Origin: Haloarchaeobius amylolyticus
GTDB taxonomy: Archaea > Halobacteriota > Halobacteria > Halobacteriales > Natrialbaceae
Reading direction: 5' to 3'
Length of the DNA stretch: 64,000 bases
Assembly: GCF_026616195.1 (NCBI RefSeq)
Contig: NZ_JANHDH010000001.1
Location: 372,001-436,000 of the forward strand
Part shown: one piece after another, positions 1 through 64,000 of the stretch
Numbering within the stretch: the first letter of the stretch is position 1
Layout of the letters: each line of letters starts with the position of its first letter
The notes under the pieces: generated by a model
What the model saw: the letters and a program-made list of their open reading frames with translations, nothing else
Told to the model about the DNA's origin: nothing
The model's database searches: none
Program-made: the position numbers and the translations under genes

Positions 1-38
1 GATCCGACGACGACCACCCCGGCCGCGGTAAGAAGTAG
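1..38 (+). CDS. Possible C-terminal tail of an upstream gene (partial)
   Basis: The frame starting at base 3 reads SDDDHPGRGKK and then a TAG stop at 36-38. An acidic stretch followed by a basic tail is a common ending for haloarchaeal proteins, so this could be the last residues of a gene entering from the left. Only about 11 codons are visible, so no function can be given. If real, it converges on the P-type ATPase that ends at base 58. Confidence 0.3.
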   Translation, partial: SDDDHPGRGKK

Positions 39-57
39 CGACCAGACAGGGGGGAAC

Positions 58-2643
58 TCAGTCGGCCTGCTGCGGCCGCGCCTCCCCGACCGCCTGCCTC
101 CCGGTTCCGGGTGCGCGCTTCCTGAGCAGCCAGACGACGCCGACCATCGGAATCGCGGTCAGGAGCGTCGTCGCGCCGACGATGCCCCAGTCCGCGAGCG
201 TCAGGGGCACGACGTCGAAGGCGCGCTGGAGCGGCCCGACGTACAGCACCGCCAGTTGCAAGACGAGTGAGGCGAGGACGGCGACGGCGAGCCAGCGGTT
301 CGGCTCGGGGTGGCCCGGGATCCACCGCACGACGTAGAGCTTCGCGAACTCCACGACGACGAAGGTGGTGAACACCATCGTGACGAGGTACTCGGTCGTG
401 CTGCCACTCGTCACCAACCAGTAGACGAGCCCGAGCATGACGACGGTCGACGAGAGGCCGAGCCCGGCGATGGTCCGGCGCATCTGCGGGTCGAGGATGC
501 CCTCGCTCCGGTCGCGAGGCGGCCGGTCCATCACGTCGCCGCTCTCGGGGTCGACGCCGAGGGCGACCGCCGGCAGGCCGTCGGTGAGCAGGTTGATCCA
601 GAGCAGTTGTGCCGGCGGCAGGATGAGCAGCCCGTACAGCGAGGCGATGAACACGAGCAGCACCTCCGCGGCGTTGGCCGACAGCAGGTAGGCGACGAAC
701 TTCCAGATGTTGTCGAAGATGGTCCGGCCGTTCCGGATGGCCCGGGCGATGGTCGCGTAGTTGTCGTCGAGCAGGACGAGGTCGGAGGCCTGCTTGGCGA
801 CCTCGGTCCCGCGTTCGCCCATCGAGATGCCCACGTCGGCGTGTTTCAGCGCCGGTGCGTCGTTCACGCCGTCCCCGGTCATGGCGACGGTGTGCCCGTT
901 CGCCTGCAGGGCGCGGCAGATGGCGACCTTGTGCTCGGGGAGGACGCGGGCGAACACGTCGTGGGTCTCGACCGCCTCGTCGAGGTCGCCCTCCTCCATC
1001 GCGTCGATGTCGTTGCCGGTGACGACCTCGCCGGAGAGCCCGACCTGCTCGCCGATGACGGCCGCGGTCCGGCGGTTGTCGCCGGTGATGAGCTTCACGT
1101 CGATGCCGGCGTCGCGCGTCTCCGCGATGGCGCCGCGGACCTCGGGCCGGGGCGGGTCCTGCATCCCCTGCAGGCCGACGAACACGAGGTCGGATTCGGG
1201 GTCTGCCGGGTCGCCGTAGGCGAATCCCAGCACGCGAAGGGCCTGGTCGGCGAAGCCGTCGGCCATCTCGTGGACCTGCTCGCGGGTCGCCTCGTCGAGG
1301 TCGACCGGCCCGTCTTCGGTGAGAATCTGCGAGGAGTGTTCGAGGACCGTCGTCGGAGCGCCCTTGACGAAACTGCGGTCGTCGTGGACGGTCGCCATCC
1401 GCCGGCGCTCCGAGGAGAACGGAATCTCGTCGGTCCGGGGGCGTTCCTCGCGGAGGGTCCCGGGGTCGAGACCGACCGCCGCCGCCGAGTCGACCAGTGC
1501 GACCTCGGTCGGGTCGCCGTTCTCGCCGGTAGCGTCGTTGCAGACCGCGCCGATCTCGAACAGGAGTCGCTCGCGCTCGTGGTCGAGGTCGGTGTCCTCG
1601 ACGGCGAACTCGCGGCCGTGGACCCACGCCTTCGTCACGGTCATCTGGCCCTCGGTGACGGTCCCGGTCTTGTCGGTGGCGACCACGTCGACCGACCCGA
1701 GCGACTCGACCGCGGGGAGTTCGCGGACGAGCGCGTTCTGGTCGGCCATCCGGCGGACCCCGAGCGCGAGCGTGAGGGTGACCACCGCCGGGAGCCCCTC
1801 CGGGACCGCGGCGACCGCCAGCGAGATGGCCGTGAGGCCCGCCCGGAGGAGGCTCGCGCCGCCGGCCACGAGCACGCCGCCGATGATGGTCGCGAGGACG
1901 AGCACGCCGAGGCCGACGCGCCGGCCGAACCTGTCGAGGTCCTCCTGGAGGGGCGTCTCGCGGTTCTCGACGGTCCCGAGCTCGGCCGCGATGGCCCCGA
2001 CCTGCGTGTCCATCCCGGTCGCGTAGACCACCGCGCGCCCGGACCCGCGCACGACGGTCGTCTGCTTGTAGACGAGGTTGTCGCGGTCGGCGACCGCGGT
2101 GTCGGCGTCGAGGACGCCGGTCTCCTTGGACTGCGGGAGGCTCTCGCCCGTGAGCGCGGCCTCGTCGGCCGCGAGGTCGCTCGCCCGCAGGAGCCGGGCG
2201 TCGGCCGGGACCGCGTCGCCCGCCGTCAGTACCAGTACGTCGCCGGGGACGACCTCGGGCGCCGGCACCTCGACCTGTTCGCCGTCCCGGAGGACGGTCG
2301 CGGTCGGCGCAGCGAGCTCGCGCAGGGCGCGCAGGCTCTCCTCGGCCCGGTAGTCCTGCACGAACCCGAAGATGCCGTTGAGGACGACGATGCCGGTGAT
2401 GAGCGCGGCGTCGACGCCGTGTCCGACCACCGCGGCGACGATGGCCGCCGCGATCAGCACCCAGATGAGCGCGCTCTCGAACTGGGCGACGAAGATGTCG
2501 ACGACGCTCCGGCGGTCGCCCTCGACGAACTCGTTCCGTCCGTACTCCTCCAGCCGTCTCGCCGCCTCGTCGCTCGACAGGCCCTCCTCGGCGGTGTCGA
2601 GTTCCCCCAGCAGCGTGTCTGTATCGACGTCGTGTTCGGCCAC
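58..2643 (-). CDS. P-type cation-transporting ATPase, Ca2+-type (P2A, PMR1/PacL-like)
   Basis: An 861-aa membrane pump that should use ATP to export Ca2+ (or Mn2+) from the cytoplasm. The parts appear in the expected order: N-terminal cation ATPase domain, TGES actuator loop near residue 165, PEGLP in the fourth membrane helix near 281, phosphorylation motif DKTGT near 324, and hinge motif GDGVNDAP near 588. Six C-terminal membrane segments include [13 protein letters not shown], whose Asn and Asp match a calcium site. The lack of an N-terminal Cys-X-X-Cys domain argues against a Cu/Zn pump. The start is GTG at 2643, with an AATTATCAA box about 27 bases upstream, consistent with a leaderless transcript. 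The family call is firm; the exact ion is inferred. Confidence 0.93.
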
Positions 2644-2786
2644 GGGTCACGGTTCGACCGTCTCCCTCTTGATAATTCGTGCTGAGCTGTCAACATCGGA
2701 GAACCTCTGGGCGGGCGTGCGTCGATTCCTCTGCGAGAGGGACGAAACGTTCTCGACCTGCGTCTCGGCCCGCCTCGCGGCCTGTC

Positions 2787-3062
2787 TCACCGCTGGAAGA
2801 CGCCGCGCACCGACCAGACGAGGCCCTGCCCGACGTTCCTGACGAAGCCGGCGAGCCCGGTCCGGGGCTCGCGCACCGACTCGAACCGCGCGAGTGCCTC
2901 GTGCGAGACGTGGACCACCTCGCCCGTCACGGCGCGGTTCTCGGCCGCGTCGCCGACCCGCAGCAGGGTGACCCGGTCGTCGGCCCGTCCGACGACCCGG
3001 TACACGCCCGCCGGATGGTCGCTGTCGGGTGGCGGCCGGTAGTGTTCGCCAGCCTCTACCAT
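2787..3062 (-). CDS. Small conserved haloarchaeal protein, function unknown
   Basis: A 91-aa protein without a membrane segment or signal peptide. The middle (GVYRVVGRADDRVTLLRVG) looks like a small beta-rich fold, and the C-terminus is basic and amphipathic (VWSVRGVFQR). Its base composition matches neighbouring genes. It is divergent from the epimerase gene that starts 105 bases away, so the two may share a regulatory region. I do not recognise a named family. A real gene is likely because the frame is clean, begins with ATG and covers an otherwise empty gap. Confidence 0.7.
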   Translation of the reverse strand: MVEAGEHYRPPPDSDHPAGVYRVVGRADDRVTLLRVGDAAENRAVTGEVVHVSHEALARFESVREPRTGLAGFVRNVGQGLVWSVRGVFQR

Positions 3063-3166
3063 GGTGGTGGGTCACGTCGCCAGGGCCTCAATCTTGGGGT
3101 CCGTCAGCGGTGGGTCGCCACCGGGCGACGGGAAGGTTTTTGCGACCTGTGGCAGAATTTGCGACC

Positions 3167-4138
3167 ATGGCAGACAGCACGGTACTCGTCACCGGTGGTA
3201 CGGGCTTCATCGGCTCCTACGTCGCGAAGGACCTGGTCGACCACGGCCACGACGTGGTCGCCTACGACCTCTCGACCGACGACCGCATCCTCTCGAAACT
3301 CGGTATCGCCGACGACGTGACCATCCGCCGCGGCGACGTGAGCGACTCGACAGACGTGGTCCGCGCGGTCAAGGAGACCGGCACGACCCACATCGTCCAC
3401 CTCGCGGCCCTGCTGACCAACACGGCGCGGGACAACCCCCGCGCCGCGATGCAGGTCAACATCGAGGGCACGAACAACATCTTCGAGGCCGCGCGCACCC
3501 TCGACGACCAGGTCGAGCGCGTCGCCTGGGCGTCCTCCGCCGCGGTGTACGCCCCGCCGCACAACTACGACGACGGCTCGGACTGGTGGGTCTCCGAGGA
3601 CGACCTCGTCTACCCGGACACCCTCTACGGCGCGACCAAGGAGTACAACGAGCACCAGGCCCGCGTCTACCACGAGGACCACGACCTGTCCCACGTCGCC
3701 ATCCGACCGACCGTCGCCTACGGTCCCTACCGCGAAACTGGGGGAAGCGCCTTCCTCGCGAACATCATCGAGAAGCCCGCCGTCGGCGAGTCCTTCTCGG
3801 TCGAGTACGGCGACCAGGAGATCGACTGGCAGCACGTCGAGGACATCGCCCAGGCGTTCCGTCTCGCCGCGTTCACCCCCGACGAAGAGCTCAGCCAGCG
3901 CGTCTACAACGTGCGCGGCGAGCTCGCCACCATCCGCGAGGCCGCCGAGACCGTCGAGAAGATCATGCCCGACGCCGACATCGAGGTCTCCGACGAGGGC
4001 GAACTCCCCTGGACCCAGCGTCTGGACATGACGAAGTTCCAGGAAGATACGGGGTACGAGGTGCAGTACGACCTCGAATCCGGCTTCCGCAAGTACATCG
4101 AGGTGCTGCGGGAGGAAGCGGGACTGGACCCGGTCTGA
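3167..4138 (+). CDS. NAD-dependent epimerase/dehydratase (extended SDR)
   Basis: A 323-aa cytoplasmic Rossmann-fold enzyme, probably acting on a nucleotide sugar or related substrate. It has the extended short-chain dehydrogenase glycine motif VTGGTGFIGSYV at residues 6-17, a catalytic Ser region (WASSAAVY), and the active-site Tyr and Lys in YGATKEYNEH. The frame is open upstream, but ATG at 3167 places the Rossmann motif at the very N-terminus as is usual. A TTTTTGCG tract 25-30 bases upstream could be the TATA element. The substrate cannot be read from the sequence, and no sugar-synthesis operon surrounds it. Confidence 0.92.
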   Translation: MADSTVLVTGGTGFIGSYVAKDLVDHGHDVVAYDLSTDDRILSKLGIADDVTIRRGDVSDSTDVVRAVKETGTTHIVHLAALLTNTARDNPRAAMQVNIEGTNNIFEAARTLDDQVERVAWASSAAVYAPPHNYDDGSDWWVSEDDLVYPDTLYGATKEYNEHQARVYHEDHDLSHVAIRPTVAYGPYRETGGSAFLANIIEKPAVGESFSVEYGDQEIDWQHVEDIAQAFRLAAFTPDEELSQRVYNVRGELATIREAAETVEKIMPDADIEVSDEGELPWTQRLDMTKFQEDTGYEVQYDLESGFRKYIEVLREEAGLDPV

Positions 4139-4485
4139 CGGAGTCGATTCGAGCTCCTCGGACACTCCCGCGACGACTGCTTCTTGTCTGGTGTGGTGGC
4201 GCGTGCTGACGAGTCGGTCGACCGGTAGAGAGACCGCGATTCGAATCGCGCGAGGGAGGACTGGAGTGGAGCGAACGCGGAACGGACGGAGTCGGCCGGG
4301 GAGGGCGTGGTGCGGTCGGGTCACCGACGCCAGCATCCGTCTGCGGATTACGGACGCAGACCAGCCGGTCCGGGATATCGAGCCGAAATCGCAGCAGCGA
4401 CCGCCTTCCCGGCACCTATCGTACTATCTTGCCGACACAAACACCAAGACAGATGGCCGACAACCGGGGGAACGATTGATTCGAC
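4139..4485. other. Intergenic region with one perfect palindrome
   Basis: About 350 bases between the epimerase and the actin-like gene. I see no convincing reading frame in either strand; the open frames here are short, Arg-rich GC shadows. The stretch 4390-4480 is more AT-rich than the rest and probably holds the promoter of the downstream gene. A 16-base perfect palindrome sits at 4235-4250. Confidence 0.5.
4235..4250. repeat. 16-bp perfect palindrome
   Basis: CGCGATTCGAATCGCG equals its own reverse complement. It lies about 95 bases after the epimerase stop and 235 bases before the actin-like gene. It could be a protein-binding site, a terminator stem without a T-run, or chance. It has a superficial TTCGAAT resemblance to a tRNA T-loop, but there is no surrounding cloverleaf. 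Confidence 0.5.
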
Positions 4486-7377
4486 ATGGTGGCTGGACTC
4501 GACATCGGGACGGCGGTGCTGACTGCTGCACGGGCCGGGGACGGCGACGCGACGCTCACCACGGCCGGGGCGTCGGTCGTCGCGGTCCCGACCGCGACAC
4601 TCACGGACGCCGGGTTCGACCCGGCCGACCTCTGCTGTATCGAGCGCGACGACACCGTCTTCGTCCTGGGCGGGGACGCGTCGACGGTCGCCGAGGCGAC
4701 CGATGCCGACCCGGAACCGCTCTTCTCCAACGACGTGGTGATTCCCCGCGAGCACGACGCCGCACTCATCGGCGCACTGGCCGACGACGTGCTCGCCGGC
4801 GACGAGGGTGAGGCCGTCTGCTTCACCACGCCGGGGCGATTCCTCGACGCCGACGAACCGACGACAGACCACCGCGAGGCCGTCGCCGAGGGCCTCTCCG
4901 GGGAAGGCTACGACCCGACGCCGGTGAACACCGGGCTCGCGGTCCTCTACGACGCGCTCTCGGACGGGAACTACACCGGCCTCGGCGTGGCGGTCCGCCC
5001 CGCCGTCACGACGGTCTGTCTGGCGTTCTACGGCGTCCCGGTCCTCGGGTTCTCGCTGGGGAAGGGCCGCGACTGGCTCGTCGAGCAGGCCGCCGCGGAA
5101 TCCGGCGAGTCGGTCGAGGCCGTCGCGGACGCACGCGAAGAGTTCACCCTCGGGCTGGACACCAGCTCGGACGGCGTCGAGGGTGCACTCGCCGACGCCT
5201 ACAACGACCTCCTCGCGGACGTGTCGGCGGCCATCCAGCGCGAGGCCGACGAGGGCGACCTGCAGTCCGGGGTCGCCGCGACGGTCGTCGTCGCCGGTAG
5301 CGGGAGCGTCCCCGGCATGGAGATGCTCCTCGGCGCGCAACTCGACGCGGCCCCGCTTCCCTTCTCGGTCGACGACGTACGACTGGCCGATGACCCCGCG
5401 AACAGCGCGGCGCTGGGAGCCCTCGCCGCCGCAGAGTCGGGTGTCGACGGTGACGAGGGAATCGCGGCGAGCGAGGAGGAGGAATCCGGAGACGGTGACG
5501 CCGGCGAGGACAGCCAGCAGTCGCTGACTGCCGCGAGTGCCAGTACGACGGCGACAGCCGCGGCAGGCACGAACGACACGTCCCCGCCTCCGGCACGTGG
5601 CGACCCCGAAGGCGAGAGTTCGAACCGCGCCATCGAGCAGATGTTCGAGCGTCTCGGCAACCGCGAGGACGAGATCGCCAGCATCCGCGAGGACCTCGAC
5701 ACGGCCGCGGCAGACCTCGATTCGCTCCGGGACGACCTGGCCGCCCTCGATGCATCCGCCGCCACCACCGACGACCTCGATTCCGTGGCCGGGGACCTCG
5801 ATTCGCTCCGGGACGACCTGGCCGCCCTCGATGCATCCGCCGCCACCACCGACGACCTCGCGGCCGACGTGGCCGAGGTGACGGCGTCGGTCGACGACGT
5901 CCGGGCAGACGTGGAGACGCTGCAGGCCGGCCAGGAGTCGCTGACGTCCCGGGCCGACGAGGCAGCCACGGAGCGCGAGACACAGGCTGCGAGCATCGAC
6001 GAGGTCGAGTCGGCAGTCGACGCACTGGAGCAGGACACCGACTCGCTGGCCGACGACCTCGAATCGGTCGACGAGAGCGTCGATGCGGTCCGCGCCGACC
6101 TCACCGACGCCCGGGACCGGCTGGACCGCCTCGCCGAGACGGCGGCCGAGACCGACGAGGTCGCCTCGCTCTCGCAGGACCTCGCGGCGCTGGCCGAGCG
6201 GGTCGAGACCCTCGCCGACGAGGGCGCGACCGACGAGGACCTGCAGGCGCTGCGGTCGGACGTGCTGGAGGTCGACATGGCCATCGCGGACCTGCAGGAG
6301 TCGTTCGCCGACCTCGAAGCGGGCAGCGCCGACGCCGAGACGGTCGCCGCACTCCGGGAACGCACCGCGACCGTCGAGGACGAGGTCGAGACGGTGGAGG
6401 AGCGCGTCACCGAGGACGTGGACAGCGTCGGGGAAGAGGTCGCGGCCGTCAGGGACGAGGTCGACTCGCTCGCCACCCAGCTGGCGACCCTCGACGACGC
6501 GCTCGAGGAGGACGTGCCCGACGCCGAGACCGTCTCGGCAGTCGAGAACGCGGTCGAGGAGACCGACGCCGCGGTCGCCGACCTCGAGTCCGACCTCTCG
6601 TCGGTCCGCGAGCGTCTCGAGGAGCAGGCGGCCGCGACCCCGGACGCGGACGACCTGGACGACCTCGCCGGTGACGTCTCGCGCCTCCGCGCCGACCTGA
6701 ACGCCCTCGAGGAGTCAGTCGCGGCGGTCGAGGCCGAACTCGATGATGGCGACCCCGTGACAACCGAGGACCTCGCAGAACTGGCGACCCGACTCGAGGA
6801 CGTCGCGGCCGCCACCGCCGACGCCGACGCGGTGACCGACCTCCGCGACTCGCACTCGTCGCTCTCGGCGCGCCTCGACGACCTGGAGGCCGATGTCGTC
6901 ACCGGGGAGGACCTCGATTCCCTGCGCGAGGAACTGGTCACGGCGGACGACCTCGCCGACGTCCGGGACTCGATGCTCACCGGGGAGGAGCTGACCGCCC
7001 TCGAAGACCGGCTGGCGACCGCCGAGGCGCTCGACGCGCTCGAATCACGGGTCGTCACCGAGGACCGGTTCGCGGACCTCCGCGAGTCGGTCGCGACGGA
7101 GCAGGACCTCGCCGACCTCCGGCACGCCGTCGAGGACCTCCGCGAGGAGCGCGAGGCGACCACGGACCCCGCCGACGGCCCCGCCAGGGCGGGCTTCCTC
7201 GACCGCTTCGGTGTCGGTCTCGGCGGCGGGGCGGTCGTCGCGGGCGTCCTCACCCTCGCGAACTCCGTCAGCGGCCAGGGGATGGCGATGGCCGTGGGTG
7301 GCGGTGCGCTGGTGCTCGGACTGGCCCTCGTCGCCGTCGTCTACATGGGGAGCGAGGACGCCGTCGCGGCAGAATAG
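4486..7377 (+). CDS. Actin/Hsp70-like ATPase domain fused to a long coiled coil and C-terminal membrane anchor
   Basis: A 963-aa three-part protein. Residues 1-315 resemble the actin-Hsp70 ATPase fold: GLDIGTAVLTAAR at 4-16 matches phosphate loop 1, GLGVAVRPAVTTV at 165-177 sits where phosphate loop 2 belongs but lacks the usual Asp, and VVVAGSGSVPG at 267-277 matches the adenosine motif. Residues 316-380 are an acidic, Ser/Thr/Ala-rich linker. Residues about 380-885 are almost continuous heptad-like coiled coil of Asp, Leu, Ala and Glu, including a 27-residue internal duplication. Residues about 907-955 form two hydrophobic helices with a short turn, then an acidic tail. The expected arrangement is a cytoplasmic ATPase tethered to the membrane by a rod that could exceed 50 nm. 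The fold is inferred from motifs; the function is unknown. It differs from the shorter known haloarchaeal actins (salactin, volactin), which as I recall lack such a rod. Confidence 0.85.
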   Translation: MVAGLDIGTAVLTAARAGDGDATLTTAGASVVAVPTATLTDAGFDPADLCCIERDDTVFVLGGDASTVAEATDADPEPLFSNDVVIPREHDAALIGALADDVLAGDEGEAVCFTTPGRFLDADEPTTDHREAVAEGLSGEGYDPTPVNTGLAVLYDALSDGNYTGLGVAVRPAVTTVCLAFYGVPVLGFSLGKGRDWLVEQAAAESGESVEAVADAREEFTLGLDTSSDGVEGALADAYNDLLADVSAAIQREADEGDLQSGVAATVVVAGSGSVPGMEMLLGAQLDAAPLPFSVDDVRLADDPANSAALGALAAAESGVDGDEGIAASEEEESGDGDAGEDSQQSLTAASASTTATAAAGTNDTSPPPARGDPEGESSNRAIEQMFERLGNREDEIASIREDLDTAAADLDSLRDDLAALDASAATTDDLDSVAGDLDSLRDDLAALDASAATTDDLAADVAEVTASVDDVRADVETLQAGQESLTSRADEAATERETQAASIDEVESAVDALEQDTDSLADDLESVDESVDAVRADLTDARDRLDRLAETAAETDEVASLSQDLAALAERVETLADEGATDEDLQALRSDVLEVDMAIADLQESFADLEAGSADAETVAALRERTATVEDEVETVEERVTEDVDSVGEEVAAVRDEVDSLATQLATLDDALEEDVPDAETVSAVENAVEETDAAVADLESDLSSVRERLEEQAAATPDADDLDDLAGDVSRLRADLNALEESVAAVEAELDDGDPVTTEDLAELATRLEDVAAATADADAVTDLRDSHSSLSARLDDLEADVVTGEDLDSLREELVTADDLADVRDSMLTGEELTALEDRLATAEALDALESRVVTEDRFADLRESVATEQDLADLRHAVEDLREEREATTDPADGPARAGFLDRFGVGLGGGAVVAGVLTLANSVSGQGMAMAVGGGALVLGLALVAVVYMGSEDAVAAE
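5713..5860 (+). repeat. 67-bp identical direct repeat inside the coiled-coil gene
   Basis: Bases 5713-5779 and 5794-5860 are identical over 67 bases. The 81-base period is exactly 27 codons, so it is in frame. Each unit encodes DLDSLRDDLAALDASAATTD followed by DL. Complete identity, including third codon positions, points to a recent duplication or ongoing homogenisation that lengthens the coiled coil in whole-unit steps. Confidence 0.9.
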
Positions 7378-7395
7378 TAAGAATCCCGACCCTGG

Positions 7396-7515
7396 TTACT
7401 CCCGGGGAAGGGAGACGTTCCGAAGCTCGCCACCGCACTTCGGGCATTCGTTCTCGTCGGGGTCTTCGGTCCGGAGACCGCAACTCAGACACTCGTACTC
7501 TGTCGAGGTTGTCAT
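7396..7515 (-). CDS. 39-aa rubrerythrin-like zinc-ribbon microprotein
   Basis: A very small gene. It reads MTTSTEYECLSCGLRTED and then ECPKCGGELRNVSLPRE, ending with TAA at 7396-7398. The two CxxC pairs (YECLSCG and CPKCG) form a rubredoxin-type zinc or iron knuckle. It shares the pattern TEYEC..CG...C....GE.RNVS..RE with the 47-aa protein at 40838-40981, so the two are paralogues. A GATATGATAAGG box at about 7537-7546 lies 26 bases upstream of the ATG, which suggests a leaderless transcript. Such haloarchaeal rubrerythrin-like domain proteins are common; their role (redox or protein binding) is not known. Confidence 0.85.
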   Translation of the reverse strand: MTTSTEYECLSCGLRTEDPDENECPKCGGELRNVSLPRE

Positions 7516-7588
7516 GATGGTCTCTGTAGGGGACGCGATATGATAAGGATTACCGCGTCACCGAGTAACGTGATAACTGGTGGTTCCA

Positions 7589-7607
7589 TGGCGTCCTCGG
7601 GACGCCA
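7589..7607 (+). repeat. Perfect 8-bp stem-loop
   Basis: TGGCGTCC and GGACGCCA flank a TCG loop. It lies between the divergent zinc-ribbon and liv1 promoters. No T-run follows, so it is more likely a binding site or RNA hairpin than a terminator. Confidence 0.5.
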
Positions 7608-7789
7608 GTCGTTGCCAACGCTGCGTCGAATCGTCGCCCCGTCTTCGCATCTGGTGACCAACCCCGCCAACAGTCAACAGTCGGATACGCTATAAGTCGG
7701 GGCGGTCGGGGGCACCAACTGAGAACCACCTACTAGGCGTTTTCGCAAGACACAAGCCTTGCATCCATTTGATGTGTTCGCCGAGCCCA

Positions 7790-7797
7790 TATATAAA
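7790..7797 (+). promoter_or_regulatory. Probable TATA box of the liv1 operon
   Basis: The sequence CATATATAAACC is a strong archaeal TATA element. Its centre, near 7793, predicts transcription from about 7820, giving a 5' leader of roughly 30 bases before the ATG at 7852. A second AT-rich tract, CTATTTTTAATAATG, at about 7829-7843 is too close to the ATG to serve as its promoter. Confidence 0.55.
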
Positions 7798-7851
7798 CCC
7801 CGTCTATGCAGGGGCGAACGGCTTTACCCTATTTTTAATAATGAATCATCC

Positions 7852-9123
7852 ATGGCACGGGGAAACAATGACCATCTGGTTTCGGGTCGGAATAAAGAGA
7901 CGAGCATCGGGTCTCGTCGCGCGTTCTTGAAGCTTGCAGCGGGCGGCAGTGCACTGAGCCTCGCCGGCTGTCTGGGTAACATCGGCGGCGCAGGCGGGAC
8001 CGACGACACACTGACCTACGGTGTCGTCAGTCCGATGTCCGGCGCATACAGCGGTCTGGCGCCGGGCCAGCGCAACGGTGCGAAGCTGGCCATCAAGACG
8101 CTCCAGGAGTCCGAGGACTTCGACTTCGAGATCGAGGGTGTGTACAAGGACGGGAAGACGGAGGACACCGCGTCGGTACAGGCCGCCCGCCGGGCGGTCG
8201 AACAGGACGGCGCCAACTTCGTCATGGGGGCCATCTCCAGTTCCGTCGCGCTCGCACTGAACGAACTCGCGAAGGACGAACAGGTAATCTACAACCCCGG
8301 TGGGGCCGCCGTGCCCATCACCGGGAGTGGGTGTAACGAGTACGTCTTCCGTGCCGAGACCAACACGGCACAGATCGCGGAGGCCGTCTCCGAGTACACG
8401 GTCAACAACCTCGGGACGGACGTCTGGTTCCACATCGCGGACTACGCCTACGGGACCTCGGTCCAGAACCGCGTCCAGATGCGCATGGAGGAGGCCGACT
8501 CGAACGTCAACGTCGTCGGCACCTCCAAGTCCGAACTCGGGGCGAGCAACTTCGACTCGTACATCTCACAGATCGACAACTCCGACGCCGAGGTCGTGGT
8601 CCTCGGGATGACCGGCGGCGACCTCATCTCGTTCGTGAGCCAGGCCGTCGACAGCGGCCTCACGGAGAACGTCGACATCATGGCGCCGACGATGACCTTC
8701 CAGGTCGTCCGCGGCGCACTCGGCCCGAAGGCGTACGGGACCTACGGCGGCGTCCGCTACGTCGCGGACATCGACAACCCGAAGAACAACAGTTTCGTCG
8801 ACGCCTACAAGAGCGAGTACGACGCGGTCCCGGACAACTTCGCCCGGGTCGGCTACCAGTCCATCATGATGACCGCCGAGGGCGTCAAGGAGGCCGGCTC
8901 GACCAACGTCGACGACGTCATCGACGCGCTCGAGGGCCTCGAGATGGACAGCATCCTCGGGACCAACCAGTTCCGGGCCTGCGACCACCAGGCGCTCAAC
9001 CCGACCTGGATGGGCAAGTGTGTCGAACCGGAGTCGGGCGAGATGGCGGACGTCGAGTTGCTGAAGAAGGTCGAGGGCAAGGACGCGATGATCCCCTGCG
9101 ACGAAACCGAGTGCTCGCTCTAA
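7852..9123 (+). CDS. livJ: Branched-chain/aromatic-type ABC substrate-binding lipoprotein (liv1)
   Basis: A 423-aa extracellular binding protein (Peripla_BP_6 family) anchored to the outer face of the membrane. A twin-arginine signal (SRRAFLKLAAGGSALSLAGC) gives Tat export and a lipid-modified Cys. The mature protein starts with TLTYGVVSPMSGAYSGLAPG, the usual family beginning. The ATG at 7852 is preferred over the longer open frame because it puts the Arg pair about 20 residues from the start and follows the TATA box. Its stop is one base before the permease gene, so it heads the liv1 operon. The phenylacetate-CoA ligase at the operon's end suggests an aromatic or branched-chain acid as substrate rather than an amino acid, but this is inference. 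Confidence 0.92.
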   Translation: MARGNNDHLVSGRNKETSIGSRRAFLKLAAGGSALSLAGCLGNIGGAGGTDDTLTYGVVSPMSGAYSGLAPGQRNGAKLAIKTLQESEDFDFEIEGVYKDGKTEDTASVQAARRAVEQDGANFVMGAISSSVALALNELAKDEQVIYNPGGAAVPITGSGCNEYVFRAETNTAQIAEAVSEYTVNNLGTDVWFHIADYAYGTSVQNRVQMRMEEADSNVNVVGTSKSELGASNFDSYISQIDNSDAEVVVLGMTGGDLISFVSQAVDSGLTENVDIMAPTMTFQVVRGALGPKAYGTYGGVRYVADIDNPKNNSFVDAYKSEYDAVPDNFARVGYQSIMMTAEGVKEAGSTNVDDVIDALEGLEMDSILGTNQFRACDHQALNPTWMGKCVEPESGEMADVELLKKVEGKDAMIPCDETECSL

Positions 9124-9124
9124 G

Positions 9125-11161
9125 ATGTCGACGCTACCACTGGTCTCAGGTGCAGCCATCCTCGACCAGCTCATCAACGGGCTGACCGTCGGGATGGTGT
9201 ACGTCCTCCTCGCCGCGGGTCTGTCCATCATCTTCGGCGTGATGGACGTCATCAACTTCGCCCACGGCGAGTTGCTGGCCCTGGGCGCGTACCTCGCCGT
9301 CGCCCTCTCGACGGCCGGCATCGGCAACTTCTGGGTGGCCCTGCTGGTCGCGCCACTGGCGGTGGCGGTCCTGGGCGGCGCGATGGAGCGGCTGACCATC
9401 CGGCCGCTCTACGGGCGCAACCCGCTGTATCACATCCTGTTGACGTTCGGGCTGGTGCTCATCTTCGTGGACGCCATCGAGCTGATATGGGGGACACAGT
9501 CCCTCGGGACGCTCGACACCGGCGCGCTCTCGGGGACCATCACCATCCTCGGCTTCCAGAAGCAGCTGTACAGCTACTTCGTCATCATCGCCGGGTCGGT
9601 CGTCGCGGCCGGCGCGTGGCTGGTGCTCGAGAAGACCCGGTTCGGGCTCGTCGTCCGCGCCGGCTCGATGGACCGCGACATGGTCCGTCACCTCGGCATC
9701 GACATCGACCGCTACTACACCCTCGTCTTCGCGTTCGGGGCGTTCCTGGCCGCCGTCGGCGGGGTCATCCTCGCCGGCCGGCAGTCGGTCGACCCCGGCA
9801 TGGGTGCCGGCGTCATCATCCCGGCGTTCATCGTCGTGGTGCTCGGCGGCCTCGGGAGCTTCCGCGGCGCGGTCGCGGGTGGCCTGCTCGTCGGCGTCGT
9901 CCAGACGCTGGTACGCTGGCAACTCCCGTTCCTCGAGGGGCTCGTCGTCTTCCTGCTGATGATCGGCGTCCTGCTGGTCCGCCCGCAGGGCCTGTTCGGC
10001 AGCCCCGAGTGGCACGACCCCGGCGAGTCCGGTGGCGACCTGCTCACGGGCGCCGGCGGCGGCCTGCTCACGCCACAGCAACGGAAGTTGCTCGGCGGGG
10101 GCGTCGTCGCCTTGCTGTTCCTGGCGCCACTCGGCATCGGGAACCTCTGGGGCTCGTACTTCGTGAACACGTTCCTCGTCGACATCCTCATCTGGGCGCT
10201 GTTCGCGCTCAGTCTCGACCTCGTGATGGGCTACACCGGCCTGGTGTCGCTGGGCCACGTCCTGTTCTACGGGGTCGGCGCGTACGCGACGGTGCTGTTC
10301 GCGCTGTACCTGCTCCCGTCGGTCTGGATCGCGCTCCTGGTCGGCATCCTCGTCGCGGCACTCATCGCGTGGGTCGTCGGGTACCTGTCCATCCGGGTCT
10401 CCGGCGTCTACTTCTCGATGATCACGCTGGCGTTCGCCGAACTGTTCGCCAGCCTGACGGTGAAGATGCCGGGCCTGCGCGCGGAGATCAACCCGTTCCT
10501 CGCCTCCATCGGCGTCCCGACCATCCCGCCGCTCACGCAGGGTGAGGACGGCATCGGGGCCGGCGAGCTGTACTACGGACTCACGTCCGGGCCCGAGTTC
10601 GGCAACGTCGCCCTGCTCGGCGACATCATGCTGAACTACTACGTCGTGCTCGTGCTGGTCGTGGTCTCGTACTTCGTGGCTCGCCGCCTCATCGACGCCC
10701 CCTTCGGGAGCGTCCTGCAGTCCATCCGCGAGTCCGAACAGCGCGCGTCGTTCCTCGGCTACGACACGACCGCGTACAAGCGCCGGGCGTTCGTCGTCAG
10801 CGGGGCCCTCGGTGGCCTCGCCGGCGGCCTGCGCGCGACCCAGACGCTGGGTCGGGCGTCGCCCGGGTTCCTCGACTGGCTCCTCTCGGGCGAGGTCATC
10901 GTCATGACCTTGCTCGGCGGGATGGGGACCCTGTACGGCCCGATGATAGGGGCGGCCGGGTTCATCTCGCTGCAGGAGCTGCTGCTCGAACAGGGTATCG
11001 GCTACTGGCAGGGCGTCCTCGGCGTCGTCTTCGTCCTGTTCGTCATCTTCGTCCCGCGCGGCCTCGTCTCGGTGCCGTCGCTCATCAAGCAGCGCCAGCA
11101 GGCGATGTCCGGCGGGGAAGGTGGCTCTCCCGACGCCGAACCCACGGAGGTGAGTGACTGA
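9125..11161 (+). CDS. Fused LivH-LivM ABC permease (liv1)
   Basis: A 678-aa integral membrane protein that combines both permease subunits of a HAAT-family importer. Residues about 1-295 are LivH-like (MVYVLLAAGLSIIFGVMDVI, then NFAHGE and the loop GGLGSFRGAVAGG). Residues about 320-678 are LivM-like (LSLDLVMGYTGLVSLGHVLF, then the loop GGMGTLYGPMIGA). A Gly/Asp-rich linker near 300-315 joins them. The family normally has two polypeptides of about 290 and 330-400 aa, as in the liv2 cluster of this same window. ATG begins two bases after the binding-protein stop, and the 3' end overlaps the livG start by one base. Confidence 0.93.
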   Translation: MSTLPLVSGAAILDQLINGLTVGMVYVLLAAGLSIIFGVMDVINFAHGELLALGAYLAVALSTAGIGNFWVALLVAPLAVAVLGGAMERLTIRPLYGRNPLYHILLTFGLVLIFVDAIELIWGTQSLGTLDTGALSGTITILGFQKQLYSYFVIIAGSVVAAGAWLVLEKTRFGLVVRAGSMDRDMVRHLGIDIDRYYTLVFAFGAFLAAVGGVILAGRQSVDPGMGAGVIIPAFIVVVLGGLGSFRGAVAGGLLVGVVQTLVRWQLPFLEGLVVFLLMIGVLLVRPQGLFGSPEWHDPGESGGDLLTGAGGGLLTPQQRKLLGGGVVALLFLAPLGIGNLWGSYFVNTFLVDILIWALFALSLDLVMGYTGLVSLGHVLFYGVGAYATVLFALYLLPSVWIALLVGILVAALIAWVVGYLSIRVSGVYFSMITLAFAELFASLTVKMPGLRAEINPFLASIGVPTIPPLTQGEDGIGAGELYYGLTSGPEFGNVALLGDIMLNYYVVLVLVVVSYFVARRLIDAPFGSVLQSIRESEQRASFLGYDTTAYKRRAFVVSGALGGLAGGLRATQTLGRASPGFLDWLLSGEVIVMTLLGGMGTLYGPMIGAAGFISLQELLLEQGIGYWQGVLGVVFVLFVIFVPRGLVSVPSLIKQRQQAMSGGEGGSPDAEPTEVSD

Positions 11162-11958
11162 TGGCGACCGCACACGACGCGACCGACTCGTTCGACACCG
11201 GCGACCCCGTGCTCGAGACGCGTGAGCTCACCCGGCGCTTCGGCGAGCTGGTTGCCACGGACGACCTCTCCATCGAGGTCCAGGCCGGCGAGTTCCGGAG
11301 CATCATCGGCCCGAACGGCGCCGGGAAGACCACCCTGTTCAACCTCGTCTCGGGGGCGCTGTACCCGAGCGAGGGGGCGGTCATCTTCCAGGGCGAGGAC
11401 GTCTCCCGGCTCCCACCCCACAAGCGCGTGAAGAAGGGCATCGGGCGCTCGTTCCAGATCACCAACGTCTTCGGGGGCCTCTCGGTCCGCGAGAACGTCC
11501 GACTCGCCGCACAGGCGACCGTCGGTGAGCGCTCGCCCGTCCAGAACCTCTTCGGCAACAAGGACTCGTTCCCCGACCTGAACGAGCGCACCGACGACGT
11601 GCTCTCCCGGGTCGGCCTCGACGGCCGCGGGGACGAGCGCGCCTCGGCGATGGCCTACGGCGACCGGCGCCGGCTGGAGATCGGCCTCGTGCTCGCGACC
11701 GACCCGGACCTCGTCATGCTCGACGAGCCCACCGCGGGCATGAGCGCCGACGAGACCCGTGCCACGATGGAACTCATCGGGGACGTCCTCTCGGACAGGA
11801 CCGTCCTGCTCATCGAACACGACATCGAACTCGTCATGAACGCATCCGACCGCATCACGGTCCTGAACCGCGGCTCAGAGCTCGCGACCGGCGCACCAGA
11901 AGAGGTCGCGGAGAACGACGAGGTCCAGCAGGCCTACCTCGGCGGTGGTGTGGTATGA
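11161..11958 (+). CDS. livG: LivG-type ABC ATPase (liv1)
   Basis: A 265-aa cytoplasmic ATPase that powers the liv1 permease. Walker A is GPNGAGKTT, the LivG-type signature is MAYGDRRRLEIG (in place of LSGGQ), and Walker B is LVMLDEPTAG. The switch His is in LIEHDIELVM. The start ATG shares its first base with the permease stop (TGATG), and the end overlaps livF by four bases (ATGA), so translation is probably coupled throughout the operon. Confidence 0.94.
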   Translation: MATAHDATDSFDTGDPVLETRELTRRFGELVATDDLSIEVQAGEFRSIIGPNGAGKTTLFNLVSGALYPSEGAVIFQGEDVSRLPPHKRVKKGIGRSFQITNVFGGLSVRENVRLAAQATVGERSPVQNLFGNKDSFPDLNERTDDVLSRVGLDGRGDERASAMAYGDRRRLEIGLVLATDPDLVMLDEPTAGMSADETRATMELIGDVLSDRTVLLIEHDIELVMNASDRITVLNRGSELATGAPEEVAENDEVQQAYLGGGVV

Positions 11959-12674
11959 GCCTGCTCGAACTGGAGAACGTCCACGGCGGCTACGGGGAGA
12001 CGGAGGTGCTCTCCGGCGTCACCATGGACGTCGAGGACGGCGAGGTCGTCTCGCTGGTCGGCCGCAACGGCGTCGGCAAGACGACCACCCTGCGGAGCAT
12101 CGTCGGCGTCGTCGAGACGTCGAAGGGTGCCATCCGGTACCAGGGCGAGGACATCACCGAGGCGTCCGCGGAGGACGTCGCCCGGAAGGGCATCGGCTTC
12201 GTCCCGGAGGAGCGCCGGGTCTTCCCCGGCCTGACCGTCACCGAGAACCTCCGGATGGGCCGCTTCGGCGGCAGCGACACCGCCCACCGGCGCTCCGTCG
12301 AGGACATCTGGCAGCTCGACGCCTTCGAGAACCTGCGCGAGCGCAAACAGAGCCGCGGCGCCGACCTCTCCGGCGGGGAGCAACAGATGCTCTCCATCGC
12401 CCGGGCGATGGTCGCCGGCGCGGACCTGCTCCTGCTCGACGAACCGACGGAGGGGCTCGCGCCCATCATCGTCGAACGCGTCGCCGACCTGGTGACCGAG
12501 TTGAACGAGGAGGGCATCTCGGTCCTGCTGGTCGAGCAGAACGTCGCGGTGGCGAGCCAACTCGCCGACCGCGTGTTCATCCTCGACAAGGGCCAGATCG
12601 TCTACGAGGGCACGCCAGAGGAACTGGACGAGAACGAATCCGTGCGCGACAGGCACCTCGGGGTGAGCATCTGA
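11955..12674 (+). CDS. livF: LivF-type ABC ATPase (liv1)
   Basis: A 239-aa cytoplasmic ATPase, partner of LivG. Walker A is GRNGVGKTT, the signature is LSGGEQQMLSIARAM, Walker B is LLLLDEPTEGLAP, and the switch His position is occupied by Gln (LVEQNVAVA), which is normal for LivF. It overlaps livG by four bases. The gene ends about 57 bases before the phenylacetate-CoA ligase, which has its own TATA-like box but is probably also reached by read-through. Confidence 0.94.
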   Translation: MSLLELENVHGGYGETEVLSGVTMDVEDGEVVSLVGRNGVGKTTTLRSIVGVVETSKGAIRYQGEDITEASAEDVARKGIGFVPEERRVFPGLTVTENLRMGRFGGSDTAHRRSVEDIWQLDAFENLRERKQSRGADLSGGEQQMLSIARAMVAGADLLLLDEPTEGLAPIIVERVADLVTELNEEGISVLLVEQNVAVASQLADRVFILDKGQIVYEGTPEELDENESVRDRHLGVSI

Positions 12675-12730
12675 CGGGTGCGCCTGTCGCCACCTGAAGC
12701 TATTTACTGACACGAAAGATGGTTCAAAAC

Positions 12731-14023
12731 ATGGTCTACAACGAGATCGAAACCGCATCACGAGCAGAGGTCACAGCACTGCAGAGCAAGCGCCTTCGCG
12801 AGACCGTCGAGCACGTCTACGAGAACGTGCCGTGGTACCGCGAGCAGTTCGAGGAGCTGGGCATCACGCCCGAGGACATCGAGACCATCGACGACATCAC
12901 GAAGCTCCCGTTCACCACGAAGGAGGACATCCGCGACAACTACCCGATGGACCTGTTCGCGGTCGACCGCAGCGAACTGCGGCGCATCCACGCCTCCTCC
13001 GGGACGACGGGCAAGCCCAAGATCGTCGGCTACACCGAGGACGACCTCGGCGTCTGGCGCGAGGCCATGGCGCGCTCGCTGAAGGCGGGCGGCGTCGAAC
13101 CCGGCATGATGGTCCAGAACGCCTACGGCTACGGGCTGTTCACGGGCGGCCTCGGCTTCCACGACGGCATCCAGGAACTCGGCGCCTCGGTCATCCCGAC
13201 CGGCGGCGGGAACACGGCCCGCCAGCTCGACATGCTGCAGGACCTCGAATCGGACGTGCTCTGTTGCACCCCGTCGTACTGCCTCTACCTCGCCGAGGAG
13301 GCCGAAGAGCGCGGCATCGACCTCAGCGAACTGCCCCTCTCGCGGGTCGTCATCGGTGCCGAGCCGTTCACCGACCCCATGCGCGAGGAGATCGAGGAGG
13401 CCCTCGGCGTCAGCGCGGTCGACGTGTACGGCCTCTCCGAGGTCATCGGCCCGGGCGTCTCCATCGAGTGTACCGAGGCCCAGGACGGCCTGCACATCTG
13501 GGAGGACCACTTCTACCCGGAGGTCCTGGACCCCGAGACGGGCGAACCCGTCGGCGAGGGCGAGGAGGGTGAACTCGTCATCACCTCGCTCACCAAGCAG
13601 GCCCTGCCCATGATCCGGTACCGCACCGGCGACATGACCCGGCTCAACTACGACACCTGCGAGTGTGGCCGCACGATGGTCCGCATGGACAACATCACCG
13701 GCCGCGCCGACGACCTCATCATCGTCCGCGGGGTCAACGTCTACCCGAGCCAGATCGAGGAGGTCATGCTCGACATGGAGGACGTCGCGCCGTACTACCG
13801 CATCGACCTCTACCGGAAGGGCAACCTCGACACCATGGAGCTCACGGTCGAGTACCACGAGGACTACGAGGGCACCCACGCCGAACTCGAGGCACAGATC
13901 GAGAACCGCCTCAAGGACGTCCTCGACGTCAAGCCCGACGAGATCGAGGTCGTCGGCCCGGGCGTCATCGAGCGCACCGAGGTCGGCAAGGTCAAGCGCG
14001 TCTTCGACCACAGAGAGGAGTAA
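12731..14023 (+). CDS. paaK: Phenylacetate-CoA ligase family enzyme (AMP-forming)
   Basis: A 430-aa cytoplasmic enzyme that activates phenylacetate or a related aryl acid with ATP and CoA. The AMP-binding P-loop is ASSGTTGKPKIVGYT, followed by VDVYGLSEVIGPG, the Asp/Arg motif YRTGDMTRL, and the C-terminal lid with RADDLIIVRGVNVYPSQIEE. The length matches E. coli PaaK (about 437 aa). An upstream in-frame ATG exists at 12719, but the TATTTA box at 12701-12706 would start transcription at about 12730, favouring a leaderless ATG at 12731. It lies directly after the liv1 ABC operon, and a PaaI-like thioesterase lies 3.3 kb downstream. The actual acid is not certain from sequence. Confidence 0.88.
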   Translation: MVYNEIETASRAEVTALQSKRLRETVEHVYENVPWYREQFEELGITPEDIETIDDITKLPFTTKEDIRDNYPMDLFAVDRSELRRIHASSGTTGKPKIVGYTEDDLGVWREAMARSLKAGGVEPGMMVQNAYGYGLFTGGLGFHDGIQELGASVIPTGGGNTARQLDMLQDLESDVLCCTPSYCLYLAEEAEERGIDLSELPLSRVVIGAEPFTDPMREEIEEALGVSAVDVYGLSEVIGPGVSIECTEAQDGLHIWEDHFYPEVLDPETGEPVGEGEEGELVITSLTKQALPMIRYRTGDMTRLNYDTCECGRTMVRMDNITGRADDLIIVRGVNVYPSQIEEVMLDMEDVAPYYRIDLYRKGNLDTMELTVEYHEDYEGTHAELEAQIENRLKDVLDVKPDEIEVVGPGVIERTEVGKVKRVFDHREE

Positions 14024-14121
14024 ACTCCTCGCGAGCCCCCGCTTGCTTCGCTCGCGGGGACACCGCGAAGTGTAACCTCTTCGCGAGCCTCACTCGCTTC
14101 GCTCGCCGATCGCTGTTTTTT
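14021..14121 (+). terminator. Tandem hairpins followed by a T-run after paaK
   Basis: Two similar elements of about 34 bases (14021-14055 and 14073-14106) each fold into a stem built from CGCGAGC/GCTCGCG (14030-14036 with 14050-14056) or GCGAGC/GCTCGC (14083-14088 with 14101-14106). They share the loop ending GCTTCGCTCGC. A run of seven to eight T (about 14114-14121) follows. The layout fits a transcription terminator with a duplicated stem. Confidence 0.6.
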
Positions 14122-14179
14122 ACCCTGGCTTGCAAGCTAATGGAGAACGTACTTACAGCCGTAGCGTCGCGTCCCGTAC

Positions 14180-14839
14180 GTGACGTTCAGCATCTGCGTC
14201 AGAGAGTCCTGCGGCGACCACGACCGGTTCGGCGTCGCCGTGACGACGCGGATGCCCGGTATCGGAGACCTCTCGCCGTTCGTCTCCCGACACGGCGCGG
14301 TGGCCGTCCAGGGTCACGTCACGGGGGCACTCGGCCCGCGGCTTCTCGACCTGCTCGCCGATGGCTACTACCTCGACGACGTGATCCAGACCGTCCTCGG
14401 GCCCGAACTCGACCCGGAGAACCGGCAGATACACGGGGTCGACAGCCACGGGACGGCCACCTACACCGGCGAGGGGTGCAACGACTGGCGTGGCCACCGG
14501 AGTGGCACGAACTACACCGTCGCCGGCAACCTGCTCGCCTCGGACGCAGTCCTCGACGCGATGGCCGAGTGCTACGAGGACGGCGACCGTGACGAGGACC
14601 TCGCGAAGCGGCTCATCGACGTGCTCGAGGCCGGCGAGGACGCGGGGGGCGACCGTCGCGACCTCGACATCCAGTCCGCCACGCTCCGGGTGGTCGACCC
14701 GGAGGCACCACTCGGAGATTCGTACTACAACGACCTTCGGACGAACGCGACGCGGACGCCACTCGCGGACCTGCGGGAGCACTACGAACTCGGGGTCGAG
14801 GGGCGGGCGGTCGTCGCGGACCGGTACGACTGGGAGTGA
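14180..14839 (+). CDS. DUF1028 family protein
   Basis: A 219-aa protein of the DUF1028 family, whose fold is thought to resemble Ntn hydrolases. The N-terminus TFSICVRESCGDHDRFGVAV and the later FVSRHGAVAVQGHVT and YTGEGCNDWRGHRSGTNYTVAGNLLA match the family pattern, and the size is normal. It starts with GTG at 14180. An ACTTACA element about 27 bases upstream supports a leaderless transcript and makes longer starts unlikely. Processing after the initiator Met would expose Thr2, which could act as an N-terminal nucleophile; this is speculation. The function in archaea is unknown. Confidence 0.87.
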   Translation: MTFSICVRESCGDHDRFGVAVTTRMPGIGDLSPFVSRHGAVAVQGHVTGALGPRLLDLLADGYYLDDVIQTVLGPELDPENRQIHGVDSHGTATYTGEGCNDWRGHRSGTNYTVAGNLLASDAVLDAMAECYEDGDRDEDLAKRLIDVLEAGEDAGGDRRDLDIQSATLRVVDPEAPLGDSYYNDLRTNATRTPLADLREHYELGVEGRAVVADRYDWE

Positions 14840-14860
14840 GAAACAGCGGGAGTCCCGTCC

Positions 14861-15298
14861 TCAGCCCGACGAGAACCGCCGTCCGGCGTCACCATCGCGG
14901 TCGAGTCTGGCCGCCACGAACCCGACGACGCCAGCCACGAGCAGGACCGCCGGCACGCCGAACAGCAACACCGTGAGCCCCATCGACATGCCGGCGCCGA
15001 GGTAGAGGCCCAGGCCGAAGGCGACCGTACCGAGGAACCCGAGGACTGCGCCCCCGGCGGCCCAGAGCCCGCGGGTCACGCCCTCGGTGGGGGTGCCCGT
15101 GGCGGTCTGGTCGCGGTACCAGAGGCCGACGAAGGTGGCGAACAGGGCGGTCAGGCCGGCGTAGACGCCGACCGGGAGCCCGACCAGCAGCGAGAACTCT
15201 ATCTGCGGTGCCAACAGGGCTGTCACGCCGACCGTCGTGAGGACGAACCCGAGGATGGCGGCGAGGACCGCGACCAGGGCTCTGACTATCGTCTTCAT
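14861..15298 (-). CDS. 145-aa four-helix membrane protein, paralogue A
   Basis: A small integral membrane protein with about four hydrophobic segments, beginning MKTIVRALVAVLAAILGFVL. The centre has VGLPVGVYAGLTALFATFVG and the loop LWYRDQTATGTPTEG; the tail is short and polar (RRFSSG). It is the same length as, and clearly related to, the protein at 16829-17266: both contain the core GLP.GVYAG and LWYRD..ATG.P and end in SSG. A GATATATC TATA box at 15321-15328 lies 26 bases from the start. The family is not known to me. Its position tail-to-tail with DUF1028 and head-to-head with the lipoprotein gene suggests a role near the envelope. Confidence 0.8.
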   Translation of the reverse strand: MKTIVRALVAVLAAILGFVLTTVGVTALLAPQIEFSLLVGLPVGVYAGLTALFATFVGLWYRDQTATGTPTEGVTRGLWAAGGAVLGFLGTVAFGLGLYLGAGMSMGLTVLLFGVPAVLLVAGVVGFVAARLDRDGDAGRRFSSG

Positions 15299-15320
15299 GA
15301 GTGATACTACGACAGCCGCG

Positions 15321-15328
15321 GATATATC
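15321..15328 (-). promoter_or_regulatory. TATA box and conserved upstream region of paralogue A
   Basis: GATATATC is centred 26 bases from the start codon. Further upstream, about 15335-15360, the sequence GGCTCTCGTGCGCTGAGAACG resembles the corresponding region of paralogue B, so the promoter was duplicated with the gene or kept under shared control. Confidence 0.6.
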
Positions 15329-15441
15329 GAGCGATGCCGGCTCTCGTGCGCTGAGAACGACGATTCGCGTGTCTCCCCGGAGACTACAGCAATCACTTGT
15401 CCTTTGCGAAGAAGTACCACGGTTCGGCGAGACGTTCGACC

Positions 15442-16827
15442 GTGACGCGACCCGCCCTCCCCGTCCTCCTGGTCGTCTGCGTCCTCCTCGCCGGCTGTTC
15501 GGGGCTGCTGCCCGGCGACGGGACGCCGACCACCGACGGCACCGAACCCGCGACCGAGTCCCGCCAGCCGACCACGACAGCCCCGGCGACCGCCACGACG
15601 CCGCCGACGCCGGCACGGCGAACCGCCGTCCCCACGGTCGAACCCCTCTCACCGCCCGAGGAGCCACCCGAGCCACGGGCCGTCGCGACCAACTTCTCGC
15701 ACGACCCGGCCGTCGACACCGTCTACCGGCGGGTCGAGACTCTCCGCGGGGTGACGGCCCGCGAGCAGGTCAAGGTCGAGGCACACGCGGTCGCCATCGT
15801 GGACCAGGAGGGTGAACCCATGGAACCCGGCGACCCCTTCGACTACCCCGACGACGCGAAGCACCTCGGCGAGTTGCAGGCGAAGGTCCTCCAGTTCTAC
15901 AGTTCGAGGGAGGTGCCACTGCTCGGTGCGGCCGCCTCGGGCTTCGCCGACGAGACCTCGGTCGGGGTGATGAACGAGGAACGCTACGAAGGGCTGTTCT
16001 CCGAGTCGTTCGAGGCGTTGCTGGTCCACGAGTTCGTCCACACGCTCCAGGAGCAGTACGGCATCACCGAGCGCGAGCGCTACCGGAGCACGACCGACGG
16101 GTACTACGCCCGGCTGATGCTCACCGAGGGCGACGCGACCCTGACGACGTACCGGTACTGGCGGCAGTACGACCTCCCGGGCCGGAACCCGCTCGCGGCC
16201 CGGAACCGGACCGAGCCACGGGGCTACTGGACGTTCGGCTTCAGCGACAAGACCCGGTACTACGGGGCGCTGTACCTCCAGTCGGTCCCCGCGGACCGCC
16301 GGAACGACCACGTCGCGAACCCGCCCGATACGACCGCCGAGGTGATGCACCCGAACCAGTCGTGGGACCTGCCCGGCCCGGCCGTGACGGCACCGGCGCC
16401 CGACGACTGGTCGACCGCCTCCCGGAACCGCGTCGGGGAACTCGCGGTCCGGTACGCGCTCCGGACGAACGACGTGCCCTACCGCCGGGCAGCCACCGCC
16501 AGCACCGGCTGGTGGAACGACTCGCTCCGGACCTTCGACCGGCCCGACGGCGTCGCGGCCAGCTGGGCCACCCGGTGGGCGAGCGAGGAGGACGCGACCG
16601 AGTTCGCCGGGACCTGGCGGGACATGCTCGGCAACCTGAACGCGACCGAGCGCGACGGGGTCCTCACGGTCCCCGGGACCGACCACCGGCCGACGATGCA
16701 CTACGTCGTCGTCACCGACGGACGGGTCGTGTACGTGGCTGCGGCCGAGACGCAGGCGCTGGCCGAGGCGGTGGCTGAGTCGTTCCCCGTGGACGACCGC
16801 CGTATCGAGGACGACCCGCGCAAGTGA
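15442..16827 (+). CDS. Surface lipoprotein of the Hvo_1808 type with HExxH motif
   Basis: A 461-aa exported lipoprotein. The signal (RPALPVLLVVCVLLAGC) is a Sec-type lipobox without a twin Arg, unusual in this window. A Thr/Pro-rich stalk of about 60 residues follows, then a globular domain. The domain has LLVHEFVHTLQEQYG, an HExxH zinc-peptidase-like motif, followed by LTEGDATL that could supply the third ligand Glu. This pattern matches what I recall of the Hvo_1808 family surface proteins of haloarchaea. GTG at 15442 is chosen because it puts the signal at the N-terminus; the frame is open further upstream. It is flanked on both sides by the two 145-aa paralogues, which point towards and away from it. 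Confidence 0.82.
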   Translation: MTRPALPVLLVVCVLLAGCSGLLPGDGTPTTDGTEPATESRQPTTTAPATATTPPTPARRTAVPTVEPLSPPEEPPEPRAVATNFSHDPAVDTVYRRVETLRGVTAREQVKVEAHAVAIVDQEGEPMEPGDPFDYPDDAKHLGELQAKVLQFYSSREVPLLGAAASGFADETSVGVMNEERYEGLFSESFEALLVHEFVHTLQEQYGITERERYRSTTDGYYARLMLTEGDATLTTYRYWRQYDLPGRNPLAARNRTEPRGYWTFGFSDKTRYYGALYLQSVPADRRNDHVANPPDTTAEVMHPNQSWDLPGPAVTAPAPDDWSTASRNRVGELAVRYALRTNDVPYRRAATASTGWWNDSLRTFDRPDGVAASWATRWASEEDATEFAGTWRDMLGNLNATERDGVLTVPGTDHRPTMHYVVVTDGRVVYVAAAETQALAEAVAESFPVDDRRIEDDPRK

Positions 16828-16828
16828 G

Positions 16829-17266
16829 TCACCCGGACGAGGACCGCTGTCCTGGCGCTACACCGGAGTCGCCTCCGCCCACGACGTAGCCGACGATTGC
16901 TGCGACGAGCACGACGGCCGGGACCCCGAGCACGAGCATCCCGATGCCGATGCTCGCGTCGAAGACGAGGTACAGGGCGAGGCCGAGCGCGGTCGAGAGG
17001 ACGAAGGCAGCCACGCTCGCGACGGCCGACCATCGGAGGCGGGCTGCGGTCCTGCCAGGTTCCCCTGTGGCGACCCGGTCACGGTACCACAGGCCGACGT
17101 AGGCCACGAAGACGGCCGTCGTCCCGGCGTAGACGCCCATCGGGAGACCGATGAGCAGCGAGAACGCTATCTCTGACTCGAAACCGGCGGTGACCGCGAC
17201 GGTGACGAGGGCGAACCCCAGGATGCCGGCGACGAGGGCGACCAGTGCGCGAAGGAACGTATTCAC
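16829..17266 (-). CDS. 145-aa four-helix membrane protein, paralogue B
   Basis: A paralogue of the protein at 14861-15298, with the same length and the same pattern: MNTFLRALVALVAGILGFAL, then LIGLPMGVYAGTTAVFVAYV and LWYRDRVATGEPGRT, four hydrophobic segments and a polar tail ending SSSG. It ends two bases after the lipoprotein stop, so the two genes converge. A GATATAT box at 17291-17297 is 28 bases upstream of the start. The function is unknown. The two copies bracketing the lipoprotein suggest a small duplicated unit. Confidence 0.8.
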   Translation of the reverse strand: MNTFLRALVALVAGILGFALVTVAVTAGFESEIAFSLLIGLPMGVYAGTTAVFVAYVGLWYRDRVATGEPGRTAARLRWSAVASVAAFVLSTALGLALYLVFDASIGIGMLVLGVPAVVLVAAIVGYVVGGGDSGVAPGQRSSSG

Positions 17267-17290
17267 GATGAGTGATACGTCAGCCGAAGA

Positions 17291-17297
17291 GATATAT
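17291..17297 (-). promoter_or_regulatory. TATA box of paralogue B
   Basis: GATATAT is 28 bases from the start. The upstream GGCGGCTCTCACGGGCCGAGAACG at about 17303-17326 parallels the region upstream of paralogue A. Confidence 0.55.
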
Positions 17298-17353
17298 GCC
17301 GCTGGCGGCTCTCACGGGCCGAGAACGTGCTCCCGGGCCCCACGTCCTCCTGG

Positions 17354-17752
17354 TCAGTCCACGAACCGGTACACCCGGCCGCGGAAGGTCGCCACGCGGT
17401 CGCCGTCGGCGGTCACGTCGATGCTGTACTCGGCGGTCCGCCCGGCCATGTGGGTCTCCTCGGCCTCGGCGCGGAGCGTCTGGCCGACCTCGACCGCCTC
17501 GAGGTAGGACATGTTGGTCTCCAGTGCGACCGCGGTGGTCCCGTGGGAGTTCGACGAGGCGGCAAAGGCCGCGTCGGCCAGCGAGTACACGGCGCCGCCG
17601 TGGGGGGTCCCGTGGAAGTTCAGCATGTCCTCGGTCACCTCCAGTTCCGTCACCGCGGTCCCCGCACCGAGGTCGACGAGTTCGATGCCGAGCTTCGCGC
17701 AGAACGGGTCCGATTCGATGTGTTCGCGGGTCTCCTCGGGAATCTCGCTCAT
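17354..17752 (-). CDS. paaI: PaaI-like hotdog-fold acyl-CoA thioesterase
   Basis: A 132-aa cytoplasmic thioesterase. The hotdog active-site region NFHGTPHGGAVYSLADAAFA, then SSNSHGTTAVALETN, and the end VATFRGRVYRF align closely with the bacterial PaaI pattern (HGG..FSLADTAFA, NSQG.AAVA, VA.FRG). PaaI hydrolyses stalled (hydroxy)phenylacetyl-CoA intermediates. The start ATG overlaps the stop of the upstream VOC gene by four bases (ATGA). Its presence 3.3 kb from a phenylacetate-CoA ligase hints at aromatic acid use, but generic PaaI-like thioesterases are common, so the specific substrate is not assured. Confidence 0.85.
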   Translation of the reverse strand: MSEIPEETREHIESDPFCAKLGIELVDLGAGTAVTELEVTEDMLNFHGTPHGGAVYSLADAAFAASSNSHGTTAVALETNMSYLEAVEVGQTLRAEAEETHMAGRTAEYSIDVTADGDRVATFRGRVYRFVD

Positions 17753-18231
17753 GACTGCACCTCCTGGACGCGCCCGCCGTTGACGAACAGTTCCTCTGGC
17801 GGGAGCCGCCCCTCCGGGTAGTCGTCGTGGTACTCCATGAGCTGGAACAGCGTCCCGGTCGGGTTCGCCGGGGAGACGAACGCCTCGGTCCAGGTGTCGA
17901 ACTCGGCGTAGTCGACGACCCGGAGGTCCGCGTCGGCGGCTTCGAGTCCGTCGATGACGACCTCGATGTCCGCCACCTCGAGGGTGACGTGGTGGAGGCC
18001 CGCGCCCTCGCGGTCGAGGAACTCCGTCAGGAAGGAGTCCTCCTCGATGGGTTCGATGAGTTCGATGCGGGAGGCGTCGCCCAGCCGGTAGTAGACCCAG
18101 CGAAAGCGGTCCTCGACGGTCTCGTCGGAGAGCTTCTCGCACCCGAGCGCCCGCAACACGGGTTCCGCGTCGGCCACCGATTCGACGGCGATGCCGACGT
18201 GGTCGACCCGTATCGGTGTGTCGTGTGTCAT
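17749..18231 (-). CDS. VOC-superfamily protein, methylmalonyl-CoA epimerase-like
   Basis: A 160-aa cytoplasmic protein with two beta-alpha-beta-beta-beta halves. Putative metal ligands are the His in VDHVGIAVES, the Glu in SRIELIEPI, the His in LHHVTLEV and the Glu in TLFQLMEYH, the pattern of methylmalonyl-CoA epimerase and glyoxalase I. It is longer than a typical epimerase (about 130 aa). ATG at 18231 is preferred over a slightly longer frame because MTHDTPIRVDHVGI is the standard N-terminus. It is translationally coupled to the PaaI-like thioesterase, suggesting work on CoA thioesters. The reaction is not proven by the sequence. Confidence 0.82.
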   Translation of the reverse strand: MTHDTPIRVDHVGIAVESVADAEPVLRALGCEKLSDETVEDRFRWVYYRLGDASRIELIEPIEEDSFLTEFLDREGAGLHHVTLEVADIEVVIDGLEAADADLRVVDYAEFDTWTEAFVSPANPTGTLFQLMEYHDDYPEGRLPPEELFVNGGRVQEVQS

Positions 18232-18310
18232 CGGGGGACAACACGACCGGGGCACCCTTAGCCCTTCAGGTGGTCACACGCCCGGCCGGTATCGGTACTC
18301 CGCCTCGTCC

Positions 18311-19036
18311 TCAGACGTGGTCGGCCAGCACGTCGTCGAGCGTCTCCGCGACCGTGTCCGGGTCGGGGTCGGTGATGGTGAACTCGCTCGACTCCGCGGC
18401 GAACTCCTCGAAGTCCTCGATGCCGCCCTCGGGTTCGACCTGCACGACCGCGGTGAGGCCGTCGTCGTCAGGGACGAACACCGCCTCGAGGTCGCCCGAG
18501 TCGGCGTACTCGTCGGATTGCGGCACGAAGTCGAACTCCTGGACGAACGGGCGCGCCGGGTCGACCGTGTGGGCCTCCTTGCAGTCGGCCTCGTCGAAGG
18601 CGTACCCGAGGGCGTCTGCGGCGTCGAAGAAGGCCTGCCGGTACGGGTCGGGGTCGACCGTGATGGAGTCCCTGTCGGTCGGGTCGATGGACCAGTCGAT
18701 GTCGAGGCCGGTCTTCAGCCAGACGTTCGTGCTGCCGACGGTGACGGGGGTCGCCGCGGGGACCGTCACGTCGACCTCGATTGTCCGGTGCGACCCGGCC
18801 GCGATGGTGAAGTCCTCGGCGGCGGTGGTCGAGTCGATGACCGCCGTGGCGTGACTGGTCCCGGCCCAGTAGCGCGTGACGAACGCGAAGGAGATGCCGT
18901 CGACCTGCTGGTCGGCGTCGCCCCCGTCGACCTCGACGGTGAGCGTCAGTTCCGTCCCGGGCGTCACCTTGTTCCGGGGCAGGACGGTGTCGACCGTGGC
19001 CGCACCGATGCCCACGCTGGAGAGTACGCGTCGCAT
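18311..19036 (-). CDS. Spo0M-like protein, copy 1
   Basis: A 241-aa cytoplasmic protein of the Spo0M family, which has an arrestin-like beta-sandwich. The N-terminus MRRVLSSVGIGAATVDTVLP is diagnostic, followed by LTLTVEVDGGDADQQVDGIS and a half-way motif WLKTGLDIDWSIDPTD. It is strongly acidic. It is 118 bases downstream of a second Spo0M-like gene on the same strand. A GTTAAC element about 26 bases upstream suggests its own leaderless promoter. Spo0M affects sporulation and cell processes in Bacillus; its role in archaea, which do not sporulate, is unknown. Confidence 0.9.
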   Translation of the reverse strand: MRRVLSSVGIGAATVDTVLPRNKVTPGTELTLTVEVDGGDADQQVDGISFAFVTRYWAGTSHATAVIDSTTAAEDFTIAAGSHRTIEVDVTVPAATPVTVGSTNVWLKTGLDIDWSIDPTDRDSITVDPDPYRQAFFDAADALGYAFDEADCKEAHTVDPARPFVQEFDFVPQSDEYADSGDLEAVFVPDDDGLTAVVQVEPEGGIEDFEEFAAESSEFTITDPDPDTVAETLDDVLADHV

Positions 19037-19154
19037 TGGGCGGAAGATGCACTGGCGGGTAGTTAACGGTTCGGTCGGGTGATAGGAACGGGGGGTCGGG
19101 CGGGGGAGGTGACGCGGGACAGGTCGTGACGGTTCGCGACCGGGTCGGCCCTGC

Positions 19155-19883
19155 TCAGGCGTGCCGGCGGACGATGCTCTCGAGTTCGTCGCGGATGGCG
19201 TCGCGGTCGGGCTCGGAGAAGGTGAAACTCGCCTTCGACTCGTCGGTGTCGGCCCACTCGGAGAGGACGCCGCCGCGACGGTCGATCTCGAGGTACACCG
19301 TCACGGACTCCCGGGTGGGTGCGCAGATGACCTCCAGTTCGTCGAGCTTGCCGCGGAACTCGCCGCCGCGGGGCTTGAACTCGAACTCCTGGGCGTAGGG
19401 CTGGCTGCGGCCGAACGGCGCCTTCTCGACCTCGGCGCTGTAGAAACTGAACCCGAGGTCCTCGACCGCGTCGAACAGCGCCTGCATGCGCTCGTCGGGG
19501 CGGACCTCGATGTGGTCGGTGTCCTTGGGGTCGACCGCCCAGTCGATGTCGAGGCCGGTCTTCAGCCACACCTTCACGTTGCCCATCGTCAGGGGTGTCC
19601 CGTAGGGGACCGTGACCTCGACGGTCTCCTCGCGGTGCTCGCCCTCATCGATGGTGAAGTTATCACCGACGCGGAACTTGTCGATGACGGCCTGCGAGTA
19701 GCCGTCCTCGGTGCGGTACCGCGTCATCAGGGCGAAGTACATGTGTTCGATCTCCTGTTCGGCCGACCCACCCTCGATCTCGACGGTCGCCTCGACCGTC
19801 TCGCCGGGTTCGAGCGACGTCTTCGGGAGGATGGTGTCGACGTTGGCGGAACCGATTCCCACGCTGGAGAGCACTCGTTTCAT
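19155..19883 (-). CDS. Spo0M-like protein, copy 2
   Basis: A 242-aa paralogue of the preceding protein, beginning MKRVLSSVGIGSANVDTILP with the same half-way motif WLKTGLDIDWAVDPKD. It ends in a variable tail (ELESIVRRHA). The two copies keep the N-terminal half and the WLKTGLDIDW segment but differ in the C-terminal half, so they probably have separate partners. A CTTATGATA box lies about 27-30 bases upstream. It is divergent from the M24-family gene at 20001. Confidence 0.9.
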   Translation of the reverse strand: MKRVLSSVGIGSANVDTILPKTSLEPGETVEATVEIEGGSAEQEIEHMYFALMTRYRTEDGYSQAVIDKFRVGDNFTIDEGEHREETVEVTVPYGTPLTMGNVKVWLKTGLDIDWAVDPKDTDHIEVRPDERMQALFDAVEDLGFSFYSAEVEKAPFGRSQPYAQEFEFKPRGGEFRGKLDELEVICAPTRESVTVYLEIDRRGGVLSEWADTDESKASFTFSEPDRDAIRDELESIVRRHA

Positions 19884-20000
19884 ACCGGTCTAGGCTACTC
19901 CCAATCGTATCATAAGCCTTTGGTGAGTACTCCGATAACTCGGTTCCGTGTGGGAGTCTATCACCGTAGTTTGATATGGACTTCCCCGGTAGTGCCCTCT

Positions 20001-21269
20001 ATGTACGAACGCACCTTCATGGAAGGGACGCGGGGTACCCAGGCGGTCGACTGGGAGGAGCGCATCGACGTGAAGCGACTGCGCGAGGAGCGCTACGCGA
20101 AGGCGCTCGCCCGCCTCGAGGACTCCGAGATGGGCTCGATGCTGCTGGTGTCGGACCCGAACATCCGGTACGTCACCGGCCTCGCCATGACCGGCGGGTC
20201 CGGCGCCGACCACTACACCCTCCTGACCGAGGAGGGCGACATCGTCCACTGGGACACCGCCGACCACGCCAGCAACCAGCGGTTCAACTGCCCGTGGCTC
20301 CACGACATCCGCTACGCCTGCCCCGGCCTCGGGAACGTCCCGCGGGCCTCCGGGTCCGACTCCGCCCGCGGCTTCCTCAAGCAGAAGATGGCCGACCTCG
20401 TCTACGAGGCGATGGAGGAGTACGGCGTCCACAAGGAGCCGATGGGCCTCGACGTCGGCAACCAGGGACTCATCTCCGCCTTCGAGAACAACGACGTGGA
20501 GGTCCGCACGAAGGACTGTGTCGACCTGATGCACGACGCCCGGAAGGTCAAGACGAAGGACGAGATCGAGTGCCTGCGCCAGGTCGCGGCCATCTGCGAG
20601 GCCGGCTTCCAGCAGGTCGTCGAGAACGCCCGCCCCGGCAAGCGCGAGTCCGAGGTCTGGGGCGACGTGACGAAGGAACTCTGGCGCCACGGCGCGTTCG
20701 TCGGCGGCGGCTACCTGACCTCCGGCCCGAACACGTGGCCGAAGCACCAGGCCAACACCACCGACCGGATGATTCGCCCCGGCGACATCGTCTACGCCGA
20801 CATGTACAACATCGGCTACCTCGGCTACCGCTCCTGTTACTACCGGACCTTCTCCATGGGCGAACCCACCGAGGCCCAGCAGGACGCCTACGAGATCGCC
20901 CGCGACAACCTCTACGACGTGCTCGACCGCATCGAGCCGGGCGCGACCACCGACGAGATCTGCCAGGGCTTCCCGGACATGGAGGGGGAGCACGCCGACT
21001 GGTACGGCGCGACCGACCACTGGCAGATGACGACCAACCACTGGGCCCACGGGCTGGGTCTCCAGCTCTACGAGGTCCCGCTCATCTGGCGCGGCCTCTC
21101 CCCGGACCACCCCATCGAGATCGAGGAGGGCATGACGATGGCCGTCGAGACGATGGAGCCCGCCGACCGGCAGGGCGTCCGCGTCGAGGAGATGGTCGTC
21201 GTCCGCGAGAACGGCGTCGAGGTGCTGAGCCAGTGGCCCGTCGACGAGATCACCCGCATCGACTACTGA
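20001..21269 (+). CDS. M24 (creatinase/aminopeptidase P) family hydrolase with altered metal site
   Basis: A 422-aa cytoplasmic protein with a creatinase-like N-terminal domain (SDPNIRYVTGLAMTGGSGAD) and a C-terminal pita-bread domain. Of the usual five metal ligands, the first Asp (IVYADMYNIG), His (HWAHGLGLQLYE), Glu (AVETMEP) and Glu (VRVEEMVVV) are visible. The second Asp, normally in GYxADxTRTF, is replaced: the sequence reads GYRSCYYRTF with Cys at that position. I recall a bacterial M24 subgroup with GYRTCYYRTF, so this may mark a subfamily rather than decay. M24 members include Xaa-Pro peptidases, ectoine hydrolase and DMSP lyase DddP; the reaction here is open. GATATGGA 27 bases upstream supports a leaderless start at ATG 20001. 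Confidence 0.86.
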   Translation: MYERTFMEGTRGTQAVDWEERIDVKRLREERYAKALARLEDSEMGSMLLVSDPNIRYVTGLAMTGGSGADHYTLLTEEGDIVHWDTADHASNQRFNCPWLHDIRYACPGLGNVPRASGSDSARGFLKQKMADLVYEAMEEYGVHKEPMGLDVGNQGLISAFENNDVEVRTKDCVDLMHDARKVKTKDEIECLRQVAAICEAGFQQVVENARPGKRESEVWGDVTKELWRHGAFVGGGYLTSGPNTWPKHQANTTDRMIRPGDIVYADMYNIGYLGYRSCYYRTFSMGEPTEAQQDAYEIARDNLYDVLDRIEPGATTDEICQGFPDMEGEHADWYGATDHWQMTTNHWAHGLGLQLYEVPLIWRGLSPDHPIEIEEGMTMAVETMEPADRQGVRVEEMVVVRENGVEVLSQWPVDEITRIDY

Positions 21270-21331
21270 GGCCGGCTCGATAGCTGCCGATACCGGTTCG
21301 TCGTCATCGTTTCTGTGGCCGGAACAGCCGC

Positions 21332-22459
21332 CTACGACTCTACCTCGTACGTCTTGAAGTAGTGGAGGCCCCGTCGCCGTGCCCAGACGTCGTAGCTGCT
21401 CGTGAGCGTCTGCGTCGGCTCCTCGGACGGTGGGCTCCCACGTGCGAACGAGTCGCCACCCCGGGACAGGTACGCCGTCGTCCCCGGCTCCAGTGGCTCC
21501 TCGAGTCTGTAGTCGATGACGCCCCCGTCCTTCGCGCGGTCGTAGACCTGGAACACCGACCCCGCAGCGATCGCGCCGCCGGACTCGATCCGGAGTCTGA
21601 CGAACGAGTCGTCGTCGGTGACGGCGACCGAGAGCTTCGGGGCCTGCTCGCTCGCCGTCGCCACCCAGGACGGCCGCGAGACGGAGACGGACCCGATGGA
21701 GTCGACGGTGTACTCCACCTCGAGGACCTGTTCGCCCCCGTCTCGCAGGTCCTCGGCGAGGCGCGCGGACAGGCTCCTGATGACCCCGTCCTCGTCGACC
21801 GTCAGCTCGCCCGAGGCGACGTCCGTGATGGTGCCGCCCGTCCCGGGGTCCACCACCCCCTCCTCGTCCAGCGAGTCGGCCTGGACCCGCCAGATGGTGG
21901 TCGGGCCGGTCTGGACGACCTCGGGCGCCCCCCAGTTCCCGGCCTTCAGGAAGGCGTTCAGTTCCCGCTTCCACAGCGTCCACTCGTACCGCTTGTCGTT
22001 CCTGTGTCTGTCGTTCCCGTAGGTGTAGGAGCCGCCGAGGTCCTCCCGCCAGTAGGCGTTCTCGTCGGTGCGGAAGAGGTCGACCCTCGACCCGTCCCGG
22101 CCCAGCAAGGACCCCAGTATCGCGCCGCCTTCGCTCCGGTACTCGCGGTCCCGGTACACCTCGGTCTGCGAGAGGTTGAGTTTCCTCTCGGCCACCCGGA
22201 AGCTCGTCTGCCTGAGCGCCTGGGTGTGACTGGGCAGCAAGAACAGGTTCGGTCCCGCCTCGTCGAGGCCCGTCGGGTACGGGGCGGGCTCGGCCCTGGT
22301 CGTCTCGGTCGCCGTCTCCACGTCGGTCGCCGTCTGCGTGCTCGCGGGGCCGGATTCGGTCGCCGCCGTCCGGTCTGTCCGGGTGCTCGCGGAATCGAGT
22401 CGAAGACAGCCCGAGGCGCCCACCAGCCCCAGCGCAGCGAGCAACTCCCGCCGATGCAT
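21332..22459 (-). CDS. Tat-type lipoprotein of unknown function
   Basis: A 375-aa exported lipoprotein. MHRRELLAALGLVGASGC is a twin-arginine signal with lipobox Cys at residue 18. A Thr/Ser/Ala-rich stalk (to about residue 60) is followed by a beta-rich domain that ends DVWARRRGLHYFKTYEVES. I recognise no enzyme motif. It resembles the many single-copy haloarchaeal surface lipoproteins. Convergent with the M24 gene and upstream of no obvious operon. Confidence 0.8.
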   Translation of the reverse strand: MHRRELLAALGLVGASGCLRLDSASTRTDRTAATESGPASTQTATDVETATETTRAEPAPYPTGLDEAGPNLFLLPSHTQALRQTSFRVAERKLNLSQTEVYRDREYRSEGGAILGSLLGRDGSRVDLFRTDENAYWREDLGGSYTYGNDRHRNDKRYEWTLWKRELNAFLKAGNWGAPEVVQTGPTTIWRVQADSLDEEGVVDPGTGGTITDVASGELTVDEDGVIRSLSARLAEDLRDGGEQVLEVEYTVDSIGSVSVSRPSWVATASEQAPKLSVAVTDDDSFVRLRIESGGAIAAGSVFQVYDRAKDGGVIDYRLEEPLEPGTTAYLSRGGDSFARGSPPSEEPTQTLTSSYDVWARRRGLHYFKTYEVES

Positions 22460-22537
22460 GGCTCAACCGTATCTGACGGACGATGTAAAGCTACTGGCAG
22501 GACGGCCGACCGTGGCTCGGCGCGCCGGCCCCCCGGA

Positions 22538-23857
22538 CTACTGGGACCCTGCGGTGGCCGTCTCGCTCCCCTCAGGCGTCGCGTCGGCCGTCTCCCGCCG
22601 GTGGAGCCAGACCGCACAGCCCAGCGCGATGAGGCCGTTCAGCGCCGCGATGCCGAACGCGACCCGGTAGCCGAACAGGGAGTAGACCCGCGAGCCGGCG
22701 ACGAGTTCGCCGGTCCAGTAGGCGTCCAGTGCCGCGCCGAGGACGGCCGGGAAGATGGCGCCGCCGAAGAACCCGAGGGCGTTGACCGCGCCGGTCGCCG
22801 TCCCGCTGACCGACCCGTGGAACCGTTCCCTGACGACGGTGTAGGCGATGGTGAAGCCGCCGAGCAGGAACATGACGGTGAAGAAGGCGGCCGCGACGAA
22901 AGCGAGGGGCGGGGTCTCGAGGGCCGCGATGAGGGCGTAGGCGAGGGTGTAGACGACGCCGGCGGCGACGATGAGGCCGGTGCGTCGACCGAGGTAGTCC
23001 GAGAGCCAGCCCATCGCCGGCGAGCCGACCACCAGCCCCGCGTTCCCGAGCAGGGTGTAGACGGACGCCTCGGACACCGAGAGCCCGTAGGCCTGCACGA
23101 GGTAGGGGATGCCCCACAGCCCCATGACGGTGAAGTTCGTCCCGATGACGAAGAACAGCATCCCGCCGAGGACCCAGGTCTCGCGCTCGGAGAGGACGAG
23201 CCGCGCGTTGTCGACCGTCTCGCGCGGGGTGAGGTCCGGCGGGTCGGCGGTTCCCTCGATGGTGTCGAGACCGGCGTCGGCCGGGTCGTCCCGCACCACG
23301 AGGAAGATGGCGAGCGTGCTGACGAGGCCGACCGCACCGACGGTGAGGAAGGCGGTGCGCCAGCCGAAGTCGGCGACGAACAGGGCCAGCGGCGTGGTCG
23401 CGATGATGCCGCCGACCGCCGACGCCGAGAGCGTCATCCCGGCGACGGTGGCGAACTCGCCCGTCTCGAACCAGTTCGCACAGAAGCGCAACGTGGCGAT
23501 GTAGATGACGCTGGCGCCGACCCCGATGAGCGCCCGGCTGGCGAAGCCGGCGAGGTAGGTGTCGCTGGCGGCGAACCCGAACACCCCGACGGCCATGACG
23601 AGCGAGCCGATGGTGGCGACCCGGCGGGTCCCGGTCTGGTCCGCGAGCATCCCCGCGACGAGTTGCATCGGCGCGTAGATGTAGAAGAAGGAGGCGTGAA
23701 GCAGCCCCAGTTCCGCCGCGCTGGTGTCGAATACCTGGGTGAGGTCGTCGGCCAGCACGCCCGTCGACACCCGGTGGAAGTTCACGAGCACGAAGGCGGT
23801 CGCGAGGGTGAACCACCCGAGCCACCGCCGCCTGGTCGGGTCGCGCCAGAGTGACAT
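22538..23857 (-). CDS. Major facilitator superfamily transporter
   Basis: A 439-aa integral membrane transporter with 12 predicted helices. It starts MSLWRDPTRRRWLGWFTLAT. The loop between helices 2 and 3 carries ADQTGTRRVATIGS, and the corresponding loop of the second half is GWLSDYLGRRTGLIV, both MFS motif A. A polar central loop (about 195-230) separates the halves. FHRVSTGVLADDL near the start resembles the anion:cation symporter/hexuronate type, but the substrate is not determinable. ATG at 23857 fits the normal N-terminus; the frame runs open upstream without a plausible membrane start. Confidence 0.9.
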   Translation of the reverse strand: MSLWRDPTRRRWLGWFTLATAFVLVNFHRVSTGVLADDLTQVFDTSAAELGLLHASFFYIYAPMQLVAGMLADQTGTRRVATIGSLVMAVGVFGFAASDTYLAGFASRALIGVGASVIYIATLRFCANWFETGEFATVAGMTLSASAVGGIIATTPLALFVADFGWRTAFLTVGAVGLVSTLAIFLVVRDDPADAGLDTIEGTADPPDLTPRETVDNARLVLSERETWVLGGMLFFVIGTNFTVMGLWGIPYLVQAYGLSVSEASVYTLLGNAGLVVGSPAMGWLSDYLGRRTGLIVAAGVVYTLAYALIAALETPPLAFVAAAFFTVMFLLGGFTIAYTVVRERFHGSVSGTATGAVNALGFFGGAIFPAVLGAALDAYWTGELVAGSRVYSLFGYRVAFGIAALNGLIALGCAVWLHRRETADATPEGSETATAGSQ

Positions 23858-24000
23858 TGGTGCGCTAACGCACGGCATACACCGGGAAAATTGTGTGGGA
23901 CACAGGCACGATGGCGTGGGTGTCGAAAGCCATCGGGTCCCCGACACGACGTCGCACACCGGCCGAAGCTTCAACAGCCCCCTCCCTGTAGCTCTCCCCG

Positions 24001-24708
24001 ATGGTCGAGAAGGACGCCGTCCGCCGCGGGTACGACGACCTGGCGGCGACGTACGACGCACAGCGCGACAGGGCGGGCCACAGCGTGGCGATACTGGAGG
24101 CGTTCCTCGACACGCTCGACGACCCGGACCGGGTGCTCGACGCCGGCTGTGGTGGTGGGCGGCCGGTCCTCCGGCGGCTCGCCGAATCGACGGAGGCGGT
24201 CGGCCTCGACATCTCGGCCGAGCAGGTACGACTGGCGAGGGAGCACGCCCCGGCCGCCGCGCTCCTGCAGGGCGACATGACCAGGCTCCCCTTCGCGGCC
24301 GACAGTTTCGACGCCGTGGTCGCGTACTGGTCGCTCATCCACGTCCCCGAGGCCGACCACCAGGCGGTCCTCGACGAGTTCGCCAAGGTGCTGCGGCCGG
24401 GTGGCCGGGCACTGGTCTGTGAGGCCGCCGAACCGTGGAACGGCGAGAACCCGGACTGGCTCGACGCCGGCGTCGAGATGCAGTGGAACATGGCCGGCGC
24501 CGAGGTCACCCGGGACCAGTTGCTCGCCGCGGGGTTCGAGGTCGAGAACGTCTGGGGGGCGCCGACCGCACTCGAGTGGGACCGACAGGAGCACGCGGAC
24601 GGCGGCGACCTCGAACTCCTCGACGCGGGCGAGGCCGATGCGGACGACGACGAAGACGAGGACGAGTCGCCCTGGACCTTCTTCGCAGTCCGGCTCCCGG
24701 ACGCCTGA
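24001..24708 (+). CDS. Class I SAM-dependent methyltransferase
   Basis: A 235-aa cytoplasmic enzyme. The SAM-binding motif I is VLDAGCGGGRPVLRRLA (about residues 46-62), the acidic loop is AVGLDISAEQ, motif II/III is LPFAADSFDAVVAYW, and FAKVLRPGGRALVCE follows. It ends in an acidic strip of Asp and Glu (DADDDEDEDES), a halophilic adaptation. The substrate is unknown. It is divergent from the MFS gene by about 140 bases. Confidence 0.88.
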   Translation: MVEKDAVRRGYDDLAATYDAQRDRAGHSVAILEAFLDTLDDPDRVLDAGCGGGRPVLRRLAESTEAVGLDISAEQVRLAREHAPAAALLQGDMTRLPFAADSFDAVVAYWSLIHVPEADHQAVLDEFAKVLRPGGRALVCEAAEPWNGENPDWLDAGVEMQWNMAGAEVTRDQLLAAGFEVENVWGAPTALEWDRQEHADGGDLELLDAGEADADDDEDEDESPWTFFAVRLPDA

Positions 24709-24786
24709 GCGGCCGGCAGCCTGTCGGCCAGCCGACGCACCTGTCAGGGGGAAACTCCCTTGGTCGTGGCTCGCCATGCACTGTCC

Positions 24787-25161
24787 ATGAGTCCCGACGA
24801 CAGACCGACCGTGGAAGACGTGATGTCGAGCCCGCTGGAGACCATCTCACCCGACGCGACCGTGATGGAGGCGACCCAGCGCATGCGCGAGCAGGACATC
24901 AACGCACTCGTCGTCCCGACGAACCCGCGGGCGATCATCAGCAGCACGGACGTCCTCGACGCCGTCGCCGACGGGCAGGACGTCACGCAGTTACAGGTGT
25001 CGGACGTGATGACGACCGACGTGGAGACCGCGGCCCCCGACCTCTACATGGAGGAGGTCGCCGCGATGATGACCACCTACGGCATCAAGCACCTCCCGGT
25101 CGTCGACGACGACTACGTCGGCATGATCTCCTCGACCGACGTGACGGCGCACATGTCCTGA
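24787..25161 (+). CDS. Two-CBS-domain protein
   Basis: A 124-aa protein made entirely of two CBS domains: VEDVMSSPLETISPDATVME to AIISSTDVLDAV, and VSDVMTTDVETAAPDLYMEE to YVGMISSTDVTAHM. Such pairs bind adenine nucleotides and report energy status to a partner. There is no attached effector domain, so the partner is elsewhere. ATG at 24787 is chosen because MSPDDRPTVEDVM places the first CBS strand at the N-terminus; longer starts add Arg-rich sequence typical of non-coding GC DNA. Confidence 0.88.
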   Translation: MSPDDRPTVEDVMSSPLETISPDATVMEATQRMREQDINALVVPTNPRAIISSTDVLDAVADGQDVTQLQVSDVMTTDVETAAPDLYMEEVAAMMTTYGIKHLPVVDDDYVGMISSTDVTAHMS

Positions 25162-25179
25162 CTCCCCCCGAGAAGCAGT

Positions 25180-26172
25180 TTACTGTCGCGCCAGCACGGC
25201 GCGCTCGCTCCCGTCGGTCCCGGTGACGACACCGGCGACCGTGCGACCGTTCAACGATTCTGCCGGCACACGGACCAGCAGCGACGATATCTGGACCTGC
25301 TGGGTACACATCGACTCTTTCTCCTCGACCGCCGCGTGCACCCGGAGGCGCCGGCCCTGCTCGACCGTCGTCGCGGCCAGCGACTCGCAGGCGTTCGGGA
25401 CCTGCTTCTCCAGGGCGACGATGGCCTGCGAGGCGAAGTCGGTCCCCTCGACGAAGGCGGCCACGTCGCTCTGACCGTCGAGCGAGAAGGCGTCGGCCGA
25501 GGTGAGCGTCCGCACCCGGAGGTGGGGGCCCTGTCCCCCGGAGACGGTGAGGCCGTCGTCGTAGAGGGCGCCGGTGTGGCGGGCGTGGACGGCCTCGTGG
25601 TCGACCGACGTCGGGGCCTCGACCGCGTAGGTCTCCGGCGAGCCGCCACCGACGCCGAGGGACACCGTCTCGGGCGCGCGCTCGCCGGACTCGACCCGGG
25701 CCAGCACCGTCTCGTAGGTGACGGCCTGTGCGCCCATGTCGGCCTCGTCGATGGTCGCGCTCACGCGCAGTTCCGTGCCGGCGCGGGCGACCGAGTCGAG
25801 CCCGAACTCCGTCGAGATGCTGGAGAGGTACGTCTGGACCACCAGCAGGTCCTGGGCCGCGAAGTCGGTCTCGTCGACGAAGGTGCGGGTCGCGTCGTCG
25901 AGCGCACCGGAGACGAACTGGTCGGCGCCGTTCGCCTCGGTCAGGACGGTCGCGTAGCGGTCGCCGGTCGCGTCCGGGGCGATGCCGTCCTCGACGACGA
26001 GGGTGTTCGCGCGGTAGCTGTGTGTCTCGAACGAGAGGTCCTGCGGGTCGTCGCTGCCGGTTCCGTCCGGCGAGTCGCCGGGGGCGCTGCTCGTGTCCGC
26101 CAGGCAGCCGGCGGCACCGGCGAGCGCGGCGGCACCGAGGGTTCGGAGGAGGGTTCGTCGGTTCGTTCGCAT
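25180..26172 (-). CDS. Tat-type lipoprotein of unknown function
   Basis: A 330-aa exported lipoprotein. The signal is RTNRRTLLRTLGAAALAGAAGC with twin Arg and lipobox. The mature region appears to hold two related halves, each about 130 residues: DFAAQDLLVVQTYLSS with RVSATIDEA in the first, DFASQAIVALEKQVPN with RVHAAVEEKE in the second. The repeated D-F-A-x-Q...L/I-V pattern suggests a tandem duplication of one beta-rich domain. No catalytic motif is seen. It converges on the CBS gene. Confidence 0.8.
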   Translation of the reverse strand: MRTNRRTLLRTLGAAALAGAAGCLADTSSAPGDSPDGTGSDDPQDLSFETHSYRANTLVVEDGIAPDATGDRYATVLTEANGADQFVSGALDDATRTFVDETDFAAQDLLVVQTYLSSISTEFGLDSVARAGTELRVSATIDEADMGAQAVTYETVLARVESGERAPETVSLGVGGGSPETYAVEAPTSVDHEAVHARHTGALYDDGLTVSGGQGPHLRVRTLTSADAFSLDGQSDVAAFVEGTDFASQAIVALEKQVPNACESLAATTVEQGRRLRVHAAVEEKESMCTQQVQISSLLVRVPAESLNGRTVAGVVTGTDGSERAVLARQ

Positions 26173-26332
26173 ACCTGGGGCAACGGGGTGGGTACATGAA
26201 GCCCTTCGCCTAGCTCAGAGAGTTATTTCACCGATATCGGCTGTCACGACGCTCGTACTGAAGGTTTGGCGAATTGAAACCTCGTCGCCGCGATGGCTCA
26301 GAGATATGCTGGTTCGCCGCCAACGATGGCTC

Positions 26333-26533
26333 ATGACCGGAGAACCAGAGGGACAGGAGGAGACGACGACCGACGCCACGGGACGGGGGTGGGCCGACAT
26401 CGCGGTCGCCGTCGTCGCGGCCGGCACCTACCTCGCGGCGTCGCAGACGCTCGGGACGGTCGAGGCGATCGTGGCGGCCGTGGTCCTCGGCGGCCTCGTC
26501 GCGGTCGCGCTGAACTACACCAGTTTGAGGTAG
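26333..26533 (+). CDS. Small two-helix membrane protein
   Basis: A 66-aa protein: an acidic, Thr-rich N-terminus (TGEPEGQEETTTDATGRG) and two hydrophobic segments (ADIAVAVVAAGTYLAA and EAIVAAVVLGGLVAVALNY). An alternative ATG at 26309 would add MLVRRQRW. The 3' end overlaps the oppositely oriented acetyltransferase gene by 19 bases. No family is recognised. The composition and length fit many small haloarchaeal membrane proteins. Confidence 0.6.
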   Translation: MTGEPEGQEETTTDATGRGWADIAVAVVAAGTYLAASQTLGTVEAIVAAVVLGGLVAVALNYTSLR

Positions 26534-27000
26534 ATGTTCTCCTCGTAGCTCTCGCCCCCGATGGTCGTGGTGGCGCGTTGGACGTGCTCGAAGCCGAGGC
26601 GCTGGTAGAACTCGTTGCCGGGGTCGTTCGCGGTGAGCACCAGCGCCTCGACGCGGTCGACCCCGCGGGTGGCGAAGTCGTCCACGGCTACCTCGACCAG
26701 CGACCGGCCGACGCCCTCGCCGCGGTGGTCGGGGTCGACGTACACCCGCATCAGCGTCCCCGTGTCGTCCGCGACGACGCCGTGGGCGAACCCGACGACG
26801 TCGTCCTCGTCGACCGCGGCGAGGACCATCGTGTCGGCGGCCGCGATGTCCGTCCGGAGGCGGTCCTCGCCGTACCACTCGTGGACGGTCTCGCGGATGC
26901 TCTCCCGGCTGACGATGTCCGGGTAGTCCTGTTCCCACGAGCGCTCGGCGACTCGCTGGATGGCGTCGATGTCGTCGACGGTTGCGGGCCGGTAGTCCAT
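26515..27000 (-). CDS. GNAT-family N-acetyltransferase
   Basis: A 161-aa cytoplasmic acetyltransferase. The acetyl-CoA loop is VDPDHRGEGVGRSLVE, and the following strand/helix NDPGNEFYQRLGFEHVQ is typical. ATG at 27000 (MDYRPATVDDIDAIQ) fits the family start better than ATG at 27021. The substrate (protein or small molecule) is unknown. Its 3' end overlaps the small membrane protein gene on the other strand. Confidence 0.88.
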   Translation of the reverse strand: MDYRPATVDDIDAIQRVAERSWEQDYPDIVSRESIRETVHEWYGEDRLRTDIAAADTMVLAAVDEDDVVGFAHGVVADDTGTLMRVYVDPDHRGEGVGRSLVEVAVDDFATRGVDRVEALVLTANDPGNEFYQRLGFEHVQRATTTIGGESYEENIYLKLV

Positions 27001-27099
27001 GCTAGATGCTAACGCAGGCATGTCGGATGACTGTTTCTCCGTCGCGGCGGGCAGAGGCGGGGTCGGCCGCGCCCACGGGCGTACCCGGTACCGCGGGGG

Positions 27100-27675
27100 T
27101 CAGCCCTGTGCCTCGTCCTTCTCGTCCTCGGTTGCCTGCCGGCGGGCGATGGTGTCGGCGTCGACGTAGTAGACGAACCACTGCGTGAACCAGTCGGCGT
27201 GGACCTGGGTCGCGGTCCCGTTCTCTGTGCTCTCGCCGCCGGTGTTCGAGTAGCCGGTACAGCTCACGAGGACCTCGTAGCCGTCGCGGACCTGCTCGAC
27301 CGAGTGGACCTCACAGGAGAGGTCGACCTCGGTGTGTTCGCTGTACCAGAGCTGGTTGTACACCCAGTTGTACTCGTGTTCGTGGACGAACTCCCGGGCG
27401 GTCGCACGGGTCAATTCGTCGGGGCGCTCGGGACGGGACTTCGGACCGCCGGGGAAGGCGACCTCGGTGTCGGGGTAGCTGGTCCCGGTCGCGGAGGTCG
27501 GGTGGGTCCCGGAGTCCGTCTTCGGGGTCGTCCCGGGGGTCGTGGCGACGGTCGTCTCGGTGCCGGTCCCGCCGCCGAGCGAGCCGTCGAGACAGCCCGC
27601 GAGGGCGGCGAGGCCGGCGCTGGCGGTCCCGGCGAGGAAGGCGCGGCGCGTGGAGGAATGCGGAGCGCGGGGCAT
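27100..27675 (-). CDS. Small Tat-type lipoprotein
   Basis: A 191-aa exported lipoprotein with signal STRRAFLAGTASAGLAALAGC, a Thr/Gly-rich stalk and a compact domain containing FVHEHEYNWVYNQLWYSEH and two Cys (LSCEVHS, LVSCTGYSN) that may pair. The stalk and domain pattern is shared with other haloarchaeal lipoproteins of unknown role. It lies downstream of the liv2-eamA unit on the same strand, about 55 bases after eamA's stop side, but with its own start region. Confidence 0.78.
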   Translation of the reverse strand: MPRAPHSSTRRAFLAGTASAGLAALAGCLDGSLGGGTGTETTVATTPGTTPKTDSGTHPTSATGTSYPDTEVAFPGGPKSRPERPDELTRATAREFVHEHEYNWVYNQLWYSEHTEVDLSCEVHSVEQVRDGYEVLVSCTGYSNTGGESTENGTATQVHADWFTQWFVYYVDADTIARRQATEDEKDEAQG

Positions 27676-27730
27676 ACTGTCAGGTAGCTGTCGACCGGGT
27701 AAGTGCTTTGTTCAGGCTGAAAGAAGGATT

Positions 27731-28627
27731 TCAGTCGCGTTCGGTGCTGACGAGCCAGATGCCGGCTGCCATCACGACGCCCCCGGCGACGAAGCCGGCC
27801 CCGACCGACTCGTCGAGGACGAGCACGCCCAGTGCGGTCCCGACGACCGGCTGGACGAAGAAGAACACCGCGACGGTCCCGGCGTCGACCGACTCGACGC
27901 CGCGGTACCAGAGGTACCACGCGGCCGCCGTGGCCGCGACGCCGAGGTAGCCGACGGCCGCGACCCCGACCGGCCCCGGCAGGGCGGGCACGCCGACCAC
28001 GGCGAGTTCGGCGGCCGCGAACACCGCCATGATTGGCACCGCGGCGGCCGCCGAGTACGCGGTCGTCGCCAGCGCGGAGTACTCGCGCACGAGGGGCGTC
28101 CCGTGGATCGTGTACACCGCCCAGGCGACGCTGGCGACGACGAGGCCGAGGATGCCGAGCAGGCTCCCGCCCGCGAGCGCCGTGAAATCGTACTGGCCCG
28201 CGAGCACGACGACCGTGCCGAGGACCGCCAGCCCGACCCCGACGGCCCGGCGCCGGGTGACGGTCTCGCCGAGGACGAGCGCGCCCAGGGCGACGGTCGC
28301 GACCGGCGTCAGGATGGTGACGAGCGACCCCTGGCTGGCGTTCGTCAGGTCGGTCCCGACGAACTGCGTCACGAGCGTCAGCGCCACCCAGCCCGCGAGG
28401 GCGGCCACGCGCCGCCACTCCGAGCGCGGCAGGCGCTGGCCGTCGTACCACACCACGGGCAACAGCACCGCGGCGCCGAGGGCGACCCGCAGGAACGCGA
28501 GCGTCACCGGCGGGATGCTGGCGAAGCTCCACTCGCTGACGACGAACATCCCGCCCCAGAGGGCGGCGGCGGTGAGGGGAGCGAGCGCGAACGCGAGTCC
28601 GCGAACGCCCCGGAACACCTCACCCAC
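27731..28627 (-). CDS. EamA (DMT superfamily) exporter overlapping livF2
   Basis: A 298-aa membrane protein with ten predicted helices in two EamA repeats (LWGGMFVVSEWSFASIPPVT in the first, ILGLVVASVAWAVYTIHGTP in the second). The family exports amino acids and metabolites. It begins with GTG inside the last codons of livF2 (8-base overlap), so it is translated as the sixth gene of the liv2 operon. Importer and exporter in one transcript could adjust the pool of one amino acid. The substrate is not known. Confidence 0.88.
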   Translation of the reverse strand: MGEVFRGVRGLAFALAPLTAAALWGGMFVVSEWSFASIPPVTLAFLRVALGAAVLLPVVWYDGQRLPRSEWRRVAALAGWVALTLVTQFVGTDLTNASQGSLVTILTPVATVALGALVLGETVTRRRAVGVGLAVLGTVVVLAGQYDFTALAGGSLLGILGLVVASVAWAVYTIHGTPLVREYSALATTAYSAAAAVPIMAVFAAAELAVVGVPALPGPVGVAAVGYLGVAATAAAWYLWYRGVESVDAGTVAVFFFVQPVVGTALGVLVLDESVGAGFVAGGVVMAAGIWLVSTERD

Positions 28628-29333
28628 CGAGGTAGAGTCTGGACACTTCGGGGTTGTCGAGCAGGTCGCCGGCGCGGTCCTCGAACTCGACCGACCCCTG
28701 GTCGAGGACGTAGCCGCGGTCGGAGATGCCGAGCCCCTCCTTGGCGTTCTGTTCGACCATCAGGATTGCCGTCCCGAGTTCGTTGACCTTCTTCACGTTC
28801 TGGAAGACGTCCTGGACGATGTTCGGCGCGAGGCCGGCGCTCGGCTCGTCGATGAGGAGCACGTCCGGCTCCATGACGAGCGCCCGGGCGAGCGCCAGCA
28901 CCTGTCGCTGGCCGCCCGAGAGCGTCCGCGCCTTCGCCTCGCGCTTCTCCTCCAGTACGGGGAAGCGGTCGTAGAGGCCGTCGATGGTCGACTCCAGCCC
29001 GCTCTCCTTGGCGACGCCACCCATCCGCAGGTTCTCGTCGATGGTGAGCGACCCGAAGACGTTCTCGACCTGCGGGACGTAGCCGACGCCCTTGCGGACG
29101 AGGTCCTCGGGTGCGGTGTGGGTGATGTCGGTGTCACCGACCGTTATCTGGCCGGCCCAGGGGTCGAGCAGGCCGAAGACGGTCTTGAGGACGGTCGACT
29201 TGCCGGCCCCGTTCGGGCCGATGATGCAGACGATCTCGTCGGCGTCGACGTGCAGCGAGAGGTCGTAGAGGACCTGTGCCTCGCCGTAGCCCGAGTCGAC
29301 GCCCTGCACGTCGAGTGCGCGCTGGGCGCTCAT
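28620..29333 (-). CDS. livF: LivF-type ABC ATPase (liv2)
   Basis: A 237-aa cytoplasmic ATPase. Walker A is GPNGAGKST, the signature is LSGGQRQVLALARAL, Walker B is VLLIDEPSAGLAP, and the Gln of LMVEQNAKEGL follows. It overlaps livG2 by four bases and eamA by eight. It pairs with LivG2 to energise the separate LivH2 and LivM2 permeases. Confidence 0.94.
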   Translation of the reverse strand: MSAQRALDVQGVDSGYGEAQVLYDLSLHVDADEIVCIIGPNGAGKSTVLKTVFGLLDPWAGQITVGDTDITHTAPEDLVRKGVGYVPQVENVFGSLTIDENLRMGGVAKESGLESTIDGLYDRFPVLEEKREAKARTLSGGQRQVLALARALVMEPDVLLIDEPSAGLAPNIVQDVFQNVKKVNELGTAILMVEQNAKEGLGISDRGYVLDQGSVEFEDRAGDLLDNPEVSRLYLGG

Positions 29334-30139
29334 TCGCCACCTCCGAGGTACGCCTCGATGACACGTGGGTCGTTCCGGACCTCGTCGGGGGTGCCCTCCA
29401 TGAGGACCCGGCCCTGGTCGAGGACGATGATGGGGTCCGCGAGGTCCATGATGAACGGCATGTCGTGCTCGATGATGCAGAACGTCTGGCCCTCCTCGTT
29501 GAGTTCCCTGACGAAGCGCTTGATGTCGTTCGCCAGCGTCGGGTTGACGCCGGCGACCGGCTCGTCGAGCAACAGTACGTCCGGGTCGGTCGTGATGGCA
29601 CGCGCCAGCTCGACCAGTTTCAGCTGGCCGCCCGAGAGTTCGGTCGACGGCTGGTCGATGAGGTGGTCGATCTCGAAGCGTTCGAGCAGGTCGATGGCCT
29701 GGTCGATGTTGGCCGACTCCTCCTCGGTGACCGAACCGGGCGAGGTGAACAGCGAGACGACCGATTCACCCGCCTGCGGGCGCGGCCCGACCAGCATCGC
29801 CTCGCGCACCGTCATGCCCTCCAGTCGCCGGGGCGTCTGGAACGTCCGGACGAGCCCGGCCCGCGACACCTCGTAGGGCGGGTCGTCGGTGACCTCGTGG
29901 TCGTTGACGAACACCCGCCCGTCGTCGAGGTCGTAGAACCCCGAGACGAGGTTGAACAGCGTCGACTTGCCGGCGCCGTTCGGGCCGATGAGCCCCGTGA
30001 TGGAGCCACGTTCGACCTCCAGGGTCACGTCGTCGGTCGCCGTGAGGCCGCCGAAGGACTTCTTCAGACCCTCGGTCCGGAGGACCGGGTCGTCCTTGTT
30101 CAGCACCGCGCCGGAGTAGTCGAGTTCGTTCAGGCTCAC
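29330..30139 (-). CDS. livG: LivG-type ABC ATPase (liv2)
   Basis: A 269-aa cytoplasmic ATPase with Walker A GPNGAGKST, signature LSGGQLKLVELARAI, Walker B VLLLDEPVAGVNP and the switch His in CIIEHDMPFIM. It starts with GTG at 30139, overlapping the livM2 stop by four bases (GTGA). Unlike LivG1, it has a canonical LSGGQ signature. Confidence 0.94.
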   Translation of the reverse strand: MSLNELDYSGAVLNKDDPVLRTEGLKKSFGGLTATDDVTLEVERGSITGLIGPNGAGKSTLFNLVSGFYDLDDGRVFVNDHEVTDDPPYEVSRAGLVRTFQTPRRLEGMTVREAMLVGPRPQAGESVVSLFTSPGSVTEEESANIDQAIDLLERFEIDHLIDQPSTELSGGQLKLVELARAITTDPDVLLLDEPVAGVNPTLANDIKRFVRELNEEGQTFCIIEHDMPFIMDLADPIIVLDQGRVLMEGTPDEVRNDPRVIEAYLGGGE

Positions 30140-31185
30140 TGGTTCTCACCCTCGCTGGAGCGCCGGGCGCCGGGCCAGATGAGCTCCGACCGCGGCGGCA
30201 GCAGGCCGGCCGGCTTGAACCGGACGACCGTGATGATGAGCAGACCGATGAACAGCAGGCGCATCGACGCGAGGTCGAGCCCGGCGAACAGGGAGACGTC
30301 GCCGATGAAGCGCGTCCCCTCCAGGATGGCGATGAGGGTCATGCCACCCAGGATGGCCCCGCGGTTGCTCCCGGTCCCGCCCAGGATGACCGCGACCCAG
30401 ATGTAGAACGTGGTCAGGGGCACGAGGTCGGAGGGGTCGATGTAGAGGTTCACGTGGACGTAGAACGCCCCCGCGATGGCCATGATGATGCTCCCGAACA
30501 CGAACGCCTGCATCTTGAGGCTGAACGTGTTCTTGCCGAGGGCCTTCGCGAGGTCCTCGTCGGACCGGATGGTCCGGAGGACACGACCCCACGGCGAGCG
30601 CTGCATCCGACGCAACAGCAGGTAGACGGCCCCGATGAGCACCACGACGATGGCCAGGTTGGTCGCCTCCTGGGTCAGGGGCAGCCCTTCGAACAGGGTC
30701 GGGATGCCACTGATGCCGGAGCTGCCGGCCGTCCAGTCGCGCTCGTTCCGGATGACGAGGCGGATGACCTCCGCCAGCCCGAGGCTCGCGATGGCGAGGT
30801 AGTCCTCGCGCAGTTTGAGCGTCGGGATGCCGATGAGTATCGCGATGAGCGCGCTCACCACGATGGCGGTGAGGAACCCGAAGACCGGGTGCAGCCCCAG
30901 CTGGAGCGGTGAGTTCGGCGACGTGAGCAACGCCGTCGAGTACGCGCCGATGCCCCAGAACGCGGCGACGCTGAAGTTGATGAGGCCGGCGTAGCCCCAC
31001 TGGACGTTCAGCCCCATCGTGAGCAGGACCCACGAGCCGCCGAACGCCATGGTCCGCAACACGTAGGGGAGCTTGAGCACCCCGGCCGCGAGCAGCATGA
31101 GCACGAGTGCAGCAGCGATCGCGACCACCGTGACGGCGAGGCCGTCCTCCTCGACGGACTCGCGCATCGAATCGACGACGCTCAT
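30136..31185 (-). CDS. livM: LivM-type ABC permease (liv2)
   Basis: A 349-aa membrane permease. The family segment GLNVQWGYAGLINFSVAAFW is near residue 60, REDYLAIASLGLAEVIRLVI near 130, and the ATPase-coupling loop VILGGTGSNRGAILGG near 275. It overlaps livH2 by four bases. The normal, unfused length contrasts with the fused permease of liv1. Confidence 0.93.
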   Translation of the reverse strand: MSVVDSMRESVEEDGLAVTVVAIAAALVLMLLAAGVLKLPYVLRTMAFGGSWVLLTMGLNVQWGYAGLINFSVAAFWGIGAYSTALLTSPNSPLQLGLHPVFGFLTAIVVSALIAILIGIPTLKLREDYLAIASLGLAEVIRLVIRNERDWTAGSSGISGIPTLFEGLPLTQEATNLAIVVVLIGAVYLLLRRMQRSPWGRVLRTIRSDEDLAKALGKNTFSLKMQAFVFGSIIMAIAGAFYVHVNLYIDPSDLVPLTTFYIWVAVILGGTGSNRGAILGGMTLIAILEGTRFIGDVSLFAGLDLASMRLLFIGLLIITVVRFKPAGLLPPRSELIWPGARRSSEGENQ

Positions 31186-32141
31186 GCCGCATCACCCATG
31201 ATACCGCTGGGTCTGGCCAGCAGGATGGCGACCATCAGCAGGAACGCCACCGCGGGCGCGTAGTCGATGCTGAGCGGGATGCCGAAGGTGTCGAAGATGA
31301 GCGGCGTCAGCTCGTGGACCATCCCGATGACGAATCCACCGAGCATCGCGCCGTAGACGCTGCCGATTCCGCCGAGGATGACCGCGGCGAAGACGACCAG
31401 CAGGATGTCGAAGCCCATGCGCGGGCGGACGAGCGTCTCCAGGCCGAGGAAGACGCCGCCGGCCGCCGCGAGCGCCGCGCCGATGACCCACATCGCGAGG
31501 GTCACCTCGCGGGTCCGGATGCCGCTCACCCGGGCCAGCGAGGGGTTGTCCGCGGTCGCACGCATCTTCCGGCCCAGCGTCGTGTACTGGAGCAGCAGGT
31601 GCAGGCCGACGACGAGCACGAACGCGATGAACACGATGGCGATCTTCCGCGGCGTCACCGAGACGGAAAGCGCGTCCTGGATCGCCGGAATCGGCCCGGT
31701 CCGGGTCACGCCGTAGCGGGTACCGCCGGTCTCTAACGGACTCAGGTAGACCAGCGCCCGATAGGACAGCGCGACCCCGATGCTCGTGATGAGCAACTCG
31801 ATGGAGCCCGCGTCGGTGTTCTTCAGCGGCTCGTAGATGATGCGGTCCGTCGCGATCGCGACGACCGCCGCCAGCGCCATGCCGACGAGCAGCGCCGCGA
31901 AGAACCACGCCGGTAGCCCGAAGATGCCGGCGCTGCCGAGCATCGGCTTGAGGACGCCCGCGGTCGCCAGCGCGCCGAACGCGCCGACGGTCATCGTGTC
32001 GCCGTGGGCGAAGTTCGCGAAGTCGGCGATGCTGTAGACCAGCGAGAGGCCGATGGCCGCGAGCACGATGATGCTGCTGTACACCACGCCGTTGACGACG
32101 TACTGGAGCGGGTTGACGCTCACCTGCAGGACGAGGCTCAC
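31182..32141 (-). CDS. livH: LivH-type ABC permease (liv2)
   Basis: A permease of about 319 aa. It has the conserved VLAAIGLSLVYSIADFANFA, then HGDTM, and the coupling loop VILGGIGSVYGAMLGG. The start is uncertain: GTG codons at 32174, 32141 and 32123 are all in frame. The one at 32141 is preceded by a purine-rich GGGGGTCGG and gives a normal N-terminus (SLVLQVSVNPLQYVVNGVVY). The 55-base gap after the binding-protein gene is the only sizeable spacer in the operon. Confidence 0.9.
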   Translation of the reverse strand: MSLVLQVSVNPLQYVVNGVVYSSIIVLAAIGLSLVYSIADFANFAHGDTMTVGAFGALATAGVLKPMLGSAGIFGLPAWFFAALLVGMALAAVVAIATDRIIYEPLKNTDAGSIELLITSIGVALSYRALVYLSPLETGGTRYGVTRTGPIPAIQDALSVSVTPRKIAIVFIAFVLVVGLHLLLQYTTLGRKMRATADNPSLARVSGIRTREVTLAMWVIGAALAAAGGVFLGLETLVRPRMGFDILLVVFAAVILGGIGSVYGAMLGGFVIGMVHELTPLIFDTFGIPLSIDYAPAVAFLLMVAILLARPSGIMGDAA

Positions 32142-32195
32142 GCTACCGACCCCCGTACAGGCGTAGTCGAGCACGAAGCCGAGTCCCGTGTCATC

Positions 32196-33533
32196 TTAGC
32201 TCGTGATGTAGTCGCCGAAGTCGTACTCGTGGTTCGCGACGCTGTAGACCTGGTAGAACCCCGGCGGGTCGCCGTTCTCGTCGAGGTCGACCGGGCCACT
32301 GACGCCCTGGTAGTTGATGTCGCTCGGGCTGCCGCCGTCCTGGAGGATGGCTGCAGCCTCCTCGAAGGTGAACACCTCCTCACCGTCGGGGCGGGTCACG
32401 TCGCGGACGACCGACTCGATGCCCGAGCCGGTGAAGTCGTCCGCCGCGGTGACCGCGATGGCCGCGACCGTCACGGCGTCGTAGGCGTACGCGGACCAGA
32501 CGGTCGGGGACGCGTCGAACTCGCTCTCGAAGTCCGAGACGAAGGTCTGGTAGTTGTCCTGGGACGCCGGGGCGCTCTCGGTGATGCCCATCATGCCGTC
32601 GAGGCTGCCCTCGGGCGTGTTCGCGAGGATCTCGTCGGCGACGGTCGACTCCGCACCGAAGTAGTCGACCTGCTCGTTGTAGCCCTGGTCGAACGCGTTG
32701 TTGGCCATGACCGTGAACTCGTTCGCGTAGGTGAGGAAGAGCCACGCGCTGGCGTCCGTGCCGGCCATCTCCGCCAGCAGGCTGCTGTAGGTGGACTGGC
32801 CCTGGTCGTGCGGTTCGTTGTACGCCACGGTGCCGGAGAACTCGTCGGCGAAGACGCCCTGGAGGCCCTGCCCGTAGTCGTTGTTGATCCACGTCACGGC
32901 GACCGTGTCGTGGCCCTCGTCGGCGACGAACTGCGCGAGCGCCTTGCCCTTCGCGGCCCCACTCGGACTCATGCGGTTGAGGCCCTTGCGGGTCGTGAGC
33001 TCCGGACTCGTGGAGTTCTGGCTGATCTGGACCACGTCGTTGCCCTTCACGACGCTGTCGTAGATGGCGATGGAGACGCCACTGCCGACGGAGCCCAGCA
33101 GCAGCGGGACGCCGTCCTGGTTGACCAGTTTCGAGGCCGCGTTCACGCCCGCCTGGTTGGTACTCTCGTCGTCCTCGACGGAGATCTCGAGCGTGCCCTC
33201 GCCGTTCGGGCCGACGCCGACCTCGTTGATCTTCGAGAGGGCGAGCTCCTTGCCGCGCTTGTTGCGCTTGCCATAGGGTGCCAGCGAGCCGGTGAGCGAG
33301 TCCACCATCCCGATGGTGTAGGTGCTCATCCCGCCGTCGCCGCCGGAGCCGCCGTCGTCGCCGCCACCGCCGCCACCACCGCCCCCGCCATCGCCGCCGG
33401 AGCCACCGTCGTCACCGCCCTCGGTGTCCCCACCACTGCTCTCGAAACAGCCGGCGCTGAGCGCGGCTATCGAGACGCCTGTTCCCATCAGTATCTCTCT
33501 GCGTGACAATCTGCGATTCGTATCTGATTGCAT
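32196..33533 (-). CDS. livJ: Branched-chain-type ABC substrate-binding lipoprotein (liv2)
   Basis: A 445-aa extracellular binding protein. The twin-arginine signal RREILMGTGVSIAALSAGC is followed by an unusual tether of about 35 residues made almost only of Gly and Asp. The Peripla_BP_6 domain then begins YTIGMVDSLTGSLAPYGKRN. It heads the liv2 operon. Divergent transcription from proline dehydrogenase, 141 bases away, suggests amino acids as cargo, but the ligand pocket cannot be read from sequence alone. ATG at 33533 is preferred over one 15 bases upstream because of the promoter spacing to the GGTTAAGG element at about 33565-33572. Confidence 0.92.
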   Translation of the reverse strand: MQSDTNRRLSRREILMGTGVSIAALSAGCFESSGGDTEGGDDGGSGGDGGGGGGGGGGDDGGSGGDGGMSTYTIGMVDSLTGSLAPYGKRNKRGKELALSKINEVGVGPNGEGTLEISVEDDESTNQAGVNAASKLVNQDGVPLLLGSVGSGVSIAIYDSVVKGNDVVQISQNSTSPELTTRKGLNRMSPSGAAKGKALAQFVADEGHDTVAVTWINNDYGQGLQGVFADEFSGTVAYNEPHDQGQSTYSSLLAEMAGTDASAWLFLTYANEFTVMANNAFDQGYNEQVDYFGAESTVADEILANTPEGSLDGMMGITESAPASQDNYQTFVSDFESEFDASPTVWSAYAYDAVTVAAIAVTAADDFTGSGIESVVRDVTRPDGEEVFTFEEAAAILQDGGSPSDINYQGVSGPVDLDENGDPPGFYQVYSVANHEYDFGDYITS

Positions 33534-33575
33534 GACGAACTGTCCCACGGTACCACGAGGCGATGGTTAAGGTGG

Positions 33576-33595
33576 GTCCCGACCATGGTCGGGAC
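33576..33595. promoter_or_regulatory. 20-bp perfect palindrome between liv2 and putA promoters
   Basis: GTCCCGACCATGGTCGGGAC equals its reverse complement over all 20 bases. It lies immediately upstream of the liv2 TATA/BRE element and about 50 bases upstream of the putA TATA box, a position where archaeal activators or repressors of divergent promoters bind. The regulator is not encoded next to it. Confidence 0.65.
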
Positions 33596-33643
33596 TCATT
33601 TTCGTTCGTGAACGTTCTGCTGAAACGTATGGTCGGGTGGTGA

Positions 33644-33649
33644 TTTAGG
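33644..33649 (+). promoter_or_regulatory. Probable TATA box of proline dehydrogenase
   Basis: TTTAGG within GTGATTTAGGGG is centred about 28 bases before the ATG at 33675, the distance expected for a leaderless transcript. Confidence 0.45.
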
Positions 33650-33674
33650 GGGGTAGTTCCCCGAGTGTCGTGGT

Positions 33675-34514
33675 ATGATACCGCCTATCGCATCGAACTT
33701 CGTCGCGGGCGAGACACCCGCCGCCGCCATCGAGCACGCCGAACAGACCTCGACGCGTGACGTGGGCTGCATCCTGAACCTGCTCGGCGAGCACTACGAG
33801 GAGCGCCCGCCCGCGGACGCGGACGCCGACGAATACGTCGAGCTGGTCGCCGACATCGCAACCAGTCCGGCGACGGCGTGCGTCTCCGTCAAGCCGTCCC
33901 AGATCGGGCTCGACCTCGGCGACGACGTGTTCGCGGAGAACTTAGAACGCATCGCGATGGCCGGCGCCGAGCACGACGTGTTCGTCTGGGTCGACATGGA
34001 GGACCACACGACCACGGACGCGACGCTGGACGCGGTCGAGGAACTCGGGCACGCGACCGACGGGAACGTCGGCGTCTGCGTGCAGGCGAACCTCAAGCGC
34101 ACGCCCGAGGACCTCGAACGCCTCGCCGAGGTCCCGGGGAAGGTCCGCCTCGTGAAGGGCGCCTACGACGAACCGAAGTCGGTCGCGTACAAGAAGAAGG
34201 CCCGCGTGGACGAGCAGTACCGCGACCTGCTGGAGTACATGTTCCGGGAGTTCGACGACGGCGTCGCCGTCGGCAGCCACGACCCAGAGATGATCTCGTT
34301 CGCGCGCGACCTCCACGCCGAGTACGGCACCCCCTACGAGGTGCAGATGCTCATGGGCGTGCGCGAGAGCGCGCAGTTCGACCTCGCCAGCGACGACGTC
34401 GAGGTCTGGCAGTACGTCCCCTACGGCGACAAGTGGTTCCAGTACTTCTACCGCCGGGTCCGCGAGCGCAAGTCGAACGCCCTGTTCGCGCTGCGGGCCG
34501 TGCTGACCGGGTAG
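33675..34514 (+). CDS. putA: Proline dehydrogenase
   Basis: A 279-aa FAD-dependent enzyme that oxidises L-proline to pyrroline-5-carboxylate and passes electrons to the membrane chain. The TIM-barrel motifs are in place: CVSVKPSQIGLDLG, VFVWVDMEDHTTTD, VCVQANLKRTPEDL, VRLVKGAYDEP and the C-terminal YVPYGDKWFQYFYRRVRERK that carries substrate-binding Arg residues. The length is that of the short monofunctional form (about 280-310 aa), without the P5C dehydrogenase half. It is divergent from the liv2 importer across a perfect palindrome, so proline or a related amino acid could be imported and oxidised together. Confidence 0.93.
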   Translation: MIPPIASNFVAGETPAAAIEHAEQTSTRDVGCILNLLGEHYEERPPADADADEYVELVADIATSPATACVSVKPSQIGLDLGDDVFAENLERIAMAGAEHDVFVWVDMEDHTTTDATLDAVEELGHATDGNVGVCVQANLKRTPEDLERLAEVPGKVRLVKGAYDEPKSVAYKKKARVDEQYRDLLEYMFREFDDGVAVGSHDPEMISFARDLHAEYGTPYEVQMLMGVRESAQFDLASDDVEVWQYVPYGDKWFQYFYRRVRERKSNALFALRAVLTG

Positions 34515-34599
34515 GAACGCACAGAACTGGTTCTCTTGGGCGAAATCCGCGGCCTTCCACGACCGAAACCGCGAACATCTCGACTCGCCAATAGACTGT

Positions 34600-35100
34600 A
34601 TGGTCGACCTCGAAGATCTCGTCGACGCCGTCGACGACATCGAAGACATCGTGGAGGAACTCACGGACCCGGCGGAGTTCCTCGAGGACCTCGTCGAGAA
34701 CCCGCTGCTGGTCGTGCTCGCACTCGGGGCTGCCGCCGCCGCGGTCGTCACGGTCCTGCTGGTGCTGGCGACGCTTTTGTTCCTGGTGTTCGCGGTCGGT
34801 CCCGTCGCCGTCCTCGTCACGCTCGCGGTCCTGGGACTCTTCGTGACGATGCTCGCCGTCTCCGGCTTCGTCTACCTCCGGACCGATATCCCCGCCCGCG
34901 TCCAGCGGAAGATCGACGCCGCGAAGGAACGCTCCGATACCAGCCGGAAGGAGGGCGCTGCGATGAGCGAGGAGGAGGCGATAGAGGAGCTGAAGACCCA
35001 GTACGCCGAGGGCCGACTCACCGACGCCGAGCTCGAGGACGCGCTCGAAGCGGTCTTCACCAGCGACACGCCCGAGCGAGTCGTCGAGCGAAACCGGTGA
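34600..35100 (+). CDS. Membrane protein with C-terminal SHOCT domain
   Basis: A 166-aa protein. The first 45 residues are very acidic, two long hydrophobic helices follow (PLLVVLALGAAAAAVVTVLL and VTLAVLGLFVTMLAVSGFVY), then a basic stretch (RVQRKIDAAKERS) and the short C-terminal helix pair AIEELKTQYAEGRLTDAELE, a SHOCT-type oligomerisation domain. The arrangement suggests a membrane scaffold whose SHOCT tail multimerises in the cytoplasm. The function is unknown. Its own ATG follows 85 bases after putA. Confidence 0.85.
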   Translation: MVDLEDLVDAVDDIEDIVEELTDPAEFLEDLVENPLLVVLALGAAAAAVVTVLLVLATLLFLVFAVGPVAVLVTLAVLGLFVTMLAVSGFVYLRTDIPARVQRKIDAAKERSDTSRKEGAAMSEEEAIEELKTQYAEGRLTDAELEDALEAVFTSDTPERVVERNR

Positions 35101-35313
35101 GTCCGCGGTCCTCCCCGTTCTTCCGACGGGCCGCAGTAGCTCTTCCCCTGTCGAAGGTCGTGTTCTGTCTGCAGCACGAGCGAACGGAGCTACTCGAACT
35201 CTGTCAGCAGTTCCGTGCGAGATAGAGGGGATGTGTTCAGTAGATGCTGTCCGCGACAGCCACCAGATGGGACCGATGATCGCCCTACGCTGTTCTGAAC
35301 GAACCCTGTCTCT
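35101..35313. other. Lower-GC intergenic region at the edge of the islet
   Basis: About 210 bases without a convincing gene. Base composition drops here relative to both sides and stays low through the CPBP gene. I see no transposase fragment or clear repeat, but the sequence looks like remnant DNA. Confidence 0.4.
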
Positions 35314-36120
35314 TCATCCCGATGTAACGGCGGTTTTCGACACCATCTTCCGCCCGTGCTGGAGTACAAGGGCCAAGACTATCAGCCACCACAGCCCTGC
35401 CCCGAGGACGATGGAGATGATCCCTGTACCGTCCAGCAGGCCACCAGATCCGGCGAGAACCGGACCCAGGTTCACGGTTCCATGCATCAGCATCAGCGGG
35501 AGTACGCTCCCGTCGGTTACGTTCACGAATGCCCCGAACACGATGGATGCACCGATGACGAACAGGGTATACTGGACGAAGAAGACCGGTTCGAGGCGGT
35601 ACTGTTCATGGCCGATGAACAGCGGGAGATGCCAGACCCACCAGAGGACGCCGATACTGAGCCCGGCGGTCAATACGGACATCGATTCCTGAACGCGTGG
35701 CTGGAGGAATCCACGCCAGCCGATCTCCTCGACACCGCCGAACAGGAGCATCTGCGCAAGAACGAACAGCACGATGATAGGCAGGCTCCCCGGCGGTGAA
35801 TACGACAGCGATCCTCCACCGAGTGCGCCGACCACGGACTGGACGTTCGTGATGAACAACGGGATGAAGAGCGCGATGCCAAATAGAGTCGGATGGAGTC
35901 GCCAGTCGAGTACGCGTCCGAGCCAATCCCCAACCGGGACATCGCTGACCCAGACGACTACGAGCGCAGCAATCGGAACGCCCCATTGCCGTCCCAGAGT
36001 GACGGGTAGTACCTCCCCCCAGTTGAAGATGTAGTAGAGTGCGTCCCACGTCCAGGTCCAGCCGAAGGCGATGAGAACGAATGCCCTGAGCTGGTGGGTG
36101 CGAGTCCACTCTCTGAGCAT
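35314..36120 (-). CDS. CPBP-family intramembrane glutamic protease (Abi/CAAX-like)
   Basis: A 268-aa membrane protein with about eight helices. The catalytic motif EEIGWRGFLQPR (EExxxR) is followed by VWWVWHLPLF, and a later MLMHGTVN supplies the second His, which are the three signatures of the CPBP family. These proteins include CAAX-like proteases and bacteriocin-immunity proteins. The gene uses more A/T-ending codons than its neighbours and sits in a lower-GC islet, suggesting it arrived by transfer. Substrate unknown. Related haloarchaeal membrane proteases influence other membrane proteins, but nothing here shows the target. Confidence 0.9.
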   Translation of the reverse strand: MLREWTRTHQLRAFVLIAFGWTWTWDALYYIFNWGEVLPVTLGRQWGVPIAALVVVWVSDVPVGDWLGRVLDWRLHPTLFGIALFIPLFITNVQSVVGALGGGSLSYSPPGSLPIIVLFVLAQMLLFGGVEEIGWRGFLQPRVQESMSVLTAGLSIGVLWWVWHLPLFIGHEQYRLEPVFFVQYTLFVIGASIVFGAFVNVTDGSVLPLMLMHGTVNLGPVLAGSGGLLDGTGIISIVLGAGLWWLIVLALVLQHGRKMVSKTAVTSG

Positions 36121-36309
36121 GTGGAATGGCTGGTATCAGCCTGTCAAAAATGTTGGTGAATGCTATCGGGTAACTCACAATATCCATTGCCGTACACGTT
36201 TCGGAACGCCGATGAGAGGCATCGAAGGCGAGTGAACCGACCGATATGTGCTCTACATTCAGCACGACCTCGTCAGACTATCAGAGAACCACCTCTTTCG
36301 GAGACCCGC
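36121..36309. other. Lower-GC spacer
   Basis: About 190 bases between two genes on the minus strand, still AT-enriched. It should contain the CPBP promoter. No gene or repeat is evident. Confidence 0.4.
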
Positions 36310-37056
36310 TCAGTTCGAGTCCGGGTCCAGAAGCTTCGACTCCGCCTTCCGGAGGTGCTCCAGCAGCGTCGTCTTCGAGACGTCGAGTTCGGCGGCGAGT
36401 TCGCGGGTCGAGACGCCGCGGGGCCACTGGTAGTAGCCGCGTTCGCGGGCGTGCTCGAACACCTCGCGCTGGGTGTCCGTCAGCGAGTCCATCCGCCAGC
36501 GCTTCTCGTTCAGGGGCGTGTCGAACGAGGTGATGCTCGCGACCTCGATGTCGGCGCCGGCCTCGTCGCGGACCGCGTCGAGTTCGGGTTCGACCTGGTC
36601 TCTGGTGCCGGAGAAGACGACCTGCCAGAACTCGCGCCCGCCCTCGATGCGGCAGGGGGCGTTGTGGACGAACCCGTGCTTGAGCAGCGTCGGGCACACC
36701 ATGTCCCGGGGGTGGTAGTCGAGGAAGAACTCGCGGGCGACGTTCCCGGGTGTCGTCGACTGGCCGGCGTAGTCGAAGCGCTCCTGGAGTTCGTGGACCT
36801 CGCCCGTGAGCCGGGACGCCTCGATGGTCGCGAGCAGTTCCTCGACCTCGCCGGTGGTCTCGCCGTAGGCGGTGAACAGCCCCCTGACGGTCTGGTCGAC
36901 GGTGCCGTCCGGCCCGTCGTAGATGGCGTGGGCGATGACCCCACCCGCCACCTCGTCGGTCGATTCACACGCCCAGCAGTTCGGGTGCCACAGGTCGAGC
37001 GTCAGCCGCGTGCCCTGGAACGTCCCCTCGTCGTTCGGCCCCACTGTCCCTGACAT
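36310..37056 (-). CDS. Bacterio-opsin-activator-type HTH regulator
   Basis: A 248-aa transcription factor. The C-terminus has the HTH_10 domain: LTDTQREVFEHARERGYYQ, then STRELAAELDVSKTTLLEHL (about residues 185-240). The N-terminal sensor half contains HPNCWACES, and MVCPTLLKHGFVHNAPC further on: four Cys and several His that could bind a metal or a redox cofactor. Haloarchaea use dozens of such regulators for light, oxygen and metabolite responses; the target here is not known. It starts 110 bases from the Xaa-Pro dipeptidase gene end on the same strand. Confidence 0.9.
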   Translation of the reverse strand: MSGTVGPNDEGTFQGTRLTLDLWHPNCWACESTDEVAGGVIAHAIYDGPDGTVDQTVRGLFTAYGETTGEVEELLATIEASRLTGEVHELQERFDYAGQSTTPGNVAREFFLDYHPRDMVCPTLLKHGFVHNAPCRIEGGREFWQVVFSGTRDQVEPELDAVRDEAGADIEVASITSFDTPLNEKRWRMDSLTDTQREVFEHARERGYYQWPRGVSTRELAAELDVSKTTLLEHLRKAESKLLDPDSN

Positions 37057-37166
37057 TGTAGTGGGGACTGTGCCGAAACCTCAAGAGTATGTTGCCAACA
37101 GTTCACATACTTTCATATTCATACTGCCATTGAAGTCGCCGCCGCGCGAGATGCCCCGTCCAGCCG

Positions 37167-38276
37167 TCAGAGCGGTTCCCACGTCCGCGGCGACTGGTTG
37201 AGTCGCTCGCAGCCGTCCGCGGTGACGACGATGAGGTCCTCGATGCGGACGCCGAACTCGCCGTCGAGGTAGATGCCGGGCTCGACCGAGAACACCATCC
37301 CCGGTTCGAGTTCGAGGTCGTTCCCCTCGACGATGTAGGGCGGTTCGTGCACGTCGAGGCCGACGCCGTGGCCGGTCCGGTGGATGAACTGCTCGCCGTA
37401 GCCCGCCTCCTCGATGACCTCGCGGGCGGCGCGGTCGACCGCCTGTGCCTCGACGCCCGGTTCGACCGCCGCCACGCCCGCCTCCAGTGCGTCGCGGACG
37501 ATGGCGTGGACCGCCTCGAACCGGTCCGGGGGGTCGCCCGCGAAGACGACGGTCCGGGTCTGGTCGCCGGGGTAGTGGTCGACGTACGCCCCGAAGTCCA
37601 GCACGACGGGGTCCCCGCGCTGAATCTCGCGGTCGCCGTGGCTGTGGTGGGGTTTCGCGCCGTTCGGCCCCGAGCCGGCGATGACGTCGAACGCGAGGCC
37701 GTCGCCACCCATGCCCGCGAGGGTCGACTCGACCTCCTCGGCGAGTTCGCGCTCGGTCAGCCCGATGGCCGCGCTCCCGAGCTTGCGGACCTCCTCGCTC
37801 GCCTGGTCGGCCACCTCGGCGGCCCGCCGGAGGGCGTCGAGTTCGGTCTCGTCCTTGCGCAGGCGCAGGTCGTCGAACACCTCGCTGGCCAGCCCGAAGG
37901 TCGCCTCGGGCAGGGCGGCCTCGAGGTCCTGCGTGAACAGCGCCCACATCGTGTCGTCGACGAGGAGGTGCCGGCCCCAGAGGTCGAGTTCCTCGGCGAC
38001 GGTCTCGACCGCCGCGACGGGGTCGTCGCCGTCGCCCCACGTTCTGACATCTGTGACCCACGACTCGTCGCGGATCTGGGAGGCGTACAGCTCCGGGACG
38101 AGGAAGACCGGGTCGCCGGTCGCGGGGACGAACAGGAACAGGTGGCGCTCGGCCGGTTCCTCGTGGAACCCGCTCGCGTAGTACAGGTTCGGACTGGGGA
38201 ACAGTACGGCGGCGGCCGCGTCGACCGATTCGAGACGGTCCTGACACGCACGCGCTCGTCGCTCGAAGTCGTTCAT
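37167..38276 (-). CDS. Xaa-Pro dipeptidase/aminopeptidase (M24B)
   Basis: A 369-aa cytoplasmic metallopeptidase that cleaves peptides next to proline. All five metal ligands of M24B are visible: Asp in VVLDFGAYVDH, Asp in YPGDQTRTVVF, His in RTGHGVGLDVHE, Glu in FSVEPGIYLDG and Glu in VRIEDLIVV. The N-terminal creatinase domain includes FPSPNLYYASGFHEEPAE. ATG at 38276 (MNDFERRARACQ) is taken rather than one 24 bases upstream. It is a useful intact comparison for the altered M24 protein at 20001. Confidence 0.93.
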   Translation of the reverse strand: MNDFERRARACQDRLESVDAAAAVLFPSPNLYYASGFHEEPAERHLFLFVPATGDPVFLVPELYASQIRDESWVTDVRTWGDGDDPVAAVETVAEELDLWGRHLLVDDTMWALFTQDLEAALPEATFGLASEVFDDLRLRKDETELDALRRAAEVADQASEEVRKLGSAAIGLTERELAEEVESTLAGMGGDGLAFDVIAGSGPNGAKPHHSHGDREIQRGDPVVLDFGAYVDHYPGDQTRTVVFAGDPPDRFEAVHAIVRDALEAGVAAVEPGVEAQAVDRAAREVIEEAGYGEQFIHRTGHGVGLDVHEPPYIVEGNDLELEPGMVFSVEPGIYLDGEFGVRIEDLIVVTADGCERLNQSPRTWEPL

Positions 38277-38432
38277 GCCACCACGTAGGTCAGGGTGCAT
38301 GAAGTAGTTCCTGTGTACCGGTTTCTCGGATGTGATGTCGCGGTGTGGAGTCGGCCGGGACGTGGCATCGAAACGTACGCTTCCATGCCGATGGGGGAAC
38401 GACTTTCACCACTCCCGGCAACAATTACGACC

Positions 38433-39440
38433 ATGAAACTCGGCACGGGACTGTTCACCTGTCAGCGGCGCCCGGACGACGACCGGAGCACGACCGAGAT
38501 CTACGACGAGATGCTCGAACTCGGCCGGACCATCGACGAGGCCGGCCTCGACAGCATGTGGGTCTCCGAGCACCACTTCACCGAGGACGAGTACCTCCCG
38601 GGGACGATGCCCTCCCTGTCCGCGCTCGCGGCCCAGACCGAGAACGTCGAGCTGGGCACCTGCATCGCGCTCGCCCCGCTGTACGACGGGGTCCGCCTCG
38701 CCGAGGACGCGGCGACCGTCGACCACATCTCCCACGACCGTCTCACCCTCGGGCTGGCCATCGGTTCGAACCCGAGCGAGTTCGAGGCGTTCGGCGTCCC
38801 CATCGAGGAGCGCGCCGACCGGCTCGCCGACCAGGTGAAGCTCCTGCGCGCCGCGTGGTCCGAGGGACCGCTCGACTACGACGCGGAGTTCCACGACATC
38901 GACCCGAGCGTGAACGTCACGCCGAAACCGGTCGACAACGACGTCCCCGTGATGCTCGGGGGCGCGGCGAAGCCGGCGGTCCGCCGGGCCGCCCGCGAGG
39001 CCGACGCGTGGTGTGCCCCCTCGAAGCTCTCCATCGGCGGGCTGAAGAAGCGCGTCGAGGACATCCGGAACGTCCGCGAGGAGGAGGACGTAGAGGGCGA
39101 CTTCGAGGTCTACGTCATCAAGCACGGCTTCGTCGCCGACTCCGAGGAGGAGGCCTGGGAGACGATGAAGCCCGGCTACTTCTACATCCAGCGCCGGTAC
39201 GCCGAACTGTTCTCCGGCGAGTCGGTCGACGAGCTCCCCGAGGACCGCAAGGAGGAACTGAAGAAGCAGGCCATCTACGGGACGCCCGAGCAGGTCACCG
39301 AGCACCTCGAACGCTACCGCGACGCGCTGGGTGACGACATCCACGTCATCTTCCGCACCTACCACCCCGGCATCGGCACCGAGACGATGAAGGAGTGCAT
39401 CCAGCGGCTCGGGAGCGAGGTCGCACCCGAGTTCCGGTAG
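38433..39440 (+). CDS. LLM-class (luciferase-like) flavin-dependent oxidoreductase
   Basis: A 335-aa TIM-barrel enzyme using FMN or coenzyme F420. It begins MKLGTGLFTCQRRPDDDRST, has SMWVSEHHFTEDEYLPGTMP at the active site, the flavin-binding LGLAIGSNPSEF, and VPVMLGGAAKPAVRRAAREA. EHHF is typical of alkanal monooxygenase-like members. Haloarchaea make F420, so either cofactor is possible. The substrate is not known. The ATG at 38433 is preferred; it follows a weakly AT-rich stretch (CAACAATTACGACC). Confidence 0.9.
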   Translation: MKLGTGLFTCQRRPDDDRSTTEIYDEMLELGRTIDEAGLDSMWVSEHHFTEDEYLPGTMPSLSALAAQTENVELGTCIALAPLYDGVRLAEDAATVDHISHDRLTLGLAIGSNPSEFEAFGVPIEERADRLADQVKLLRAAWSEGPLDYDAEFHDIDPSVNVTPKPVDNDVPVMLGGAAKPAVRRAAREADAWCAPSKLSIGGLKKRVEDIRNVREEEDVEGDFEVYVIKHGFVADSEEEAWETMKPGYFYIQRRYAELFSGESVDELPEDRKEELKKQAIYGTPEQVTEHLERYRDALGDDIHVIFRTYHPGIGTETMKECIQRLGSEVAPEFR

Positions 39441-39452
39441 TCGCCGGCCCTT

Positions 39453-39992
39453 CTATCCTTCTCGCCGTTCTCGCCACTCCTCGTCCAGCAGTCCCCAGCT
39501 CAGCAGGTCGTGGTAGCTCCCGTCGACGTACGCCTGCCTGCGGGCGGTCCCCTCGTGGGTGAACCCGGCCTTCTCCAGCACGCGCTGTGACCCCTCGTTG
39601 AGCGCGATGGTCTTCGCCTGCACCCGGTGCAGCCCCAGCGAGTCGAACGCGTACTCGAGGCCGAGTTCGACCGCGGCGGTGGCGTACCCGTCACCCGTCG
39701 CGTCGGGCAGCACGAAGTAGGAGAACGTGCAGATGCGCGACTGCCAGTGGATGCGCTTGACCTGCAGGAGCCCGACCAGCCCGTCGGCGTCGATGGCGAA
39801 GGGGACGTGCCGGTCGTCGTCCTGCCAGCCCTCGACCATGCGCTCGAAGGACCCCGGCGACTGCGGTTCGACCGTGTCGAGCATCCGCCACACGGCGGGG
39901 TCGTTCCAGCCCGCCCGGAGCGCGGGCAGGTCGTCTGGTTCGATGGGCCGGAGCGACACCCGGCCGTCGGTGAGGAAGGCGTGGTCGGTCAT
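39453..39992 (-). CDS. RimJ/RimL-type GNAT acetyltransferase
   Basis: A 179-aa cytoplasmic acetyltransferase. VSLRPIEPDDLPALRAGWND is the usual N-terminus of the RimJ/RimL group; the acetyl-CoA region ATGDGYATAAVELGLEYAF and the C-terminal NEGSQRVLEKAGFTHEGTAR complete the domain. The group acetylates N-termini of ribosomal proteins or antibiotics. The specific target is unknown. Confidence 0.9.
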   Translation of the reverse strand: MTDHAFLTDGRVSLRPIEPDDLPALRAGWNDPAVWRMLDTVEPQSPGSFERMVEGWQDDDRHVPFAIDADGLVGLLQVKRIHWQSRICTFSYFVLPDATGDGYATAAVELGLEYAFDSLGLHRVQAKTIALNEGSQRVLEKAGFTHEGTARRQAYVDGSYHDLLSWGLLDEEWRERREG

Positions 39993-40132
39993 GGGTCACG
40001 ATGGCGCGCTCGCGAGAAAGAGGCGTCGGAGTCCGCCCGGACCGGCCTGCCGGCTTCACTTGCGACGGTGGTGGGGGCAGCGCGCGCATCCGCGACCGGG
40101 AGGTTCTTTCTGCCACCCCGCGAACTCCCGCC

Positions 40133-40690
40133 ATGGGATTCCACACGTTCCCGGTCGACCGCGCCGACAAACTGGAGGACGAGTCGCGGTATCGCTACTG
40201 CTCGCGCGAGGAACTGGTCGCGTCGCTCTCGCTCTCTGGCGACGAGACGGTCGCCGACCTCGGGAGCGGGACAGGGTTCTACACCGACGACGTGGCGCCC
40301 TTCGCGGCGAAGACCTACGGCGTCGACGTCCAGAGCGAGATGCACGACGTCTACCGCGAGAAGGGCCTCCCCGAGGGCGTCGAACTCGTGACCGCCAGCA
40401 TCGGCGACCTCCCCTTCGCCGACGGTGAACTCGACGCCGCCTTCTCGACGATGACGTACCACGAGTACGCCGACGACGCGGCCCTCGCCGAGCTGGCCCG
40501 GGTCCTCGGCCCGGACGGCCGACTCGTCACGGTCGACTGGTCCGGTAACGGCGACGGCGAGTCCGGCCCGCCGACCGAGGAGCGGTTCACGCTCGAGGAG
40601 GCCATCGCCCACCACGAGAGCGCCGGCTTCACCGTCGAGACGGCGAGCGAGCGCCCCGAGACGTTCCTGCTCGCGGCGCGCCTCGACTGA
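40133..40690 (+). CDS. Class I SAM-dependent methyltransferase
   Basis: A 185-aa cytoplasmic enzyme. Motif I is TVADLGSGTGFYTDDVAP, the acidic loop is YGVDVQSEMHD, and LPFADGELDAAFSTMTYHEY carries motif II/III. A Tyr-His-Glu-Tyr in that motif is a feature of the UbiE/arsenite-methyltransferase-like group. The ATG at 40133 gives MGFHTFPVDRADKLEDESRY, a common haloarchaeal start for this small family. The substrate is unknown. Confidence 0.88.
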   Translation: MGFHTFPVDRADKLEDESRYRYCSREELVASLSLSGDETVADLGSGTGFYTDDVAPFAAKTYGVDVQSEMHDVYREKGLPEGVELVTASIGDLPFADGELDAAFSTMTYHEYADDAALAELARVLGPDGRLVTVDWSGNGDGESGPPTEERFTLEEAIAHHESAGFTVETASERPETFLLAARLD

Positions 40691-40837
40691 GCGTCACGGC
40701 CGCCCCGCCGAGAGGTGAAGTGCCCAATCGTCCACTTCTCTTCGAACACCGTGTATAATGACCTAGAAGGAACTTCATCAGTATACCTATGTTACAGGAT
40801 AACCCTTAACGGTGAGAGTTCGTTACACACTACCACG

Positions 40838-40981
40838 ATGGTACGAACCGACCCATACACACCGACCACCACGGAGTACGAGTGCGTCCGCTGTGGCGCA
40901 CGCTTCGACTCCCCACGAGCGTCCTGTGACCACCCGATGTGTCACGGGGAGATCCGGAACGTCTCGGTCTCGCGGGAGTAA
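40838..40981 (+). CDS. 47-aa rubrerythrin-like zinc-ribbon microprotein
   Basis: A small protein: MVRTDPYTPTTTEYECVRCG, then CDHPMCHGEIRNVSVSRE. CVRC and CDHPMC supply four ligands, the second pair spaced CxxxxC. It is the paralogue of the 39-aa protein at 7396-7515. A TTAACGG element at about 40805-40811 lies 27-30 bases upstream of the ATG, supporting a leaderless start here rather than further upstream. Confidence 0.85.
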   Translation: MVRTDPYTPTTTEYECVRCGARFDSPRASCDHPMCHGEIRNVSVSRE

Positions 40982-41060
40982 CGAACAGTCCGGCGACCAG
41001 CACAGGTAGCGACTCCAGTCGGGTCGCAGCACCTCGATTCTCTCTCGGTCTCGCGCCAGT

Positions 41061-41516
41061 TCAGAAGTCCGGGAGGTCCTCCGGCGGCTCGTACTCGGCC
41101 TCCCAGTCGATGTACTCCTCCTTGAGCACGTCACAGACCACCTGCCCGAGTTCGGTCAGCGAGGCGTTTATCGAGGAGACGGTGCCCCACGACTGCAGGT
41201 CGGGGTGGTACTGGCGCTCCTTCCAGTCCTCGGGGATGCCCGGCGCGTGGTAGCCGACGCGGTCCGCGAAGTCGTCCCAGAAGAAGTCGAACTCCGCGAA
41301 GAGGTCGAGGTCGCGGGCGATCTCGAACTCCTCGACCGTCAGGTCGGTGTGTTCGGCCCACTCGTTCCACGAGCGCTCCCACGCGCCCTCGTGGAGGAAG
41401 GCCTCGAGTTCCTCGCGGCGGTAGTCGGCGTCGGCGGCGACGGAGGCGTCATCGTACTCGTTCGGGTCGACGAACTCCAGTTCCGGCGGGGCCGGCGTCT
41501 CGACGGATAATCCCAT
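41061..41516 (-). CDS. Conserved haloarchaeal protein, function unknown
   Basis: A 151-aa soluble, very acidic protein rich in Trp, Tyr and Phe (DLFAEFDFFWDDFADRVGYH and the end YIDWEAEYEPPEDLPDF). It looks mostly alpha-helical, with no signal or membrane segment. ATG at 41516 follows GGATAATCC, a box close to the start. It lies just downstream of the photolyase gene on the same strand (about 70 bases), so the two could be co-transcribed. No family is recognised. Confidence 0.72.
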   Translation of the reverse strand: MGLSVETPAPPELEFVDPNEYDDASVAADADYRREELEAFLHEGAWERSWNEWAEHTDLTVEEFEIARDLDLFAEFDFFWDDFADRVGYHAPGIPEDWKERQYHPDLQSWGTVSSINASLTELGQVVCDVLKEEYIDWEAEYEPPEDLPDF

Positions 41517-41585
41517 ACCCGGCCATACGGACCCGTCGAGGATAAGGATACGCGACACCGGTCCGGCGGTCGGGCAGGTCGTCGG

Positions 41586-43094
41586 TCAGAGGGTGCCGTC
41601 GGCGCCCATCTGCCGGACCTCGTCGGCGCGCGCCCGGATGGCGTCGAGTTCGTCGTCGGACTTCCGGTCGACGTGGGAGTACAGCAGGCCCATCCGGTGG
41701 TTCGACCGCAGGGTGTCCTCGTGGCGGGCGAGGAACTCCCAGTACAGCGAATTGAACGGACAGGCGTCCTCGCCGGTCGTGGCGTCCTCGTCGTAGGGGC
41801 ACTCGGCACAGTAGTCGGACATCTTGTCCACGTAGTTCGCCGAGGAGACGTACGGTTTCGTCGAGAGCACGTCGCTGGCGAAGCTACCCATCCCGACGAC
41901 GTTGGGCGTCGTGACCCAGTGGTAGGCGTCGGCGAAGCCGAAGTGGAACCAGCGGTTGAGCTCCTGCGGGTCGGCGCCGTAGAGGGTGGCGAAGTTCGAG
42001 AGCACCATCAGGCGCTCGATGTGGTGGGCGTAGCCGTGGTCCCAGACGTGGCCCACGCACTCGGAGAGACAGCGCATGTCGGTGTCGCCGGTGTAGTACG
42101 CCTCGGGCAGGGCGTGGTCGTGGCCGAGCTGGTTCGCGTCGGCGAGGTCCGGCATCGAGCGCCGGTAGACGTGCCGGACGAACTCGCGCCAGCCGACGAC
42201 CTGCCGGACGAACCCCTCGACGCTCGGGAGGTCGGCCTCGCCGGCCTCGTACGCCGCGATGGCCGGGTCGACCACCTCGCGGGGCGTCAGCAGGCCGAGG
42301 TTGAGGGCGGGTGCGAGCAGGGCGTGGTTCAGCGACCACGACCGCCGGAGCATCGCGTCCTGGTACGGGCCGAACTGCGGGAGGCGGTTCTCGACGAAGT
42401 CCTCGAGTGCAGCGAGGGCCTCCGCTCGCTTGACGGGCCATGCGAACCCCTCGCCGTCCCCCCACGTCTCGAACTCGTCGGCGACCCACGCCTGCACCTC
42501 GCGGGTGGTCTCGTCGGGCTCGAACGCGGGCGGGTGCGGGAACCGGACCTCGGGCCGGGGGAACTCCCGGTTCTCGTCGTCGTAGTTCCACTCGCCGCCC
42601 GCCGGGTCGCCATCCCCGTCCAGCAGGTAGCCCGTCTCGCGGCGCATCGTGCGATAGAAGTCCTCGTGTCTGTACGTCTCGCGGTCGCCGGCCCACTCGT
42701 CGAACCGGTCTGCCGAACAGAGGAACAGTTCGTTCTCGACGACGTCGAGTCGCCCACCCGCCTCGGCGACGAGTGTCTGGAACCGGTCGGCCGCACCGTG
42801 ACTCGCCGGCTCCATCAGGACGAGGTCGTCGTCAGGGTGCGCCTCGACGTGTTCGGAGAGTCCCTCGCCGAAGGTCTCGACCTGCCGGTAGTCGACGGTG
42901 TACCCCGACTCACGGAGTCGGTCCCGGAAGTGCCGCATCGCGCTGAACACCAGTGTCAACTTCTGTGCGTGGTACGGCAGCCGCCGGGCGAACCCGCGCG
43001 CCTCGATCATGAGCACGCGGTCGTCGCCCGGGTCGGCCGCCGCGAGCGGGCCGACCTCGGTGGTGAGCTGGTCGCCGAGCACCCAGATGGTCAT
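41586..43094 (-). CDS. FeS-BCP-type cryptochrome/photolyase (PhrB-like)
   Basis: A 502-aa flavoprotein of the iron-sulfur bacterial cryptochrome/photolyase group. It begins MTIWVLGDQLTTEVGPLA, typical of the group. Four Cys that could hold the 4Fe-4S cluster are present: MRCLSECVGH near residue 350 and DYCAECPYD plus DACPFNSLYW near 440-460. FAD-binding residues are expected around GWREFVRHVYRR and HHIERLMVLSNFATLYG. The enzyme should repair (6-4) photoproducts or sense blue light. ATG at 43094 is taken because an earlier ATG would add a non-conserved leader. Confidence 0.91.
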   Translation of the reverse strand: MTIWVLGDQLTTEVGPLAAADPGDDRVLMIEARGFARRLPYHAQKLTLVFSAMRHFRDRLRESGYTVDYRQVETFGEGLSEHVEAHPDDDLVLMEPASHGAADRFQTLVAEAGGRLDVVENELFLCSADRFDEWAGDRETYRHEDFYRTMRRETGYLLDGDGDPAGGEWNYDDENREFPRPEVRFPHPPAFEPDETTREVQAWVADEFETWGDGEGFAWPVKRAEALAALEDFVENRLPQFGPYQDAMLRRSWSLNHALLAPALNLGLLTPREVVDPAIAAYEAGEADLPSVEGFVRQVVGWREFVRHVYRRSMPDLADANQLGHDHALPEAYYTGDTDMRCLSECVGHVWDHGYAHHIERLMVLSNFATLYGADPQELNRWFHFGFADAYHWVTTPNVVGMGSFASDVLSTKPYVSSANYVDKMSDYCAECPYDEDATTGEDACPFNSLYWEFLARHEDTLRSNHRMGLLYSHVDRKSDDELDAIRARADEVRQMGADGTL

Positions 43095-43188
43095 ACCCGA
43101 GAATGGGGGCGACAGCCGTAAAAGCACGAACCCGAACGGGTCGGCGGACCGGCGGGACGAGTTTCCGAGGCAGAAACTATCACACTGA

Positions 43189-43196
43189 TTTTATTA
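43189..43196 (+). promoter_or_regulatory. TATA box of the ABC-2 operon
   Basis: TTTTATTA, preceded by CACACTGA, is centred near 43192. Transcription about 26 bases later would begin at or next to the ATG at 43218, which argues for that start codon over the one at 43206. Confidence 0.55.
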
Positions 43197-43217
43197 TGCA
43201 GCGAAATGACGGAGCAA

Positions 43218-44189
43218 ATGCATATGCCCGCTATCGAGACGACCGCCCTGACCAAACGCTTCGGCGACGACGTCGTCGCCGTCGACTCCCTCGACCTCCG
43301 CGTGGAGGAGGGGGAGATATTCGGCTTCCTCGGCCCCAACGGCGCCGGGAAGTCGACGACCATCAACATGCTGCTCGACTTCCACCGACCTACCTCCGGG
43401 TCGGCGACCGTCCTGGGCTACGACGCCCAGGCGGAGGTCGACGAGATCCGCCAGCGCGTCGGCGTCCTCGCCGAGGGGCTGGAACTGTACGACCGCCTCA
43501 CCGCCAGAGAGCACCTCGAACTCTGCGTCCAGATGAAAGAGGCGAGCGACGACCCCGACGCGGTCCTCCACCGGGTCGGCCTCGACGACGCCAAGGACCG
43601 CAAGGTCGGCGGCTACTCCAAGGGGATGCAACAGCGCCTCGCGCTCGGGATGGCCCTCGTCGGCGACCCCGACCTCGTCATCCTCGACGAGCCCTCCTCC
43701 GGGCTCGACCCCAACGGCATCCAGCACATGCGCGACATCCTCCGCGAGGAGGCCGCAGGCGGGACGACCGTCTTCTTCTCCAGTCACATCCTCTCGGAGG
43801 TCGAGGCGGTCTGTGACCGCGTCGGTATCATGTCCGAGGGGGAACTCGTGACCGTCGACACCATCGACAACCTGCGCTCGCAGTCCGGCGACGCGGGCGA
43901 GGTCGAACTCACTGTCGAGGCCGTGCCCGAGGGCATCCGCGGCCGGCTCGAACGACTGGAGGGCATCACGAACGTCCACATCGAGGACGACGAGGTGACC
44001 GCGTACTGCAACAGCGGGACGGCGAAGATGGCCGCCATCCGGACAGTGGACGACGCCGCCACCGTGACGGACGTGGTCGCCACCGAGACCTCCCTCGAGG
44101 AGCTGTTCAACCAGTACACCGGCGGTGGCCGCGACGGCGACGTCGAGGAGCGTGGCGAACCTGCCGAGGAGATGGAGGTGCCGGCATGA
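43218..44189 (+). CDS. ABC-2 exporter ATPase
   Basis: A 323-aa cytoplasmic ATPase. Walker A is GPNGAGKST, the signature is YSKGMQQRLALGMAL, Walker B is LVILDEPSSGLDP, and the switch His lies in FFSSHILSEVEA. The C-terminal third (from about 215) is the usual accessory domain of Nod/CcmA-like subunits, ending in an acidic tail. Codons at 43206, 43218 and 43224 are all ATG in frame; promoter spacing favours 43218. It overlaps the permease gene by four bases. Confidence 0.93.
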   Translation: MHMPAIETTALTKRFGDDVVAVDSLDLRVEEGEIFGFLGPNGAGKSTTINMLLDFHRPTSGSATVLGYDAQAEVDEIRQRVGVLAEGLELYDRLTAREHLELCVQMKEASDDPDAVLHRVGLDDAKDRKVGGYSKGMQQRLALGMALVGDPDLVILDEPSSGLDPNGIQHMRDILREEAAGGTTVFFSSHILSEVEAVCDRVGIMSEGELVTVDTIDNLRSQSGDAGEVELTVEAVPEGIRGRLERLEGITNVHIEDDEVTAYCNSGTAKMAAIRTVDDAATVTDVVATETSLEELFNQYTGGGRDGDVEERGEPAEEMEVPA

Positions 44190-45025
44190 GCCTCCAGGGC
44201 GTCGTCCGGAAGGACATCCTCGACGTCCGGCGCGCCAAGCTCATCTGGGGCGTCGGCATCCTGTACACGCTCTTCACCGTCCTGTACTTCTACGGGACCG
44301 GCTCCGGCGGTAACAGTGGCGAACTCGCGAACCAGCTCATCGGGATGGCACAGATCGCCATCCTCATCGTGCCCCTCGTCGCGCTGGTCGCCGCCTACCT
44401 CTCGGTGGCCGGCGAACGCGAGTCGGGGAGCCTGAAGTTCCTGCTCTCGTACCCGAACAACCGCCTCGACGTGGTGCTCGGGAAGCTCGTCGCCCGGTCG
44501 GCCATCGTCGGCGCGTCCGTGCTGTTCGCCTTCGTCGTCGGCCTCGGCCTCGGCTTCTACTACTTCGACAGCGTCGACCTGGGCACCTACGTCGGCTTCG
44601 TCGGGTTGACGCTCGTGTTCACGCTCGTCTACGTCAGCATCGCGGTCGGCATCTCCGCGGCGACCGCCTCCCGGTCCCGCGCGATGGGTGCCGCCATCGG
44701 CTCGTGGTTCGTGCTCAACGTCTTCTGGAACGCCTTCCCCATCCAGCCGCGGACCATCGTCCAGTTCGTCGCGGACAAACTGGGCGTCGAGGTCTCCGAG
44801 TCCGTCCTCGCGCTGGTCTCCTCGCTCAGTCCGACGGCTGCGTACCTCGTCTCGCTGGACTACGTGTTCACCCGGAACCCGATGACGGGGAAGGGCATCG
44901 AAGGGATGAGCCGCCCGGACGTCTGGTACCTCGACCCCTGGTTCATGCTCGTCATCCTCGCGTTCTGGGCGGTCGTCCCGCTCGCGCTCGGCTACTGGCG
45001 GTTCCAGCGCGCCGACCTCGGGTAG
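44186..45025 (+). CDS. ABC-2 type permease
   Basis: A 279-aa membrane protein with six predicted helices in the ABC-2 pattern: an N-terminal amphipathic segment (SLQGVVRKDILDVRRAKLIW), the conserved ERESGSLKFLLSYPNNRLDV between helices 2 and 3, and pairs of helices after it. It partners the preceding ATPase. NosY-like haloarchaeal pairs of this type export unknown lipids, peptides or antibiotics. Confidence 0.92.
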   Translation: MSLQGVVRKDILDVRRAKLIWGVGILYTLFTVLYFYGTGSGGNSGELANQLIGMAQIAILIVPLVALVAAYLSVAGERESGSLKFLLSYPNNRLDVVLGKLVARSAIVGASVLFAFVVGLGLGFYYFDSVDLGTYVGFVGLTLVFTLVYVSIAVGISAATASRSRAMGAAIGSWFVLNVFWNAFPIQPRTIVQFVADKLGVEVSESVLALVSSLSPTAAYLVSLDYVFTRNPMTGKGIEGMSRPDVWYLDPWFMLVILAFWAVVPLALGYWRFQRADLG

Positions 45026-45120
45026 GCGTCTCCCAGCTCCACCAGCCCCAACAGCCGCTCTCTGTCCCTCGTTCTCATACCGGCCCGAAGGTTAAGTGAC
45101 CGACACGAGTCGTCTTGCCT

Positions 45121-46179
45121 ATGCCAGAGTTCGTCACGCCACCACCGGTCGAACGCGGCGATTCGGTCGCCGTCGTCGCCCCGGCATCGAACGTCCCCGA
45201 GGAGTTCTCGCACGTCTACGAACTGGGCCTCGAGCGCATGCGCGAGGTGTTCGACCTCGAGCCCGTCGAGTACCCGACCGCGACGAAGGGGCCCGAGTGG
45301 CTCGCCGAGAACCCGGAGGCCCGCGCACAGGACGTGATGGACGCCTTCGCGGACCCCGAGGTCTCCGCGGTCGTCGCCAACATCGGCGGGAACGACCAGC
45401 TCACGGTCCTAGAACACCTCGACCCCGAGGTCCTGCGCGAGAACCCGACGCGGTTCTACGGGTACTCCGACAACACCAACCTCGCACTGTACCTCTGGAA
45501 CCACGGCATCGTCTCGTACTACGGCGGCTCGACGCTGCTGGAGTACGCGATGGACGCCGAGATGTTCGACTACACCGTCGAGTACCTCGGCCGCGCCCTG
45601 TTCGACGAGCACGTCGGCGAGTGGGCCGAGGCCGACTGCTTCACCGACCAGGCCGGCGACTGGGCCGACCCGCGCTCGCTCGAGTACCACCGCGACATCG
45701 AGCCCGCCGACGGCCGGACCTGGGCCGGTGCCGAGGAGACCGCCGAGGGCCGCATCTGGGGCGGCTGTCTCGAGATTCTCGACCAGTGGTTCGTCCACGA
45801 CGAGTGGCTGCCCGAACCCGAGGACCTGGAGGGGACCGTGCTCGCGCTGGAGACCAGCGAGGAGATACCCGACCCGGCCTGGGTCACCGGCTGGCTCCGG
45901 GCCTTCGGCGAGGCCGGCTACCTCGAGGTCTTCGACGGCGTCCTCGTCGGCCGGCCGTGTGCCCGCAACCACACCGAGGCGGGCGACAACCCGGCACACG
46001 AGCGCGAAGCGTACCGCGAGCAACAGCGCGAGGCCATCGAGTCGGTCGTCCCGCAGTACAACCCCGACGCGCCCATCGTCCTCGACTGCGAGTTCGGCCA
46101 CACCTACCCGACCTGTCCCGTCCCAATCGGTGGGGTCGCGGAGATCGACCCCGCGGACGAGACGGTCACCCTGCGCTGA
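45121..46179 (+). CDS. S66-family peptidase (LD-carboxypeptidase/MccF-like)
   Basis: A 352-aa cytoplasmic serine peptidase. The nucleophile elbow is FYGYSDNTNLALY with Ser in GYSD, Glu is in LALETSEEIPD, and His is in CEFGHTYPTCPVPIG, giving the S66 Ser-Glu-His triad. LD-carboxypeptidases trim murein, which haloarchaea lack. The MccF branch cleaves microcin C and related aminoacyl nucleotides to confer immunity, and that branch fits better, but the substrate is unproven. ATG at 45121 is preceded by GGTTAAGTG at about 30 bases, so the transcript is probably leaderless. Confidence 0.9.
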   Translation: MPEFVTPPPVERGDSVAVVAPASNVPEEFSHVYELGLERMREVFDLEPVEYPTATKGPEWLAENPEARAQDVMDAFADPEVSAVVANIGGNDQLTVLEHLDPEVLRENPTRFYGYSDNTNLALYLWNHGIVSYYGGSTLLEYAMDAEMFDYTVEYLGRALFDEHVGEWAEADCFTDQAGDWADPRSLEYHRDIEPADGRTWAGAEETAEGRIWGGCLEILDQWFVHDEWLPEPEDLEGTVLALETSEEIPDPAWVTGWLRAFGEAGYLEVFDGVLVGRPCARNHTEAGDNPAHEREAYREQQREAIESVVPQYNPDAPIVLDCEFGHTYPTCPVPIGGVAEIDPADETVTLR

Positions 46180-46257
46180 CCCGGCAGAACAGTAGCGAGT
46201 TTGTCATCTCTCCTTTCTGCGAATCGATTTTTGTGGGTTCGGCCCCTCAACTCTCCC

Positions 46258-46503
46258 ATGACCCCCGACGACCCCTCGCCCCTGCAGGACAGGTTCACCG
46301 TCTACGTGACCTTCTGTCTGACCGGGCTGGTCGCACTCGCGTTCGTGACCGGGCTCGGCATCCGGGGCAACCTCGGCGTCGTCGTCGCGTTCGTCGTCAT
46401 GGGGCTGCTTGCCGTCGGCCTGCTGTTTCTCTACGGGCAGCACTTCACCAGGCAGGGCGAGGCCGCCGACCCACCGCTGGGCCCGAACGGCGACGGTCGC
46501 TGA
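46258..46503 (+). CDS. Small two-helix membrane protein
   Basis: An 81-aa protein with a polar start (TPDDPSPLQDRFTVYV), two hydrophobic helices (CLTGLVALAFVTGLGIRG and VVVAFVVMGLLAVGLLFLYG) and a polar tail. A GATTTTTGTGG tract about 27 bases upstream of ATG 46258 could be its TATA element. Family unknown. It sits between the S66 peptidase and an acetyltransferase, all on the same strand. Confidence 0.72.
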   Translation: MTPDDPSPLQDRFTVYVTFCLTGLVALAFVTGLGIRGNLGVVVAFVVMGLLAVGLLFLYGQHFTRQGEAADPPLGPNGDGR

Positions 46504-46583
46504 GCGTCCCGGGTCGATGCATCCGTGGCGGCACGACCCGCTCGCGAACGAGGTTTTTCACGGTCCGGTCCCTCGAGGGAGTC

Positions 46584-47174
46584 GTGCCTGCCATCCGTCC
46601 CGCGACCCGCGACGACGCCGGTGCCATCCACGACATCTACGCCCCGTTCGTCGCCGAGACGGCCGTGTCGTTCGAGACCGAGGTCCCGTCGCGCGAGGCC
46701 ATCGCCGGGCGCATCACCGACACGCAGGAGCAGTTCCCCTGGCTCGTCTGTGAGGTCGACGGGGCCGTCGCGGGCTACGCCTACGGCCACGCTCATCGCG
46801 GCCGGGGCGGCTACCGCTGGTCGGCCGAGTCCTCGGTGTACGTGGCCGAGGCGCACCTGCGACGAGGGGTCGCTCGCGGCCTGTACGAGTCGCTGTTCAC
46901 CGTCCTCGCGCTGCAGCGCTACGTGAACTGTTACGCCGGCATCGTCCTCCCCAACGACGCGAGCGTCACGTTCCACGAGTCGATGGGGTTCGAACGCGTC
47001 GGCCGGTACGAGGACGTCGGGTACAAACACGGCGAGTGGCGGGACACGCTGTGGCTGCGTCGGGAGCTCCGGGAGCCACCGGCGGACCCGGCCGAGCCGC
47101 GACCGTTCCCGGCGGTCCGGACGGACGACGCGTTCGAATCGGCGATAGAGGCAGGAGAGACGTCGGTGCGGTGA
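46584..47174 (+). CDS. Phosphinothricin acetyltransferase-like GNAT protein
   Basis: A 196-aa acetyltransferase. PAIRPATRDDAGAIHDIYAP begins the domain, SSVYVAEAHLRRGVARGLYE is the acetyl-CoA loop, and VLPNDASVTFHESMGFERVG is the usual Pat/MnaT segment. These enzymes acetylate amino-acid analogues such as phosphinothricin or methionine derivatives. The GTG at 46584 gives the standard N-terminus; a TTTTTCACGG tract about 26 bases upstream could be the promoter. Confidence 0.88.
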   Translation: MPAIRPATRDDAGAIHDIYAPFVAETAVSFETEVPSREAIAGRITDTQEQFPWLVCEVDGAVAGYAYGHAHRGRGGYRWSAESSVYVAEAHLRRGVARGLYESLFTVLALQRYVNCYAGIVLPNDASVTFHESMGFERVGRYEDVGYKHGEWRDTLWLRRELREPPADPAEPRPFPAVRTDDAFESAIEAGETSVR

Positions 47175-47186
47175 CGGTGGCGACGG

Positions 47187-47627
47187 TCAGTCCTCCTTCC
47201 CGTTCACCGCGGCGTCGTAGAGTTCGTGCCCGCGGTCGGACTCGATGGTCAACTCGGGCACCGCGACCGGCTCGCCCTCGTCGTCGATGGCGACGAACAC
47301 CATGTACGACTCCGTCGTGAGTTGCGTCTCGTTCGACCGCAGGTCCTCGCGGTACACCCGCACCCGGACCTTCACGCTGGTCCGCCCTGCCTCGTAGACG
47401 TAGGCCCGGATGAGCGCGGCGTCGCCCTGCGGGATGGGCCGCCGGAAGTTCGTCTGGTCCATCCGGGCGGTGACGCAGGTCTCGCCGGCGAAGCGCATCG
47501 CGGACATCGCACCCACCTCGTCCATCCACTTCATCACGTTCCCCCCGTGGGCCGACCCGAGGATGTTGGCGTCGTTCGGGTTCACGATGGAACGGTTCTC
47601 GATGTAGGTGTCCATCAGACTCGGCAT
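47187..47627 (-). CDS. Acyl-CoA thioesterase (hotdog, BFIT/YciA-type)
   Basis: A 146-aa cytoplasmic thioesterase. The motif VNPNDANILGSAHGGNVMKW carries the Asn/Asp of the active site, and DQTNFRRPIPQGDAALIRAY is typical of the YciA group. It likely hydrolyses medium- or long-chain acyl-CoA. ATG codons at 47627 and 47615 are both possible; neither changes the domain. It is divergent from the following methyltransferase gene. Confidence 0.88.
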   Translation of the reverse strand: MPSLMDTYIENRSIVNPNDANILGSAHGGNVMKWMDEVGAMSAMRFAGETCVTARMDQTNFRRPIPQGDAALIRAYVYEAGRTSVKVRVRVYREDLRSNETQLTTESYMVFVAIDDEGEPVAVPELTIESDRGHELYDAAVNGKED

Positions 47628-47720
47628 GCGACGGCGTTTCCCGCGGACGCGGAATAGGTTACCGGGTTCTGCCGGGACGAAGTATATCACCGGGGCGGCC
47701 GAGGCCCGACGTGGTTCCCC

Positions 47721-48467
47721 ATGGACGACCACGACCCCGACACCACCGCCGACGAGACGCACGCGAGCTACGACCAGCACGCCGAACGCGCCGACGAGGA
47801 CCACGACGACCTCTGGCGCACACCCTGGGGCGACAACCCGCTCCAGGAGCACTACGCCTGGCCGGCGACGACCGACCTCCTGCCCGACGTCGAGGGCGCT
47901 CGCGTCCTCGACGCCGGCTGTGGCGTCGGCGACCACGTCGAGTGGTTCACGGACCGCGGCGCGACCGTCGTCGGCGTCGACGTCAGCGAGGAGGCCGTCG
48001 CGGTCGCCCGCGAGCGCCAGGGCGACCGGGCGACGTTCCGACAGGCGGACCTCACCGAACCACTGGAATTCGCCGACGACGGCGTCTTCGACGTGGTCGT
48101 GAGCAACCTCGTCCTCGACCACATCGCCGACCTCGAGCCCGTCTTCGCCGAGTTCGAGCGCGTCCTCGCCGACGACGGGACGCTCGTCGTCACGATGATC
48201 CACCCGATGCAGTTCTACCTCGACGCCGCGGAGGTCACGTCGTACTACGACCGGACGCCGGTCGAACTCGGCTGGGAGGCCGGGACGGTCACGTCCTACC
48301 ACCGACCCCTCGGCGACATCGTGACCGCGCTGACCGGCGCGGACCTGCACCTCGACGTGCTGGCCGAGCCGGAACCGGACCCCGGGTACGCCGAGCACGC
48401 GGCCGAGAGCTGGGCGGTCCTCGACCGGCCGCAGATCTGCTGTCTGCGAGCCGTTCCTGTCCGGTGA
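47721..48467 (+). CDS. Class I SAM-dependent methyltransferase
   Basis: A 248-aa cytoplasmic enzyme. Motif I is ARVLDAGCGVGDHVEWFTDR, the acidic loop is VVGVDVSEEAVAVARE, and FDVVVSNLVLDHIADLEP holds the post-motif region. The N-terminus is a typical acidic haloarchaeal extension. It resembles the UbiE/Methyltransf_11 group; substrate unknown. Confidence 0.9.
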   Translation: MDDHDPDTTADETHASYDQHAERADEDHDDLWRTPWGDNPLQEHYAWPATTDLLPDVEGARVLDAGCGVGDHVEWFTDRGATVVGVDVSEEAVAVARERQGDRATFRQADLTEPLEFADDGVFDVVVSNLVLDHIADLEPVFAEFERVLADDGTLVVTMIHPMQFYLDAAEVTSYYDRTPVELGWEAGTVTSYHRPLGDIVTALTGADLHLDVLAEPEPDPGYAEHAAESWAVLDRPQICCLRAVPVR

Positions 48468-48546
48468 CACGACGCCAGACCGGGCGAACGGCCTTATCCA
48501 CTTTCCTCCGACAACCGTTTACGGTGTGAGAAAGAAGCGACGTGCA

Positions 48547-50259
48547 ATGAGCGAATCTGCCGACTCGCCGGCGCCGGACCCGCTGGGCCCGCCGGGTGAC
48601 GGCGACGGGTCCGTCACGGTGCTCGGGACGGCCCACGTCTCCGAGAAGTCAGTCGAGGAGGTCCGCGACACCATCGCGGCCGAGCGGCCCGACGTGGTCG
48701 CGGTCGAACTCGACGAGGGCCGGTACAACCAGCTCCGCGGCGAGACCCCCGAGGACATCGAGCCCCGGGACCTGCTGAAGGGCAACACCGTCTTCCAGTT
48801 CATCGCGTACTGGATGCTCTCGTACGTCCAGACCCGCCTCGGCGAGCGCTTCGACATCCAGCCGGGCGCGGACATGCTCGCGGCGGTCGAGGCCGCCGAG
48901 GAGCACGACCTCGGCGTCGCGCTGGTCGACCGCGACATCCAGGTGACCATCCAGCGTTTCTGGCGGCGGATGTCCACGAAGGAGAAGGTCCAGATGATGG
49001 CGGGTCTCATCTTCGGCGTCGCCGACGCGCTCGTCGTCGGCGTCACCATCGGCCTGATGCTCGGGTTCTTCCTCGGCCCGCTGTTCGGGCTGGCCTCCGG
49101 GCCCCTGTTCGGCATCGAGGCGGCGACCATGCAGGGAATCGCGGGTGGCGGCCTCGTCGGCCTCGCCGCGGGCTACCTCCTCTGGGAGTTCGGCCTGCGC
49201 AGCCTCACCGACGACCAGGCCATCGCACTGGGTGCGGCCGGGGCGGTCACCGTCGGCGGCGCGGTCGCCCTCTCGGGCGTCCTGAACCCCCTCGTGGGGA
49301 ACGTGCTGGGGACCGGCCTCGGCCTCTCCCTCGTGGGCGGCCTCGTCGGCGGCGTGGTCGCCGGCGTCGGCGTCGGTGGCCTGCTCGGGCTCGTCATGCT
49401 CGGGCTCGGCTACGACGCCGCCCCCGAGGAGGACTACGAGGAGTTCGACATCGAGCGCATGACCGACGCCGACGTGGTGACGGCGATGATGGAGGAGTTC
49501 CGCCAGTTCTCCCCCGGCGGCGCACAGGCGCTCATCGACGAGCGCGACGCCTACATCGCCCACAAACTGGTCGAGCTGCGCGAGCAGGGCTACTCCGTCG
49601 TCGCGGTCGTCGGTGCGGGCCACCGTGCCGGCATCGAGAGCTACCTCGAGAACCCCGGGTCGCTCCCGCCGCTCGAGTCCATCTCCGGCACCGACCGCTC
49701 GCGACGGTTCTCGTTCTTCAAGGCGTTCGCGTACACGCTGGCGCTCGGCTACGTCGCGTTCTTCTTCCTGCTCATCATGGCGGGCGTGGGCAACCTCTTC
49801 CTGCTGAAACTGTTCGCGGCGTGGTTCCTGTTCAACGGCGTCATCGCGTTCACGCTGGCGAAACTGGCCGGGGCGCGCTGGACCTCGGCCGCGGTCGGCG
49901 GCGCCATCGCGTGGCTGACGAGCCTGAACCCGCTGCTCGCCCCCGGCTGGTTCGCCGGCTACATGGAGTTGCGCCACGACCCGGTCAACGTGGGCGACAT
50001 CAACACGCTCAACCAGATCCTCTCCGACGAGGAGAGCCCCCTGCTGGACGTGGTCCGCCGGATGTTCGAGGTCCCGCTGTTCCGGCTCATCATGGTGGTC
50101 GCGGCGACCAACATCGGCAGCACCATCGCCAGCGTGCTCTTCCCGGTCGCGGTGCTGCCCTGGCTCGCCCAGGGTCGCATCGAGAACGTCGAACAGCTCA
50201 TGGACCTGCTGCTGCGCGGGGCCCAGAACAGCGTCGACATCATCACGGGGGTGCTCTGA
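48547..50259 (+). CDS. TraB/PrgY-family membrane protein
   Basis: A 570-aa membrane protein of the TraB/PrgY/GumN group, suspected membrane metalloproteases. The N-terminal domain has VTVLGTAHVSEKSVEEV and VVAVELDEGRYNQLRG; near residue 330 comes LIDERDAYIAHKLVEL and VAVVGAGHRAGIESYL, the paired GxxH motifs. About eight Gly-rich membrane helices surround these. In Enterococcus the group shuts down peptide pheromone activity. ATG at 48547 is taken over an earlier GTG because MSESADSPA is a typical acidic start. The next gene, an M50-like protease, begins two bases after its stop. Confidence 0.9.
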   Translation: MSESADSPAPDPLGPPGDGDGSVTVLGTAHVSEKSVEEVRDTIAAERPDVVAVELDEGRYNQLRGETPEDIEPRDLLKGNTVFQFIAYWMLSYVQTRLGERFDIQPGADMLAAVEAAEEHDLGVALVDRDIQVTIQRFWRRMSTKEKVQMMAGLIFGVADALVVGVTIGLMLGFFLGPLFGLASGPLFGIEAATMQGIAGGGLVGLAAGYLLWEFGLRSLTDDQAIALGAAGAVTVGGAVALSGVLNPLVGNVLGTGLGLSLVGGLVGGVVAGVGVGGLLGLVMLGLGYDAAPEEDYEEFDIERMTDADVVTAMMEEFRQFSPGGAQALIDERDAYIAHKLVELREQGYSVVAVVGAGHRAGIESYLENPGSLPPLESISGTDRSRRFSFFKAFAYTLALGYVAFFFLLIMAGVGNLFLLKLFAAWFLFNGVIAFTLAKLAGARWTSAAVGGAIAWLTSLNPLLAPGWFAGYMELRHDPVNVGDINTLNQILSDEESPLLDVVRRMFEVPLFRLIMVVAATNIGSTIASVLFPVAVLPWLAQGRIENVEQLMDLLLRGAQNSVDIITGVL

Positions 50260-50260
50260 G

Positions 50261-50872
50261 ATGGTCCAGTTCCGCTTCGCCGACGGCGAGTTGAAGGACC
50301 TCGGTATCGCGTGGATCGCGCTGTCGGTCGCGTTCGGTATCCTCATCATCGGCCCGAGCGCCATCACCCGAATCGACCCGGCCGCCGCGCTCGACCTGCT
50401 GCTGTTCGCGGCGGTCACGGCCGGCATCGGCTTCCTGCTGCACGAACTCGCGCACAAGTTCACCGCGATGCACTTCGGCTACCCGGCGGAGTTCCGCGCC
50501 GACTACAACATGCTGCTGCTCGCGGTGTTCAGCGCGATGGTCGGCTTCCTGTTCGCCGCGCCCGGCGCGGTCTACCACCCGCGGACCAGCGAGAAGGAGA
50601 GCGGCCTCATCGCCCTCGCGGGGCCACTCACGAACGTCGCGCTCGTCATCGTGTTCTTCCCGCTGCTCGCGTTCGGGGGCGTGCTCGGCCGAATCGGCGC
50701 CTTCGGGGTCTTCATCAACGCCTTCCTCGCCGGCTTCAACATGATCCCCTACGGCCCCCTCGACGGCCGGAAGGTGCTGCGCTGGAGCAAGCCCACGTTC
50801 GCCCTGACGTTCCTGCTCTGTGGCGGGCTCGGCTTCGCGGCCTTCTTCGGCTTCTTTCCCACGCCGTTCTGA
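50261..50872 (+). CDS. M50-family membrane metalloprotease (site-2-protease-like)
   Basis: A 203-aa membrane protein. FLLHELAHKFTAMHFGYPAE carries the HExxH zinc site inside a helix, and NMIPYGPLDGRKVLRWSKPT supplies the third ligand Asp in an N/L-x-P-x-x-x-x-D-G pattern. A short six-helix form without a PDZ domain is seen. It probably cleaves within the membrane. Starting two bases after the traB stop implies co-translation, so the two putative proteases likely share a substrate or pathway. Confidence 0.91.
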   Translation: MVQFRFADGELKDLGIAWIALSVAFGILIIGPSAITRIDPAAALDLLLFAAVTAGIGFLLHELAHKFTAMHFGYPAEFRADYNMLLLAVFSAMVGFLFAAPGAVYHPRTSEKESGLIALAGPLTNVALVIVFFPLLAFGGVLGRIGAFGVFINAFLAGFNMIPYGPLDGRKVLRWSKPTFALTFLLCGGLGFAAFFGFFPTPF

Positions 50873-50951
50873 CAGGTCGGTGCCTCCCTCGTATTGAGGT
50901 TTCTCCCGGGTGAGTAGTCAGTATTTCTACTCTCGGCCCCTCTTGTCTCCC

Positions 50952-52289
50952 ATGAGTGTCAGTAGACGTACCGTGCTACAGGGGGGTGGCCTCGCGGCGG
51001 TGCTCTCGCTGGCCGGCTGCCTCGAAGGGTTCGCCTTCGGGGGCGGCAGCGGCAGCCCAAAGATGTCGGGTCCGACGACCAACTTCGTGTACGACCACAG
51101 CGACCTGCTCGAGGGGAACCTCTCCTTCTTCATGCAACTCGATGGGTCGGCGCTGGGGACCACCCGCGTCCCGAGCGACACCGACGAGCGCATCGAGGAC
51201 TCGGTCGACGCGGTCGGCTCGGTCGACGAGCTGCTGGCCGTCGGCTACGTGAAGTCAGGCTCGAAGCAGCAGGCGGGTGGGACCCTGCTCGCCCGCGGCT
51301 CGGTCGACTCGGGGGCGGTCGCGACCGACCTCGTCCGGAAGGGCCTGCGTGATGCGGGCGACCACGCCGGCTACGACGTCTACCGGGCGGACGTGACCGG
51401 CGGCATCGACGTGGCGACCGCGGTCGCGGGGGATGCCATCGTCTACGGGGTCGGCTCGCCGGCGGTCCCGGCGGTCGACGCGGTGACGACGATGATCGAC
51501 GCCGGCCGCGGGAAGGCGGGTCGCCAGCTCGACCAGAGCAAGCGCGCGAAGGCGCTGGTCGACCGCTACGCCTCGCGGGAGACGCCGCCGACGGGCTACT
51601 TCGTCGTCGAACTCGACGACAAGGCGGTCGACGACATGTTCCCGTCGCTCGACGACGGCGTCCGGGACCTGTTCCGGGGCGCCAGCGCCGCCGGGTTCGC
51701 CTTCGACGTGAGCGGCGGTGGGACCACCGTCGAGGCGCTGTTCCTCTACGACACGCCGAACGGGGTCGCCGCGGGCACGGCTGCCGCGGAGGCGCTGCTC
51801 GGCCGCATGGCCGGTGACGACCCGAACCTGCCGGCGCCGCTGGTCGGCGCGTGGAACGCGAAGGCGTCGAGCAGCGACTCGGCCGTCGCGGTCACCTTCG
51901 GCACCGAGACGGCGTCGCTGTGGTCGCTCGTGACCGGGCCCTTCCTCGGTCTGGCGGCCCGCCTGACCGACATCGACACCTCGGCGGCCCCGAACGTCGG
52001 GTTCTCGTACCGCTACCGGGACGACGCCCGGGTGACCATCACCCACGAGGCCGGTGACGCCTTCCAGGACGTGAAGGTCGTCTACACCAGTTTCGGCGAG
52101 CGCGTGACCGAGGACTGGAAGAAGAAGGGTGACGTGGTCATGGGCGACAAGTACACCACGAAGAACGGGGTCAGTTTCGACGAACCGCTGCAGATCATCT
52201 GGTACGGCGGGAACGTCCCCATCATCATCGGCCAGTACGACCCGACGGCGGACGACGACGAGGAGGAAGAGACGGACGAGTCGGCCTGA
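50952..52289 (+). CDS. Large Tat-type lipoprotein, function unknown
   Basis: A 445-aa exported lipoprotein. The signal is SRRTVLQGGGLAAVLSLAGC (twin Arg, lipobox Cys), then a Gly/Ser-rich tether. Beyond it is a long domain with SGPTTNFVYDHSDLLEGNLS and repeated YFVVELDDKAVDDM-type strands, ending in a strongly acidic tail (DPTADDDEEEETDESA). I recognise no catalytic motif. Starts at ATG 50952 rather than 42 bases earlier because that places the Arg pair at residues 5-6. Confidence 0.8.
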   Translation: MSVSRRTVLQGGGLAAVLSLAGCLEGFAFGGGSGSPKMSGPTTNFVYDHSDLLEGNLSFFMQLDGSALGTTRVPSDTDERIEDSVDAVGSVDELLAVGYVKSGSKQQAGGTLLARGSVDSGAVATDLVRKGLRDAGDHAGYDVYRADVTGGIDVATAVAGDAIVYGVGSPAVPAVDAVTTMIDAGRGKAGRQLDQSKRAKALVDRYASRETPPTGYFVVELDDKAVDDMFPSLDDGVRDLFRGASAAGFAFDVSGGGTTVEALFLYDTPNGVAAGTAAAEALLGRMAGDDPNLPAPLVGAWNAKASSSDSAVAVTFGTETASLWSLVTGPFLGLAARLTDIDTSAAPNVGFSYRYRDDARVTITHEAGDAFQDVKVVYTSFGERVTEDWKKKGDVVMGDKYTTKNGVSFDEPLQIIWYGGNVPIIIGQYDPTADDDEEEETDESA

Positions 52290-52334
52290 GACGGCCGGTT
52301 CCGGTCCGCGGCAACCCGGCCCGGACCGACCCGC

Positions 52335-52631
52335 TTATTTCAGCGTGACCCAGGTCAGGAACACCAGCGCGACGAGTTGCAGCCCCCGGAGGACCGCGAC
52401 GGACTGCTGGACGGCGGCCGATTCGCCGTAGAACATCTGCATGCTGAAGAAGAAGTACAGCGCGGTGGCGTTCTCCAGCAGCAGGACCACCGCGAACGCG
52501 ATGAGCCCGAGCGTCAGCGACGTCCTGAACGTCCGGTAGTTCTTGACCCAGACCGCCGTCAGCACTGCCAGCAGTACAACGTTGATAGCCGCGAACGCGC
52601 TCGCGATCGCGAGTGTCTGTCCCATTGCCAT
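52335..52631 (-). CDS. Small three-helix membrane protein paired with an ArsR-type regulator
   Basis: A 98-aa membrane protein with three helices (TLAIASAFAAINVVLLAVLT, LGLIAFAVVLLLENATALYF and LQLVALVFLTWVTLK). The start follows the upstream HTH gene's stop by only two bases. Pairs of this kind, a winged-helix protein plus a small membrane protein, are frequent in haloarchaea. The role of the membrane part is not known; it could sense or buffer the regulator. Confidence 0.8.
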   Translation of the reverse strand: MAMGQTLAIASAFAAINVVLLAVLTAVWVKNYRTFRTSLTLGLIAFAVVLLLENATALYFFFSMQMFYGESAAVQQSVAVLRGLQLVALVFLTWVTLK

Positions 52632-52633
52632 AG

Positions 52634-52909
52634 TCAGTCCATGTGTTGGATTATCTCCTCGAACGTCTCCCGGTGGTGTTCGAACTGGTCGGTGAGGAAG
52701 TACAGCGCGCCGTAGTCGTCGCCGCCCTTCTCCACGACGTTGTGGTCGAGCAGCATGTCGAGGTGGTGTCGGACCGTGTTGTAGTCCACCTCGATGTGCT
52801 CGGAGAGCTGGTTGGCGTTGCGCGGTCGCTCCGAGAGCGCCCGGATGATCCGGACGCGGTTCGTGCCGCCGCGCGTGCCCACCAGCAGGTACCACAGCGC
52901 CTTCTCCAT
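52634..52909 (-). CDS. ArsR-family winged-helix regulator
   Basis: A 91-aa DNA-binding protein: RIIRALSERPRNANQLSEHI, then EVDYNTVRHHLDMLLDHNVV and a wing (GALYFLTDQF). The recognition helix TVRHHLDMLL is clear. There is no Cys cluster, so it is unlikely to sense metals. It forms a two-gene operon with the small membrane protein that follows. Confidence 0.88.
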   Translation of the reverse strand: MEKALWYLLVGTRGGTNRVRIIRALSERPRNANQLSEHIEVDYNTVRHHLDMLLDHNVVEKGGDDYGALYFLTDQFEHHRETFEEIIQHMD

Positions 52910-52982
52910 CGATTCCTGTCTGTCCCGTGCACGACCTGCCTACTTAGTGACACCGTTCCGCGCCACCTGCCCGACACCCGGG

Positions 52983-54491
52983 TCACCCACTCACCGTCTT
53001 GCGCACCCACCCTGTCGCGCCGCTGGGGTACGACTGCGAGTACTCCTCGGGCTGGACCGCCCCGGTCCCGTCGACGGCACGGACGACGACCTCCGTCTCG
53101 CCCCCGGGCGTGAACCGGTGGCGCCACATGCGCCAGACGTCCTCGCCCGGCAGGGGCTCGGACAGCTCGGCGTCGGTCCAGGTGTCGCCGCCGTCGGTCG
53201 AGACCTCGACGCGGTCGACCCCGCGGGTGCCGGCGTAGGCGTGGCCCGCGACCTCGACGGCGCCGTCCGCGAGTTCGTTCGTGGCGTGGAGCTTCGCGAC
53301 CGTCTCGACCGGGCCGGTCCCGTGCCAGCCGCGCTTCTCCCAGTAGCCGTCGACCGCCTCGTCGAGGAACTCGAGTTCGGTGATCCACTTCACGTTCACC
53401 TCGCCCCAGTGGCCCGGGACGAGCAGCCTGACGGGGCGGCCGTGCTGCTTCGGGAGCCCCATCCCGTTCATCCCGTACGCGAGGAAGCCCTCCTTCAGGG
53501 CGGCGTATGGGAACTGGACGAAGTAGCCGTCGGCGGCGCGGGCCATCACGCAGCCGCAGTCGCTGGAGACGCCGGCCTCCTCGATGAGGGCCGCGATGGG
53601 GATGCCGGTCCAGAGCGCGTTGTCCATCTTGTGGCCGTTCAGGCTCTCGCCGACACAGCGCAGGGTGACGAAGCGGTGCTCCGGTTCGCGACCCGTGAGT
53701 TCGTCGTAGTCGAGCGTCACCTCCTGGTCGACTTCGCCGGTCACGGTGAGGGTCCATTTATCGGGGTCGGGCGAGGGGTCGAACGAGTTGATGTCCGTCT
53801 CGTAGAACTCGCCGATGGGCGTGACGAGGCCGCCGAGGCCGGCCACGTCGAACGACTGCGCCGCGGCGTCGTTCAGTAGCTCGTCGGTGTCCGACTTCGT
53901 GGCGAGTTCCTCGGTGGCCTCACCGGTCTTCGGGGCGCTACCGCCGATGGCGGACCCGAGGCCGGCGTAGGCCGCCGTCCCGAGGAAGACACCGACGAGC
54001 CGCCGGCGCGCCGGGTCGGCCCGGGCGTCGGGGTGCGTGGAATCGCCGGCGGCGGTCCCGGAGAGGCCGAGGGTACCGGCGGCGAGGACGATGCCGGCCG
54101 AGAGGCCGGCGGCGACCGCGGGGCCGAGTGCGCCGGTCGTGCCGGCGAGGAGGGCCGCGACGATGGTACCCGTGGCGACGGGCGCCAGCAGGGGCTGGGC
54201 GAGGCGGCGCGAGAGGGCGAGCGCCAGCAGGGACGGAACTGCGAGGCCGGCCACCGCGATGGCGATGGCCAGTCCGATGTGCAGGACGTGGCCGGCCGAG
54301 CCGAGGTACTGGATGGCGTACCTGACGACGACGTCCGGCGTCGCGTTCACCACCGCGGCGTCTATCGGGGCGACCACGAACGACTGGCGCGACCAGCCGG
54401 CGAGGGCGTACGAGCCCACGACGGCGGCCACGCCGGCCAGCGCCGCGAGGACGAGGTCGGGTCGGCTCGGTATCGGTGTTCGGTCTCGCAT
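52983..54491 (-). CDS. Membrane-tethered molybdopterin oxidoreductase (sulfite oxidase family)
   Basis: A 502-aa enzyme. Residues 1-150 hold about four membrane helices, then ARRRLVGVFLGTAAYAG at about 162-178, a hydrophobic span preceded by Arg that resembles an internal Tat-type anchor. The sulfite oxidase-type domain follows: FVTLRCVGESLNGHK carries the Mo-binding Cys near residue 279, and the C-terminal dimer domain has GVDRVEVSTDGGDTWTDAEL. The catalytic part is probably outside the cell. The reaction may involve sulfite or sulfoxides. ATG at 54491 gives MRDRTPIPSRPDL. Confidence 0.9.
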   Translation of the reverse strand: MRDRTPIPSRPDLVLAALAGVAAVVGSYALAGWSRQSFVVAPIDAAVVNATPDVVVRYAIQYLGSAGHVLHIGLAIAIAVAGLAVPSLLALALSRRLAQPLLAPVATGTIVAALLAGTTGALGPAVAAGLSAGIVLAAGTLGLSGTAAGDSTHPDARADPARRRLVGVFLGTAAYAGLGSAIGGSAPKTGEATEELATKSDTDELLNDAAAQSFDVAGLGGLVTPIGEFYETDINSFDPSPDPDKWTLTVTGEVDQEVTLDYDELTGREPEHRFVTLRCVGESLNGHKMDNALWTGIPIAALIEEAGVSSDCGCVMARAADGYFVQFPYAALKEGFLAYGMNGMGLPKQHGRPVRLLVPGHWGEVNVKWITELEFLDEAVDGYWEKRGWHGTGPVETVAKLHATNELADGAVEVAGHAYAGTRGVDRVEVSTDGGDTWTDAELSEPLPGEDVWRMWRHRFTPGGETEVVVRAVDGTGAVQPEEYSQSYPSGATGWVRKTVSG

Positions 54492-54623
54492 CTCCACTGG
54501 ATGGGAGGCAGGGGGTGTAGAAAGGGATTTTTCGAACTGTCACCAGAATCCTTCTAGAATTCGTCGGGGCGACCCCGGCCGGACACCGGTGGGCTTTTGC
54601 GCGTTCACGTGGCGCGAACTCGT

Positions 54624-55607
54624 ATGACCGAGGACGAGGACGAACTCACCTACGCCGACGCCGGCGTGGACATCGAGGAGAGCGAGGCGGCGACGGCGGC
54701 GCTACTGAACGCGGTCGGGAACGTCGTCGACACCGAGTACGCGGGCCTGCTGGACATCGGCGACCAGTACCTCGGCCTGGCGACCGACGGGGTCGGGACG
54801 AAACTGCTCGTCGCGGAGGCGCTTGGCGACTACTCCACCGTGGGCATCGACTGCATGGCGATGAACGCGAACGACCTCGTCGCGGCCGGGGTCAAGCCGG
54901 TCGCGTTCGTGGACTACCTCGCGGTGGACGAGCCGACCGAGGAGTTCGCCGAGCAGGTCGGCGAGGGCCTCGCCGAGGCCGCCGACCGCGCCGACGTGGC
55001 GCTCCTTGGCGGCGAGACGGCGGTCATGCCCGAGGTCGTCTCCGGGCTGGACCTCGCGGGCACCTGCGCCGGGCTCGCGACGAAGGAGGCCGTCTTCGAC
55101 GGCGAGGCACAGGTCGGCGACAGGCTCGTCGCGTGGCCCTCCTCGGGCATCCACTCGAACGGGCTCACCCTCGCGCGCAAGGCAGTCCAGCGCGAGTACG
55201 ACTACGACGACCCCTTCCCGCCCGCCGAGGACGACCGCACCATCGGCGAGGAGCTCCTGGAACCGACCCGCATCTACACCGACCTGCTCGAACCCATGCA
55301 CGAACACGGCGTCCACGCGGCCGCCCACGTCACCGGCGGTGGCTGGACGAACCTCCTCCGGATGGGCGAGTTCGAGTACGACATCACCGAGCCCTTCGGC
55401 GCGCCGGCCATCTTCGGCCTCGTGCAGGACCTCGGGAACGTCTCGCCCGAGGAGATGTACCGCACCTTCAACATGGGCACCGGCTTCGTCGCGGCGGTCC
55501 CCGCCGAGGAGGCCGAGGCGCTGGCCGACGCCACCGAGGACGGGAAGGTCATCGGCGAGGTCACCGAGGGCGCGAGCGTCGAGGTCCGCGGCCTCTCGCT
55601 GGACTGA
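54624..55607 (+). CDS. purM: Phosphoribosylformylglycinamidine cyclo-ligase
   Basis: A 327-aa purine synthesis enzyme that converts FGAM to AIR using ATP. It has the family order: LTYADAGVDIEESEAATAAL, LATDGVGTKLLVAEALG, VGIDCMAMNANDLVAAGVKP, LLGGETAVMP and AHVTGGGWTNLLRMG. The length is normal. GGGCTTTTGCGCG about 28 bases upstream is a weak promoter candidate. It stands alone here; haloarchaeal pur genes are usually scattered. Confidence 0.95.
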   Translation: MTEDEDELTYADAGVDIEESEAATAALLNAVGNVVDTEYAGLLDIGDQYLGLATDGVGTKLLVAEALGDYSTVGIDCMAMNANDLVAAGVKPVAFVDYLAVDEPTEEFAEQVGEGLAEAADRADVALLGGETAVMPEVVSGLDLAGTCAGLATKEAVFDGEAQVGDRLVAWPSSGIHSNGLTLARKAVQREYDYDDPFPPAEDDRTIGEELLEPTRIYTDLLEPMHEHGVHAAAHVTGGGWTNLLRMGEFEYDITEPFGAPAIFGLVQDLGNVSPEEMYRTFNMGTGFVAAVPAEEAEALADATEDGKVIGEVTEGASVEVRGLSLD

Positions 55608-55610
55608 CGG

Positions 55611-55823
55611 TCAGTTCGAGTCGGCCGGATACACCCGTTTCAGGTACGTCATCACCGCCCCACCCCCGACGACCAGTGCGGCGCCCAGCCCGAACAGGGG
55701 CAACACGGCCCCGATGACCGGGACGGTCAGTTCTCCCCGTACGACGAGGGCGTACAGCAGCAGGAACGCCCCGGCGATGATGGTGATACCGGCCGCGTCG
55801 CGGACGCGATTCTCCGAGACCAT
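55611..55823 (-). CDS. Small two-helix membrane protein
   Basis: A 70-aa protein with two hydrophobic segments (AGITIIAGAFLLLYALVV and VIGAVLPLFGLGAALVVGGG) and a basic/polar end (YLKRVYPADSN). Clean ATG at 55823 with CAATAAAC upstream. It converges on purM. No family recognised. Confidence 0.72.
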   Translation of the reverse strand: MVSENRVRDAAGITIIAGAFLLLYALVVRGELTVPVIGAVLPLFGLGAALVVGGGAVMTYLKRVYPADSN

Positions 55824-55931
55824 ACCAGTTTATTGCCATTGGAAATACAAAGTGTTTGGTCCCGCACCGGAACTGCTCGCGCCGTGGGTCGGTCGGTCAC
55901 CGGAACCGTCCCAGAAACAGCACAGACCGGC

Positions 55932-56126
55932 CTACATCACCGATTCGGCGTAGAAGCGCACCAGCCGACACTCCGGACAGACGTGCGCGACGACGGGATT
56001 CCCCTCCATGCTCAGGGCCCCGAACAGGCCGCCGCCGGCCTCGACGCGGATGTCCTCGGACCCCTCGCTGGTCCCGTAGTCGGTCTCGACGAGTCCCACG
56101 TCGCAGTCCGGACAGTAGTGTGTCAT
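55932..56126 (-). CDS. 64-aa zinc-ribbon protein
   Basis: A small protein, MTHYCPDCDVGLVETDYGTS at the start and VAHVCPECRLVRFYAESVM at the end. The two CPxC knuckles lie about 43 residues apart and probably bind one zinc. Such zinc-ribbon microproteins are abundant in haloarchaea. TTTTTATCC upstream of the ATG serves as a promoter candidate. Confidence 0.83.
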   Translation of the reverse strand: MTHYCPDCDVGLVETDYGTSEGSEDIRVEAGGGLFGALSMEGNPVVAHVCPECRLVRFYAESVM

Positions 56127-56222
56127 GGGAGACGTTGGCGCGCGACGGATAAAAACCTCTCAGCGGAAACGCACCCCGCACGCGGCCGCGAACCGCCCGA
56201 GAGCGGTGCGATGCTTGCAGGG

Positions 56223-56771
56223 TCAGGACAGGTGCGTGGCGATGTCGGCCTCGGTGATGATGCCGACCATCTCGCCCTCCTCCTTGACGATGACCGCGTC
56301 GTGGAGTTCGAGCAGGTTGTCGATGCTGTCGAGGGTGGCGTCGCGACCGACCGTGCTGTAGCTCTCGTTCATGACCTCGGCGACGGGCAGCTCCTCGATG
56401 TCGCGGTCCTCGCGGTGGAGCCGGATGTCGCTGTTCGAGATGAGACCGACGGGGGTGCCGCGCTCGTCCACGACGGGCAGCTGGGAGTAGCCCTGCTCGC
56501 CCATGATGTCGATGGCGCGCCCGACGCTGTCGTCCATCCGGACGAACTCCAGTTCCTCGTGCATCACGTCCTCGGCGCGCTTGATCTCGCCCTCGGCCTC
56601 GTTGAGTGCCTCGACGATGCGCCGCAGCGTCGAGAGTCGCGGGTCCACGTCACCACCCTCGATGCGGGCGATGAGCGGCTGTGAGACCTCGGCGGCGTCG
56701 GCGAGTTCGCTCTGGGTGAGGTCGAGCCCCTTGCGACGTTCGCGGAGGTCTGTCGGGGTGGGAAGCTCCAT
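56223..56771 (-). CDS. HTH (XRE-type) plus two CBS domains regulator
   Basis: A 182-aa transcription regulator. The N-terminal HTH is LRERRKGLDLTQSELADAAE followed by VSQPLIARIEGGDVDPRLST; two CBS domains occupy residues 65-182 (AEDVMHEELEFVRMDDSVGR, and VAEVMNESYSTVGRDATLDS). CBS pairs bind adenine nucleotides, so this protein may couple energy state to transcription. Its promoter carries a perfect inverted repeat over the TATA box, consistent with autoregulation. Confidence 0.92.
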   Translation of the reverse strand: MELPTPTDLRERRKGLDLTQSELADAAEVSQPLIARIEGGDVDPRLSTLRRIVEALNEAEGEIKRAEDVMHEELEFVRMDDSVGRAIDIMGEQGYSQLPVVDERGTPVGLISNSDIRLHREDRDIEELPVAEVMNESYSTVGRDATLDSIDNLLELHDAVIVKEEGEMVGIITEADIATHLS

Positions 56772-56779
56772 ACAACCCG

Positions 56780-56794
56780 ATAACCCCCGGTTAT
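56780..56794. promoter_or_regulatory. Inverted repeat overlapping the TATA box of the HTH-CBS gene
   Basis: ATAACC-CCC-GGTTAT, with perfectly matching arms, lies 9-23 bases upstream of the start. The minus-strand TATA element (TTATTTTATAACC, about 56789-56801) overlaps one arm. A bound HTH dimer would block TBP, the classic arrangement for autorepression. Confidence 0.6.
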
Positions 56795-56813
56795 AAAATA
56801 AGCTTTCGGGGTC

Positions 56814-57173
56814 CTACGCGTCCTCGTCCTCTTCGCGCTCGATGGTCTCGACGACCTTCAGGGGGACGTCCCGGAGCGCGCCGCCGACCTCGCTCTTGGC
56901 GATGCGCTGGGCGTGTTCCTCGCTGTCGGCGTTGAAGACCTCCATCTCGAGCACGAGGCCGACGAGCGCGGTATCGGCAGCGATGTAGGCGGAGTCGAAG
57001 TCCTCGCCACAGGCCGGACAGCCCGTGAGCCCGACGTTCACCTCGACGTAGTCCTTCCCCTCGTTGTTGAGGCGCTTGCCGGCCTCGCTCACCGCGACGC
57101 CGATGGCGTCGTCGATGTTGTCCACGTCTCGCACCAACCAGGCGGCTTCCATCGCAACCAGATAATTGCTCAT
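56814..57173 (-). CDS. UPF0212 (DUF555) family protein
   Basis: A 119-aa soluble archaeal protein. MSNYLVAMEAAWLVRDVDNI is the typical start, and GLTGCPACGEDFDSAYIAAD carries a CxxC metal knuckle conserved in the family. The function is unknown, though the family is widespread in Euryarchaeota. ATG at 57173 is used since the frame upstream is Arg-rich and unlike protein. Confidence 0.92.
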   Translation of the reverse strand: MSNYLVAMEAAWLVRDVDNIDDAIGVAVSEAGKRLNNEGKDYVEVNVGLTGCPACGEDFDSAYIAADTALVGLVLEMEVFNADSEEHAQRIAKSEVGGALRDVPLKVVETIEREEDEDA

Positions 57174-57470
57174 ACCGCGACCATTGGGCCGCAGCAAGGC
57201 TTGCTTTGTGGTTCGTCCTGCCCCGCCGACGCGAGCGACCGCCGACCGTCCCGTCGCGCAAGCCGAGCGTATTATTCTCATAAGTTACGGGAATCCCGGC
57301 CATGCCTGAGCGATGAGAGACCGAAATCCCGCCGAGATTCGCACCTCCAGTTGGATAGAAGCAAAGTCGAATTGAATCGCACGACTGCGTCGGGGTGCGT
57401 CCGCATCGCACGGCGCTGTCTGGCAGGAACAGTTATATACTGGCTGGTCACTGGCTTCAGGCGAAGGCAG
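57174..57470. other. Intergenic region between UPF0212 and a small membrane protein
   Basis: About 300 bases with two AT-richer patches: near 57268-57285 (GTATTATTCTCATAAGTTAC) and near 57430-57440 (AACAGTTATATACTGG). The latter is a strong TATA element about 35 bases before ATG 57471. Nothing else was seen. Confidence 0.5.
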
Positions 57471-57644
57471 ATGATCGACCGGGCCACCCAAGCCGCCCTG
57501 TTCGCACTGTACCAGACCAGCATCGCACTCGGCATCGTGCTGATGCCGCTTGCACTCGCGATGCGTCGCTTCGGCGTGTCGCTGCCGGTGCACCGGCTCG
57601 TCGAGCGGTTCGGCGGTGCCTACGAGGAGACCGCTGCGAACTGA
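57471..57644 (+). CDS. Small conserved haloarchaeal membrane protein
   Basis: A 57-aa protein, MIDRATQAALFALYQTSIAL at the start, one hydrophobic helix (LGIVLMPLALAMRRFG), and the amphipathic end VHRLVERFGGAYEETAAN. I recall similar short haloarchaeal proteins with RATQAALFALYQ. The upstream TTATATAC box supports expression. Function unknown. Confidence 0.75.
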   Translation: MIDRATQAALFALYQTSIALGIVLMPLALAMRRFGVSLPVHRLVERFGGAYEETAAN

Positions 57645-57711
57645 GCACGACACACGACCACCGATTCTCTCGGACCCACGGAGCGAGCCGCCGCCATCGG
57701 CAACGCCGCCC

Positions 57712-57718
57712 TTTTATA
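57712..57718 (+). promoter_or_regulatory. TATA box of psmB
   Basis: TTTTATA within CCCTTTTATACC is centred about 29 bases upstream of ATG 57744, giving a leaderless or nearly leaderless proteasome transcript. Confidence 0.65.
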
Positions 57719-57743
57719 CCGGGGCGCGTGTTAGTGCCGACCA

Positions 57744-58472
57744 ATGCGAACGCCACGCGCGGACGACCCACAGATTCCGGACGCACTCTCGCTCGAACCG
57801 GTCGACCCCTACACGCCACAGGTGGGGTCGCTCCCGGAGACCGAGGTCGAGGAGGCGGACCTCGAGAACGTCTCGAAGACCGGGACGACCACGGTCGGCA
57901 TCACCACCGAGGAGGGCGTCGTCATCGCCACCGACATGCGCGCCTCCCTCGGCGGCATCTTCGTCTCGAACAAGGACGTCCAGAAGGTCGAACAGGTCCA
58001 CCCGACCGCGGCGCTCACCCTCGTCGGCAGCGTCGGCGGCGCCCAGTCGTTCATCCGCTCCCTGCGCGCCGAGGCCAACCTCTACGAGGCCCGTCGCGGC
58101 GAGGAGATGTCCATGCAGGCCCTCTCGACGCTCGCGGGCAACTTCGCCCGCGGCGGCCCCTTCTTCGCCATCAACCCCATCCTCGGCGGCGTCGACGACG
58201 ACGGGCACCACGTCTACTCCATCGACCCCGCCGGCGGCGTCATGCGCGACGACTACACCGTCACCGGCTCCGGCATGATGGTCGCCCACGGCCTGCTCGA
58301 ACAGGAGTACGAGGACGACCTCTCGAACGAGGAGGCCAAGACCGTCGCGGCGCGCGCGGTCCGCTCGGCCGCCGAGCGCGACACCGGCTCCGGCAACGGC
58401 GTCTTCCTCGCCGAGGTGACCGGTGAGGGCGTCGACATCCGCGGGCACAAGGACTTCGACGAGGTCTGCTGA
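57744..58472 (+). CDS. psmB: Proteasome beta subunit
   Basis: A 242-aa proteasome core subunit. A propeptide of 47 residues ends KTG, and autocleavage before TTTVGITTEEGVVIATDMRA exposes Thr48 as the nucleophile. The catalytic Asp (ATDMRA) and Lys (VSNKDVQKVEQ) and the SGSGMMVAHGLLE segment are present. It forms the central rings of the 20S proteasome with alpha subunits encoded elsewhere. Its stop is 200 bases before the first SipW-type gene. Confidence 0.96.
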   Translation: MRTPRADDPQIPDALSLEPVDPYTPQVGSLPETEVEEADLENVSKTGTTTVGITTEEGVVIATDMRASLGGIFVSNKDVQKVEQVHPTAALTLVGSVGGAQSFIRSLRAEANLYEARRGEEMSMQALSTLAGNFARGGPFFAINPILGGVDDDGHHVYSIDPAGGVMRDDYTVTGSGMMVAHGLLEQEYEDDLSNEEAKTVAARAVRSAAERDTGSGNGVFLAEVTGEGVDIRGHKDFDEVC

Positions 58473-58611
58473 CGGGACGTACCTGCGGACCGGCCGGCTC
58501 GGCTGCAAGGGGCCCCATACCACGATATAACGGATAGTTCAGCCGGTCGGTCCTATCGGTCCTGCGTGCCTACCGTTCGGTAACCTGTGCTTCTCCCCGG
58601 TCGAAGTTGCC
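58473..58611. other. Spacer between psmB and the first SipW-type gene
   Basis: No gene is seen. An AT-richer patch (CCACGATATAACGGATAG, about 58520-58538) could be promoter sequence. Confidence 0.4.
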
Positions 58612-58664
58612 CATAGGTAACCCCTGGTCTCGCGTACAGTGAATATCACCCTCAGATGGGGGTG
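58612..58664 (+). promoter_or_regulatory. Leader of SipW-type gene 1: conserved element and SD-containing hairpin
   Basis: CATAGGTAACCCC (58612-58624) is repeated upstream of gene 2. Closer to the start, CACCC (58647-58651) can pair with GGGTG (58660-58664), putting the GGTG ribosome-binding core in the 3' arm of a hairpin, 8 bases before the ATG. Confidence 0.5.
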
Positions 58665-58672
58665 GGGAACGT

Positions 58673-60505
58673 ATGACGAAACAACACAACCCACGGGTCA
58701 CTCGCCGGCAGGTGCTGGCAGGACTCGGAACAATCGGTGTCGCGAGCGCTGGTGCCGGGCTCGGCACGACCGCGTTCTACAGCGACAGAGAATCGCTCGA
58801 AGGCTGGCTCGAGGCCGGTCGCGTCGACCTCATCCTCGACTACCGCACCACGTACAAACCGTGGGAACGCTACGACCTGCACGACGTCCCGATGGACGCC
58901 CGTCCGGCGGTCGTGGCCGGTACCGGCGGGATGACCTACGAGATCGGCGCCGCCCCGGCGGTGCGTGACGAGAACGGCGAGGCCATCAGCCACGAGGACT
59001 GGGGCGACATCCAGACGTCGCTCCCCGTCTGTACGCTCCCGGTCCCGACCGACCTCACGGACGACCGGAACCCGGACGTCCTCGGCGGCCTCACCGTCGA
59101 GAACGACCCCGAGAACCAGTACCTGCCCGGCTACGTCGACGGGCAGGACAACGGCGAGAACGGCCCGGTGATGTTCGTCGACCTCGACGACATCAAGCCC
59201 TACGACGAGGGGGAGACGACGTTCAGTCTCCACCTCTGTGGCAACCCGTCGTTCATCACCGCCTCGCTGGCGGACATGCTCGACCTCGAGGACTCGGACG
59301 AGACCGAGAACCCGATCGAACCGGAGGTCGAGGCAGGCGAACCCGAGGCCGGAGACCGAACCGATGAGGAGATGGCCGTCTGGGACGGTGGCGAACTCGC
59401 CGACTACATGTACGTGATCATCTCCGTCGACCAGGACTGCGACAACCTGACCGCGAACAACATCCTGACCGAGTCCGACGTGGACGACATCCGCAGCGAA
59501 CTCGAGATCGACGGGGACTTCGACGTCCTCCGGAACAACGTCCTCTACGCGGGGTCGCTCGCCGGCTGGAAGCAGCTCCTCGCCGAGGGCGTGGCCCTGC
59601 CACCCTCGGGCGCCGGTGCTGCCGGCAGCCCGACGATGGAGAACGGCGTGGACCAGGGACAGATATCAATCACCGAGGAGGATGACGGCTGTCACCGCCT
59701 CGGCAAAATCGAGTGGGACGACGACGGCGGCGAGTACGACGTCGAGGAGGACGATGACAACGACGCGAAGCTGACCGACGCCGCCGGTGCAGTCGGCGAC
59801 CAGTTCGTCATCACCGCCAACGACGACTCCGGCGCGTTCGTCTCCCTGGAGGTCACCGCCGTCGACGACACGGACGACCCGAAGGAGACCACGTTCGAGA
59901 TACTCGGTGGGAACGTCGGTATCTGTGGCGCGGTCGTAAAGGGCGGCGGTGGTCCGAACACCGACTTCGAGACCCTCCCCGAGGACCAGGACGACGACCA
60001 GTTCCAGGTCTTCGAGTACGAGTGCCTCGAGACCGGCGACGAGTTCACCGTCGACTCCAGCGACATCATCGTCGGGAACGACCAGCAGTCGGCGATCTCG
60101 AACGTCCAGCTGTTCTACTGTGAACTGTTCGACGACGAGTTCGACCCGGACCCGGAGGGCGAACCGGGCGACTGTTTCGCACCCGGTGCCCACTGCTACG
60201 TCTTGGAGTGGTACCTCCCGTGCAAGGAGAACGACCCGGACCGCTTGGGCTTCACCGACCTGCCCGTCTACGGTGCCATCGACCAGAGCGGCGCCCTGAT
60301 CGTGGAGCAGGACGACGACACCGACGGTCAGGAGGGTGCGAGCCGCCTGAGCTTCAACGACGAACTCCGCCAGCGCGGCTTCGTCGACGACGAGGGCGCG
60401 ACCATCGACGTGAACGTCACGCAGACCGACTCGTGCCACATGACCATCGAGTTCGAGGCGGTCCAGTGCCGCCACAACACCGGCGGAGAACTGGCCACCC
60501 AGTAA
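58673..60505 (+). CDS. Tat/SipW-type secreted protein, array copy 1, with internal insertion domain
   Basis: A 610-aa exported protein. The leader has twin Arg at 11-12 (TRRQVLAGLGTIGVASAGAG) and ends LGTTAFYSDRE, the FYSD form of the SipW/TasA/camelysin leader. The conserved core follows: VDLILDYRTTYKPWERYDLH, TFSLHLCGNPSF, CFAPGAHCYV, EWYLPC and CHMTIEFEAVQCRHN, with paired Cys that probably form disulfides. Compared with copies 2 and 3, an extra block of about 180 residues (about 318-498), rich in Asp and with its own Cys residues, is inserted before the CFAPG motif. Likely a surface or fibre protein. The Tat/SipW call is from motifs; the role is inferred. Confidence 0.85.
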   Translation: MTKQHNPRVTRRQVLAGLGTIGVASAGAGLGTTAFYSDRESLEGWLEAGRVDLILDYRTTYKPWERYDLHDVPMDARPAVVAGTGGMTYEIGAAPAVRDENGEAISHEDWGDIQTSLPVCTLPVPTDLTDDRNPDVLGGLTVENDPENQYLPGYVDGQDNGENGPVMFVDLDDIKPYDEGETTFSLHLCGNPSFITASLADMLDLEDSDETENPIEPEVEAGEPEAGDRTDEEMAVWDGGELADYMYVIISVDQDCDNLTANNILTESDVDDIRSELEIDGDFDVLRNNVLYAGSLAGWKQLLAEGVALPPSGAGAAGSPTMENGVDQGQISITEEDDGCHRLGKIEWDDDGGEYDVEEDDDNDAKLTDAAGAVGDQFVITANDDSGAFVSLEVTAVDDTDDPKETTFEILGGNVGICGAVVKGGGGPNTDFETLPEDQDDDQFQVFEYECLETGDEFTVDSSDIIVGNDQQSAISNVQLFYCELFDDEFDPDPEGEPGDCFAPGAHCYVLEWYLPCKENDPDRLGFTDLPVYGAIDQSGALIVEQDDDTDGQEGASRLSFNDELRQRGFVDDEGATIDVNVTQTDSCHMTIEFEAVQCRHNTGGELATQ

Positions 60506-60696
60506 ACCGACCGGTTGCCCCGACCGAACACCTTCTTTCCTGTTTCCGTGTCTCGAAGCCGTACCCACAGGCCGACAGGCCAGGGTTCGAAACCGGCCGA
60601 CAGCAGCGTGGCAGAGGGAGTGGTTACCGCGTGGTAATCGCCCGTTCGGCGACTCCTAGTATCAGATAAGGTTCACTTCTGTCCCGCAAAGCGACT
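60506..60696. other. Spacer between array copies 1 and 2
   Basis: About 190 bases without a gene. It includes T-rich tracts after copy 1 (CTTCTTTCCTGTTTCC, about 60532-60547) that could help end transcription. Confidence 0.4.
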
Positions 60697-60747
60697 CATA
60701 GGTAACCCCCTGTTCCGCCAACACGTGGACGACACCCAGTGGGGGTG
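60697..60747 (+). promoter_or_regulatory. Leader of SipW-type gene 2: conserved element and SD-containing hairpin
   Basis: CATAGGTAACCCC at 60697-60709 is identical to that of gene 1 and lies at almost the same distance from the start (60 versus 61 bases). CACCC (60733-60737) pairs with GGGTG (60743-60747); GGTG is 9 bases from the ATG. Confidence 0.5.
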
Positions 60748-60756
60748 CGACGACAC

Positions 60757-62547
60757 ATGAGTTCGAAACTATCACGCAGACAGGTTCTGGCTGGCCTGGG
60801 CACCATCGGGGTGGCCAGCGCCGGTGCCGGACTGGGAACGACCGCCTTCTACAGCGACAGGGAGTCGCTGGAGGGCTGGCTGGAGGCCGGCCGGGTCGAC
60901 CTCGTCCTAGACTACCGCTCGACCTACGTTCCCTGGGAACGCTACGACCTCCACGACGTGGCGCCGGAGGACCGGCCACCGATCGTGCCCGGGACCGACG
61001 AGATGGTCTACGAGATCGCGGCCGCCCCGGCGGTCCGGAACGCCGACGGCTCGCCCGTCGACTTCGAGACGTGGGGGAGTCTCAACACCGACGTCATCGA
61101 CCCCTGTTCGCTCCGCGACCCGACCAACCTCGCGAGCGAGGAGAACGACCTCGACCTCGGCGACTTCAGCGTCGTCGGGCCCGAGGGCAACTACCTGCCC
61201 GGGTACGTCGACGGCCACGAGGACGCCATGTTCATCGACCTCGTCGACCTGAAGCCCCACGACCGCGGGGAGACCACGTTCTCGTTCCACCTCTGTGGCA
61301 ACCCCTCGTTCATCAGCGTCGAGCTGGTCGAGGAGATGGTCGACGGACGACCGACCACCGGCAGCGAGGAGGACTACCGCGAGGGCATCGACGAGCCCAC
61401 CGAACCCGAGGTCGAGGCCGGGGAGGACCCCGAGGACGAGACCTTCGACGGTGGCGAACTCTGTGACTACCTCTACGTGGTCGTCTCGCCGGACCCGGAC
61501 TGCGACAACATCAGCAACGCCGAACTGTTCACCGAGTCCGACCCCGACACCGAGGTCGCACCCGTCTACGCAGGCTCGATGTCCGGCTGGATCGAGATCA
61601 TCCGGAACGCGCCCGACGGGCGCCTCCGGCTCCCGCCCGTCACCGGCAGTGCGAACGACGGGGACTGTTTCGAGCCGGGCGTCCACTGCTACGTCATGGA
61701 GTGGTACCTGCCCTGCATCCAGACCGAACCGGAGGACTCGCCGCTCTACGGCTTCGACGACCTCCCGCTGGTCAACAACCCGCTGGCAGAAGGGAGCTTC
61801 ACCCAAGAACTGCTCGCCCGCGGGTACGGAGACGGCGACGACGGCGTCCTCTCGGCCAACATCACGCAGTCCGACACCTGCCACGTCGGCATGACGTTCA
61901 CCGCCGAGCAGTGCCGCCACAACACCGAGCCGCAGTTCGAGTTCGAGGGCTGCCCGGACTGCGAGGAAGGCCAGTTCGCGGTCTTCCAGAACGGGCAACA
62001 GCTGGGCTGCATCGACGCCGTCCAGACCGACCAGACCATCGCGGAGTTCTACGGTCTCCAGAACTTCGTCGCCACCGGCGACATCGAGTCCCGCCTCGAC
62101 TCCGACGTGAGCAAGATCATGCTCGTCGACGCGGCCGACGGCCTCGCGTTCGTCGTGGTCAACGACGAGAACAACGGGACCGGCGGCGCGGCCTCGATGG
62201 AGTTCGTCGGCTTCACGCCGGCCCAGAACCTGCTCGTTGAGGACGACGACGCCTCGACCAGCGACGACTACACCGTCACCGGCGGCGTCCTCGAGGCTGC
62301 CGACTGGCAGTGGGCGAACGCGAAGACCGACGGTATGGCGGTCGGGCCGATGCCGGGGAGCTTCTCCATCGCGGTGACGGCGAGCTTCAACGGCGACGCC
62401 GACCAGCCGCCGCTCGACCCCGGTGTCATCAGCAAGTGGGTCGCCCATAGCGACGACGGCAGCGAGATCGAACTCGACATGTCCGGCGTCGACAACACGG
62501 TCGTCATCACGACGCCCGACAACTGCGTGGACCAGATCGCGTTCTGA
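60757..62547 (+). CDS. Tat/SipW-type secreted protein, array copy 2, with C-terminal extension
   Basis: A 596-aa exported protein with twin Arg at 7-8 (SRRQVLAGLGTIGVASAGAG) and the FYSD leader end. The core (VDLVLDYRSTYVPWERYDLH, TFSFHLCGNPSF, CFEPGVHCYVMEWYLPC, CHVGMTFTAEQCRHN) is complete by about residue 390. After it comes an extra domain of about 205 residues beginning EGCPDCEEGQFAVFQNGQQL and ending in NCVDQIAF. That domain is absent from copy 1 and looks beta-rich. ATG at 60757 places the Arg pair near the N-terminus. Likely a surface or fibre protein. Confidence 0.85.
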   Translation: MSSKLSRRQVLAGLGTIGVASAGAGLGTTAFYSDRESLEGWLEAGRVDLVLDYRSTYVPWERYDLHDVAPEDRPPIVPGTDEMVYEIAAAPAVRNADGSPVDFETWGSLNTDVIDPCSLRDPTNLASEENDLDLGDFSVVGPEGNYLPGYVDGHEDAMFIDLVDLKPHDRGETTFSFHLCGNPSFISVELVEEMVDGRPTTGSEEDYREGIDEPTEPEVEAGEDPEDETFDGGELCDYLYVVVSPDPDCDNISNAELFTESDPDTEVAPVYAGSMSGWIEIIRNAPDGRLRLPPVTGSANDGDCFEPGVHCYVMEWYLPCIQTEPEDSPLYGFDDLPLVNNPLAEGSFTQELLARGYGDGDDGVLSANITQSDTCHVGMTFTAEQCRHNTEPQFEFEGCPDCEEGQFAVFQNGQQLGCIDAVQTDQTIAEFYGLQNFVATGDIESRLDSDVSKIMLVDAADGLAFVVVNDENNGTGGAASMEFVGFTPAQNLLVEDDDASTSDDYTVTGGVLEAADWQWANAKTDGMAVGPMPGSFSIAVTASFNGDADQPPLDPGVISKWVAHSDDGSEIELDMSGVDNTVVITTPDNCVDQIAF

Positions 62548-62875
62548 TCCGACGACGAACGTGTGGTACCGCTGACTGTGCGGCGACCGGCACGCCTGGT
62601 GCGGTCCGGGCCTCGTGCTCGGAATCTCTTCTGGGTCGGTCCTGTCGGACACACCGACGAGTGACGAGCTACCTGTGCCTGAACCGGTATCGACCCCCGA
62701 TACCCCAATCCGTATCGAGCCCTGCCCTCCGACCGGCATCACGGTGTCTCGGACTGTCCCCGATTACCGGGTATGGCGCACATACCCTGGGTCAGGGGAG
62801 CCTGAACGTCCGGTAGGAGAGCCCTGCCTTCGTTCGGTTCTCGGCTAACCAGCGGTTGCATTCCCCGAAGCGCCT
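62548..62875. other. Intergenic region between array copies 2 and 3
   Basis: About 330 bases with no convincing gene. It contains a perfect 7-bp stem-loop at 62769-62787. GC content is close to that of the genes. I could not find a CATAGGTAACCCC element here; a weaker CATAAGGAAATGG begins at 62876. Confidence 0.5.
62769..62787 (+). repeat. Perfect 7-bp stem-loop
   Basis: GGGTATG, loop GCGCA, CATACCC. It lies 160 bases upstream of copy 3. It may be an operator or part of a transcript 3' end; no T-run follows. Confidence 0.45.
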
Positions 62876-62932
62876 CATAAGGAAATGGGTCCCAGTCCTC
62901 GTCTCAACCAACACCTGGCGACCCAGGTGATC
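62876..62932 (+). promoter_or_regulatory. Leader of SipW-type gene 3: diverged element and strong SD in a hairpin
   Basis: CATAAGGAAATGG (62876-62888) loosely matches the element of genes 1 and 2. ACCTGG (62913-62918) pairs perfectly with CCAGGT (62923-62928) around a four-base loop, and the 3' arm runs into AGGTGATC (62925-62932), an eight-base match to the haloarchaeal anti-Shine-Dalgarno, 14 bases before ATG 62947. Confidence 0.55.
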
Positions 62933-62946
62933 ATCAACCAACAACC

Positions 62947-64000
62947 ATGGCAAACAAGATCTCACGCCGGCAGGTGCTGGCAGGACTCGGAACAATCGGC
63001 GTCGCGAGTGCGGGTGCGGGTCTCGGCACGACCGCGTTCTACAGCGACCGCGAATCGCTCGAGGGCTGGTACGAGGCCGGCCGCGTCGACCTCATCCTCG
63101 ACTACCGCTCGACGTACAAGCCCTGGGAGCGCTACGACCTCCAGAACGTCCCGATGGACCTGCGTCCAGCGGTCGTGGCCGACACCGATGGCATGACCTA
63201 CGAGGTCGCAGCCGCGCCCGCGGTACGTGACGAGAACGGCGAGGCCATCAGCCACGAGGACTGGGGCGCCATCCAGACGTCGCTCGACGTGTGTGCACTG
63301 CCGGTCCCGACCGACCTCGCAGACCAGCGCAACCCGGACGTCCTCGGTGGGCTCTCCGTCCTGAATGACCCCGACAACGACTACCTCCCGGGCTACGTCG
63401 ACGGCGCGTCCGCGATGTTCGTGGACCTCGACGACATCAAGCCCTACGACGAGGGCGAGACGACCTTCAGTTTCCACCTCTGTGGCAACCCGTCGTTCAT
63501 CTACGCGGAGCTCATGGACGAGGACGCCGACGGTCTCCCGCTCCCGCGCTCGGGTGAGGACTACCGCGATGGCGTCGTCGACCCGACCGAACCCGAGGTC
63601 GCGGCCGGCGACGACACCGCCGAGGTCGGCGAACTGTGCGACTACATGTACGTGGTCGTCTCGACCGACCCCGACTGTGACAATCTCTCCACGCCGGGCA
63701 GCGACGACGACATCCTCAACCCCTTCGGCGAGGAGGGCGAGGCCGGCAACGTCCTCTACGCCGGGTCGATGACCGGCTGGCTCGAACAGTTCGGTCCCGA
63801 CTTCTCGGGCCGCGTCCGCCTCCCGCCGGTCGTCAAGGAAGACGGCTCCGGCGTCGCGGGCGACCCCGACGTGGACGCCGCCTGTTTCGAACCGGGCGTC
63901 CACTGCTACGTGATGAACTGGTACCTCCCGTGCAAGGAGTTCGACGCCGAGCGGCTCGGCTTCACCGACCTCCCCGTCAAGGGCGTCCTCGTGAACGGCG
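62947..64000 (+). CDS. Tat/SipW-type secreted protein, array copy 3 (partial at window edge)
   Basis: At least 351 residues; the gene runs off the right edge. It starts MANKISRRQVLAGLGTIGVA with twin Arg at 7-8 and ends its leader with TTAFYSDRESLEG. The leader is almost identical to copy 1 at DNA level. The core is present: VDLILDYRSTYKPWERYDLQ, TFSFHLCGNPSFIYAEL, CFEPGVHCYVMNWYLPC. There is no insertion before CFEPG, so it follows copy 2 in that respect. Whether a C-terminal extension exists cannot be seen. It probably belongs to one surface structure with copies 1 and 2. Confidence 0.85.
   Translation, partial: MANKISRRQVLAGLGTIGVASAGAGLGTTAFYSDRESLEGWYEAGRVDLILDYRSTYKPWERYDLQNVPMDLRPAVVADTDGMTYEVAAAPAVRDENGEAISHEDWGAIQTSLDVCALPVPTDLADQRNPDVLGGLSVLNDPDNDYLPGYVDGASAMFVDLDDIKPYDEGETTFSFHLCGNPSFIYAELMDEDADGLPLPRSGEDYRDGVVDPTEPEVAAGDDTAEVGELCDYMYVVVSTDPDCDNLSTPGSDDDILNPFGEEGEAGNVLYAGSMTGWLEQFGPDFSGRVRLPPVVKEDGSGVAGDPDVDAACFEPGVHCYVMNWYLPCKEFDAERLGFTDLPVKGVLVNG

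Follow-up and report, generated by a model that had tools for sequence, protein, structure and literature searches.

The haloarchaeal actin homolog volactin (VolA, HVO_2015) controls cell shape in Haloferax, where its filaments are dynamic in vivo and meet the membrane by their tips only; the binding factors are unknown (PMC10869688). Salactin, an actin homolog of Halobacterium salinarum, also forms dynamic filaments (PMC10746226). Within a window of 64,000 nucleotides from Haloarchaeobius amylolyticus (contig NZ_JANHDH010000001.1, positions 372,001 to 436,000), we found a gene whose product is a volactin paralog bearing a long rod and a membrane anchor. Such 'rod-volactins' are not described in the open-licence papers on volactin, salactin and haloarchaeal coiled-coil actins, and no coiled coil is mentioned for salactin (PMC10746226). 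They constitute a new subfamily of the known Volactin family, with a new architecture. Rod-volactins are widespread, have kept the fold and lost hallmark catalytic residues, and have a very long rod fixing them to the membrane, which makes them a concrete candidate for one volactin binding factor. If the reading developed below is true, they would likewise provide a clear example of a duplicated cytoskeletal ATPase turned into a fixed structural part.

The gene (positions 4486 to 7377, forward strand) is complete: it encodes 963 amino acids followed by a stop codon in one uninterrupted frame, in agreement with the single chain claimed in the earlier note, and the whole frame is kept in relatives. 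Residues 1-318 of the protein form an actin-fold head; an acidic linker, a heptad coiled coil of about 500 residues and, at the C-terminus, a membrane hairpin follow in this order. Sequence and structural model together show its fold, its family, its architecture and the conservation of the latter, as well as the erosion of the nucleotide site, and we consider this anatomy and family assignment almost certain. No N-terminal signal is apparent, and we therefore infer that head and rod are cytoplasmic. Long antisense frames, reaching 684 amino acids, lie over the rod (for example, 5199-7253, reverse strand); they bear no sign of being genes, and such frames are expected of GC-rich acidic coding sequence.

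The head (4486-5439, forward strand) matches the Pfam Volactin family (PF25216) over residues 1-316, with 331 bits (cut-off 35), an E-value of 1e-98 and coverage of profile positions 1-321 of 321. The same genome also contains an ordinary volactin of 341 amino acids, with which the head aligns end to end at 35% identity. These two observations are the grounds on which we call the window protein a rod-bearing volactin paralog, and they overturn the view that it has no obvious parallel among haloarchaeal actins, since its head is a divergent volactin. Ordinary volactins are chains of 338-350 amino acids, nearly invariant, with a connect-1 Glu and an intact GAG loop in all 46 cases. The window protein, in contrast, has some 640 additional residues (linker, coiled coil and hairpin), Thr149 and RPA at these two sites, and a position in the tree outside the ordinary volactins.

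The AlphaFold model of residues 1-325, based on an alignment of 27 heads, has a mean pLDDT of 92.9, and its best PDB matches by Foldseek are MreB, BeeR and MamK (best E-value about 6e-13, TM-score about 0.6-0.65). Structure prediction and structural search thus bear out the actin-fold head proposed earlier. MreB, MamK and BeeR share the fold of the window head and only 14-20% of aligned residues (Foldseek); they are functional polymers dependent on nucleotide and lack a coiled-coil rod of this kind. As no MreB entry of the PDB is reached by sequence profiles of the head, residue equivalence to MreB and actin rests on the fold and on motif position, together with general knowledge. Relative to the Actin/Hsp70 superfamily, the window head has the fold but not the catalytic residues (A169 and T149).

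Is such a head still an ATPase? The earlier note saw in it a nucleotide-switch head on a membrane-bound rod, which could measure distance from the membrane or link the chromosome or the division ring to it. The phosphate-1 and adenosine motifs that it had recognised are indeed present: the former is the loop GLDIGT (residues 4-9; 4495-4512, forward strand), the latter an adenosine-like loop (residues 267-277; 5284-5316, forward strand) that is altered from the GGTSS of ordinary volactin. The phosphate-2 loop GLGVAVRPAVTT (residues 165-176; 4978-5013, forward strand) has A169 at the Asp position and RPA in place of the glycines, with Thr175 kept. The Asp is therefore absent, as had been claimed, and the slow or absent hydrolysis that its absence had suggested is probable too, but the Asp alone is insufficient to establish it. 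Its loss says little because all 46 ordinary volactins likewise lack the Asp, with Ser at this position, and the volactin of Haloferax behaves dynamically in living cells (PMC10869688). We accordingly dropped the missing Asp as the sole mark of a dead ATPase.

Better evidence of a loss of hydrolysis comes from the connect-1 Glu, which has been lost, as have glycines of the phosphate loops. The connect-1 catalytic position, Thr149 in the window protein (4930-4932, forward strand), directly follows strand 143-148 and begins helix 149-157 in the AlphaFold head model; we take it to be the place of the hydrolytic Glu or Gln of DnaK, MreB and actin. Glu occupies this position in 46 of 46 ordinary volactins and in none of 67 rod-volactins: the 62 rod-volactins of Natrialbaceae have K (24), R (16), T (13), S (5), Q (3) or A (1), and the five found outside this family have R or P. 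In the 46 volactins, the residues DVGTM of phosphate-1, Glu149, and S-F-G-A-G-M-T-N of phosphate-2 (window numbering) are all invariant, whereas the 62 rod-volactins vary at G8 and T9 of phosphate-1 and at G171 and G173 of phosphate-2, and differ in the adenosine loop. Two residues are kept, namely Asp6 of phosphate-1 (60/62) and Thr175 of phosphate-2 (62/62). Some heads that apparently had no phosphate-1 motif merely have a shortened stretch after it; the motif was present in both of those checked.

We consider it highly probable that rod heads are impaired in hydrolysis. The Actin/Hsp70 fold and the retained phosphate-1 Asp and phosphate-2 Thr would be compatible with a working switch; with the connect-1 Glu missing from all rod-volactins and both phosphate loops eroded, the switch is doubtful, and we regard this reading as very improbable.

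Head and rod are joined by an acidic/Ala-Ser-Thr linker (residues 319-371; 5440-5598, forward strand), with pLDDT below 50 at residues 322-378 of the full-length model. A linker motif, [LV][STA]FD, typically TLSFDD, is present in 47 of the 62 rod-volactins where 0.7 would be expected, usually 7-16 residues ahead of the neck (for instance in L090, L074 and L083). It is possibly a docking peptide for a partner. In our scan of the 62 proteins, it was not found in Haloarchaeobius, the genus of the window, or in Halorubellus. The resemblance of LSFDD to a docking site speaks for another explanation, by which the head would serve as a binding module that needs no nucleotide, its actin fold would be a leftover scaffold, and the whole protein would be a general tether or spacer running from the membrane to some other partner (the chromosome, the division ring or the archaellum base). 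The lost catalytic residues would fit this well, as would the rod-specific residues conserved in the family consensus of the head (such as R285, D287 and R299). However, the linker motif is missing from the window's own genus, and the conservation of Asp6 and Thr175 implies that some nucleotide binding may persist; a pure binding module is, in our opinion, distinctly unlikely.

At the start of the rod is a neck motif, SSNRAIEQMFERLGNREDEIASI (5599-5712, forward strand), whose family consensus DDAIDQLFDRLANRDDEI is found in nearly all rod-volactins and yields strong profile matches only inside rod genes. The coiled coil itself (residues 374-889; 5605-7152, forward strand) is seen both in the periodicity of the sequence and in the full-length AlphaFold model, where residues 374-889 form a near-continuous helix with short breaks, at low confidence in parts of the rod. 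Its hydrophobic residues recur with a period of 3.4-3.5 residues (z about 28 above shuffles for residues 377-895, which contain 0.8% Pro), and the same test on the head revealed no such period. The coiled coil of about 500 residues that had been claimed thus stands. Taken as a single unbroken helix with 0.1485 nm per residue, it would measure about 77 nm.

In the membrane-proximal part of the rod, a repeat of exactly 13 residues occurs six times in a row (residues 804-881; 6895-7128, forward strand; examples are VVTGEDLDSLREE, LVTADDLADVRDS and MLTGEELTALEDR). Its core is V/L/M-x-T, and acidic residues come after it. The repeat motif is over-represented, with 9 matches against a mean of 1.2 and a maximum of 6 in 2000 shuffles, and the repeats occur only in the window protein and, less regularly, in its closest relative (L062). 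A 13-residue unit would equal a heptad plus a hexad. The aliphatic-x-Thr-x-polar-acidic pattern resembles the beta-layer consensus of alpha/beta coiled coils (Tcar0761 and DUF1640 stalks; PMC4786415), but our repeats are spaced by 13 residues and are not nonads. We rejected a relationship to SMC/Rad50, as the NCBIfam matches reach only 27-58 bits for cut-offs of at least 300 and involve the coiled-coil region only. Other coiled-coil families were also set aside: their Pfam and NCBIfam matches in the rod look compositional, those of NCBIfam falling well short of their cut-offs and Pfam DUF1664 being barely over its own.

Complete rod-volactins that we read range from 575 to 1313 amino acids, counted from the conserved start. 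Rod length thus varies several-fold among relatives and is ill-suited to setting one fixed distance, which leaves the idea that the protein measures distance from the membrane unsupported.

The C-terminal membrane hairpin (7213-7341, forward strand) has a Gly-rich first arm and hydropathy peaks at residues 910-928 and 934-952, in a region where the full-length AlphaFold model is of low confidence. Every complete relative that we read has a C-terminal hydrophobic segment or pair of segments, and a profile of the hairpin gave strong matches (E-value below 1e-6) in rod frames only. On the membrane hairpin, the earlier note was right. As an actin fold held at the membrane and proposed to tie a filament to it, the window protein would work like FtsA. 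FtsA tethers FtsZ and attaches itself through a short amphipathic helix at its C-terminus; unlike the window protein, it has no long rod and no hairpin.

How widespread is this architecture? Using a profile of rod heads, we detected a rod gene in 86 of 125 Natrialbaceae genomes, the other 39 having none; the set was taken as Natrialbaceae from its named matches (Natrinema, Natronorubrum, Haloterrigena, Halovivax, Haloarchaeobius and others), and the nearest named relatives of the window protein are from Haloarchaeobius. With this profile the genomes divide cleanly, by counts made by hand. The rod genes are frames of 649-1564 amino acids scoring at least 299 bits. Volactins score about 297 bits or less, in frames of 342-432 amino acids, with the exception of one 702-codon frame in an incomplete genome. 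Five further rod-volactins, much diverged, belong to two other families of the order, and we hence rejected a restriction to Natrialbaceae; a profile of these five retrieved no others among the best five candidates per genome in 391 genomes of the class. The architecture recurs in about 90 genomes.

The dN/dS ratio is 0.18-0.37 in heads, indicating purifying selection, and 0.32-0.52 in rods, where selection is weaker; it is below 0.55 throughout. Recurrence in about 90 genomes and purifying selection on the head argue that the layout is more than chance. An artefact, either a fusion created by an assembly error or a decaying pseudogene, has nothing to recommend it beyond the unusual mix of domains in one chain. 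It is refuted by the relatives: the architecture is present in about 90 separately sequenced genomes, with dN/dS below 0.55 and no internal stops, and its probability is practically nil.

In an unrooted tree, the 62 Natrialbaceae rod-volactins form one group (support 100/100), and when those from outside the family are added, one branch separates all rod-volactins from all volactins (100/99.8). The tree would be compatible with one origin of the rod design, although, being unrooted, it does not prove it. Volactin is nearly invariant in this tree, whereas rod heads are long-branched and fast-evolving.

We consider that the rod-volactin is best read as a hydrolysis-deficient pseudo-actin tethered to the membrane. 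Our explanation as a whole, to which we assign a probability of roughly 45%, is that of an eroded volactin paralog carried on a membrane rod and binding the ends of volactin filaments. Two or three chains would zip into a rod rising from the inside of the membrane; the rod would hold two or three heads tens of nanometres, and up to about 75 nm, into the cytoplasm. By hydrolysing ATP poorly or not at all, the heads could present a stable, non-cycling actin surface, which might bind, cap or nucleate the end of a dynamic volactin filament of the same cell and would thereby tie this filament to the membrane. That binding volactin ends is the actual job of the protein is our leading guess, and a tentative one. 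A more specific version, in which a dedicated pseudo-actin caps or nucleates one end of the volactin filament and holds the filament off the membrane, appears somewhat unlikely, and we would say the same of the route by which such an end tether could have arisen, with a filament protein duplicated, its ATPase disabled, and a rod and an anchor added.

The distribution bears on this proposal in two ways. First, a second, volactin-type match exists in every genome with a rod gene, but this co-occurrence weighs little since nearly all Natrialbaceae genomes hold volactin. Second, most volactin-bearing haloarchaea outside Natrialbaceae have no rod-volactin; as this is also true of 39 of the 125 Natrialbaceae genomes, the general anchoring of filament tips cannot depend on it, and the rod would be a tether added in some lineages rather than a general one. 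In addition, rod heads evolve fast whereas volactin is nearly invariant, which is not what one would expect of heads that use a large surface to bind a conserved filament end. This rapid and independent evolution would better suit co-evolution of the heads with themselves than with volactin, as expected of a self-assembling, FtsA-like membrane pseudo-actin. Its heads would polymerise only with one another, forming short filaments or stable patches somewhere above the membrane, and would organise a membrane zone without ordinary volactin. The actin fold, kept and modelled with high confidence, is consistent with such assembly. On the other hand, polymerisation of actins is usually coupled to nucleotide through the phosphate loops, which are degenerate here, and rod-volactins are found only alongside a volactin-type match, a point that carries little weight. 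We judge self-assembly, and likewise the form proposed for it, unlikely.

The gene neighbours of rod-volactin point to no function. There is no conserved functional neighbour, nor any tie to division or chromosome genes in the neighbourhood that would back the link to the chromosome or division ring suggested earlier. In Haloarchaeobius and some other genomes the rod gene follows an NAD-dependent epimerase, a branched-chain amino-acid transporter lies downstream in Haloarchaeobius only, and in core Natrialbaceae the gene sits beside housekeeping genes. An operon logic was dropped, since these neighbours differ between lineages and give no functional hint.

Some observations concern volactin-like genes in general. 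Plasmid and phage searches yielded distant matches only; one of them (24%) links the head to two uncultured phage genomes of 485-595 kb (LR756511.1 and LR745208.1) and suggests phage-borne actin-like genes. The Haloarcula plasmids NC_006395.1, NZ_CP039137.1 and NZ_CP073369.1 carry a volactin-like gene. Three genomes of another family (G106, G212 and G269) have two ordinary volactins each, and G106 has an additional copy broken into two frames. Finally, an insertion of about 8.8 kb, flanked on either side by a copy of ATGAAACTCATC, interrupts the ordinary volactin gene of one genome (L169; G364:C54:56000-69000, at about 1724-11600), despite the presumed essentiality of volA in Haloferax.

Follow-up and report, generated by a model that had tools for sequence, protein, structure and literature searches.

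A conserved palindromic site between the divergent genes of a liv-type transporter and a proline dehydrogenase (proDH) is probably the operator (i.e., the upstream activating site) of an HTH_10 regulator encoded at 36310-37056, which would coordinate liv uptake with proline oxidation. This reading was obtained by comparing the window (the whole stretch of DNA analyzed here, 64,000 nucleotides, to which all coordinates refer unless stated otherwise) with related loci and genomes.

The palindrome and its locus

The features of the locus are as follows.

33576-33595, no strand assigned: perfect 20-bp palindrome, proposed operator, with the core CCGACCATGGTCGG at 33579-33592 and two facing TGGTCGG half-sites
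33567-33570, minus strand: liv TATA-like element TTAA, 15 bases from the first base (33585) of the minus-strand half-site
33630-33637, plus strand: single half-site of proDH, TGGTCGGG, aligned with 51 relatives
33644-33647, plus strand: proDH TATA-like element TTTA, at +14 to +17 of the half-site
33675-34514, plus strand: proDH, 279 aa (PF01619; E 3.5e-29)
32196-33533, minus strand: liv-type substrate-binding protein (PF13458; E 2.9e-34), with the start at the ATG read in the sequence
31182-32174, minus strand: liv-type permease (PF02653)
30136-31185, minus strand: liv-type permease (PF02653)
29330-30139, minus strand: liv-type ATPase, LivG-like (PF00005 and PF12399)
28620-29333, minus strand: liv-type ATPase, LivF-like (PF00005)
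36310-37056, minus strand: HTH_10 (Bat-type) regulator, 248 aa, proposed reader of the operator (PF04967; E 1.4e-20)
37167-38300, minus strand: M24 peptidase, prolidase-like, directly upstream of the regulator (PF00557)

In the minus-strand operon, the liv-type binding protein is accompanied by two permeases and two ATPases. The best NCBIfam match of the M24 peptidase was Xaa-Pro dipeptidase, below the cut-off; a prolidase-like enzyme beside the regulator would fit a supply of proline from peptides.

The sequence GTCCCGACCATGGTCGGGAC at 33576-33595 is a perfect self-complementary 20-mer that stands between the start codons of the liv binding protein (minus strand, ATG at 33533) and proDH (plus strand, ATG at 33675). 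The original prediction had placed it between divergent promoters, beside the liv TATA region, and had judged it unlikely to arise by chance. The sequence agrees on each point: TTAA (33570-33567, minus strand) is directly adjacent, and perfect palindromes of at least 20 bases appeared in only 1 of 20,000 shuffles of the 138-base intergenic stretch (33537-33674). Under a first-order Markov model built on the window as a whole, 0.275 such palindromes would be expected per 64 kb, while 2 were observed. The other one, CGGCGACGACGTCGTCGCCG at 43262-43281, lies within predicted open frames and looks like codon repetition, being built of repeated CGACGTCG-like letters.

A scan of the whole genome (4,608,248 bases) for the 20-mer, as proposed with the original prediction, returned a single perfect place and two places with 3 mismatches. 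When the core was searched with up to 1 mismatch, there were 6 forward and 7 reverse matches, compared with 7 and 6 for a reversed control, and all eight other core places were within long open frames. A large regulon in the source genome was therefore rejected. The combination of half-site and TATA (TGGTMGGGT N4-8 TTWA) occurred at a single place, upstream of proDH. The regulator gene, the M24 peptidase gene, and the aldehyde dehydrogenase (ALDH) orthologue (85%) of the source genome had no site upstream. By this strict measure, the regulon in the source genome is small, with the core present only in the liv/proDH intergenic region.

Conservation and promoter spacing in relatives

The window is haloarchaeal, and the proDH relatives found in our search were, judging by their titles, all haloarchaeal as well. 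Among the best 80 of 121 proDH loci, compared with 3-kb flanks, the conserved part of the site was a 14-base core (CC[GT]ACCATGGT[CA]GG) composed of two facing copies of TGGTMGG. In these loci, the density of TGGTMGG reached 5.8 per kb within the 200 bases that precede proDH, compared with 0.55 per kb in the flanks. The palindrome CC[GT]ACCATGG[AT][CA]GG or a near form (≤2 mismatches) preceded the liv binding protein in all 28 loci carrying the orthologous gene; a lack of conservation in relatives was the result that the original prediction had named as fatal to itself. In Haloarcula, the palindrome moved together with liv, while proDH retained only a half-site: the palindrome is about 1.1 kb from proDH, beside liv, in five loci (L019, L021, L022, L027, and L031) and about 350 bases away in L023.

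In the nearest sister genome (G005), proDH (92% identical) lies beside the genes of the binding protein (88%) and the HTH_10 regulator (89%). Between the two genomes, the core is fully kept (14/14), as are the two TATA regions (16/16), and the half-site region at 33622-33638 is nearly so (16/17); the 20-mer as a whole (17/20) and the rest of the intergenic stretch (71/94) are less well kept. The 20-base palindrome originally taken as the unit is thus real, but its full perfection is incidental, and the 14-base core is the unit that sequence conservation picks out.

The site also recurs specifically at genes of the pathway. Palindromes with at most 1 mismatch numbered 63 across the best 80 of 121 loci, and all of them fell in the 44,324 bases before proDH, binding-protein, HTH_10, ALDH, or SNF-transporter genes, with none in the other 480,567 bases; a reversed-pattern control had none in either fraction. 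The exact 14-mer was present in 61 of 292 genomes of the class, compared with 9 of 292 for the reversed control (tallied by eye), a count that is not independent of that for the 80 loci because the two sets may share species. Thirty places of the exact 14-mer were examined, and 24 adjoin pathway or regulator genes; 4 have no pathway gene and overlap long open frames, and 2 have only HTH_10 paralogues.

Each promoter has its own site in an equal register. In all 29 liv palindromes that were aligned (28 loci and the window), position +15 is A or T and position +17 is A. For the lone proDH half-sites, which lie 43 to 49 bases before the proDH start, +17 (the TATA box) is occupied by A in 51 of the 52 sites aligned (51 loci plus the window). 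This common register indicates that the palindrome belongs to liv and that proDH has a separate half-site, at 33630, which the original prediction overlooked in assigning the palindrome to both promoters. Its broader proposal, joint control of amino acid import and proline oxidation, is well supported at the sequence level by the conserved site, the spacing to both TATA boxes, and the further pathway genes. As expected of an archaeal upstream activating site, the sites in these alignments keep a constant distance just upstream of BRE/TATA at several promoters. The TATA boxes of both promoters are weak (TTTAGG and TTAACC).

In various relatives, the palindrome also precedes a linked ALDH gene, other transporter genes, or the regulator gene, and in some genomes the site stands before the HTH_10 gene itself. 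In loci that lack liv, the ALDH or an SNF-family transporter may take the place of the divergent gene. The linked ALDH (about 65 to 100% identical to the two queries used) is probably P5C dehydrogenase, an assignment made from linkage and from the available portion of PMC6801745 and not from family cut-offs. Among ALDH genes at least 65% identical, roughly 27 of 44 loci had the palindrome (≤2 mismatches), a rough count made by eye, since the query start is probably too early in some loci and shifts the stretch searched. Haloferax ALDH genes had no palindrome in the upstream stretch that was tested. Three loci (L163, L180, and L181) have HTH_10 orthologues (57%), and the palindrome there lies next to another gene of binding-protein size (about 445 aa; 27% identical in L163 and L181 and undetected in L180). 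In these loci, the regulator appears to have switched to a different transporter.

The HTH_10 protein and its linkage to the site

The protein encoded at 36310-37056 carries a C-terminal HTH_10 domain (PF04967) at residues 192-243, scored at 73.3 bits against a curated cut-off of 23.1. Pfam found only this domain in the 248-aa protein, and neither the PAS nor the GAF domain that precede the associated domain and the HTH in Bat proper. Across an alignment of 37 orthologues, W-H-P-x-C-W is invariant close to the N terminus, and the HTH is conserved. Modeling with AlphaFold2 (31 sequences; mean pLDDT, 83.7) gave two successive beta-alpha-beta-beta-alpha-beta folds and the HTH. Its best match among solved structures was Thermoplasma Ta1207 (5m86; Z, 10.4; rmsd, 3.4; 144 residues aligned), while a match to prephenate dehydratase (Z, 7.0; rmsd, 3.3; 74 aligned) was, like the remaining matches, within background. 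The Pfam ACT domain had no match in the protein. An amino-acid-binding, ACT-like role for the N-terminal folds would be attractive in a regulator of proline use but is only a tentative suggestion.

An HTH_10 gene was present within the 3-kb flanks of proDH in 47 of the best 80 of 121 loci. When co-occurrence was scored in the same loci for a half-site at -50 to -42 and a linked HTH_10 gene, 45 had both, 27 had neither, 2 had only the HTH_10 gene, and 6 had only the half-site. Both loci with only the HTH_10 gene have a half-site with one mismatch. For the six with only the half-site, genome-wide searches found an HTH_10 relative in every case (60 to 66% identical in five and 44% in L072). In L015, L055, L060, L072, and L082, the coordinates of an HTH_10 match are just outside the fetched flank, and location on the same contig is deduced from those coordinates; in L055 and L060, this neighboring match is one of 45% identity. 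Conversely, four genomes (G012, G015, G016, and G022) have no half-site at the fetched proDH copy yet encode an HTH_10 protein of 56 to 64% identity. The palindrome lies beside that gene in G015, G016, and G022; none was found beside it in G012.

The co-occurrence of regulator and site in these sequences is partly due to shared descent. On the proDH tree, the motif needs 6 changes and linkage needs 9, and about 4 independent pairs agree and 0 oppose (sign test, P = 0.125, below significance).

When the HTH_10 protein that neighbors proDH in Halobiforma was used as the query against the source genome, the 36310-37056 protein was the best match (59%; E 7.8e-91), and two other HTH_10 proteins were 44 to 45% identical to the same query. 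In total, 58 HTH_10 matches in the genome exceed the family cut-off, which amounts to a large expansion of the family within a single archaeon. In other genomes (L165 2259, L168 1419, and L188 1501), the palindrome stands just upstream of HTH_10 paralogues that share only about 44 to 45% identity with the window regulator, suggesting that one operator is read by several HTH_10 subfamilies.

Proposed mechanism, alternatives, and known systems

We propose that a dimer of the regulator, which is encoded 2.7 kb away from the palindrome, would occupy both of the facing TGGTMGG half-sites just before the liv BRE/TATA and that the same protein would bind the lone half-site in the equal position at the proDH promoter. 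The bound regulator would recruit the transcription machinery when proline, P5C, or perhaps a related amino acid is present. Uptake by liv, which may carry proline, and proline oxidation would thereby be switched on together. Activation is preferred to repression on account of the position of the site, the weak TATA boxes, and the behavior of the related NarO and DmsR, as far as the available descriptions of these go.

Repression, in which a protein would block the access of transcription factors to BRE/TATA until freed by proline, is an unlikely arrangement in our estimation. The site does abut the BRE region, and a bulky protein bound there could interfere with assembly, but it is upstream of BRE/TATA and the start and not over them, and TATA boxes as weak as TTTAGG and TTAACC fit a need for activation. 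The characterized short relatives, NarO and DmsR, are moreover described as activators in the available part of PMC11218638. It is rather improbable that the site is a genuine operator of the same gene set but is read by a different protein (an HTH_10 paralogue or an Lrp-type regulator), with the linked HTH_10 protein acting elsewhere. With 58 HTH_10 matches in the genome, including two that are rather similar to the candidate, another paralogue could be the binder, and similar palindromes precede HTH_10 paralogues in other genomes. Against this, of the 47 loci in which an HTH_10 gene is linked (best 80 of 121), 45 have the half-site and the other two are one mismatch away, and an unsystematic look at the loci revealed no further regulator family that recurs there.

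A palindrome without any regulatory role is highly improbable. GC-rich genomes yield some palindromes, and the window itself has one other perfect 20-mer, but we rejected chance on the shuffle result, and the core is conserved across haloarchaeal families. An RNA hairpin or terminator was likewise rejected, because neither mRNA should include a site that lies upstream of both TATA boxes.

Activation by the linked HTH_10 protein, the reading that we favor, has parallels in haloarchaea. At the bop promoter of a haloarchaeon, an upstream activating sequence is read by Bat; it resembles the present site in lying directly upstream of BRE/TATA but differs in sequence and in the genes controlled. NarO and DmsR are short Bat-type HTH proteins that, in the available text of PMC11218638, act as activators in haloarchaea. 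Compared by description, they resemble the window regulator in having a Bat-type HTH without PAS/GAF and in activating a pathway. Their pathway is anaerobic respiration, whereas the window group is linked to proline catabolism and has the conserved N-terminal WHPxCW and two ferredoxin/ACT-like folds in its model. As far as the accessible descriptions go, the bacterial proteins PutA (N-terminal RHH repressor) and PutR (Lrp type; Caulobacter) are also regulators tied to proline catabolism, but their DNA-binding domains are unrelated, and the candidate is an HTH_10 protein separate from the enzyme.

In Haloferax volcanii, HVO_1191 (ProDH) and HVO_1189 (P5CDH-like, probable P5CDH), a gene pair of the same pathway, were raised together on alanine relative to ammonium (PMC6801745). 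The portion of that source available to us leaves the signal for this rise unclear and names no operator or regulator. The numbering from HVO_1189 to HVO_1191 would leave room for an HTH_10 gene between them, as in the Haloferax loci compared here. We found no description of the operator or of a haloarchaeal proline regulator in the open-license literature, subscription journals being largely outside the search.

To our knowledge, haloarchaeal genomes each encode dozens of HTH_10 regulators, few of which have a known site or signal. The present proposal assigns to one HTH_10 group a precise operator and a likely pathway across many species, Haloferax among them, and the locus offers a natural comparison of palindrome and half-site at a fixed TATA spacing. 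It is possible, though only tentatively so, that there is a class-wide haloarchaeal proline regulon in which a Bat-type HTH_10 protein with paired ACT-like domains as its N-terminal half senses proline or P5C directly and the operator CC[GT]ACCATGGT[CA]GG acts as a palindrome at some promoters and as a half-site at others. If true, this would be a branch that senses amino acids within a family of regulators hitherto linked with oxygen, light, and respiration.

The source genome holds a second proDH gene (C1:1787074), which has no TGGTMGG half-site. For the second proDH copy of the genus (L008, L010, L131, L134, and L137), other conserved promoter elements replace the TGGTMGG sites, namely, an inverted repeat (GTTTAC-N7-GTAAAC) upstream of most of these genes and the stretch GGTACATCAATCCTCTTGTACC.
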